In this document: positions 1 through 28,664 of the stretch, piece by piece | How positions within the stretch are numbered: the stretch's first letter is position 1 | Layout: every line of letters starts with the position of its first letter | IMG/VR virus record: IMGVR_UViG_3300032213_001468 | Coordinates: 1 to 28,664 of that record | DNA from: a virus | Reading direction: 5' to 3' (one strand) | Length of the DNA: 28,664 bases | Made by a program: the position numbers and the translations under genes | Notes under the pieces: model-generated | What the model saw: only the letters and a program-made list of their open reading frames with translations | What the model was told of the DNA's origin: nothing | The model's database searches: none

Positions 1-123
1 CCGATAGTGAAGATGCAATAATTTTAGATTGATGTTTCAAACCTCTGTAATTTTTGAGCGCAATTACAATTCAATTGCCGAGGTTATAGTCAATCAAGGT
101 GGGACAAGTTCGGGAAAGACTTA
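1..123. repeat. Left copy of 123-bp terminal direct repeat (circular closure)
   Basis: Bases 1-123 are identical to 28542-28664. The copy holds the last nine codons and stop of the small terminase gene (stop at 30-32) and the first 92 bases of the large terminase gene. Because the repeat simply continues the reading frames across the junction, it is best read as assembly overlap of a circular or circularly permuted 28,541-bp genome. It has none of the independent content expected of a physical terminal repeat. Confidence 0.93.
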
Positions 124-1189
124 TTCCATCCTCCAGGTGCTTTGCTTAAAAGCCATCGAGCAACCCGACCAAGTGATCAGTGTGGTAGGCCAAGACGTGC
201 CTAACCTAAAAAGCGGTGCGCTCCGTGATATGCAAGCAATTGTAGCGAGCTCTACCGACATTCAAAGTTGGATTAAAAGCTACAACGCGAGCGATCGTAT
301 CTTTACGTTTCACAACGGCTCAATCATAGAGTTTAAAAGCTACCAAGATTCCCAGGATGCAAAGAGCGGGAAACGCGATTACTTCTTTCTGAATGAGGCG
401 AACGGGATAAGCTATGAAATCTATTCCGAGCTCGCCATGCGAACCAAGAAAAAAGTGTTTATCGACTACAACCCCAACGCTCGGTTTTGGGTACATGAAA
501 AGTTGATCGGCAAAGACGGTGTTGAGTTGATCATTTCCGACCACCGTCACAATCCATTTCTTCCCGAGATCATTCGCAAAAAGATTGAAGCTTTGCGCAG
601 TGACGATGAAGAACTTTGGAAAGTGTACGCCCGTGGAATGACGGGAAAGATTGAAGGGTTAATCTACCGTAATTGGGGTACGATCGTAACGATACCAAAC
701 GAAGCGCAATTGATTGGGTACGGCATGGACTTCGGATTTACCAACGATCCCACGGCAATTGTCGGGGTGTACCGGTACAACGGCCAATTGATCATTGATG
801 AAATAATGTACCATAAAGGGTACACAAATCAGGATATTAGCCATTTTATGACCAGTTACGGAATAAATAATCGGGATCCGATCGTGGCCGATTCTGCAGA
901 ACCGAAAAGTATTGAAGAAATCCGGCGCATGGGATGGAGAATTGAGGGTGCCAATAAAGGGAAAGACAGCATTCTAAACGGCATCGATATATTGAAACGA
1001 TTTCGCTTTAACGTAACGAGTAGAAGTGCCAACCTAATCAAAGAATTAAACGCCTACAAGTGGAAGGAAAAGGACGGGAACGCCACCAACGTACCGATTG
1101 ATTCATTCAACCACGGCATGGACGCATTGAGATATTTAGCGTTGAATAAACTAGCAGAAAAAAACATAGGAAAGTATGGGATTAAATAA
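32..1189 (+). CDS. terL: Terminase large subunit (TerL)
   Basis: ATP-driven DNA packaging motor and nuclease, 385 aa. The N-terminal ATPase shows a Walker A motif (GGTSSGKT, residues 23-30), a Walker B-like strand ending in the catalytic acid (YFFLNE, 117-122) and the following YNPN segment near 146-149 that is typical of PBSX-type terminases. The C-terminal RNase H-like nuclease shows conserved acids at D233 (GMDFGFTNDP), D287 (VADSAE) and D364 (NHGMDALRY). I chose the ATG at 32, which overlaps the terS stop at 30-32, over an in-frame TTG at 29. The gene follows terS directly across the circular junction and overlaps the next gene by 14 bases. The length is within the normal range for compact terminases. 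Confidence 0.95.
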   Translation: MFQTSVIFERNYNSIAEVIVNQGGTSSGKTYSILQVLCLKAIEQPDQVISVVGQDVPNLKSGALRDMQAIVASSTDIQSWIKSYNASDRIFTFHNGSIIEFKSYQDSQDAKSGKRDYFFLNEANGISYEIYSELAMRTKKKVFIDYNPNARFWVHEKLIGKDGVELIISDHRHNPFLPEIIRKKIEALRSDDEELWKVYARGMTGKIEGLIYRNWGTIVTIPNEAQLIGYGMDFGFTNDPTAIVGVYRYNGQLIIDEIMYHKGYTNQDISHFMTSYGINNRDPIVADSAEPKSIEEIRRMGWRIEGANKGKDSILNGIDILKRFRFNVTSRSANLIKELNAYKWKEKDGNATNVPIDSFNHGMDALRYLALNKLAEKNIGKYGIK

Positions 1190-1787
1190 AAAGAACAACA
1201 ATGTTTGGCGCACCTTAACGGTTGGCCAATGGCAAATGATCCAAGAGGTGCAACACCTGGAAGGATGGGATTTGATGCGCTCGGTTACTGCGATCGTTGA
1301 CGGCGGGTATTCGAAGGTAGATCAGTATTCACTGCCCGATTTGCGCAAGCGTTACGAGTCAATCGTTAACCAGCTGAACGAAGAACCGTACAAGCCATTC
1401 AAGAACTTTGTGAAGGTGAAGGGTAAACGCTATTGGATTAACCGATTCTTTGAGGATGTGTGCACGGCGCAATTCGTGGAGATCAGCGAGTGGACCAGCG
1501 ACCAAGAAAAGATCAACCAAAACATTCACCTAATCGTTGCATCGTTGATGCGTGAGGTAACGCCATTTTGGATTCCCAAGAAATACGAAGGCGATAAGCA
1601 TTTCGAGCGAGCAAAGGATGTAAAGGAGTCGATGTTGGCGGTTGAGGCATTGGGTTTGTCTGCTTTTTTTTTGGGCAGTTGGATGCTGTTTCTAAACGAT
1701 TCCCCAAGATTTTTAAATCAACTAATCGAGCAGACGAGGCAGGACTTGACACCGGAACTGGATTTGCAGAAAAGTACAAGTGGTTGA
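1176..1787 (+). CDS. Tail assembly chaperone, short (frame 0) product
   Basis: A 203-aa protein, probably the G-like tail assembly chaperone that keeps the tape measure protein soluble during tail building. I see a mostly helical protein with a hydrophobic segment near 155-175. A run of nine T (1664-1672) lies late in the gene, where the frame-0 codons read TTT TTT TTG. The -1 frame opens around the run and continues to 1948 without a convincing start of its own, the classic G/GT arrangement. The role rests on this two-frame layout and on the look of the second-frame protein; no catalytic motif is expected. It overlaps terL by 14 bases, whereas in most siphoviruses this pair sits just before the tape measure gene. 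Confidence 0.6.
   Translation: MGLNKKNNNVWRTLTVGQWQMIQEVQHLEGWDLMRSVTAIVDGGYSKVDQYSLPDLRKRYESIVNQLNEEPYKPFKNFVKVKGKRYWINRFFEDVCTAQFVEISEWTSDQEKINQNIHLIVASLMREVTPFWIPKKYEGDKHFERAKDVKESMLAVEALGLSAFFLGSWMLFLNDSPRFLNQLIEQTRQDLTPELDLQKSTSG
1664..1673 (+). promoter_or_regulatory. Candidate -1 ribosomal frameshift site (nine T then G)
   Basis: Nine T at 1664-1672 followed by G. In frame 0 the heptamer T TTT TTG fits the X XXY YYZ rule, so both tRNAs can re-pair after a one-base backward slip. The downstream sequence begins GGG, with a possible weak stem using CCCC near 1703-1706. A homopolymer length error is the alternative explanation, but both frames would still look split. Confidence 0.5.
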
Positions 1788-1948
1788 TTTTCGTTGACAC
1801 GTTAGCCGGTGGCGATGTGTTGAAATGGAAGGATATTTTCGAGCTCAAAGTAATTGAGTTTTTTATCTACGTGAATTATTGGCAAGATAAGATGGAGCAC
1901 GAAAGGGTTGAGGTGAACAAGCAAATAGCAAGATCGCGATTAAGGTAA
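1673..1948 (+). CDS. Tail assembly chaperone, -1 frameshift extension (T-like part)
   Basis: Coding segment in the -1 frame relative to 1176-1787. If ribosomes slip back one base on T TTT TTG (1667-1673), reading continues from GGG at 1673 for 91 codons and gives a fusion of about 257 aa. The segment has no ATG near its beginning; the first is at residue KMEHERV, close to the end. Its sequence (AEKYKWLIFVDTLAGGD, followed by a helix with FFIYVNYWQDK) resembles the C-terminal part of Bacteroidota phage tail chaperones, where a W/Y-rich segment with AxGD is followed by a helix. Residue spelling is from the supplied sequence; the family link is from memory. A TTG-initiated separate protein is the alternative. 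Confidence 0.55.
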   Translation, partial: GQLDAVSKRFPKIFKSTNRADEAGLDTGTGFAEKYKWLIFVDTLAGGDVLKWKDIFELKVIEFFIYVNYWQDKMEHERVEVNKQIARSRLR

Positions 1949-1950
1949 CA

Positions 1951-1978
1951 TTTTCGATTTTGTAATTCTATGGTTATG
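1951..1978 (+). promoter_or_regulatory. Late-gene upstream element, copy 1
   Basis: This 28-bp element (T-run, GATTTTGTAAT, CTATGGTTATG) matches 10925-10952 at 26 of 28 positions and spans the start of the following gene. It keeps the TTTG part of the Bacteroidota -7 box but not the TA, and there is no TTG at the usual -33 position. It may be a phage-specific late promoter; its function is inferred. Confidence 0.45.
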
Positions 1979-2530
1979 GCATCAAAGTTTATTCAGCTCG
2001 ATAGTATCGGATTAGAACCCGAACAAATTAGCACTGAATTTGAGGGGGTTGATAAGATATTGACCGACTGGGCAAACACGGCCATTGACGCATTCCGGCA
2101 AAACCTATCAAAGAACGGGAGCGATGCCACCTATGTACTTGCCCAAGGGATCATACCGTTACCGGTAAAGAGGTACGGCAAAGATTACGCCATCGAGATC
2201 GAGGCAGCCGGATATTGGAAGTTTGTTGAGTATGGGGTGAAGGGTCGGTTTGGTTCGACCAAGGCACCGGATTCTCCCTTTCAGTTCAAGGACAAATTCC
2301 CGCCCCGTGATGCGTTCAAAAAGTGGATGGCAGCGAAAGGAATAAGCCCAAGAAAAGGACAAAGCATAGATGAAAAGGCGCGTGAAATTCAGCACTCGGT
2401 TTACAAGTACGGGGTAAGAAAAAACCCGTTCGTTTCTCCATTCGTTACGGATGCAGAAATTACAAGGCTAGCAATTCAAGTGGCCGATTACATCGCACAA
2501 ACAAGCATTGAAGTAACACTACCAAGATAA
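1970..2530 (+). CDS. Probable head-tail connector / tail completion protein (HK97 gp10-like)
   Basis: A 186-aa protein. The central and C-terminal part carries YWKFVEYG, KAPDSPF and NPFVSPFV, which resembles the HK97 gp10 / tail completion family, whose members have an aromatic-VEyG strand and end near a P-F-hydrophobic-P pattern. Such proteins bridge head and tail in siphoviruses. The start lies inside the repeated late element, which offers two in-frame ATGs (1970 and 1976); the second may be used, because transcripts from that element would begin very close to the first. The stop overlaps the next ATG (TAATG). Family assignment is by pattern, so a different small virion protein is possible. 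Confidence 0.55.
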   Translation: MVMASKFIQLDSIGLEPEQISTEFEGVDKILTDWANTAIDAFRQNLSKNGSDATYVLAQGIIPLPVKRYGKDYAIEIEAAGYWKFVEYGVKGRFGSTKAPDSPFQFKDKFPPRDAFKKWMAAKGISPRKGQSIDEKAREIQHSVYKYGVRKNPFVSPFVTDAEITRLAIQVADYIAQTSIEVTLPR

Positions 2531-3801
2531 TGGCAATAACGATAGAATCCAGTCCACAAGATTTTACGACAATGGGCAATCCCATTACGTTTGTTTTGTC
2601 GAGCACCAACGTAGCGCAACCTAATTTCAAATACGTGGCCGATGTTTCCTTTAATGGAAACTTGGTGGCAAGGTTGAAGTCTACACCCAACCCAACCAAC
2701 GATTACGGATATTTCAACATTCGTGAGGTATTACGTTATTTTATCACGATTGATACCGACATTGATGAAGGCCGTGGGTTTGAGTGCCCAAATATGTGGG
2801 GAAGTTACACCGTTGAATTCTCGGAAGAATACACTGGCGCAGCTGCAACAACATACGACTTCACCGGTACATTGTATTGCGGTGCAATTGATAGCCTTTC
2901 CTTTCCCCAGTACGACTTCAACGATTACGTGGTTAGTTCAACACCATCAATCCACCGACTGCTAACGAATAGACCGCAATCAGTGACTGCCATTGCTCAA
3001 AATTTGGCATATATGCAAAGCGGTTATTTGTACGTTCCATGCACGATTGAAACCGTGGCCAATATTGACTACGTTCGTTACCGGTATTACGATAGAGGTG
3101 GTTCTATAATTCGTGAATTTTATTTTAAAACTAAGAACTTCGGGTATCACAATGCCGGCGATCCTAACGAAACAAGTGTAATTACCGTTCCATTCATGCC
3201 TGCCGAGGTATTTATTATTGCAGGTGCATACACTAGCGATTCAAATTCGGGCGATGTTGACTTTCCTTTTGACGATGGGTATTACTCATTGACGCTTTCC
3301 AAGGCTGCCAATGATTTGCAACTACAAAGTGATGAGTATTTTGTTTACTTGAATACTGAATGCCAGCGTTACGACCTTACCGAGGTGCACTTCCAAAACC
3401 AACTTGGTGGTGTTGATAGCTACGTGTTCAATAAGCCAAACAGAGAACGCCAAAACATTACAAGAATTGAAGCGAGCAAGCCATTGCTCACGATGGGCGA
3501 AACGTATTCGTACACTCAAAGCAGTTTTAGCCGTTATAATGCGAGCGTTGATTACTCGAAAGAGTTTACCGTTATGAGTGATTGGTTGACCGACGATGAA
3601 TTTGAGTGGTTAGCTGAAATGGTGCGCTCGCCTCGTTTGTGGGTTAAGATGGTGATTGATGTTAGCGGTACACCAACACCGATGTTGGTTCCCATTTTGG
3701 TAACCGATACAAGCTACAACGTTTGGAAGCGTGATTTCGATTTGTTACACACGCTTACCATGACTTACAAATTTACCTTTGATGAAGCAATGCCGTTATG
3801 A
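2530..3801 (+). CDS. Virion tail/baseplate protein of unknown exact role
   Basis: A 423-aa beta-rich protein without signal peptide or membrane segment, dense in Y, F, N and T. It starts with a strand-rich region (TFVLSSTNVAQPNFKY) that looks like an immunoglobulin-type fold and ends with a domain containing WLTDDEFEWLAEMVRSPRLW, a pattern I associate with tail-tip proteins of Bacteroidota phages. It is coupled to its neighbours (TAATG upstream, ATGA downstream) and lies two genes before the tape measure, which supports a tail role. I cannot assign it firmly to distal tail protein or another tail-tip component. Confidence 0.6.
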   Translation: MAITIESSPQDFTTMGNPITFVLSSTNVAQPNFKYVADVSFNGNLVARLKSTPNPTNDYGYFNIREVLRYFITIDTDIDEGRGFECPNMWGSYTVEFSEEYTGAAATTYDFTGTLYCGAIDSLSFPQYDFNDYVVSSTPSIHRLLTNRPQSVTAIAQNLAYMQSGYLYVPCTIETVANIDYVRYRYYDRGGSIIREFYFKTKNFGYHNAGDPNETSVITVPFMPAEVFIIAGAYTSDSNSGDVDFPFDDGYYSLTLSKAANDLQLQSDEYFVYLNTECQRYDLTEVHFQNQLGGVDSYVFNKPNRERQNITRIEASKPLLTMGETYSYTQSSFSRYNASVDYSKEFTVMSDWLTDDEFEWLAEMVRSPRLWVKMVIDVSGTPTPMLVPILVTDTSYNVWKRDFDLLHTLTMTYKFTFDEAMPL

Positions 3802-5999
3802 TAACAGAACTTTACATAGACGGGCAAAGATTGGATCTAAGCGAAGATATTGACATTCGCCTAACGTATTCCATCACGGACATAGAAAACCCAGTAGAGC
3901 GCAAAGGAACGGTTAGCAGAACTATTGAAGTACCGGGCACTGCAAACAACGATAATGTGTTTGGTTCAATTTATCGTTTCGATCAGTGGGTAATTGGATT
4001 TGACCCGAGCATACGGGTAAATGCTTACGTGTTGCAGAATGGTGTTGAGGTATTTAATGGGATTGCCCAATTGTTAGCGATCAAGGACGACGGCACGTTC
4101 AAGACTTACGAACTTGGTTTGTATGGGGAGAATGTGAACTTATTTAAGCAGTTGGGCGATAGCGAATTGACTGACTTAGATTTTAGCGAGCTGAACCACG
4201 AATGGGATGGGAGTAATATCGTGGATTCATGGACCAATTCCGTAGGCAGTACGGGCAATGATTACTATTATCCCGCGATTGATTACGGGCAATCGAGTTT
4301 CACACGTACCCAAGCACCAAGTCCTTACGCCGATGTGTTTACTACCCAAGATTTTTACCCCGCCATTTCGGTTAAAAAGTACTTGGATAAGATTATCGCC
4401 GGTGCGGGATTTACTTATGAAAGTGATTTCCTTACGTCGCAATGGTTTAAGCAGTTGATAGTACCGTATGGCGTTAGTGGTGTACCCTACATTACCCAAG
4501 AGCAAGCACAAAACAATTTGTTTTGGATTCGATTGAATGGTGATTTGACTAGAAACAACCTGATTCCAGTTACGCAATTTCAATTTGGTACTTCAACGCC
4601 AGCACCTTATTTCAATGGTGGAAACTACAACACCGGCACAAAGAAATTTGTTGCACCGGCCGATCGCACGTACAACTTCCAATTACGCGTAACCGCTACC
4701 TTGGTTCAAAGCACTGGACCTACAACGCAAGTAGCTTTGACTTCTAACCTTTACAAAAATGGTTCGAGTGTTGGTGCTAACATGGTTGTTCTTTGGGATG
4801 TTAACACACCAGCAAACACCACGATTACCCAAGATTTTTTCATTCAAGATACAGCGAGCCTTGGTGATCAGTACGAAATAAGATACACCGGTGGAGCGAT
4901 TGGGTTTACAATCAACGTTGACAGCTCGAACACGTATTGGTTGAACCAACTTGCCGGCACTCCTAAGATGGAACCGGGCGATACCTGGGACATGAACGAA
5001 ACAATCATTCCAAAGGTTAAGCAATCCGATTTCCTTATGTACTTGGTTCGTATGTTCAACTTGTTTATCATGCCGGACAAGTACGACCAAAAGAAATTGT
5101 ACATCGAGCCGTTCTCCGACTTTTACGATACTTCGAATTACCTTGACTGGACTCCGTTATGGGATGTTGACAAAGGATTTGAGGTAGTTCCATGTGGGTA
5201 CATGAACCCAAAGACGTACAAGTTTAGCTACAAGGACGCGGGCGGTTACTTCGAGAAACGATACCAAAGTGCGTACCAATCGAGTTATGGTTCACGGACC
5301 TATATTAGTTCAAATGAGTTCAGCAATGGTGAGCAAGCCGAAGACGTTGGATTTGGCAATAGCGTAATGGTTGGATTTTCACCAAGCCCACGTATTTACG
5401 CACGGTATTACGACATGGATAACAAAGGAACTGCGAGCGGTGGGGATGTTGAATTGAACGTGAAGCCGGTTACTCCCAACCTTCGTATTCTTTACCATGA
5501 GTATATACCGTTTCCGAGCGACACCGAGTTTGTTTTCGAGGGTACTGAATACACCAGTTATCCGTACGCGGGCAATTTAGATAATCCGTACAACCCAACC
5601 TTCGATCTTTGCTTTGGTATTCCACGTGAGTTGTACTATCAATCCGATGAAACTACCGGAGCGATTTATAGGTACACCAACAACAACCTATTCAATCGTT
5701 TTTGGTTGGATTACGTCAACCTATACACTGACAAAGACGCTAAAAAAGTCAAGTTATTCGCACAGCTTACTCCGGTTGATATGCTCAACCTTGACTTCCG
5801 CAAACCAATCTACATTAACGGCACTTTGTTTTACCTTTTATCGGTAAACGATTACGACGCAAACAGCGATGAATCAACCTCAATCGAACTTTTGAAAGTA
5901 TTGGATTTGGCACCATTCACTCCAACGGTGTTTACATTGACCGGTGGTACCGGTGCTTTCATTTCCGATGAACCTAAACCCCAGCTAATCATAGAATAA
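3798..5999 (+). CDS. Large tail-tip / baseplate structural protein
   Basis: A 733-aa protein. The N-terminus has a recognisable Bacteroidota phage pattern: a short strand (ELYIDGQRLDL), then RTIEVPGTANNDNVFGSIY, then VFNGIAQLLAI and DLDFSELNHEW. I know this arrangement from tail-associated proteins placed beside tape measure genes. A beta-rich insert at roughly 255-375 could be a carbohydrate-binding or host-contact module, and the remainder is rich in aromatic residues. No lysozyme or peptidase motif is visible. It starts at an ATGA overlap and its TAA overlaps the tape measure ATG. The baseplate hub role is inferred from size and position. Confidence 0.6.
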   Translation: MITELYIDGQRLDLSEDIDIRLTYSITDIENPVERKGTVSRTIEVPGTANNDNVFGSIYRFDQWVIGFDPSIRVNAYVLQNGVEVFNGIAQLLAIKDDGTFKTYELGLYGENVNLFKQLGDSELTDLDFSELNHEWDGSNIVDSWTNSVGSTGNDYYYPAIDYGQSSFTRTQAPSPYADVFTTQDFYPAISVKKYLDKIIAGAGFTYESDFLTSQWFKQLIVPYGVSGVPYITQEQAQNNLFWIRLNGDLTRNNLIPVTQFQFGTSTPAPYFNGGNYNTGTKKFVAPADRTYNFQLRVTATLVQSTGPTTQVALTSNLYKNGSSVGANMVVLWDVNTPANTTITQDFFIQDTASLGDQYEIRYTGGAIGFTINVDSSNTYWLNQLAGTPKMEPGDTWDMNETIIPKVKQSDFLMYLVRMFNLFIMPDKYDQKKLYIEPFSDFYDTSNYLDWTPLWDVDKGFEVVPCGYMNPKTYKFSYKDAGGYFEKRYQSAYQSSYGSRTYISSNEFSNGEQAEDVGFGNSVMVGFSPSPRIYARYYDMDNKGTASGGDVELNVKPVTPNLRILYHEYIPFPSDTEFVFEGTEYTSYPYAGNLDNPYNPTFDLCFGIPRELYYQSDETTGAIYRYTNNNLFNRFWLDYVNLYTDKDAKKVKLFAQLTPVDMLNLDFRKPIYINGTLFYLLSVNDYDANSDESTSIELLKVLDLAPFTPTVFTLTGGTGAFISDEPKPQLIIE

Positions 6000-8119
6000 T
6001 GGCAGACATAGAAAGAGATATAGTTTTACGAGTAAAGTCGGAAACGGACCAAGCCCAAGGGCAATTCAAGAACTTGAAGCAAGAGCTCAAATCGATTGAA
6101 AACGAGTTGAACAAGATGGCCGCTGCCGGGCAAACTGGGACGGCGGCCTTCAATAAATTGCAACAAAGAGCGGGTGAGGTAAAGGATCAAATCGGCGATA
6201 CCAAGAACGCGATCAAAGCTTTGTCTTCTGATACGTTTAAGCTCGACGCGTTCGCCCAAGGAGCCCAAGGTATTGCCGGTGGTTTCGCTGCTGCCCAAGG
6301 TGCCATGGCATTGTTTGGCTCGGAGAACAAAGCGGTTGAAGAAGCGATCAAGAAAACACAGGGCGCAATGGCTTTGCTTCAAGGTGTGACTGCAATCACA
6401 AACATCCTTCAAAAAGATAGCGCGTTTTCGTTAGCATTTTTGGGTAAAGCGCAAAAGGCGAATGAAGTTGCAACCGAAGGCGGTACAAAAGCAACGAAAG
6501 GATTTTCGAAAGCATTGATCGCTACCGGTGTTGGTGCCTTGGTTGCTGCGCTAGGTTTTCTTATTGCAAACTTTGAGGATGTAAAGAAGGTCGTACTTAA
6601 CCTTATGAAGCCATTTGATGGTATCATTGCCAAAGTACGTGACTTTTTACACACCATTTCTTTCGGATTGATTGACGATGCTGCAACGGCAAAGACAAAA
6701 GATAACGCCGAGCAAACGGTTGAAGCCTTCAATAAAACGAAGGACGCCATGAAGGAAGCCGAAAAGGTGATGGAGCGTAGAATTGAACTATCCAAAGCAG
6801 AAGGAAAGAGCGCGAAGGAAATCTACAACCTAGAAAAGCAACTTGCTGATCTACGTTTGCAGAACTTGAAAGCAGAACAAACAGCCCTTCAAACAAAGGT
6901 AAAGGCCGGCAATGCAACCGAGGATGAAAAGAAACGCATTAAAGAATTGACCACTGAAATTGCCGATGCAAATAACAAGCGGTTGATCCTAGATGCGAAC
7001 TACAAAAAGGGCATTGACGATGCAAACAAAAAAGCACGTGAGAAGAAAGAAGCACAAGACAAAAAAGAGCGTGAAGAAAATGAGAAGAAACAGGCTGAAC
7101 TAAAAAAGCAACTGGAACAAAACGCAAAGGATTTTCAAGAGCGAACGAGCAAAGAGTACGAGGATAGCAAGAAAGCGAGCGATGACTATTACGATCACCT
7201 GATCAACGTTGCAACCATTAACGGGCAAAGCACCGAGGATTTAGAAGTAAAGAAATTAGAAAACCAACTTCAAATCCAAAAGGATTACGGACAGTCCACG
7301 GTTAAAACAGAAGATGAAATCGCATTAAAGAAAAAAGAAATTGCCGACAAAGCATTTGAGGCCAACAAAGAGCTAACCGACAAAGAACGCCAAATGGATA
7401 TTGACGCTCAAAAGACGTCGCTTCAATTAGCCTTGGAAAGTGAAACACTAAAGATTAGCAAGAAAAAAGAACTTGCAAAGCAAGCGTATTTGGATGGCAT
7501 TATTTTAGAAAAAGAATACAACGATACGATCACTAAATTAGATCAATCGGCAGCTGATAAAAGAGCAATGATATTCAAGTTTGCAGTTGAGCAAACACAA
7601 AAAGCGTTTTCAGCCGTTGCAGCTTTCCGAGAAAACCAAATGAACGAAGAACTTCAAATGGCAAAAGGGAATGAAAAGGAGCAAGAAGCCATTAGAAAAA
7701 GATACTTCGAGCAGAACAAAAAGGTGCAAATTGCCGAGGCTATCATTCAAACAATTGCCGGTGTGCAAGGTGTATTTACTTCAACTTCCAAAAGCCCAAT
7801 TACAGCCGCATTTCCGGCAGCGCCTTACATCGCCGCAGCTTCAGCACTTGCAACCGGATTGGCAAACGTGCAAAAGATTAGGCAAACACAATTCCAAGGC
7901 AGTGCCTCACCAAGTTCTTCCGGTAGCAATGGACCAGCCATCAATTCACAACCGTCTTCAAATGCCGGCAGCACTCCAACGATTGGAAGCACCCAACTGC
8001 AACTTGATGCCCAGGGCAATCTTCAACAATCGGTTAGAACATACGTACTTGAAACCGATATTTCGGACAAGCAGAAACGATCACAAAGACTTTCACAAAC
8101 CGCAACATTAGGAAAATAA
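5999..8119 (+). CDS. Tape measure protein
   Basis: A 706-aa protein that sets tail length and helps DNA entry. Residues 20-80 form a heptad-rich coiled coil. An Ala/Gly-rich region (85-135) is followed by a hydrophobic membrane-type segment at about 172-191 (ALIATGVGALVAALGFLIA). A long charged coiled coil rich in K, E, Q and A occupies about 230-560, and the C-terminus is Ser/Gln/Gly-rich. This is the standard tape measure layout. Using the general rule of about 0.15 nm per residue, the tail would be near 105 nm. No sheath or lytic domain is visible, which fits a siphovirus. The stop overlaps the next ATG. Confidence 0.88.
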   Translation: MADIERDIVLRVKSETDQAQGQFKNLKQELKSIENELNKMAAAGQTGTAAFNKLQQRAGEVKDQIGDTKNAIKALSSDTFKLDAFAQGAQGIAGGFAAAQGAMALFGSENKAVEEAIKKTQGAMALLQGVTAITNILQKDSAFSLAFLGKAQKANEVATEGGTKATKGFSKALIATGVGALVAALGFLIANFEDVKKVVLNLMKPFDGIIAKVRDFLHTISFGLIDDAATAKTKDNAEQTVEAFNKTKDAMKEAEKVMERRIELSKAEGKSAKEIYNLEKQLADLRLQNLKAEQTALQTKVKAGNATEDEKKRIKELTTEIADANNKRLILDANYKKGIDDANKKAREKKEAQDKKEREENEKKQAELKKQLEQNAKDFQERTSKEYEDSKKASDDYYDHLINVATINGQSTEDLEVKKLENQLQIQKDYGQSTVKTEDEIALKKKEIADKAFEANKELTDKERQMDIDAQKTSLQLALESETLKISKKKELAKQAYLDGIILEKEYNDTITKLDQSAADKRAMIFKFAVEQTQKAFSAVAAFRENQMNEELQMAKGNEKEQEAIRKRYFEQNKKVQIAEAIIQTIAGVQGVFTSTSKSPITAAFPAAPYIAAASALATGLANVQKIRQTQFQGSASPSSSGSNGPAINSQPSSNAGSTPTIGSTQLQLDAQGNLQQSVRTYVLETDISDKQKRSQRLSQTATLGK

Positions 8120-8694
8120 TGGAACTACCAATTTACAAATTAGTCATCAATCCCGAGGATGAAGAAACCGGGGTTGAGTTCGTGGCGCTGGTAAACACAC
8201 CAGCCATTGAGCGAAATTTTCACGCGTTCAAATCGCATAAGTTCACCGCCGATGAAGAGAAAAGAATCGTGACGGGTCCGTTAATGATTCCCGATCAATT
8301 GATTTATCGAAGGGATAATTCCTTTGGGGAATACTACGTGACTTACGATGCTGAAATGGTAAAGAAGATCGCTGAAAAGTTTATGCGTGATCAAAATTCC
8401 AACAACGTAAACAAGGAGCACAAAGAGCCGGTAGATGGAGTGTTCATGTTTGAAACCTTTTTAAAGGATTCGAGCCGTGGCATTTCAGCACCAAAGGGTT
8501 TCGAGGATTTACCCGAGGGTACGTGGTTTGGAAGTTATAAAGTTTATAATAATGATATATGGAGTCAAGTGAAGGACGGCACGTTCAAAGGATTTTCCGT
8601 TGAGGGTGAGTTCTTGCACGTATCACACACAGAAAACTTTTCTAAGAACGTGGAAATCACCATGATATTGGATGAAATCATTTCGTTGTTGTAA
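8119..8694 (+). CDS. Prohead maturation protease, XkdF-like (serine protease)
   Basis: A 191-aa protein resembling the XkdF / peptidase S78-2 group. It has VTGPLMIPDQLIYRRD near 51-66, then the strand EYYVTYDAEMVKKIAEKFM, then NKEH with a candidate catalytic histidine (H101), and finally FKGFSVEGEF with a candidate nucleophile (S160). Such enzymes cleave scaffold and capsid N-termini during head maturation. The position directly before the scaffold and major capsid genes agrees. The start overlaps the tape measure stop (TAATG). Catalytic residues are assigned by pattern only. Confidence 0.8.
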   Translation: MELPIYKLVINPEDEETGVEFVALVNTPAIERNFHAFKSHKFTADEEKRIVTGPLMIPDQLIYRRDNSFGEYYVTYDAEMVKKIAEKFMRDQNSNNVNKEHKEPVDGVFMFETFLKDSSRGISAPKGFEDLPEGTWFGSYKVYNNDIWSQVKDGTFKGFSVEGEFLHVSHTENFSKNVEITMILDEIISLL

Positions 8695-8708
8695 CTATTT
8701 TCTGTCAC

Positions 8709-8733
8709 TTTTTACCCTATTGTAATACTATTG
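8709..8733 (+). promoter_or_regulatory. Late-gene upstream element, divergent copy
   Basis: A T-run followed by ATTGTAATACTATTG in the 53-base gap before the scaffold gene. It shares TTGTAATACTAT and the upstream T-run with the elements at 1951 and 10925, although the bases between differ. No good -33 TTG is present at normal spacing. It is a candidate late promoter for the scaffold-capsid pair. Confidence 0.35.
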
Positions 8734-8747
8734 ATAAAGTCAAATTT

Positions 8748-9329
8748 ATGGACATAAAAGCAGAATTGTTAAAGATCAAATCTTACTTGATGTCTTCAGA
8801 ATTGCCTACTGATCCTACCGTAGAAGTTGGAGAAACGCCCGCCGTTGAGCACAACTTTGCAGAATACGAAACTGCTACCGGTGTTAGGGTGAAGATTGAC
8901 GGAGAAATTGCCGTTGGTGTTCCAGTTGTTGCAATTGCAGAAGATGGTACAGAAGCTCCCGCCCCTGATGGTGAGCACGAAATTCTTGGTGTTGCTAAGA
9001 TCGTTGTTAAAGACGGTTTGATTGCTGAAATCATGCCATTGGAAGAAGAGCCAAAGGTTGAGGTTGAAGTTGAATTGGCTGACGTTACGCCGGTTGTTGA
9101 CATCACCGCTGAATTGCAAGATCGCATTGTGAAGCTTGAAGGAAAGCTAGATGAATTGATGAAGAAGTTTGAAGGAATGACTAAAGCAACTACTGCGATG
9201 ACTGCCGTTGTTGAAGAAATTTCTACCCTTCCAACTGCCGAGATTTCCAAGCCTGCATCGTTCACTTACTTGTACCCAAAGAGCAAGCAAAGCGCAAACA
9301 TTGACAAATTTTTACAAGCACTAAAATAA
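8748..9329 (+). CDS. Capsid scaffolding protein
   Basis: A 193-aa acidic protein lying between the protease and the major capsid gene, the normal scaffold position. The middle (DGTEAPAPDGEHEILGVAKI, then VVKDGLIAEI) is a short beta module I recognise from scaffold-like proteins of Bacteroidota phages. It is followed by an E/V-rich stretch and a predicted coiled coil at about 118-150 (ELQDRIVKLEGKLDELMKKF). Scaffolds guide capsid assembly and are removed by the protease encoded just upstream. The start is the ATG 15 bases after the divergent late element, and the stop is eight bases before the capsid start. Confidence 0.72.
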   Translation: MDIKAELLKIKSYLMSSELPTDPTVEVGETPAVEHNFAEYETATGVRVKIDGEIAVGVPVVAIAEDGTEAPAPDGEHEILGVAKIVVKDGLIAEIMPLEEEPKVEVEVELADVTPVVDITAELQDRIVKLEGKLDELMKKFEGMTKATTAMTAVVEEISTLPTAEISKPASFTYLYPKSKQSANIDKFLQALK

Positions 9330-9336
9330 AAAAAAG

Positions 9337-10302
9337 ATGAGTTTTTCACTTACTGGATTAACTTCTTACGTTAATCAAAACACACTTCCATTGATGACCC
9401 GTGCCGTATTCGGTGCAAAGTCAATTTCAATGGCAAACAAAATGGTTGGACTTAAAAGTACTTCCGCTATCAACATCATGGAAACTACCGCTGCATTTGC
9501 TTACGGTGTTACGTGCCAATTTGTTGATAACGGTACTACTACTTTCAGCCAGCGTAACATCGATGTAAAGCACTTAAAAGTTCACGAGTCTTTGTGTCCT
9601 CAAGCGTTGGAGCAAACTTGGTTACAGCACCACCTACCTCAAGGTTCATTGTACCAAGCTATCCCATTTGAAGAAGCTTACGCTAACCAAAAGGTTGCTA
9701 TGATTTCTCGCCAATTGGAGTCAATTTCTTGGGTTGGAGATAGCACTGAAATTAACGGTTGGAAAGATGTTATCGATGGAGCTTCAGGCGTAATCGATGC
9801 GAACACTACTACTTACACTGGTAACGGAGCTGCAATCACTAAAGCAAATTTCGTTGCTAACGCTGCCGGTACTACTTCACGTAAGACTGTATTGCAAGCG
9901 ATTGAGCGTGCGATTCCTACCGACATTTTGGGTACTGACGACGTTGTTGTTTTCTGCGGATGGGATGTATTCCGTTTATTCCGTCAAGACATTGTTTCTT
10001 CTAACTACTTCAACCTTTCTTACTACGAAGGTATGCAAGCTGGTGAAATGGTTATCCCAGGATCTAACATCAAATTGGTTGCAGTTCCCGGATTGAACCA
10101 AGATGATACCTTGAACAACACTTATTCTATCTACGCTATGCGCACTTCTAACTTGGTATTTGGTACCGACTTATTGAACGAGCAAGAGAAATTCGAAATC
10201 TTCTATGCTAAAGAAGCAATGAACGTTCGTTTTGTTTGTGAATTCAAGGCTGGTTTCCAGGTTGCGTTCCCAAGTCAGATCGTTAAGTTCGTAATGGCTT
10301 AA
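9337..10302 (+). CDS. Major capsid protein (HK97 fold)
   Basis: A 321-aa protein between scaffold and a very strong terminator. The N-terminus (SFSLTGLTSYVNQNTLPLM) and the long alpha/beta domain ending in FKAGFQVAFPSQIVKFV fit the HK97-type capsid proteins of Bacteroidota phages. Codon use is more uniform here than in the neighbours, with preference for GCT, ACT, GTT, CGT and GGT, which fits very high expression. The upstream sequence is A-rich rather than a clear Shine-Dalgarno site, as is common in Bacteroidota. The dedicated terminator at 10328-10356 also suits the most abundant virion protein. Confidence 0.9.
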   Translation: MSFSLTGLTSYVNQNTLPLMTRAVFGAKSISMANKMVGLKSTSAINIMETTAAFAYGVTCQFVDNGTTTFSQRNIDVKHLKVHESLCPQALEQTWLQHHLPQGSLYQAIPFEEAYANQKVAMISRQLESISWVGDSTEINGWKDVIDGASGVIDANTTTYTGNGAAITKANFVANAAGTTSRKTVLQAIERAIPTDILGTDDVVVFCGWDVFRLFRQDIVSSNYFNLSYYEGMQAGEMVIPGSNIKLVAVPGLNQDDTLNNTYSIYAMRTSNLVFGTDLLNEQEKFEIFYAKEAMNVRFVCEFKAGFQVAFPSQIVKFVMA

Positions 10303-10327
10303 TCAACAGATTGAACAATTAACCAAG

Positions 10328-10356
10328 GGGTGGGTGAAATCGCCCACCCTTTTTTT
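10328..10356 (+). terminator. Intrinsic terminator after major capsid gene
   Basis: A 9-bp stem (GGGTGGGTG with CGCCCACCC, including one G-T pair), an AAAT loop and a run of seven T. It lies 25 bases after the capsid stop and probably sets transcript levels between the capsid and tail tube genes. Confidence 0.92.
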
Positions 10357-10380
10357 GTAAATCAATAAAGAAATAAAAAT

Positions 10381-10866
10381 ATGAGTTGCGCATTAACCGC
10401 TGGTTACACTTTAGGGTGTAAAGACAGTGTGGGTGGTATCAAACACATCCACATTGCAAATCAATCTTCCATCACTTACGATGCCCCCGCATCCGGTGTA
10501 ATTGCTACCGTTGCTGGTACGTTCTTCAAGTATGAATTGCCAATCAACACCGCACAATTTACTGAAACCGTAACGTCTTCCGAGCAAACTGGAACTACTT
10601 TTTACACAACTGAATTGACCATTCAATTGCCTAAGTTGACTGCTACCCTTCGCAATGAATTGAAGCTTATGGCACAAGCAAGGTTGGCAGTTGTTGCTAC
10701 CGATCGCAATAATGTTCAGTGGGTACTTGGTTACCAAAACGGAGTGAATCTAACAACTGGTACCGGTGCAACTGGTACAGCCATGGGAGATTTGAACGGA
10801 TTGACATTGACTTTCTCTACCAACGAAACGAGCCCAATCGTTGAGTTAACTGAAGTATTGCCTTAA
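10381..10866 (+). CDS. Probable major tail (tube) protein
   Basis: A 161-aa protein. It begins MSCALTAGYTLGCKDSVGGI and contains FKYELP, FTETVTSSEQTGTTFYTTELT and, near the end, TGTAMGDLNGLTLTF. I recognise this pattern from abundant small structural proteins of Bacteroidota siphoviruses that are usually called major tail protein. It is flanked by strong terminators on both sides, consistent with independent high expression. Codon use resembles the capsid gene. The distance from the tape measure gene is unusual for a tail tube gene, so another abundant head or tail protein remains possible. Confidence 0.7.
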   Translation: MSCALTAGYTLGCKDSVGGIKHIHIANQSSITYDAPASGVIATVAGTFFKYELPINTAQFTETVTSSEQTGTTFYTTELTIQLPKLTATLRNELKLMAQARLAVVATDRNNVQWVLGYQNGVNLTTGTGATGTAMGDLNGLTLTFSTNETSPIVELTEVLP

Positions 10867-10889
10867 TACCTTTCCATATTAGTTTTTGG

Positions 10890-10914
10890 GGGATCGGAAA
10901 CGATCCCTTTTTTT
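10890..10914 (+). terminator. Intrinsic terminator after tail tube gene
   Basis: A perfect 7-bp stem GGGATCG / CGATCCC with a GAAA tetraloop, followed by seven T. It starts 23 bases after the stop of the upstream gene. Confidence 0.92.
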
Positions 10915-10924
10915 GTTGTTACTT

Positions 10925-10952
10925 TTTTGGATTTTGTAATACTATGGTTATG
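10925..10952 (+). promoter_or_regulatory. Late-gene upstream element, copy 2
   Basis: This near-identical partner of 1951-1978 (26 of 28 positions) sits directly after a terminator and before the portal-containing operon. A promoter is needed at this point, which makes it the best-supported copy. The TTTG of the -7 box is kept, GG replaces TA, and no -33 TTG lies at normal distance. Confidence 0.5.
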
Positions 10953-11321
10953 CAGTTACTTAATTCCAATGAGGTTAACCGGTTGTTCTTTACTGCCACC
11001 GAGTTTTATAGCCAAGGTGATACGCTGTATTTGAATATCCATCACATTTCTACCAACAATGACTTCTTTTATTCCTTCGCGAAAACGAGTGATCTATCTT
11101 TCCAAACGGATCGTTACAATGCATTCGATGTATCTATCGGAAATATCCCAGGAGGTCAGTGTACTTACACGCTTTACGAGGGCGAAAGTGGTGCGACCGG
11201 TCCGGAAGATGCTGAAGTTTTGAGCGTGTTGGAGTGTGGATTGTATCAAATAATTGAATCGGAAACAAACGATACCGTGTTTTCTGCAAACACGATCGAA
11301 TATATTGAGCCAAATTTATGA
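10944..11321 (+). CDS. Small virion-associated protein upstream of portal
   Basis: A 125-aa protein of predicted beta structure (DTLYLNIHHIS, then CTYTLYEGESG, then SVLECGLYQIIE). I recognise the general type from Bacteroidota phages, where a short protein with a YtLYE-type strand precedes the portal gene, but no function is known to me. The start is ATG at 10944, or the in-frame ATG at 10950, both inside the repeated late element. The stop overlaps the portal ATG (ATGA), so the two genes are translationally coupled. Confidence 0.6.
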   Translation: MVMQLLNSNEVNRLFFTATEFYSQGDTLYLNIHHISTNNDFFYSFAKTSDLSFQTDRYNAFDVSIGNIPGGQCTYTLYEGESGATGPEDAEVLSVLECGLYQIIESETNDTVFSANTIEYIEPNL

Positions 11322-13297
11322 GCGCACGTAGAATAAAAGGTAGTTATGGGGTTGCAAAGACCGACGTAATGGCCAAAACAAAACAGAACTTTGAATCCAA
11401 GTTACCCGAGTACAAGGTAATGAATGGGAAACCATACGTGTTTTATGGGGAAAGAAACAATTATCCTTCTTATTTGTTGGAAATGTACCAACGTTCTGCA
11501 AAGCATAACGCTATTGTAAACGGAAAGGTGAACTACATCACCGGTAAGGGATGGACCTATGACCCCAAAGATTTGGCCGCCGATCTTGTTACAGAACTAA
11601 ACCGTATGTTGGAAGATCCCAACCCATACGATGACTTGAACGACATTCTTTACAAGGTCACACTAGACTTCGAAATTTTCAACGGGTTTGCGCTCGAGGT
11701 TATTTGGAACTTACAAGGTAAGATTTCACAAATTGCACACGTGAACTTTGGTAACCTTCGTGTAAATGAAAAGCAAGACAAGTTCTATTTCGCCCAAGAG
11801 TGGAAAGAGTTTGGTGAACCCGAAGGATTAAGAGAATACATGGCCTTCAATCCCGAGAACAAGCTCGGAAAGCAGTTGTTTTACTATTCCAGTTACGCGC
11901 CGTCTGTAAAGTATTACCCTATCCCGGAATACCTCGGCGCATTGGCTTACATCGAAACGGATGCACGCATTGCAAACTACCACGTGAACAACTTACGAAA
12001 CGGTTTCCTTGGTGGTTATTTATTCAGCTTCAACAACGGTGTTCCAACCGATGAAGAACAACGCGACATCAAGCGTCAATTGATTACCCAAATGCGAGGC
12101 GACGACGGCGAACGCATTGTGGTTGCATTCAATGACACCAAAGATAACGGGTTGGAAATTTCAGCACTGGAAGCAAACAACCTGGACAAGCAATTTGAGA
12201 TTTTGAACAACACCATTCAGACCGAGATCTTTGTTGCGCACCGCGTTACATCGCCGATGCTATTCGGCATCCGTACATCCGGCCAATTGGGTGGACGCTC
12301 GGAGTTGATCGAGTCTTACGAGCTGTTTAAGTCGGTGTACGTTGAAGACCGCGTGCGTAAGATCGAAAAGGTTTTCAATTACATTTTGGATTTCAACGGC
12401 GTTGGAGTATTGGAGATTTTACCGACCGATCCAATCAAAGAGCAATTGTCTGAACAGACCTTGACCACCATTGCGAGCCGTGCTGAATTGCGCGAAATGG
12501 CGGGATTGAAAGACGATACCGTAGATGTACCAAAAACAACCGACAGCATCCAGGCGTTGAGCCCATTGGTGGCCAATAAGGTGCTCGAGAAAATGACCGA
12601 TAGCGAAGTTCGTTCGTTGGTAGGGCTTAATACCACACCGACAAGTCCAGTACCACCACAAGAAACGTCAACAAGCTTTCACGGATTCAAGCGCAATGAC
12701 AAAGTTGAACTAGATTTGTTTCAGCAATTTGGCCAAAGCAAAGAGAATTTTGTTGAGTTGAAAGCTCGAACCATGCGTTACGGATTCGAACTTCAAGAGC
12801 AAGAATTTGCGAGCGAGTACGAAGAACTTGATAGCAATATCTTGAAAGAAATCAAGAAGGATCCGACCATTACAGCCGAAGATATTTCGCGTCGGTTAAA
12901 TACGTCCGTTGAAAAGATTAGCGAGCGCATTAGTGCGTTGGTTGAAAGGGGAGCGATCAACCTTCGTGGCGCATTGAAAGAACTAGGCGATAACGCCAAG
13001 GACTTTATTAAGCCCGATCGGCCCGAGAGTGAGCCGTTGGTGCAAGTGATGTACCGGTACGATGTACTTCCCGAGTATGGTCCTCAAAAGTTGATTGACG
13101 GCAGCCGTGAGTTCTGTATCAAAATGATTGAACTGGGCAGGTATTACAGCCGTAGTGACATTAACCAAATTTCGCAAATCATGGGGTATTCAGTTTGGGA
13201 GCGTCGAGGTGGATGGATGACATTGCCCGATACCAACACACACATTCCTTCTTGTAGACATTCTTGGTTCCAAGTATTAGTTAAGCCAAAGCCATGA
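11318..13297 (+). CDS. Portal protein with internal HTH and C-terminal MuF-like domain
   Basis: A 659-aa protein. Residues of about 30-400 form the portal, the dodecameric gate for DNA at the capsid vertex: YVFYGERNNYPSYLLEMY, then IVNGKVNYITGKGW, then IFVAHRVTSPMLFGI. A linker follows, then a helix-turn-helix-like segment at about 505-548 (EIKKDPTITAEDISRRLN, then VEKISERISALVERGAI) that resembles winged-helix DNA-binding units. The last 75 residues (YYSRSDINQIS, GGWMTLPDTN, CRHSW at 646-650) resemble the C-terminal part of MuF-type minor head proteins. The start overlaps the upstream stop and the stop overlaps the next ATG. The fusion makes it longer than a simple portal of about 400-450 aa. 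Confidence 0.88.
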   Translation: MSARRIKGSYGVAKTDVMAKTKQNFESKLPEYKVMNGKPYVFYGERNNYPSYLLEMYQRSAKHNAIVNGKVNYITGKGWTYDPKDLAADLVTELNRMLEDPNPYDDLNDILYKVTLDFEIFNGFALEVIWNLQGKISQIAHVNFGNLRVNEKQDKFYFAQEWKEFGEPEGLREYMAFNPENKLGKQLFYYSSYAPSVKYYPIPEYLGALAYIETDARIANYHVNNLRNGFLGGYLFSFNNGVPTDEEQRDIKRQLITQMRGDDGERIVVAFNDTKDNGLEISALEANNLDKQFEILNNTIQTEIFVAHRVTSPMLFGIRTSGQLGGRSELIESYELFKSVYVEDRVRKIEKVFNYILDFNGVGVLEILPTDPIKEQLSEQTLTTIASRAELREMAGLKDDTVDVPKTTDSIQALSPLVANKVLEKMTDSEVRSLVGLNTTPTSPVPPQETSTSFHGFKRNDKVELDLFQQFGQSKENFVELKARTMRYGFELQEQEFASEYEELDSNILKEIKKDPTITAEDISRRLNTSVEKISERISALVERGAINLRGALKELGDNAKDFIKPDRPESEPLVQVMYRYDVLPEYGPQKLIDGSREFCIKMIELGRYYSRSDINQISQIMGYSVWERRGGWMTLPDTNTHIPSCRHSWFQVLVKPKP

Positions 13298-13872
13298 GCC
13301 AAAAAGCATTATTCATAACAGAAAAGCAATTGAAGGATGCCTCGTTAATTAACGAGAATGTATCCATGTTTAAGTTACGACCAACGGTTATTATGTGCCA
13401 AGAGATGTACATTCAACCGATTATTGGAAGTGATCTATACAAGCAATTGCAGAATCAAATCATTGCCAATACCTTGACCAATGATAACGAAACTTTACTA
13501 GCCGATTACATCCAACCATGTTTACAAATGTGGGTTATGATGGAAGCCCCAATGGCTTTAGGTTTCCAGTTCAGAAACAAGAACATCGAACGTGGTACGG
13601 ATCAAAACAGTACGCAAGCGAGCGTAGAAGAATTGCAACGCTTGATGGATATGTACCGGAATAAGGCGCAATGGTATTCGGAGCGCGTGACTCGTTTCCT
13701 TTTGGCCAACACTACGCTGTATCCTTTGTTCTCCAGTCCTACATCAAACATCGATACAATCCTTCCAACGCGTAGAAATTACACCAGCGGAATGGTATTG
13801 ACTCGCCCGGGTTGTTGTGGTAGCTTTGAAGAAAAGTACCAAGCGAATTATAATAGAACTTGCTGTGATTAA
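13294..13872 (+). CDS. Head-tail connector protein (DUF6712-like)
   Basis: A 192-aa mostly helical protein. The N-terminus (LFITEKQLKDASLINENV, then PTVIMCQEMYIQPIIGSDLY) matches my memory of a family (DUF6712-like) found immediately after portal genes in Bacteroidota phages and thought to act as a head completion or adaptor protein. The C-terminus is unusual in holding two Cys pairs (GCCGSF and RTCCD), which could form disulfides or bind metal in the virion. It is coupled to the portal gene by an ATGA overlap. Confidence 0.65.
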   Translation: MSQKALFITEKQLKDASLINENVSMFKLRPTVIMCQEMYIQPIIGSDLYKQLQNQIIANTLTNDNETLLADYIQPCLQMWVMMEAPMALGFQFRNKNIERGTDQNSTQASVEELQRLMDMYRNKAQWYSERVTRFLLANTTLYPLFSSPTSNIDTILPTRRNYTSGMVLTRPGCCGSFEEKYQANYNRTCCD

Positions 13873-13874
13873 CT

Positions 13875-13997
13875 ATGTCTACACACAAAAAGAACTTAGA
13901 AAAGTTACGGATTTACCTAGAAAAGCAGAAAAATGAAAAGTTGGAACAGCATAAAAAGAGTATTAAAGGAGTTCAGCGAGGATCACCCGCTCGTTAA
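13875..13997 (+). CDS. Possible small basic protein, 40 aa
   Basis: An ATG two bases after the upstream stop opens a 40-codon frame (STHKKNLEKLRIYLEKQK, later KGVQRGSPAR). It is very rich in K, E and Q with a probable helix. It occupies the only gap between the connector genes and overlaps the next gene by 65 bases. Small charged proteins of this type often sit here in related phages, but with a frame this short chance cannot be excluded. Confidence 0.4.
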   Translation: MSTHKKNLEKLRIYLEKQKNEKLEQHKKSIKGVQRGSPAR

Positions 13998-14748
13998 TTC
14001 CTTTGGTACCGGTGATATTTTAAATCCGGATAGTGCCGATATTACCAACTTTCTAACCCCTGGTGTTGATCGCGTGTATTATCCGTTGGTTTTTGCCTTA
14101 ATGGATCGCGCAAGCTTTGTTTCAAATGGTATTACTATCAGTTCTTCTTTGGTGTTTATGGACAAAATCGAAGAGCTCCAAAAGGTTGCCGATATGCCGA
14201 TGGGTGGCGATGCGACTGACTTTCAGCAAAAGCAAATCGATGAAGTGATCAGTGACATGATTCAGCTTTCCAGTGACTACATGGTTAAGTTCCAACGGAC
14301 CTACGGACAAGATTTTGCTGTGGATGTGAACGCCGGCATTGAACCTTTTGTCGATCGCTTTGGTGATCGCGTGGCCGGTGTACGTGTGACCATGAATTTC
14401 ACCATGCCATTGGCAATGTCTTTGTGCGACCTACCTTCTGACCTCAACCCCGATACGTGCTATTACGGGACTTCTGCAACGAGTTCGGTAGCAAACTACT
14501 TGGACGGCACGATAATCTTTGTACGCGCCGGTAGACCCTTCACAATCGCCTTCGATCCTAACGCAGTGACCAATAACTTCATTTGGTTTGCGGTGCCCGA
14601 AGATTACGCGTTCACGGTATGGCAAAGAAGCAATATCGATGTCGGTAATTTCACCGATCTATTTGAGTTGTACGATACCGAAGATGGGTACGACATTTGG
14701 ATTTCACAATGGCCTACGGATGTAGTAACACCAATGACAATAAGATGA
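13933..14748 (+). CDS. Probable neck / tail completion protein
   Basis: A 271-aa protein. The N-terminal two thirds have the pattern WNSIKRVLKEFSEDHPLVNSFGTGDI, then YYPLVFALMD, then IEPFVDRFGDRVAGVRVTM, which I recognise as a widespread Bacteroidota phage structural family of uncertain function, placed after the portal and connector genes. The last 80 residues look like a small beta domain (GTIIFVRAGRPFTIAF) that may have been added. Position suggests a neck or tail-terminator role. The stop overlaps the next start (ATGA). Confidence 0.55.
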   Translation: MKSWNSIKRVLKEFSEDHPLVNSFGTGDILNPDSADITNFLTPGVDRVYYPLVFALMDRASFVSNGITISSSLVFMDKIEELQKVADMPMGGDATDFQQKQIDEVISDMIQLSSDYMVKFQRTYGQDFAVDVNAGIEPFVDRFGDRVAGVRVTMNFTMPLAMSLCDLPSDLNPDTCYYGTSATSSVANYLDGTIIFVRAGRPFTIAFDPNAVTNNFIWFAVPEDYAFTVWQRSNIDVGNFTDLFELYDTEDGYDIWISQWPTDVVTPMTIR

Positions 14749-16385
14749 TAAATATAACCGACAATTTTAGAGTAAACAAACCCGCTCCGATTGATGATCG
14801 CTTGGGTCCTTTTGTATCGACTGCCTCGGCGTTGAGTTCTATTGAAATCGACCGCCGGTATATTGGCTTGACGGTTATTATTGACGATGGAACGGGAGCT
14901 GTTGAGTATTGGTTTAAAGAAGGTGTGAGCAATGGTGATCTTGAAGCAAAGGCTTCGGGCGGTCCAGGTGCAACACCAACACTTGCCGACGTATTGGATG
15001 AAGGAAACCAAGCCGATGAAAACATTGAACTGCTAAACGACTCGGAGGTACGCTTTGGTGCTGGTGGTGGTATTTTATTGGATAACGGTTCAAGATTACG
15101 TGAAGGGACAATTGATGCCGGCACGGGAGGATCAAAGGGCATCGCTCAAATTTGTGGTGTTGGTTATGAATTGAAGTGGGAGGCGGGTAGCGAGTACGTA
15201 ATGAATGGCAATGGCGATCAAATTCGTGAAGTACGCTATAAATTTGGGGAAACACCAACGTCAACGGACGATGTAACAAAAGGTTTTACAGTTGGTTCAC
15301 GATGGGTACTTGATAACGGCGATGTTTACGTTTGCTCGGATGCAACGGCCACGGAGGCGGTTTGGGAATTCGCTGGATTAGTTCCTTACACGGGAGCCAC
15401 GCAAGATGTTGACTTAGGGAATCACGATTTGTACACGAATAAGGTTTATTTATTAGATGAACCAAACGAGAATCATGCTAGTATCCATTACACGGATGGG
15501 GATTTTCACATTGAGGATGCCGACGGTCACAAACTTTTGGTAATTGAAGACGGTTTTATTCAGTTGCATTTAACCGATACCATTCAATCAAATTTATTTA
15601 CAAGTGGTTTAACTCAAACACGTGATCATTATTTACCCAATGCGAGCGGGACTATTGCCTTAACAACTGACATAACAAAAAGTGCGGTCGGACTTGGAAA
15701 CGTAGATAACACCAGCGATGCAAATAAGCCAGTATCAACTGCCACTCAAACGGCTTTAGATTTAAAAGCACCCATTGCATCACCTACATTTACGGGCACA
15801 GTTGGAGGCGTTACCAAATCAATGGTAGGACTTGCAAACGTTGATAATACGAGCGACGCAAATAAGGCGTTTACAGCGTCTCAAATTACTTCGGGTACAT
15901 TCGATAAGGCACGCATCCCGAAAGTGATTCCAGCGGTCGCTATTGCGGGCAGTGCGTTTACCTCGGGTAATACAACAGCGGAAACAATTATGTCGACGTT
16001 GACCATTCCCGCAAACACTTTAAACGTTGGTGATGTAGTTCGTATTTCGGGATTCATGACATACAATACATCGGCTACAAAAACACTTCGTGTTAAGTTT
16101 GGAACAACCACGGCAGGAACGGCAATTTATTCTCCTGCATCACTTGCATCGTCTGTTACTTCTACTCAAATAGAATTATTGGCAGTTGTAACGGGTTCAA
16201 CAACGTTAAGATTCTCAACGAATACAGTGACTGGAAATACCATTTTTGGTAACAATGCGGGTGCGTTGGTGAGCCAAACGATTGATCGAACTCAACCGAT
16301 AAGCTTTATTATTACCGTAGCAAAAACATCGGGTCCCGATACTGTTACGTGCGAGAGTGCATTCCTTGAAATTATTACCTCATGA
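14745..16385 (+). CDS. Tail fibre / receptor-binding protein
   Basis: A 546-aa protein. I chose ATG at 14745 because it overlaps the upstream stop (ATGA) and starts the familiar N-terminus INITDNFRVNKPAPIDDR; an upstream in-frame ATG would add 16 residues. The first 80 residues, with IGLTVIIDDG and VEYWFKEGV, match N-terminal modules of Bacteroidota phage fibres that attach to the virion. Two copies of a fibre repeat, VGL(G/A)NVDNTSDANK, occur at about 313-328 and 360-374. The C-terminal 150 residues are a Thr/Ser-rich beta domain, the likely receptor-binding head. Confidence 0.82.
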   Translation: MINITDNFRVNKPAPIDDRLGPFVSTASALSSIEIDRRYIGLTVIIDDGTGAVEYWFKEGVSNGDLEAKASGGPGATPTLADVLDEGNQADENIELLNDSEVRFGAGGGILLDNGSRLREGTIDAGTGGSKGIAQICGVGYELKWEAGSEYVMNGNGDQIREVRYKFGETPTSTDDVTKGFTVGSRWVLDNGDVYVCSDATATEAVWEFAGLVPYTGATQDVDLGNHDLYTNKVYLLDEPNENHASIHYTDGDFHIEDADGHKLLVIEDGFIQLHLTDTIQSNLFTSGLTQTRDHYLPNASGTIALTTDITKSAVGLGNVDNTSDANKPVSTATQTALDLKAPIASPTFTGTVGGVTKSMVGLANVDNTSDANKAFTASQITSGTFDKARIPKVIPAVAIAGSAFTSGNTTAETIMSTLTIPANTLNVGDVVRISGFMTYNTSATKTLRVKFGTTTAGTAIYSPASLASSVTSTQIELLAVVTGSTTLRFSTNTVTGNTIFGNNAGALVSQTIDRTQPISFIITVAKTSGPDTVTCESAFLEIITS

Positions 16386-16525
16386 TATACGCAGTTACTG
16401 ATTCAAAAGGTGTTACTACCTACGATTTAACCTTTGAGGATGCAATGGCCTTGTACGTTGAAGGTTCACGTCTTTGGGCAAGCCAAGACGGTGGTTTGGG
16501 TTACTTTGAAATCTTTGTACCATGA
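16382..16525 (+). CDS. Small protein, 47 aa, coupled to the fibre gene
   Basis: The start overlaps the fibre stop (ATGA at 16382-16385) and the stop overlaps the next start (ATGA at 16522-16525), so the frame exactly fills the gap and is very likely translated. The sequence contains YDLTFEDAMALYVEGSRLWA and ends GYFEIFVP. No family is recognised. It may be a small fibre-associated or attachment protein given its place. Confidence 0.75.
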   Translation: MIYAVTDSKGVTTYDLTFEDAMALYVEGSRLWASQDGGLGYFEIFVP

Positions 16526-16806
16526 AGCAAATACTACACGACCTCGGCATTAACCTCGGCCTATCATTCGCAGGCTTTGCAGGTTCGCTCGTTATGATTG
16601 GAAAAAAAGAATTTTCATGGAAAAAAGCCTTGGTGAGTATTCCCAGCGGTGTTTTCAGTGCGAACTACCTTACCCCGATCGTGGTTGAAGGTTTGGGGAT
16701 GGAGCAAGGTTCTGCAGAATACGGCATTGCGTTTATCATGGGCTACCTCGGATTGAAAGGAACCGAAATATTTGCCACCAAATTTATGAAAAATGAAAAA
16801 TCTTAA
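16522..16806 (+). CDS. Putative holin (small membrane protein)
   Basis: A 94-aa protein with two or three predicted membrane segments: LGLSFAGFAGSLVMIG (about 13-28), ALVSIPSGVFSANYLTPIVV (36-55) and GIAFIMGYLGLKGTEIF (68-84), with a positively charged C-terminus. Size and topology fit a holin, which forms the membrane lesion that releases the endolysin. It lies just after the tail fibre gene, a common place for lysis genes in Bacteroidota phages. The M15 peptidase lies 1.4 kb downstream but in a different transcription unit, which weakens the pairing somewhat. Confidence 0.55.
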   Translation: MKQILHDLGINLGLSFAGFAGSLVMIGKKEFSWKKALVSIPSGVFSANYLTPIVVEGLGMEQGSAEYGIAFIMGYLGLKGTEIFATKFMKNEKS

Positions 16807-17050
16807 AGTTTTCCAAATGAAAAAAGCAAATGAAATGTCCGTTGTTGACCGTCTTAATGCGCCCACGCCTCCGTTTTTTAAGAAGCTTCGCACAATTGGT
16901 ATCTTGGTTGGTGTTGTTGGCGGTGCCTTAGCTGCTGCACCAGTTGCTTTACCGGTTGCTATTGTTTCTTTATCCGGGTACTTGATTACAGCCGGCAGTA
17001 TTTTAACCGCTGTTTCCAGTATTACCGTTGACGATTCAAAAGAAAAGTAA
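16793..17050 (+). CDS. Small membrane protein, possible second lysis protein
   Basis: An 85-aa protein with a conserved-looking start (VDRLNAPTPPFFKKLRTIG) followed by a long hydrophobic hairpin (GILVGVVGGALAAAPVALPV, then AIVSLSGYLITAGSILTAVS). I recognise this as a type found beside holin genes in Bacteroidota phages; its function is unknown to me. The start at 16793 overlaps the upstream gene by 14 bases; in-frame ATGs at 16817 and 16835 are alternatives and would give a more typical short N-terminus. It is the last gene before the terminator of the late operon. Confidence 0.6.
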   Translation: MKNLKVFQMKKANEMSVVDRLNAPTPPFFKKLRTIGILVGVVGGALAAAPVALPVAIVSLSGYLITAGSILTAVSSITVDDSKEK

Positions 17051-17122
17051 TTTTTATTTTTTGATTGCCACTTTGCGCCCGTACTTTTGAGTAGATAGTC
17101 ATAAGTATCTATTTTTGGTTTT

Positions 17123-17159
17123 AACCCCCGCCCGTTGTGTTTTCAGGTGGGGGTTTTTT
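17123..17159 (+). terminator. Strong intrinsic terminator closing the late region
   Basis: A 10-bp stem (AACCCCCGCC with GGTGGGGGTT, one G-T pair), a 13-base loop and six T. It separates the late operon from the promoter at 17201-17231. Confidence 0.92.
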
Positions 17160-17200
17160 ATGAGCAAATTTTAACACTTCAAAAATATTTTCACTTTTAT

Positions 17201-17231
17201 TTTGGAGTTTTAATTTTCTGTTATAAATTTG
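17201..17231 (+). promoter_or_regulatory. Bacteroidota-type promoter for 17252 operon
   Basis: TTTG at 17201-17204, a 19-base spacer, and TAAATTTG at 17224-17231 match the TTTG / TAnnTTTG consensus read by the host primary sigma factor. Downstream follow GTGTTACCAAACTAAAT and CTTATG, a leader shared with two other promoters here. Confidence 0.88.
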
Positions 17232-17251
17232 TGTTACCAAACTAAATGCTT

Positions 17252-17620
17252 ATGAAAAATTTTAGCTCTCAGGTGCTTCCGAGCAACCTCAAAAAACTAG
17301 CCGATTGTCAAGGAGATTACGGCTGGGAAATCCTTGTAGGTCATTCAACCTACGACAAGCAATGTGATCCGGTAACGCATTACGCATGGCGCGAAGTAGA
17401 AATGATTTTCAGCTACCTTCGCGAAATCGGACATGAAGACATTGGAGTTTCTGATTTCTTCAATCAAGAAATGCAATTCGTTTCGAACAGGAATAATCAC
17501 TACGGATCGGTAGTAACGGATGGATGCTTCACGTGCCACGATGACCTTGTTTGTATTTCCTTCAGATTGAGTCGTGTTGCTTTTGAAACGTACAATGTTG
17601 TTTTTAACTATATCAAATGA
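17252..17620 (+). CDS. Hypothetical protein, 122 aa
   Basis: No family is recognised. The protein is soluble, acidic to neutral, with many aromatic residues (YGWEILVGHSTYDK, HYAWREVEMIFSYL) and Cys residues at QCDP and CFTCHDD that might bind metal. I chose the ATG at 17252 rather than 17246 because at the other two promoters of this type the start follows the -7 box by 20-22 bases within CTTATG, and only 17252 fits. It is the first gene of an operon read from host-type promoter 17201-17231, so early expression is likely. Confidence 0.7.
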   Translation: MKNFSSQVLPSNLKKLADCQGDYGWEILVGHSTYDKQCDPVTHYAWREVEMIFSYLREIGHEDIGVSDFFNQEMQFVSNRNNHYGSVVTDGCFTCHDDLVCISFRLSRVAFETYNVVFNYIK

Positions 17621-17838
17621 ACCAATTACAAAACTTAACACGGGGTCGCAAACGCGCGACCTCGTTAGTGTCTAAGGACCTAGCAGAATCATGGGAGGCG
17701 CAACGCATTACGCGTCAAATCCCAGTGACTTTCTTACCAGTATCGGCACCGACGTATCGCAAAGTGATATTGACCGGTGTGTGTGATCGGACGGTATTCA
17801 TCAAGCTTTCAAATTTTTTCCAGGGAGGTGAGAAATGA
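17617..17838 (+). CDS. Hypothetical protein, 73 aa
   Basis: Small basic protein with an Arg/Lys-rich N-terminus (TRGRKRATSLVSKDLAESW) and a beta-like remainder. No family is recognised. It starts at an ATGA overlap with the previous gene. Its last codons, GGA GGT GAG AAA TGA, form a perfect Shine-Dalgarno site for the next gene and overlap its start. Confidence 0.65.
   Translation: MNQLQNLTRGRKRATSLVSKDLAESWEAQRITRQIPVTFLPVSAPTYRKVILTGVCDRTVFIKLSNFFQGGEK
17823..17837 (+). promoter_or_regulatory. Strong Shine-Dalgarno site for the gene at 17835
   Basis: GGAGGTGA lies just before ATG 17835 and is fully complementary to the 16S anti-Shine-Dalgarno tail. The same 15-base GGAGGTGAGAAATGA recurs before ATG 18032. 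Such sites are uncommon in this genome and in Bacteroidota generally. Confidence 0.8.
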
Positions 17839-18035
17839 AAACGGCAGTACAATGGTTAGAGGAAAAATTGAAGGAAAATCTTGGTGAAGACTTTGATGCA
17901 GTACGTGGGTACTTTGTTATGGCTAAAGACGTGGAACAAATACAAATTACTGATGCTTATCAATCCGATAGGTTTCCATGTTCAGAACAAGATGCAGAAC
18001 AATACTTCATTCAAACATACGGAGGTGAGAAATGA
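17835..18035 (+). CDS. Small helical protein, tandem paralogue 1
   Basis: A 66-aa protein related to its neighbour: both start MK(Q)TAV(Q/D)W, share a centre with AK(D/Q)(V/M)E, then EQI, and end YFIQTYGGEK or YYIETYGHENK. I recognise the pattern (TAVxWL, QAKxME, AExYYxxTYG) as a common small protein of Bacteroidota phages with no known function. It ends in the same GGEK-stop cassette as the upstream gene, which provides the ribosome site of the next copy. Confidence 0.75.
   Translation: MKTAVQWLEEKLKENLGEDFDAVRGYFVMAKDVEQIQITDAYQSDRFPCSEQDAEQYFIQTYGGEK
18020..18034 (+). promoter_or_regulatory. Strong Shine-Dalgarno site for the gene at 18032
   Basis: Second copy of GGAGGTGAGAAATGA. It encodes the C-terminal GGEK of the upstream gene and places GGAGGTGA at good distance from ATG 18032. 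Confidence 0.8.
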
Positions 18036-18235
18036 AACAGACGGCAGTAGATTGGTTTATTGAACAATTATTAAGCGAAGAAGGTATTGACTTTATTCCT
18101 ACATCATTTATTGTACAAGCCAAACAAATGGAGATAGAACAAATTAGAAGAGCGTTCTGTCATGGTGAAGTAGCCCGTGATCGAATCGACTCTATGGAAT
18201 ACTACATTGAAACATACGGACATGAAAATAAGTAA
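18032..18235 (+). CDS. Small helical protein, tandem paralogue 2
   Basis: A 67-aa paralogue of the preceding gene, with TAVDWFIEQL at the N-terminus, IVQAKQMEIEQIRRAF in the middle and MEYYIETYGHENK at the end. It begins at a perfect Shine-Dalgarno site and an ATGA overlap. At its own 3' end the cassette is diverged to GGACATGAAAATAAG, and the next gene starts inside it, which suggests duplication followed by decay of the last copy. Function is unknown. Confidence 0.75.
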   Translation: MKQTAVDWFIEQLLSEEGIDFIPTSFIVQAKQMEIEQIRRAFCHGEVARDRIDSMEYYIETYGHENK

Positions 18236-18680
18236 ACACATCACACTAGCCGAAGCCACAAAGAGCAATACGGCCACACGCCTGGGAATTGATAACACAC
18301 CGCCCCAAGCAATCATTGAGCGAATGACTGAAACAGCCGAAAAGGTTTTCGAGCCATTGCGCGAAATCCTTGGCCCCATTCGTGTTTCTTCTTTCTACCG
18401 ATCGCCTGAACTTAACCGTGCCATTGGAGGCAGTAAAAATTCACAACATTGCACCGGTGAAGCAATCGACCTTCAAGCGCTAACGGCAAGCAATGCGATG
18501 CTATTCAATGCCGCATGCGACCTATCCGAATTTGATCAGATCATTTGGGAGTTTGGCACCTTGGATGAACCGGACTGGGTGCACATCAGCTACTCAAAAA
18601 CACACAACCGCAAACAAATTTTGAGAGCTACCAAGATCGGCAAGCGCACCGCCTACGTACCATGGCAGAAAAAAATTTAA
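18222..18680 (+). CDS. Endolysin, peptidase M15-like (zinc peptidase)
   Basis: A 152-aa protein that probably cleaves peptidoglycan peptide bridges at lysis. Zinc ligands fit the M15 pattern: SQHCTGEAID with H76 and D83, and DWVHISY with H121. The preceding strand and helix (RVSSFYRSPELNRAIGG) are typical of the M15_3 / L,D- or D,D-peptidase type. I chose ATG 18222 because it gives the usual N-terminus (MKISKHITLAEAT); an upstream start at 18177 would add 15 residues out of keeping. It has no signal peptide, so it would rely on a holin. It lies in an apparent early-type operon with small unknown genes, away from the holin candidates. Confidence 0.88.
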   Translation: MKISKHITLAEATKSNTATRLGIDNTPPQAIIERMTETAEKVFEPLREILGPIRVSSFYRSPELNRAIGGSKNSQHCTGEAIDLQALTASNAMLFNAACDLSEFDQIIWEFGTLDEPDWVHISYSKTHNRKQILRATKIGKRTAYVPWQKKI

Positions 18681-18687
18681 AAAAAAG

Positions 18688-18718
18688 TTTGCACAATTAA
18701 ATTTCTCTTTTAATTTTG
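18688..18718 (+). promoter_or_regulatory. Bacteroidota-type promoter for the recombination operon
   Basis: TTTG at 18688-18691, a 19-base spacer and TAATTTTG at 18711-18718, followed by TGATACCAAAAATAAATACTTATGG. It matches the consensus fully, and ATG 18740 lies 22 bases after the -7 box. Confidence 0.9.
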
Positions 18719-18739
18719 TGATACCAAAAATAAATACTT

Positions 18740-19348
18740 ATGGAAAACATCAAAAACTTGGCGAAAGCTTTGGTTAAAGCAACCGCCCAAATCGAAGGAG
18801 CAACAAAAGACTCCACCAATCCACATTTCCGCAACAAGTACGCCGATCTTGCGAGCGTGACGGATGCCATCAAGAAACCGTTAAATGATCACGGCCTTAC
18901 CTACTCACAAATCATTCATCGCTTAGAGGGTGGAGTTGGCGTAGAAACGCTTATTATTCATGAGTCGGGTGAAACTATGTCGAACGGTATTGCGTTCGTT
19001 CCTGCGCCTAAGAATGACCCACACGGGTACGGTAGTGCGTTGACGTATGCAAGACGCTATTCCCTTTCTGCTTGCTTCGGAGTTATCCAAGAAGACGATG
19101 ACGCGAACGGTGCAACTAATAAGTTACCAACGCAAGTGCCTAACAAGCCCATCACGAAACCAAGTGCACCACAAACCAAGCAAGTCCAGGTTAAGGAGTT
19201 ACAGCCATTCACCGAAGAAAAGTATTTGAAGCTTGTAGAACTTCACGAAACCGATCCAACCCTATTGGAGAAAACGTGTGAGTACTACCGGATCACGCAA
19301 GAATGGAAAGAGCGTTTTTACAAGGACACTAACAAGATTTGGAAATGA
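18740..19348 (+). CDS. erf: ERF-family single-strand annealing recombinase
   Basis: A 202-aa protein that anneals complementary single strands in phage recombination and replication. Family marks are clear: STNPHFRNKYADLASV at 25-40, and GSALTYARRYSLSACFGV followed by EDDDANG at 98-124. A proline/glutamine-rich linker (about 127-155) leads to a small C-terminal helical domain (about 160-202) that may contact partner proteins. It is the first gene after a full consensus promoter, so early expression is expected. Its stop overlaps the next start (ATGA). Confidence 0.95.
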   Translation: MENIKNLAKALVKATAQIEGATKDSTNPHFRNKYADLASVTDAIKKPLNDHGLTYSQIIHRLEGGVGVETLIIHESGETMSNGIAFVPAPKNDPHGYGSALTYARRYSLSACFGVIQEDDDANGATNKLPTQVPNKPITKPSAPQTKQVQVKELQPFTEEKYLKLVELHETDPTLLEKTCEYYRITQEWKERFYKDTNKIWK

Positions 19349-19677
19349 CAACTAAAATCTTAAATTCAGTCAAGAACCTTTACCCCCATTTATCAAACGT
19401 AGAGATTGCCGACCTAGTCGGCATTTCTTCTGCGACAGTTGTTAACTGGGCACGTAAGTACGGATGGAAGAAATCCGAAAAATTTATGGAAACTTACAAG
19501 GTAGGATGTGGAAGGAAACGAAAGGTGCGAGAAAATGAAACCGTGCACTATGACTATTGGTCCATGGTAAAGGAGTTCAAGATCGAGCAATGGGAAACAC
19601 ATGGAAGAAAGCACCCATTCTACCAACCACTACAAAGACAATACAAATACACAGAAGAAACCAATGGAACTAATTAA
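19345..19677 (+). CDS. Helix-turn-helix DNA-binding protein
   Basis: A 110-aa basic protein. The N-terminal 40 residues contain a helix-turn-helix of the transposase/terminase-like type (NVEIADLVGISSATVVNWAR, then KYGWKKSEKF). The rest is charged and aromatic. I chose ATG 19345, which overlaps the ERF stop, over a TTG six bases upstream. It may regulate transcription or take part in recombination; no partner site can be assigned. Confidence 0.65.
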   Translation: MTTKILNSVKNLYPHLSNVEIADLVGISSATVVNWARKYGWKKSEKFMETYKVGCGRKRKVRENETVHYDYWSMVKEFKIEQWETHGRKHPFYQPLQRQYKYTEETNGTN

Positions 19678-20137
19678 TCACACCGAGCAACTACTTTCGG
19701 GCATCACTGGAAGGTTGCAAGTAAAGGCTTTAGAGGAAGCGTTTACTACTCAAATTGAAGAAGGCTATACCAATCCACTCGAGTTCGCCGTTCGCGCAAA
19801 GATGTTGATTGATGCTTTACAAAAGACGCTAGATAATACCAAAGAGTTGGCAATGACCGAGCAAATGAAGTACGGTAAACGTGCCGAGGTATTTGGTGCC
19901 GAGGTTACCCAAGTGGAAAGCGGTGTAAGGTATGACTTTTCAGAATGCAACGATCCTTATTACACTACCTTGAAAGCTTTGTATGAAGAGAATACCGCCT
20001 TACTTAAAGAGCGCGAAAAGTTTTTGAAGTCAATAACTACACCTTTACCGATCGTAACCGAGGACGGAGAAATTGTAACGATCAATCCACCGATTAAACG
20101 ATCAACCACAACGTTAAGAGTAACACCAACAAAGTGA
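19664..20137 (+). CDS. Conserved phage protein of the recombination operon
   Basis: A 157-aa protein, mostly helical. It contains EFAVRAKMLIDALQKTLDN and ends with TPLPIVTEDGEIVTINPPIK, then STTTLRV. I recognise this C-terminal pattern from small proteins beside recombinase genes in Bacteroidota phages, without a known function. I chose ATG 19664 (overlap of 14 bases with the HTH gene), because the longer frame from 19601 would overlap 77 bases and give a low-complexity N-terminus. It could be an accessory factor for ERF. Confidence 0.7.
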   Translation: MELINHTEQLLSGITGRLQVKALEEAFTTQIEEGYTNPLEFAVRAKMLIDALQKTLDNTKELAMTEQMKYGKRAEVFGAEVTQVESGVRYDFSECNDPYYTTLKALYEENTALLKEREKFLKSITTPLPIVTEDGEIVTINPPIKRSTTTLRVTPTK

Positions 20138-20346
20138 AATCGTTTAAGCCAATAATCAATGACTACGATTCCATGAACCGTATCATTCAGAATGAAGCCA
20201 ACCAAGCCAAACACCGGGACGCGTTGGTGAAATTGATAGACCTTTTCAAAAAGAAACACGCAGCTCGATGCGAAAACCTTGAAGAAATGTCTTTTATTGA
20301 TGACCTTTGCAGACGCTTAAATCAAAAACTAAATGGAAGCAACTAA
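20134..20346 (+). CDS. Hypothetical protein, 70 aa
   Basis: Small helical, basic protein (NEANQAKHRDALVKLIDLFK, then FIDDLCRRLNQKL). The start is GTG 20134, overlapping the upstream stop as GTGA; an in-frame ATG at 20173 is the alternative. No family is recognised. It overlaps the next gene by 14 bases. Confidence 0.6.
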   Translation: MKSFKPIINDYDSMNRIIQNEANQAKHRDALVKLIDLFKKKHAARCENLEEMSFIDDLCRRLNQKLNGSN

Positions 20347-20698
20347 ACACCCACTCGATAACGAGAAGTTCAAGCTTGCGTTATTCCGTAACATCGTATT
20401 GATGCAATCGCTTGCCGAGGTATTGGATGACCTGGAGAACACGCCGGTATATCGGCAGTCAATTAAGAACCGGTGCAAATCTTTGTCAACCGATTTGATG
20501 GCATTTCTCAATCACTTTATCGGTGTGTATTACAACGAAAACGAAGAGGATATGCTATTGATCAGTCGCGGGATTGATAAGGTAACGAGTTGTTTGTCGA
20601 CGTGGCACCCATCCCAGTACATGGTCCTTGAAGAAGTGTTGAATGATATTGAAATACAATTTGAAGATGCCAAGAAGATTGACGACGGAACAGATTGA
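20333..20698 (+). CDS. Hypothetical helical protein, 121 aa
   Basis: A mostly helical, acidic protein (LMQSLAEVLDDLENTPVYRQ, then DLMAFLNHFIGVYYNENEED). I recognise no domain. It overlaps genes on both sides, which supports translation as part of the recombination operon. There is no membrane segment or signal peptide. Confidence 0.65.
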   Translation: MEATKHPLDNEKFKLALFRNIVLMQSLAEVLDDLENTPVYRQSIKNRCKSLSTDLMAFLNHFIGVYYNENEEDMLLISRGIDKVTSCLSTWHPSQYMVLEEVLNDIEIQFEDAKKIDDGTD

Positions 20699-21281
20699 TT
20701 ACATCGTTGAACACTATCCCATCCAGTACACGAAGGACGTCGCGAAGTACTTAGGACTAGCTGAAACCACGATCTACAATTTGGCGTTTCGCCTTAACTT
20801 GAAGAAGGATGCAACCTTTACAGCAATGGAATTGCAAAAGCAAGGCAAAAGATTAAAGGAATCCGGCCAAGCACATCGATTCAAGAAGGGAAATAAACCA
20901 ACCAACTACGGAAAGAAGATGTCACCCGAGCTTTACGAAAAGTGCAAAGGGACCATGTTCAAAAAAGGTGCACGACCGGTGAACTGGAAGCCCGATGGAT
21001 CGGAGCGAATAGATACTGAAGGGTACACCCTGATCAAAGTCAATGGCAAGTACCTTCAAAAGCACGTGCACATTTGGAACCAACACCACGGCGAAATACC
21101 CAAAGGAAGTGCGGTGATCTTCAAAGACGGGAATAGACAAAACCTAATCATCGAAAATTTAATCCTTGTAACGCGTAAGGAATTGATGTTGAGAAATACC
21201 ATTCAACGATACGACCCCGAGTTACAATTCACAATGAAAGTATTATCAAAATTAAAAAAGAAAATCAATGCCAAAAAATAA
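20667..21281 (+). CDS. HNH endonuclease with N-terminal HTH
   Basis: A 204-aa protein. An HTH of homing-endonuclease type lies at about 5-45 (KDVAKYLGLAETTIYNLAFR). A basic linker carries two FKKG(N/A) motifs. The HNH fold covers about 118-175: KHVHIWNQHHGEIPKGSAV with candidate metal/active residues H133, H135 and H140-H141, then IFKDGNRQNLIIENL and VTR. Such genes are often mobile homing endonucleases, but some serve in phage packaging or replication. I chose ATG 20667; an in-frame ATG at 20643 would add eight residues. The unusual 32-base overlap with the upstream gene fits an inserted selfish gene. Confidence 0.88.
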   Translation: MPRRLTTEQIDYIVEHYPIQYTKDVAKYLGLAETTIYNLAFRLNLKKDATFTAMELQKQGKRLKESGQAHRFKKGNKPTNYGKKMSPELYEKCKGTMFKKGARPVNWKPDGSERIDTEGYTLIKVNGKYLQKHVHIWNQHHGEIPKGSAVIFKDGNRQNLIIENLILVTRKELMLRNTIQRYDPELQFTMKVLSKLKKKINAKK

Positions 21282-21504
21282 GATTGAAGACTTACGCAAC
21301 CATTTGTTTGCGACCATGGAAGCTTTGTTAGATGAAGACAAGCCGTTGGAGTTAGACCGTGCGAAAGCCATCGCCGATATAGCCCAGGTGATTGTCAATT
21401 CAGCAAAGGTTGAGGTTGACTATGTGAAGGCCACCGAGCGCAGCCGTGCCTCCAGTGGATTCTTTCCCGAGGGTAACAATGGATCACTACTTTTAAACGA
21501 ATAG
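21268..21504 (+). CDS. Small conserved phage protein, 78 aa
   Basis: Starts KNKIEDLRNHLFATMEALLD and continues ELDRAKAIADIAQVIVNSAK. This pattern is widespread in phages and prophages in replication regions, but its function is unknown to me. It is predicted helical. It overlaps the HNH gene by 14 bases. Confidence 0.75.
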   Translation: MPKNKIEDLRNHLFATMEALLDEDKPLELDRAKAIADIAQVIVNSAKVEVDYVKATERSRASSGFFPEGNNGSLLLNE

Positions 21505-21507
21505 AAA

Positions 21508-21717
21508 ATGAGCAACTACCAAAAACCGCAGAACCAACAAGACATTGAAGCTTTGAAGTGGAAGATGTCCTACCTAGAAAATCAACTGGATGGATCGATG
21601 AGCGATGACCAATTCAAGATCCGGCAGCAAATCTTTGAGATCAAGCAATTGATTGGCAAGGTTGAGCCGGTTCGGCCCGATGACTCCAGCTTTGAATGTT
21701 TTGGTTGTGGGAGTTAA
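21508..21717 (+). CDS. Hypothetical protein, 69 aa
   Basis: Gln- and Lys-rich helical N-terminus (KPQNQQDIEALKWKMSYLEN) with a coiled-coil look, then a short tail ending ECFGCGS, where CxxC could bind metal or form a disulfide. No family is recognised. It is the last gene before the replication promoter. Confidence 0.6.
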   Translation: MSNYQKPQNQQDIEALKWKMSYLENQLDGSMSDDQFKIRQQIFEIKQLIGKVEPVRPDDSSFECFGCGS

Positions 21718-21735
21718 CGTTTTTTAGTAAAAATA

Positions 21736-21750
21736 TCAGGTTAAACCTGA
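21736..21750. promoter_or_regulatory. Palindromic operator upstream of the replication gene
   Basis: TCAGGTTAAACCTGA is a perfect inverted repeat (7-base arms, one central base). It fills the space where a -33 box would lie, 9 bases upstream of TATATTTG. A dimeric regulator bound here would control the replication operon. The core GTTAAA also occurs in the iterons inside the replication gene. Confidence 0.7.
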
Positions 21751-21759
21751 CAATTGTGT

Positions 21760-21767
21760 TATATTTG
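21760..21767 (+). promoter_or_regulatory. -7 promoter element of the replication operon
   Basis: TATATTTG fits TAnnTTTG. No TTG lies 19 bases upstream; the palindromic operator occupies that place, so the promoter may need an activator or be repressed. A transcript would begin near 21772, giving a leader of about 96 bases. Confidence 0.7.
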
Positions 21768-21781
21768 CAACAGATTAATAC

Positions 21782-21849
21782 ACCGATGAGACAGATCGGT
21801 TTCAACAACATAAAGCCCTCTATTTGGTTTGCACTGTCTCTGCATTCCA
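21782..21849 (+). promoter_or_regulatory. Structured leader RNA with complementary 7-base loops
   Basis: Hairpin 1 has stem ACCGAT / ATCGGT (21782-21787, 21795-21800) and loop GAGACAG. Hairpin 2 has stem TGCA / TGCA (21830-21833, 21841-21844), extended past a TT/TT bulge by TGG / CCA (21825-21827, 21847-21849), and loop CTGTCTC. The two 7-base loops are perfectly complementary, so a kissing-loop complex is possible. It ends four bases before an AGGGGG that could serve ribosome binding for ATG 21868. The regulatory role is inferred. Confidence 0.55.
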
Positions 21850-21854
21850 TTTAG
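21786..21854 (+). CDS. Possible 22-aa leader peptide
   Basis: ATG 21786 (inside hairpin 1) opens a 22-codon frame beginning MRQIGFNNIKPS and ending at TAG 21852-21854, which overlaps the AGGGGG ahead of the replication start. The frame spans exactly the structured leader. Translation could melt the loop complex. A chance frame of this length is quite possible. Confidence 0.25.
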   Translation: MRQIGFNNIKPSIWFALSLHSI

Positions 21855-21867
21855 GGGGTAATTTTTT

Positions 21868-22635
21868 ATGACTGGTTACGAAATAGACAATTACCTTTTT
21901 GACCTGGTGAATTCTGAAAGAATAACCATGCAAGCCTATGCCGTCGGGCACTACATCAAAAAGATTCAGAATTTCAAGAATGTACACGTGTTCACTGTGA
22001 TCATTTCATCCATGGCTACAACGCTCAATATTAGCCGTCAATCAGCATCAAAATACTTCGATGAACTGGTGAATGTTGGATTCATTAAAATCGTTGAATT
22101 GACCTCGAATAAAGGTGCAAAAGTTTACATTGATTGCAACATCCATGTTAAAAGTGATGTTAAAAATATTAACACCGAAATAGACAGTAAAGATGTCGAT
22201 GTTAAAGGTGATGTTAAAAGTGATGTTAAAAGTGATGTTAAAAATTTTAACACATTAAAGAAAGAAGAAAAAAGAAAAAAGAACTTATCTACTTATACTA
22301 GTAGTAGTAGTATTAAGGAAAGTTTCCAAAATTTGAAACCATCCGACTGCAAAGACTACATCAACGAACAATTGGAGCTTCACCTTCACAACATCAAGCA
22401 AGCAACCGGTTACTCCGTGGAGCAAATACGAACTGCAGTTGATATCTTTGTGAACTACCAAGAACTAGAAGCAAAAATGTACCACTTCAAAAGCGATTCC
22501 TTTAAGCACTTTGCCCACTGGATAAAACGCGTCGACCTCAACAAAGTAAACAAGCCCAAAGAGAACCGACTAACCACAAGCAACATGACCGCCGATGAAA
22601 TCGCAGAATTTGTAGCAAGCAAAATCATTAAATAA
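21868..22635 (+). CDS. Replication initiator with N-terminal winged helix
   Basis: A 255-aa protein. The N-terminal 100 residues look like a winged-helix domain (YAVGHYIKKIQNFKNV, then TLNISRQSASKYFDELVNVG, then GFIKIVELTSNKGAKVYID), as in phage replisome organisers. Residues of about 93-125 are a low-complexity charged linker of repeated DVKS units encoded by 12-bp DNA repeats. The C-terminal part (YSVEQIRTAVDIFVNYQELE, then FKHFAHWIKRVDLNK) resembles a DnaD-like or lambda O-like C-terminal region. The gene has its own promoter, operator and long leader, and is followed by a coupled-looking gene. Together with the internal iterons, this suggests the protein binds within its own gene to start replication. 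Confidence 0.72.
   Translation: MTGYEIDNYLFDLVNSERITMQAYAVGHYIKKIQNFKNVHVFTVIISSMATTLNISRQSASKYFDELVNVGFIKIVELTSNKGAKVYIDCNIHVKSDVKNINTEIDSKDVDVKGDVKSDVKSDVKNFNTLKKEEKRKKNLSTYTSSSSIKESFQNLKPSDCKDYINEQLELHLHNIKQATGYSVEQIRTAVDIFVNYQELEAKMYHFKSDSFKHFAHWIKRVDLNKVNKPKENRLTTSNMTADEIAEFVASKIIK
22145..22251. repeat. 12-bp iterons inside the initiator gene (candidate origin)
   Basis: Six tandem-type units of ATGTTAAAAGTG with minor variation: two at 22145-22168 and four at 22199-22246. Each cluster ends in a palindrome: GTTAAAAATATTAAC (22159-22173) and GTTAAAAATTTTAAC (22237-22251). An A-rich stretch follows (22257-22281). The layout is like lambda, where iterons lie inside gene O. Function as origin is inferred. 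Confidence 0.6.
22257..22313. other. A-rich tract and hairpin, possible DNA unwinding region
   Basis: Purine-rich A tract (22257-22282), then TTATCTACT (22285-22293), which is close to a DnaA box, then an inverted repeat ATACTA / TAGTAT around GTAGTAG (22295-22313). It lies just after the iterons. Ser-rich coding (SSSS) is an alternative reason for the triplet repeat. Confidence 0.4.
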
Positions 22636-22640
22636 AAAAT

Positions 22641-23411
22641 ATGACTATCAAACAAATGGAAAAAAAGGACGCGATAAAGTATCTAACCAATCAGCTCCTA
22701 AACCTTTACTCCTATTTTGGCAACAACGTAGGCATCGATGACAACCTAATACGCCAAGTGCAAACCCTACACGAAGACCTGGAAGTGTATCACTCCCTCA
22801 CAACGGATCAGTTCGAAGAAGCTTTGAAGTTCGGCCGTAGAAATGCCTCCGATTCTTTCAAGCCTTCAATCCGGTTAATCATCCAGTGGGTTTCTCAGTA
22901 CATGGTCCGGTTCAACAAATCACACCAAACAATCCACCAACTACCGGCAGCGCAAACCGAGCAAAAGAAATACGACATCAATTACTCCATGGCTCAACGC
23001 AAAGCATGGATCATTTCTTCTTACCGTCAATACCACGAAAACAACCGGGACATGGCCAAGTTCTTTGACTTCGGAGCGGTGACCTACGAAGCAATCTACG
23101 TGCACCACAGCTACGGACTTTTGAAAGAGCAAAAGGAATACTGTTTCGAAATGGCTAGCCGGTTAAATCTAACGATCATGCTCGGTTCCTTGGCATCGCG
23201 AACTGGTGATCCTACCGACTTTCGCAATAACGCAAGTGCGTGCGCCTATGCGTGTAAGCTTTTCTTTGATCAGTTCCAAACCGAGTCCGATTTAAGAACG
23301 GAATTGATGTACCATGAACCGGTAAGCAAAGATCATTTCGTGGCAGCATACGAAAAGACACCGCTCCTGGTGAACTATTTTGAAAAAAGAAACCAACCTT
23401 TTCAAAAATAA
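22641..23411 (+). CDS. Replication-region protein, function unknown
   Basis: A 256-aa soluble, mainly helical protein. It has an N-terminal region with DDNLIRQVQTLHEDLEVY and FEEALKFGRRNASDSFKPSI, and a Tyr/Gln-rich middle. There is no P-loop, primase or helicase motif, so it is not a typical DnaC or DnaB. Its place right after the initiator suggests a helicase loader or other replisome adaptor, by analogy with lambda P, but this is only position. An ATG five bases after the initiator stop supports one operon. Confidence 0.6.
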   Translation: MTIKQMEKKDAIKYLTNQLLNLYSYFGNNVGIDDNLIRQVQTLHEDLEVYHSLTTDQFEEALKFGRRNASDSFKPSIRLIIQWVSQYMVRFNKSHQTIHQLPAAQTEQKKYDINYSMAQRKAWIISSYRQYHENNRDMAKFFDFGAVTYEAIYVHHSYGLLKEQKEYCFEMASRLNLTIMLGSLASRTGDPTDFRNNASACAYACKLFFDQFQTESDLRTELMYHEPVSKDHFVAAYEKTPLLVNYFEKRNQPFQK

Positions 23412-23442
23412 TTTGCACAATTGATTTTCATTGCTATCTTTG
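23412..23442 (+). promoter_or_regulatory. Bacteroidota-type promoter for 23462 operon
   Basis: TTTG at 23412-23415, a 19-base spacer and TATCTTTG at 23435-23442, followed by TAATACCAAAAACAAACTTATG. It matches the promoters at 17201 and 18688 in box sequence, spacing and leader. It probably also drives the tRNA-like elements downstream. Confidence 0.9.
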
Positions 23443-23461
23443 TAATACCAAAAACAAACTT

Positions 23462-23719
23462 ATGACACACGATTTAGAATTCGACGACTTCATTGTTTAT
23501 TTCGAGAACCCTTGGAATAAGCAAATCAAGATCACCAAGATTACGGATTACGAAGATAACGTAATCGAAAAGAGCGATCGAGAACTTGACCGCATCCACA
23601 AACAGATTTACAGCCATTGCGAGTACAACGATTGGTTTGGTGAGCGCGAAAAGTTTACCTACGTTGATGAATGGTTCCAACAAAACATCGACTTCGACAA
23701 AGCGAGGGGAATTATTTAA
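23462..23719 (+). CDS. Hypothetical acidic protein, 85 aa
   Basis: Small acidic protein rich in aromatic residues (FIVYFENPWNKQIKITKI, later YNDWFGEREKFTYVDEWF). No family is recognised. High negative charge and small size are features shared by DNA-mimic inhibitors, but nothing specific supports that here. It is the first gene after a full consensus promoter, so it is probably expressed early. It ends seven bases before the first tRNA-like element. Confidence 0.65.
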   Translation: MTHDLEFDDFIVYFENPWNKQIKITKITDYEDNVIEKSDRELDRIHKQIYSHCEYNDWFGEREKFTYVDEWFQQNIDFDKARGII

Positions 23720-23725
23720 AACAAA

Positions 23726-23806
23726 AGTCAGGTAATGCGTAATGTGAAAATGGCATCACATCCTTAGGTGGTTGCATCGTTGCAGGTTCGAGTCCTGTCC
23801 TGACTG
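23726..23806 (+). tRNA. tRNA-like element 1 (non-canonical middle)
   Basis: Perfect acceptor stem AGTCAGG (23726-23732) / CCTGACT (23799-23805) with discriminator G, and a normal T-arm GCAGG-TTCGAGT-CCTGT (23782-23798). A D-arm-like hairpin GTGA-AAATGGCA-TCAC (23744-23759) has the expected GG, but it starts 11 bases after the acceptor instead of two; ATGC / GCAT at the normal D-stem place is an alternative. The best anticodon loop, CTTAGGT (UAG, Leu), has only three stem pairs. CCA is not encoded. It is 81 bases long. It may be a degenerate or specialised tRNA; amino acid identity is uncertain. Confidence 0.6.
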
Positions 23807-23820
23807 CTAAGTAAAGGTTC

Positions 23821-23859
23821 TCGATTTAATAGACTTTTCAAACTTAATAACCAAATCGA
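23821..23859. repeat. Inverted repeat between the tRNA-like elements
   Basis: TCGATTT (23821-23827) and AAATCGA (23853-23859) are perfect 7-base arms around a 25-base loop. A further small hairpin GCTG-GAAAGA-CAGC follows at 23865-23878. They may be processing or folding elements of the RNA between the two tRNA-like units. No U-run follows, so they are not intrinsic terminators. Confidence 0.4.
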
Positions 23860-23882
23860 TGACAGCTGGAAAGACAGCAAAC

Positions 23883-23979
23883 AGTCAGGTGATGTAATTG
23901 GTAACACTACGAAGAGGTAGTCGCTGAAACGTTCAGAATGACCCAAACTGAAATGCAGGTTCGAGTCCTGTCCTGACTG
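23883..23979 (+). tRNA. tRNA-like element 2 (97 bases, non-canonical)
   Basis: The acceptor stem AGTCAGG / CCTGACT, discriminator G and T-arm are identical to element 1. The D-arm is canonical (TGT-AATTGGTA-ACA, 23893-23906). The next hairpin, ACTAC-GAAGAG-GTAGT (23906-23921), has a 6-base loop without the universal T33. A second hairpin CTGAA-ACG-TTCAG (23924-23936) could be a class II variable arm, and 18 extra bases follow, including a repeat of CTGAA at 23948. No normal 5-bp/7-base anticodon arm can be drawn. It is most likely a real tRNA-derived RNA, but possibly not an ordinary decoding tRNA. Confidence 0.55.
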
Positions 23980-23991
23980 CAAAACAAACCA

Positions 23992-24312
23992 ATGATTAAA
24001 CGCTCAAAATACAACAACAAGAAAACAAGTATTGACGGCATCACCTTCGATAGCAAGAAGGAAGCCGATAGATACGTTTCTTTGACGCTTAGAGCGAAGA
24101 TCGGGGAGATACTGGACTTACACCTTCAGACGCCATTTGTCTTCTCTTTAGACGGCAAAAAAATGTTTACGTACAAAGCTGACTTCATGTACTACGATAC
24201 GATCACAAACAAGACGGTAATCGAGGACGTGAAGGGAATGCGAACGCCGTTGTATAAATTGAAGAAGAAGTTGATCGAGCACCAACACAAAATCACAATC
24301 ACGGAAACATGA
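23992..24312 (+). CDS. DUF1064 nuclease (putative Holliday junction resolvase)
   Basis: A 106-aa protein with the full DUF1064 pattern: KYNNKKTSIDGITFDSKKEA (7-25, E24), then ADRYVSLTLRAKIGEI and LHLQTPFVF, then YKADFMYYD (D64) and VIEDVKG (E78 to K81), followed by a basic helix. The E, D and ExxK-type residues fit a PD-(D/E)xK nuclease fold. It probably cuts recombination or branched DNA before packaging. The stop overlaps the next start (ATGA). It is slightly shorter at the C-terminus than many relatives. Confidence 0.9.
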   Translation: MIKRSKYNNKKTSIDGITFDSKKEADRYVSLTLRAKIGEILDLHLQTPFVFSLDGKKMFTYKADFMYYDTITNKTVIEDVKGMRTPLYKLKKKLIEHQHKITITET

Positions 24313-24680
24313 GACACCCATTTGACAAATACAAATTCAATCGCTTTGGTTTTGAGATCGGCCAAGAACTGGAATGGTTCGAATGGCTGCACAATTACAA
24401 AGCTTGCCTTAAAGAATACAGAAAGCAATTGAAGCAAGATCGTTTTGACGATGAAGATACCCTTCAGAAATTCATTGCCAACAAAGAGGAGCTGCTTCAA
24501 ATCACCAGCACAATTAACCAGTTCGCTTCCAAGTTCGCATTCCGGCCCTATCACAAATCTTTCTTGGAGTCCAAAAAAATAGACAAGGCGGACCTATTGA
24601 GGTTCAAAAATATCTTGTTAAAAAACTACGAAGAAAGCGAAAAGAAAGACGCAAAGTATTATCTTTCAATCATTAAATAA
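24309..24680 (+). CDS. Hypothetical helical protein, 123 aa
   Basis: A charged, helical protein (ELEWFEWLHNYKACLKEYRK, later KADLLRFKNILLKNYEESEK). No motif is recognised. It is coupled to the DUF1064 nuclease by ATGA, so a role in DNA processing is possible but unproven. No signal peptide or membrane segment. Confidence 0.65.
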   Translation: MRHPFDKYKFNRFGFEIGQELEWFEWLHNYKACLKEYRKQLKQDRFDDEDTLQKFIANKEELLQITSTINQFASKFAFRPYHKSFLESKKIDKADLLRFKNILLKNYEESEKKDAKYYLSIIK

Positions 24681-24681
24681 A

Positions 24682-24722
24682 AACTGAACGATAATTTCAG
24701 TTATCGCACATTTAAACGATAA
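24682..24722 (+). promoter_or_regulatory. Mutually exclusive hairpins in intergenic gap
   Basis: AACTGAA (24682-24688) pairs with TTCAGTT (24696-24702), while CGATAA (24689-24694) pairs with TTATCG (24701-24706). The pairs interlock, so both cannot form as simple hairpins; they could form a pseudoknot or switch. CGATAA recurs at 24717-24722. There is no U-run and no recognisable promoter. It lies 31 bases before the next gene. Confidence 0.4.
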
Positions 24723-24752
24723 ACAATTCATTAACCCATAAAAACCAAAATT

Positions 24753-24944
24753 ATGAATGAAACAATGACCATCACCGTTGCAATTGCAACAAACGAGGAA
24801 ACCACAACAATCAACGTGGAGTTTCCGTACACTGGAACGATTAAAGACCTCGAAGCGTTTATTTCACACAGCCACCTAATGGCCTACCGGTTAGGCTATG
24901 CCGACCAGACGGTAGACGAGGTGAAGCAAAGAATAATACTCTAA
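24753..24944 (+). CDS. Hypothetical protein, 63 aa
   Basis: A small acidic protein rich in Thr and Glu (MTITVAIATNEETTTINVEF), with a beta N-terminus and a helical C-terminus. No family is recognised. The upstream sequence is A-rich (CCATAAAAACCAAAATT), the usual initiation context for this host group. It is followed two bases later by the phosphoesterase gene. Confidence 0.6.
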   Translation: MNETMTITVAIATNEETTTINVEFPYTGTIKDLEAFISHSHLMAYRLGYADQTVDEVKQRIIL

Positions 24945-24946
24945 CC

Positions 24947-25825
24947 ATGGAAACAACCAAGCACGGACGTAACATCGTATCAATCCGATGCAAAGACGGC
25001 GATCAGTTCTTACTGCTATCCGATCTTCACTTTGATCACCCGAAATGTAGGCGTGACCTACTCCAAGATCACATCGAGAAAGCCATTAACCTGGGAGCGA
25101 AAATCCTGATCAATGGCGACTTCTTTTGTATCATGCAAGGAAAGTACGACAAACGAGCGAGCAAAGATGACATCCGTCCCGAGCATCAAGGCGGGAATTA
25201 CTTTGACTTGGTTGTTAACGAAGCTGTTGAATGGTGGGCAAAATATGCCGACCATTTAATTTTTGTAGGGTACGGTAACCACGAAACCGCAGTAAGCAAA
25301 CGCCACGAAATAGACCTAACCGAGCGTTTCGTTTCTTTGCTGAATTACAAGACCGGAGCGAAGGTCCTCAATGGTGGGTATGCCGGTTGGATCGTGTTCA
25401 ATGTGCACCGAGGCGATGCCGATAAAACGTATCTCAACTTCAAACTGAAATATCACCATGGCCACGGTGGCGGTGGAGTGGTAACGAAGGGAGTTATCCA
25501 ACACCAACGGATGGGAGCGCAGGTAGACGGTGCCGATGTTCTTTGGATGGGTCACGTGCATGAGCTTTACCATCACATCAACATCAAAGAAACTTTGCAA
25601 GTGGTAACACCTTACGAAATTAAGCAACGCATCCAGCACGATATTAGAACATCAACCTACAAAGACGAGTTTACGGACGGAGCTTTCGGTTGGCACATCG
25701 AACGGGGTGCGTATGGCAAACCAATAGGCGGGTATTTAATGCGATTGAATTACGTTCGTGATGTGAAGGAGAAAGAGCGTAATTACATCAACCCCGATTT
25801 TCAAGCGATTTATTCAAACATTTAA
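24947..25825 (+). CDS. Calcineurin-like metallophosphoesterase
   Basis: A 292-aa enzyme with all metal motifs of the family in order: DLH (D26, H28), GD (57-58), GNHE (110-113), YHHGHGGGG around H170-H173, and GHVH (202-205). It probably hydrolyses a phosphodiester or phosphomonoester with a two-metal centre. Phage members near recombination genes may process DNA ends (SbcD/Mre11-like) or other nucleotides; this one lacks the extra domain of full Mre11 proteins, and the substrate cannot be read from sequence. It lies between small unknown genes in the early/middle region. Confidence 0.9.
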   Translation: METTKHGRNIVSIRCKDGDQFLLLSDLHFDHPKCRRDLLQDHIEKAINLGAKILINGDFFCIMQGKYDKRASKDDIRPEHQGGNYFDLVVNEAVEWWAKYADHLIFVGYGNHETAVSKRHEIDLTERFVSLLNYKTGAKVLNGGYAGWIVFNVHRGDADKTYLNFKLKYHHGHGGGGVVTKGVIQHQRMGAQVDGADVLWMGHVHELYHHINIKETLQVVTPYEIKQRIQHDIRTSTYKDEFTDGAFGWHIERGAYGKPIGGYLMRLNYVRDVKEKERNYINPDFQAIYSNI

Positions 25826-25835
25826 AAACTAAAAT

Positions 25836-26126
25836 ATGGAAAACGAAAAGTATGTAGGCAAAGGTTGGGCAAACCAGTACGGGGTGAAGGTTCAACTGAA
25901 AAAACAAGATCTTCTTGACTTACCCACCAACCAGTACGGGGATATCGAGGTATTTGTAGGTCAGCGCAAAGAGGTTGACCAAAAGAGCAAAGCAACGCAC
26001 TGGGTGAAATGGAAAGCGAAGGATGCACCCATGCAAGCACCGAGCGAAATCAACCCGGCATTGAAACCAGCCATTGATAAATTGGCTCAACATGGATGGA
26101 ACACCGATAACGATTTGCCATTCTAA
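25836..26126 (+). CDS. Small protein with SSB-like C-terminal tip
   Basis: A 96-aa protein. The N-terminal two thirds (YVGKGWANQYGVKVQLKKQD, then VFVGQRKEVDQKSKATHWVK) are a small beta-rich basic domain I recognise from Bacteroidota phages without assigned function. The C-terminus, WNTDNDLPF, resembles the DDDIPF-type tip by which SSB proteins recruit partners. This suggests a single-strand DNA-binding protein or a factor that mimics SSB. The length is below that of a standard SSB (about 110-180 aa), and no certain OB fold can be proven here. Confidence 0.6.
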   Translation: MENEKYVGKGWANQYGVKVQLKKQDLLDLPTNQYGDIEVFVGQRKEVDQKSKATHWVKWKAKDAPMQAPSEINPALKPAIDKLAQHGWNTDNDLPF

Positions 26127-26609
26127 ATGCACCCACTAATCGACCTCGTGACTAGCCACCGTGGTATCAAGAAGTACTGCCTTGAATTGGCGGGAGATCT
26201 CGGCCATGATCTTTATCACGAGGTTGTTTTGTACCTTTGCGAGAAACCCGAAGAGCAAAAGAACCAGCTACTCAATTCATCGTGGTACTTGTTTGTGATT
26301 CAAGTAATCTACAACACCTACTATCTACCAAGGTCACCATTCAATAAGAAATTCAACCCATCGCAAGAACGCGTTGGAATAGATCACTTGGAAATGATCG
26401 ATGAAGAGTACAACCAAGATCAAGACCTAGAAGACTCGGAAAGGATCGAGAGCATCAAGAAGAAAATGACAAAGCTCGAGTGGTACGAAGGGGTAATATT
26501 TCAGATTCACCTGGAAGGGGTGCCGATGAAAAAAATATCCCGCGACACCAAGATTCCGTACAATTCCGTTCGAGCGACAATCAAGAACGTAAAAAATAAA
26601 TTAAAATGA
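26127..26609 (+). CDS. Sigma-70-like factor, small phage type
   Basis: A 160-aa protein. The N-terminal part (CLELAGDLGHDLYHEVVLYL) resembles sigma region 2 with its DL.qEv helix. The middle contains YLPRSPFNKKF, typical of the Bacteroidota phage version. The C-terminus (YEGVIFQIHLEGVPMKKIS, then KIPYNSVRATIKNVKNKLK, about 119-160) has the form of sigma region 4, with its HTH. It could direct host RNA polymerase to phage late promoters. The ATG immediately follows the previous stop, and its own stop overlaps the next start. The acidic linker between regions is short. Confidence 0.75.
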   Translation: MHPLIDLVTSHRGIKKYCLELAGDLGHDLYHEVVLYLCEKPEEQKNQLLNSSWYLFVIQVIYNTYYLPRSPFNKKFNPSQERVGIDHLEMIDEEYNQDQDLEDSERIESIKKKMTKLEWYEGVIFQIHLEGVPMKKISRDTKIPYNSVRATIKNVKNKLK

Positions 26610-26860
26610 TAGTATTACTTTTGGCGGTGTATTCCGCGTGTATTGGAGTGGTGATGACTAAGCTCACCGATATTGGCGAGTCCATCGGATTCAAGCCTTT
26701 CAATTGTTACATTTGCCTATCTTGGTGGATTGGTATTGCCCATGGCTGCCTTGGGTTACTTACTCACCGGATCGACATTATAGATGTGGTCGGTGTTGGT
26801 GGTTTATCCAGCATCTTGGCTTACGTCTTTGTAGATGTTATTTTGTACCGTAATCGATGA
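26606..26860 (+). CDS. Small membrane protein with CxxC
   Basis: An 84-aa protein with two or three membrane segments (IVLLLAVYSACIGVVMTKL; WWIGIAHGCLGLL; IIDVVGVGGLSSILAYVFVD). Between the first two is FKPFNCYICLSWW, with a CxxC next to aromatic residues, a pattern I recall from phage and cellular small membrane proteins of unknown function. It is coupled on both sides by ATGA overlaps. A role in lysis or in exclusion of other phages is conceivable, but nothing decides between them. Confidence 0.65.
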   Translation: MIVLLLAVYSACIGVVMTKLTDIGESIGFKPFNCYICLSWWIGIAHGCLGLLTHRIDIIDVVGVGGLSSILAYVFVDVILYRNR

Positions 26861-27228
26861 ATGGAAGAAAAATGATAAACAGATTAAATGACAATCAGTT
26901 GCAGCGGTTGGAACCGTTGTACCCAAAGTGGTTAGAATACCAGCGTGTGCGCGTGTTCAAGATAGCACCGGAACAAATGGCGATCGTTGGTAGCGTATGG
27001 AGCGAGATCATGGAGCGCAAATGGGTGGGCGGTTGTTCTGCTTGCAACCTCGATGCGTTTACACGTGTGTTCTCCATGTACGAAAAGGAAAGAGATCGTA
27101 GATTCAAAGAAGCAAACGATGCCATTGGAAAAGCTGTGTTCACGGAAAGTGAACCGGAAGTAATTGTGAACACTAAAGAAGAAACCGATGCCACTCCCAA
27201 AAAGAAAGTCCGAAGAATCAAAAAGTGA
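26857..27228 (+). CDS. Conserved hypothetical protein, 123 aa
   Basis: Helical protein with two Cys in a CxxC context (GGCSACNLDAFTRVFSMYEK) and a very basic C-terminus (TPKKKVRRIKK). I recognise the CxxC-x-hydrophobic-YE pattern from small proteins of Bacteroidota phages; its function is unknown. The basic tail suggests nucleic acid contact. The 3' end overlaps the next gene by 41 bases. An alternative in-frame ATG at 26872 would shorten it by five residues. Confidence 0.65.
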   Translation: MNGRKMINRLNDNQLQRLEPLYPKWLEYQRVRVFKIAPEQMAIVGSVWSEIMERKWVGGCSACNLDAFTRVFSMYEKERDRRFKEANDAIGKAVFTESEPEVIVNTKEETDATPKKKVRRIKK

Positions 27229-27637
27229 TTTTATGGACCGTTGCATGAGCGATGATACCATGAAGCACGAATACACTGACAGCGTTCAAAGGTTGGCCGT
27301 GTGCAACGCGTTAGGTCGCAAGAAGTACGAACTATTCCAATCCTACAATGACTATCCGCAAGCGGTCCGTAGCAACGCCAAGCGAGGCATTGAACTGAAC
27401 GAAAAGAACGGTAACAAATGTGCAACGCAAGTAGGTAAGGTTCGAGCTCAACAGCTCGCGAATGGTGAGCGCGTGACGATTGACACGATCAAACGGATGT
27501 ACTCCTATTTGAGCCGTGCGAAAGAAGATTACGAACAAGCAACGCCCCAGGATTGCGGGTATATTTCCTACCTTCTTTGGGGTGGGCTAGCCGGCCTTCG
27601 ATGGAGTGAAGCAAAATTAAAGGAGCTCGAGAAATGA
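27188..27637 (+). CDS. Conserved phage protein, capsid-protease-associated type
   Basis: A 149-aa protein. The N-terminus (PKRKSEESKSDFMDRCMSDD, then QRLAVCNALG) and the C-terminal domain (KVRAQQLANGERVTIDTIKR, YSYLSRAKEDYE, ISYLLWGGLAGLRWSEAKL) match modules I know from Bacteroidota phages, where they occur beside or fused to prohead protease or head morphogenesis proteins. Here the gene stands alone, about 9.5 kb from the protease across the circular junction, and close to terminase. The function is unknown, probably in head assembly. Start chosen at ATG 27188, overlapping the upstream gene. Confidence 0.65.
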   Translation: MPLPKRKSEESKSDFMDRCMSDDTMKHEYTDSVQRLAVCNALGRKKYELFQSYNDYPQAVRSNAKRGIELNEKNGNKCATQVGKVRAQQLANGERVTIDTIKRMYSYLSRAKEDYEQATPQDCGYISYLLWGGLAGLRWSEAKLKELEK

Positions 27638-27933
27638 AAATAGGTTTTGATTTTGATGATACCCTAACTACCGAAAAGGGAATGCGAGTAGCGAGGTTTA
27701 GGAATAACCCAAACAACGAATTGTATATTGTTTCAGCACGGCACGAAGTAGGCAGTGATATGCTTGAAAAAGCAAAAGAGTTGGGTATAAGTTCAAGCCA
27801 TGTGTTTGCAACTGGAAGCAACAAAGCAAAAGTTGAAAAGGTGTTATCGCTTGGTTTGCGTATGTTTTACGATAACAACAAAGATGTGATGGATGCATTA
27901 AATAGCAAAGGAGTTAGAGGATTTAAAATATGA
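27634..27933 (+). CDS. HAD-superfamily hydrolase, compact
   Basis: A 99-aa protein with the HAD motifs: DFDDT (D6, D8, T10; D6 is the nucleophile), VSAR (S34), Lys 64 or 66, and FYDNNKD (D80). It is small and lacks a cap domain. It probably removes phosphate from a small substrate or nucleic acid end. ATGA overlap upstream, with AGGAG eight bases before the start. HAD phosphatases occur in many phages as nucleotide or polynucleotide 3' phosphatases; the substrate cannot be decided here. Confidence 0.85.
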   Translation: MKIGFDFDDTLTTEKGMRVARFRNNPNNELYIVSARHEVGSDMLEKAKELGISSSHVFATGSNKAKVEKVLSLGLRMFYDNNKDVMDALNSKGVRGFKI

Positions 27934-28124
27934 CAAAGGAAAAAGAACATGATGTAATTGACCAAGCAATTAACGCGGTGGAGCTTTACGCTTCCATTGC
28001 CAATTTGTTAATGGATATTGCAGAAACTGCCGATCATGTGAGCGTTGGCGGTGCGACTGATTACGAACTGAAGCTTATGTGTATGCAAAAGCTAAAGGAT
28101 ATTGTAAACAAAATCGAAATCTAA
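27930..28124 (+). CDS. Hypothetical protein, 64 aa
   Basis: Small helical acidic protein (KEHDVIDQAINAVELYASI, then TDYELKLMCMQKLKDIVNKI). No family is recognised. ATGA overlap upstream and TAATG overlap with the small terminase support translation. It may be a small cofactor expressed with packaging genes, but only position suggests this. Confidence 0.65.
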   Translation: MTKEKEHDVIDQAINAVELYASIANLLMDIAETADHVSVGGATDYELKLMCMQKLKDIVNKIEI

Positions 28125-28573
28125 TGCCACGCGGTGAGAATTTTAAGAACAAGGAAACCGCAAAGAAACACGGATTTGGAAGCCATCCCGAAAACATCAA
28201 TCGGAATGGACGGCCACGGGCGTTAAGGAACGTGATCAAAGAAGTGTTTATGGAAGAGTTTGATATTACCCTTTCATCCAGTCAAGCCAACGATATGATT
28301 ATGGCGATGCTTTGCATGACTGAAAAGCAAGTCAAGGACCTAGGCGAACGTGAGGATGTACCCTTTTGGTTGAAGATGATTAGCAAGAAGATGGAGCGCG
28401 ACATGAGCCGTGGTTCAATCCACCTTATGGAAGTTCTATTCGATCGCGTGTACGGAAAGCCAAAGGAAACGGTTGATACTACGGTATCGATGCCACAAGC
28501 GGAAATCAATGTTGGAATAATCAAAGGGAGTGTTGACCTTGCCGATAGTGAAGATGCAATAATTTTAGATTGA
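28124..28573 (+). CDS. terS: Terminase small subunit (TerS)
   Basis: A 149-aa protein that recognises the packaging start on phage DNA. The N-terminus has the conserved NPENIN-like pattern (GSHPENINRNGRPRALR), then helices including WLKMISKKMERDMSRG and VLFDRVYGKPK, the usual look of Bacteroidota phage small terminases. I chose ATG 28124, overlapping the upstream stop (TAATG); an upstream start at 28079 would add 15 residues out of another gene. The stop at 28571-28573 overlaps the large terminase start, which continues at position 32 of this window. Confidence 0.8.
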   Translation: MPRGENFKNKETAKKHGFGSHPENINRNGRPRALRNVIKEVFMEEFDITLSSSQANDMIMAMLCMTEKQVKDLGEREDVPFWLKMISKKMERDMSRGSIHLMEVLFDRVYGKPKETVDTTVSMPQAEINVGIIKGSVDLADSEDAIILD

Positions 28574-28664
28574 TGTTTCAAACCTCTGTAATTTTTGAGC
28601 GCAATTACAATTCAATTGCCGAGGTTATAGTCAATCAAGGTGGGACAAGTTCGGGAAAGACTTA
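28542..28664. repeat. Right copy of 123-bp terminal direct repeat (circular closure)
   Basis: Identical to 1-123. It contains the end of terS and the first 92 bases of terL (ATG at 28573), so the large terminase gene seen here is a partial duplicate of the complete copy starting at 32. It should be removed when the genome is closed. Confidence 0.93.

Follow-up and report, generated by a model that had tools for sequence, protein, structure and literature searches.

What might two RNAs be for that have intact tRNA ends, lack a normal anticodon and stand side by side in a phage genome? We approached this question by sequence comparison throughout, starting from a virus record of 28,664 bases (the window, meaning the whole stretch analysed). 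The two elements, E1 and E2, lie on the coding strand between a small open reading frame and a Holliday junction resolvase gene, in a site 5' of the latter whose content varies between phages:

23435-23442, + strand: Bacteroidota-type -7 box, TATCTTTG, by sequence
23462-23719, + strand: small open reading frame (ORF) of 85 aa upstream of E1, without a PHROG match
23726-23806, + strand: E1, tRNA-like RNA of 81 nt with discriminator G73; acceptor, T-arm and a predicted nested two-stem arm, no anticodon arm (12-sequence alignment)
23735-23777, + strand: arm of E1, with stem P2 (23735-23739/23773-23777) around hairpin P3 (23742-23747/23756-23761)
23781-23807, + strand: common 27-base 3' end, first copy (T-arm, 3' strand of the acceptor, G73, C74), by sequence
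23807-23882, + strand: spacer between E1 and E2; its 3' end is hairpin GACAGCTGGAAAGACAGC, a short form of the recurring 'type A' domain
23883-23979, + strand: E2, tRNA-like RNA of 97 nt; acceptor, short D-arm, T-arm and G73, with a 50-nt module replacing the anticodon arm
23914-23948, + strand: core of the E2 module, GAGGTAGTCGCTGAAACGTT (23914-23933) and TGACCCAAAC (23939-23948), from comparison of the window, L317 and L036
23954-23980, + strand: common 27-base 3' end, second copy, by sequence
23992-24312, + strand: Holliday junction resolvase family gene downstream of E2 (phrog_190, E 7e-35)

The -7 box is likely the promoter of a transcript running through the ORF, E1, E2 and the resolvase gene. 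As the preliminary description had stated, the elements share their ends: the 7-bp acceptor (AGTCAGG/CCTGACT) and the T-stem (GCAGG/CCTGT) are fully paired, with one G-U, the T-arm reads GCAGG-TTCGAGT-CCTGT, and the 27-base 3' end, TGCAGGTTCGAGTCCTGTCCTGACTGC, is identical in both. The absence of a normal anticodon arm also holds, E1 having none and E2 a 6-nt loop without U33.

The interior of E1 reads differently once relatives are aligned. In place of the misplaced D-arm and weak UAG loop first proposed, the comparative data give stem P2 (ATGCG/TGCAT) enclosing hairpin P3 (ATGTGA/TCACAT), and a 4-nt linker (23778-23781) joins this nested arm to the T-arm; because only these 4 nt separate the inner arm from the T-stem, E1 is without an anticodon arm. 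Across 12 distinct sequences 98.9% of the cells in the alignment are paired, against 29-43% in slid controls, and 13 of 23 pairs carry compensatory changes that alter both sides; P2 occurs as ATGCG/TGCAT, ACGCG/TGCGT and TTGCG/TGCAA, and P3 varies too. Single-sequence fold energy was uninformative for E1 and E2 (z about -1.4 each). E1-type RNAs have acceptor AGTCGAG/CTCGGCT in locus L130 and GGTTAGG/TCTAACC in L171, and since these acceptors differ, it is shape that is kept, not sequence alone. On this comparative evidence, a nested two-stem arm takes the place of both D-arm and anticodon arm in E1. One possible interpretation sees in the arm a D-stem whose loop has taken up a hairpin, the G's of the elbow being provided by GGTGGTT.

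For E2, the hairpin ACTAC-GAAGAG-GTAGT (23906-23921) does have the 6-base loop lacking T33 that had been pointed out; it is missing from a distant relative found in L036, L402 and L403, and so is not a conserved feature. Near-identical relatives occur in L317 and L219. Among the E2-type RNAs of the window, L317 and L036, the three distinct sequences available for comparing structure, GAGGTAGTCGCTGAAACGTT and TGACCCAAAC are kept even though the predicted pairing differs.

E1 and E2 belong to a far larger family. An exact scan of IMG/VR with a 25-mer specific to E1/E2 matched 6 contigs, three broader patterns from the 5' or 3' end, also scanned exactly, each gave at least 120 matches, and 7 contigs matched among bacterial genome bins, 3 bearing the label Chitinophagaceae or that of its member Sediminibacterium. 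We collected at least 499 elements (at least 465 distinct) from at least 282 phage loci, with up to 11 per locus; these counts are lower bounds, weighted towards AGTCAGG by the search patterns. Lengths range from 65 to 301 nt, mostly 80-130, as measured in an earlier, looser extraction. All collected elements keep the acceptor and T-arm, and most also a tRNA-Leu-like D-arm; the constant 5' end is AGTCAGGTGGCG, with D-loop type GGAATTGGTAGAC, and the T-arm most often reads ACAGG-TTCGAAT-CCTGT, its stem being replaced in some elements by others that also pair, among them GATGG/CCATC and ACAAG/CTTGT. Of 146 elements from the 5' scan, which left the discriminator position free, 129 have A there; E1 and E2 have G. 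The tRNA-Leu-like D-arm of the main scaffold, which mostly has A73, is found in 3 of 56 phage tRNA-Leu genes and in no other isotype. Conservation of AGTCAGG is partly selection bias, because AGTCAGG was in the search patterns; as a check on this bias, any 7-bp acceptor with a T-arm was sought in the loci, yielding 433 normal tRNAs and, among the abnormal, 358 elements with GTCAGG and 66 candidates whose acceptors differ, some of these 66 being normal or chance folds.

Between the constant ends the middles of the collected elements fall into about 325 (324-328) unrelated clusters. The test for compensatory change covered two of these modules, that of E1 and one from the L120 group that is unrelated to it; in the latter 7 pairs are altered on both sides and 97.6% of cells are paired, against 27-36% in slid controls. 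Unpaired module bases, too, are kept across phages, and together these patterns support selection on both the ends and the exchangeable module. The promoter type and the few genome bins point to Bacteroidota as hosts; among 197 Chitinophagaceae host chromosomes an exact AGTCAGG element occurred in one, already matched in the genome-bin scan.

Several variants and neighbours of the elements were seen alongside. In L059, L086, L088, L151, L214 and L275 an anticodon-like hairpin (loops CTTATAC, CTCATAA) precedes a D-loop-like TTGGTTA within tRNA-like RNAs of 77 nt whose acceptors vary, so that the order of the arms looks rearranged. In two phages, at L103 (4212, + strand) and L145 (4270, + strand), the D-loop of tRNA-like elements contains an inserted hairpin that itself possesses an acceptor-like stem and a T-arm-like loop (GTGGTTAGAATCCAC). 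The spacer between E1 and E2 recurs in L144, L197, L133/L315, L321-323 and L331. In its full form 'type A' is an RNA of about 121-125 nt that starts with ACACGCAC, contains TACCTCACnGTGCGTAGGTAAG, has a GGAA(T)AGAC hairpin at its 3' end and stands directly 5' of tRNA-like elements in L003, L009, L034, L058, L121, L136, L138 and L172; no Rfam match was seen for it. Nor was one seen for 'type B', a conserved RNA probably longer than 200 nt that ends CTACTCACC..ATCTCA..GGTGGGGAAACAT immediately 5' of an element (L001, L021, L030, L086, L170, L199, L209, L227, L292, L305). 'Type C', GTGTTGTTCCCTTGAGAAAGGAAT...ACAACACAGAGGACTTCTCATCCTCA, has a variable insert separating two constant halves and precedes elements in L091, L107, L109, L137, L157, L174, L186, L187, L188, L224, L250 and L302; 'type D', GGGCTAAGTNAGATACAATTCC...GGGAGTAGAATGCTT, closed by an outer stem, does so in L036, L185, L245, L276 and L305.

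Could these simply be decoding tRNAs, interrupted by introns or degenerate? The family has the 7-bp acceptor, the 5-bp T-arm with its T-loop and the processing signals of a decoding tRNA; the anticodon arm (5-bp stem, 7-nt loop, U33) is what E1 and E2 lack. E2 passes the generic Rfam tRNA model (RF00005; 33.3 bits, cut-off 29), and ARAGORN accepts 94 of the 465 distinct elements. Neither, however, amounts to a fit as an ordinary tRNA: E2 reaches its score only if 43 bases are accommodated where the model has 18, E1 does not match RF00005, and the anticodons that ARAGORN assigns are scattered, many in 6- or 8-nt loops. When ARAGORN is permitted to place introns, it gives anticodons and insert sites that are unrelated from one element to the next, on which grounds we rejected intron-containing tRNAs; the 4-nt gap in E1 leaves no room for an anticodon arm, and decay would not preserve ends and modules. 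We therefore regard a decoding role, whether intron-containing or degenerate, as very improbable, and on these comparisons E1 and E2 are neither chance folds nor decayed tRNAs. The preliminary description had suggested selection for something other than decoding, and the retention of acceptor and T-arm with decoding lost leads to the same conclusion. Phage tRNA genes (RF00005) resemble the elements in acceptor, T-arm, mostly the D-arm, and the same leader and trailer bases; they differ in that the elements have no consistent anticodon arm and carry diverse modules there instead.

Known RNAs of tRNA shape that depart from the canonical cloverleaf offer further candidates. Both tmRNA and plant-virus tRNA-like structures keep acceptor and T-arm without a decoding arm. 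We rejected tmRNA: ARAGORN called neither a tRNA nor a tmRNA in the window, there is no tag reading frame, and positions 22000-26000 gave no Rfam match to it at E<=1. Plant-virus structures terminate a viral RNA genome at its 3' end, a placement that the elements do not share. Allo-tRNAs and tRNA-Sec keep the anticodon arm and have acceptor branches of 8/4 or 9/3 (PMC7609411). They share with the elements the character of non-canonical metagenomic tRNAs, and E1 matches the tRNA-Sec model weakly (RF01852; 21 bits, below the cut-off of 47), but the elements have a 7/5 branch and no ordinary anticodon arm, and this candidate, marked by an 8/4 or 9/3 branch together with a long variable arm, was rejected too. 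That review, on non-canonical tRNAs, includes no example from a phage (PMC7609411).

If not for decoding, then, the tRNA ends may serve maturation. Compared with 625 normal tRNA genes from the same loci, the elements have T at position -1 in 81% (against 68%), A at -2 in 74% (against 62%), and C74 after the discriminator in 98% (against 90%, ARAGORN's tRNA end including this C), followed by A/T and then A. As these flanking bases equal those of normal tRNAs, maturation by host RNase P and 3'-end enzymes is likely. Exactly 4 nt 5' of A1, a Bacteroidota -7 box (TAnnTTTG) is present in 17 of 446 elements, all 17 from a few groups of related phages, and in 0 of 553 normal tRNAs; some elements thus seem to have their own promoter. 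An own-promoter element was also observed at a second insertion site, directly 3' of a terminase-small-subunit-like gene (L044, L049, L081, L100, L125, L142, L148, L175, L205, L208, L282).

Another account takes the elements as mRNA punctuation, the RNase P and RNase Z cuts parting messages or freeing upstream RNAs and the middle being filler. Most elements do lie between same-strand genes (261 of 428) and successive elements are always co-oriented (217 of 217); a cut after G73 would leave the resolvase gene an A-rich leader, CAAAACAAACCA-ATG, and other structured domains end directly before an element. Filler, however, would not retain compensatory changes and conserved loops, and relatives with an empty site, where the genes overlap or stand 3 nt apart, do without the element altogether, which makes punctuation an improbable account of the family.

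Those empty sites are part of a wider pattern of turnover. Before the resolvase gene, at least ten loci have no element (L314, L320, L325, L334, L335, L337, L339, L341-343), L324, L330 and L340 have E1 alone, the window, L321, L322 and L331 have E1 with another element, L317 has E2 first, and L313, L318 and L326 have other elements. E1 is 100% identical in L340, where the adjoining gene is 83% identical, and it is also present at other sites (L397-L400). Among 281 same-module pairs, 212 lack similarity on either flank, and in 82 of these 212 the middles share at least 90% identity. In L323 and L327 the 5' half of E2 is joined to a middle found in L315; such hybrids, and the occurrence of E1 alone or with E2 in the same site, bear out the earlier suggestion of recombination between the common halves. 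On this evidence modules pass from phage to phage and from one genomic site to another. An alternative raised at the outset, that the elements are packaging or replication signals, is unlikely: they occupy many different intergenic sites, a single locus can have as many as 11, and close relatives lack them at the same site.

Such movement, with the same modules amid unrelated flanks and sites both empty and filled, is what selfish RNA cassettes would also produce if they survived by moving from site to site, through hopping or recombination, without profit to the phage. The short duplication ACGATGATTAAA around the insertion in L321 and L322 might be taken as a trace of hopping. It is either a target duplication or a by-product of preserving both genes: L325, L334, L335, L337 and L339 have two overlapping genes here, and the duplication may only reflect keeping these intact. 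No mobility gene was seen travelling with the elements, and the structured modules are still under constraint, so that we hold out little prospect for purely selfish cassettes.

The main rival is of another kind. The first proposal of decoys for anticodon nucleases gains no support from the family, in which no conserved anticodon-loop mimic recurs among elements. Phage tRNAs known to evade such nucleases are working tRNAs with changed anticodon loops, and the study describing them mentions neither tRNA-like RNAs nor decoys (PMC10264068); the likeness lies in phage tRNAs being shaped by tRNA-targeting defence. Decoys made of acceptor and T-arm are a different matter: these could soak up defence enzymes such as Cas12a3-type tail nucleases or toxins modifying the CCA end, the anticodon having been dropped so that translation stays undisturbed. 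Cas12a3 is described from a Bacteroidetes bacterium and from other sources; the enzyme of the former, Ba1Cas12a3, contacts the tail, acceptor and T-arm of tRNA, and the tRNA loops can be removed without loss of cleavage (PMC12851939). The parts kept in the elements are thus the parts that this enzyme contacts; several copies per phage would fit a dosage effect, and acceptor stems vary with pairing preserved. The authors of the Cas12a3 work remark that viral resistance would require means as yet unknown (PMC12851939). Against this reading, the middles are constrained, with sequence and pairing conserved within each module; a pure acceptor/T-arm decoy needs no such conservation, and the conserved modules are left unexplained. 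We consider it rather unlikely.

The explanation we favour, at about an even chance of being right, is that the tRNA ends form a chassis that yields processed, stable small RNAs with exchangeable modules, probably acting on host factors. An element would form part of a longer transcript that includes its neighbours, or in some phages would have a promoter to itself; excision by host RNase P and RNase Z and the addition of CCA would then give a stable small RNA whose tRNA ends serve maturation and stability. That the module then acts in trans on a host factor is the weaker step. An antisense or guide role for the modules was rejected: 14-mer matches of the middles to phage DNA numbered 210 against 194 in the control, and the excess of 16-mers (63 versus 31) came largely from unmasked elements, beyond which there was no excess of long matches. 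Turnover at a site of the kind described here is familiar from accessory counter-defence genes, and from that resemblance we would guess at a counter-defence role.

Bacterial Y RNAs of the YrlA type join a tRNA-mimic domain to another functional RNA domain. The combination of a tRNA-like part with a further domain is common to both; unlike YrlA, the elements hold hundreds of different modules inside the tRNA fold, with no Y RNA among the Rfam matches listed. The closest functional analogy is with engineered aptamer-tagged tRNAs and tRNA scaffolds (for example PMC7590224), in which a foreign RNA module is likewise set on a tRNA chassis; these are man-made, whereas the phage elements are natural and have hundreds of modules. 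Among the Rfam matches listed for the element-rich loci, every family was a tRNA family; no record among deposited phages had both ends, and we found no description of such RNAs in the open-access papers searched. The RNA family thus appears to be both large and undescribed.

More tentatively, and with doubt outweighing confidence, the family may represent a library of hundreds of RNA effectors in Bacteroidota phages, processed and CCA-tailed, aimed at host (probably defence) factors and exchanging modules by recombination at the constant ends. Such a library would parallel, at the level of RNA, the turnover seen in genes for anti-defence proteins. If these readings are right, phages exploit the tRNA maturation of their hosts to produce stable RNAs that do not decode, and tRNA finders miss or mislabel a large set of phage RNAs, ARAGORN rejecting about 80%. 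Hundreds of natural modules would then be available for tests against protein targets, tRNA-scaffold technology would have natural precedents, and the family would bear on how phages escape tRNA-attacking immunity.
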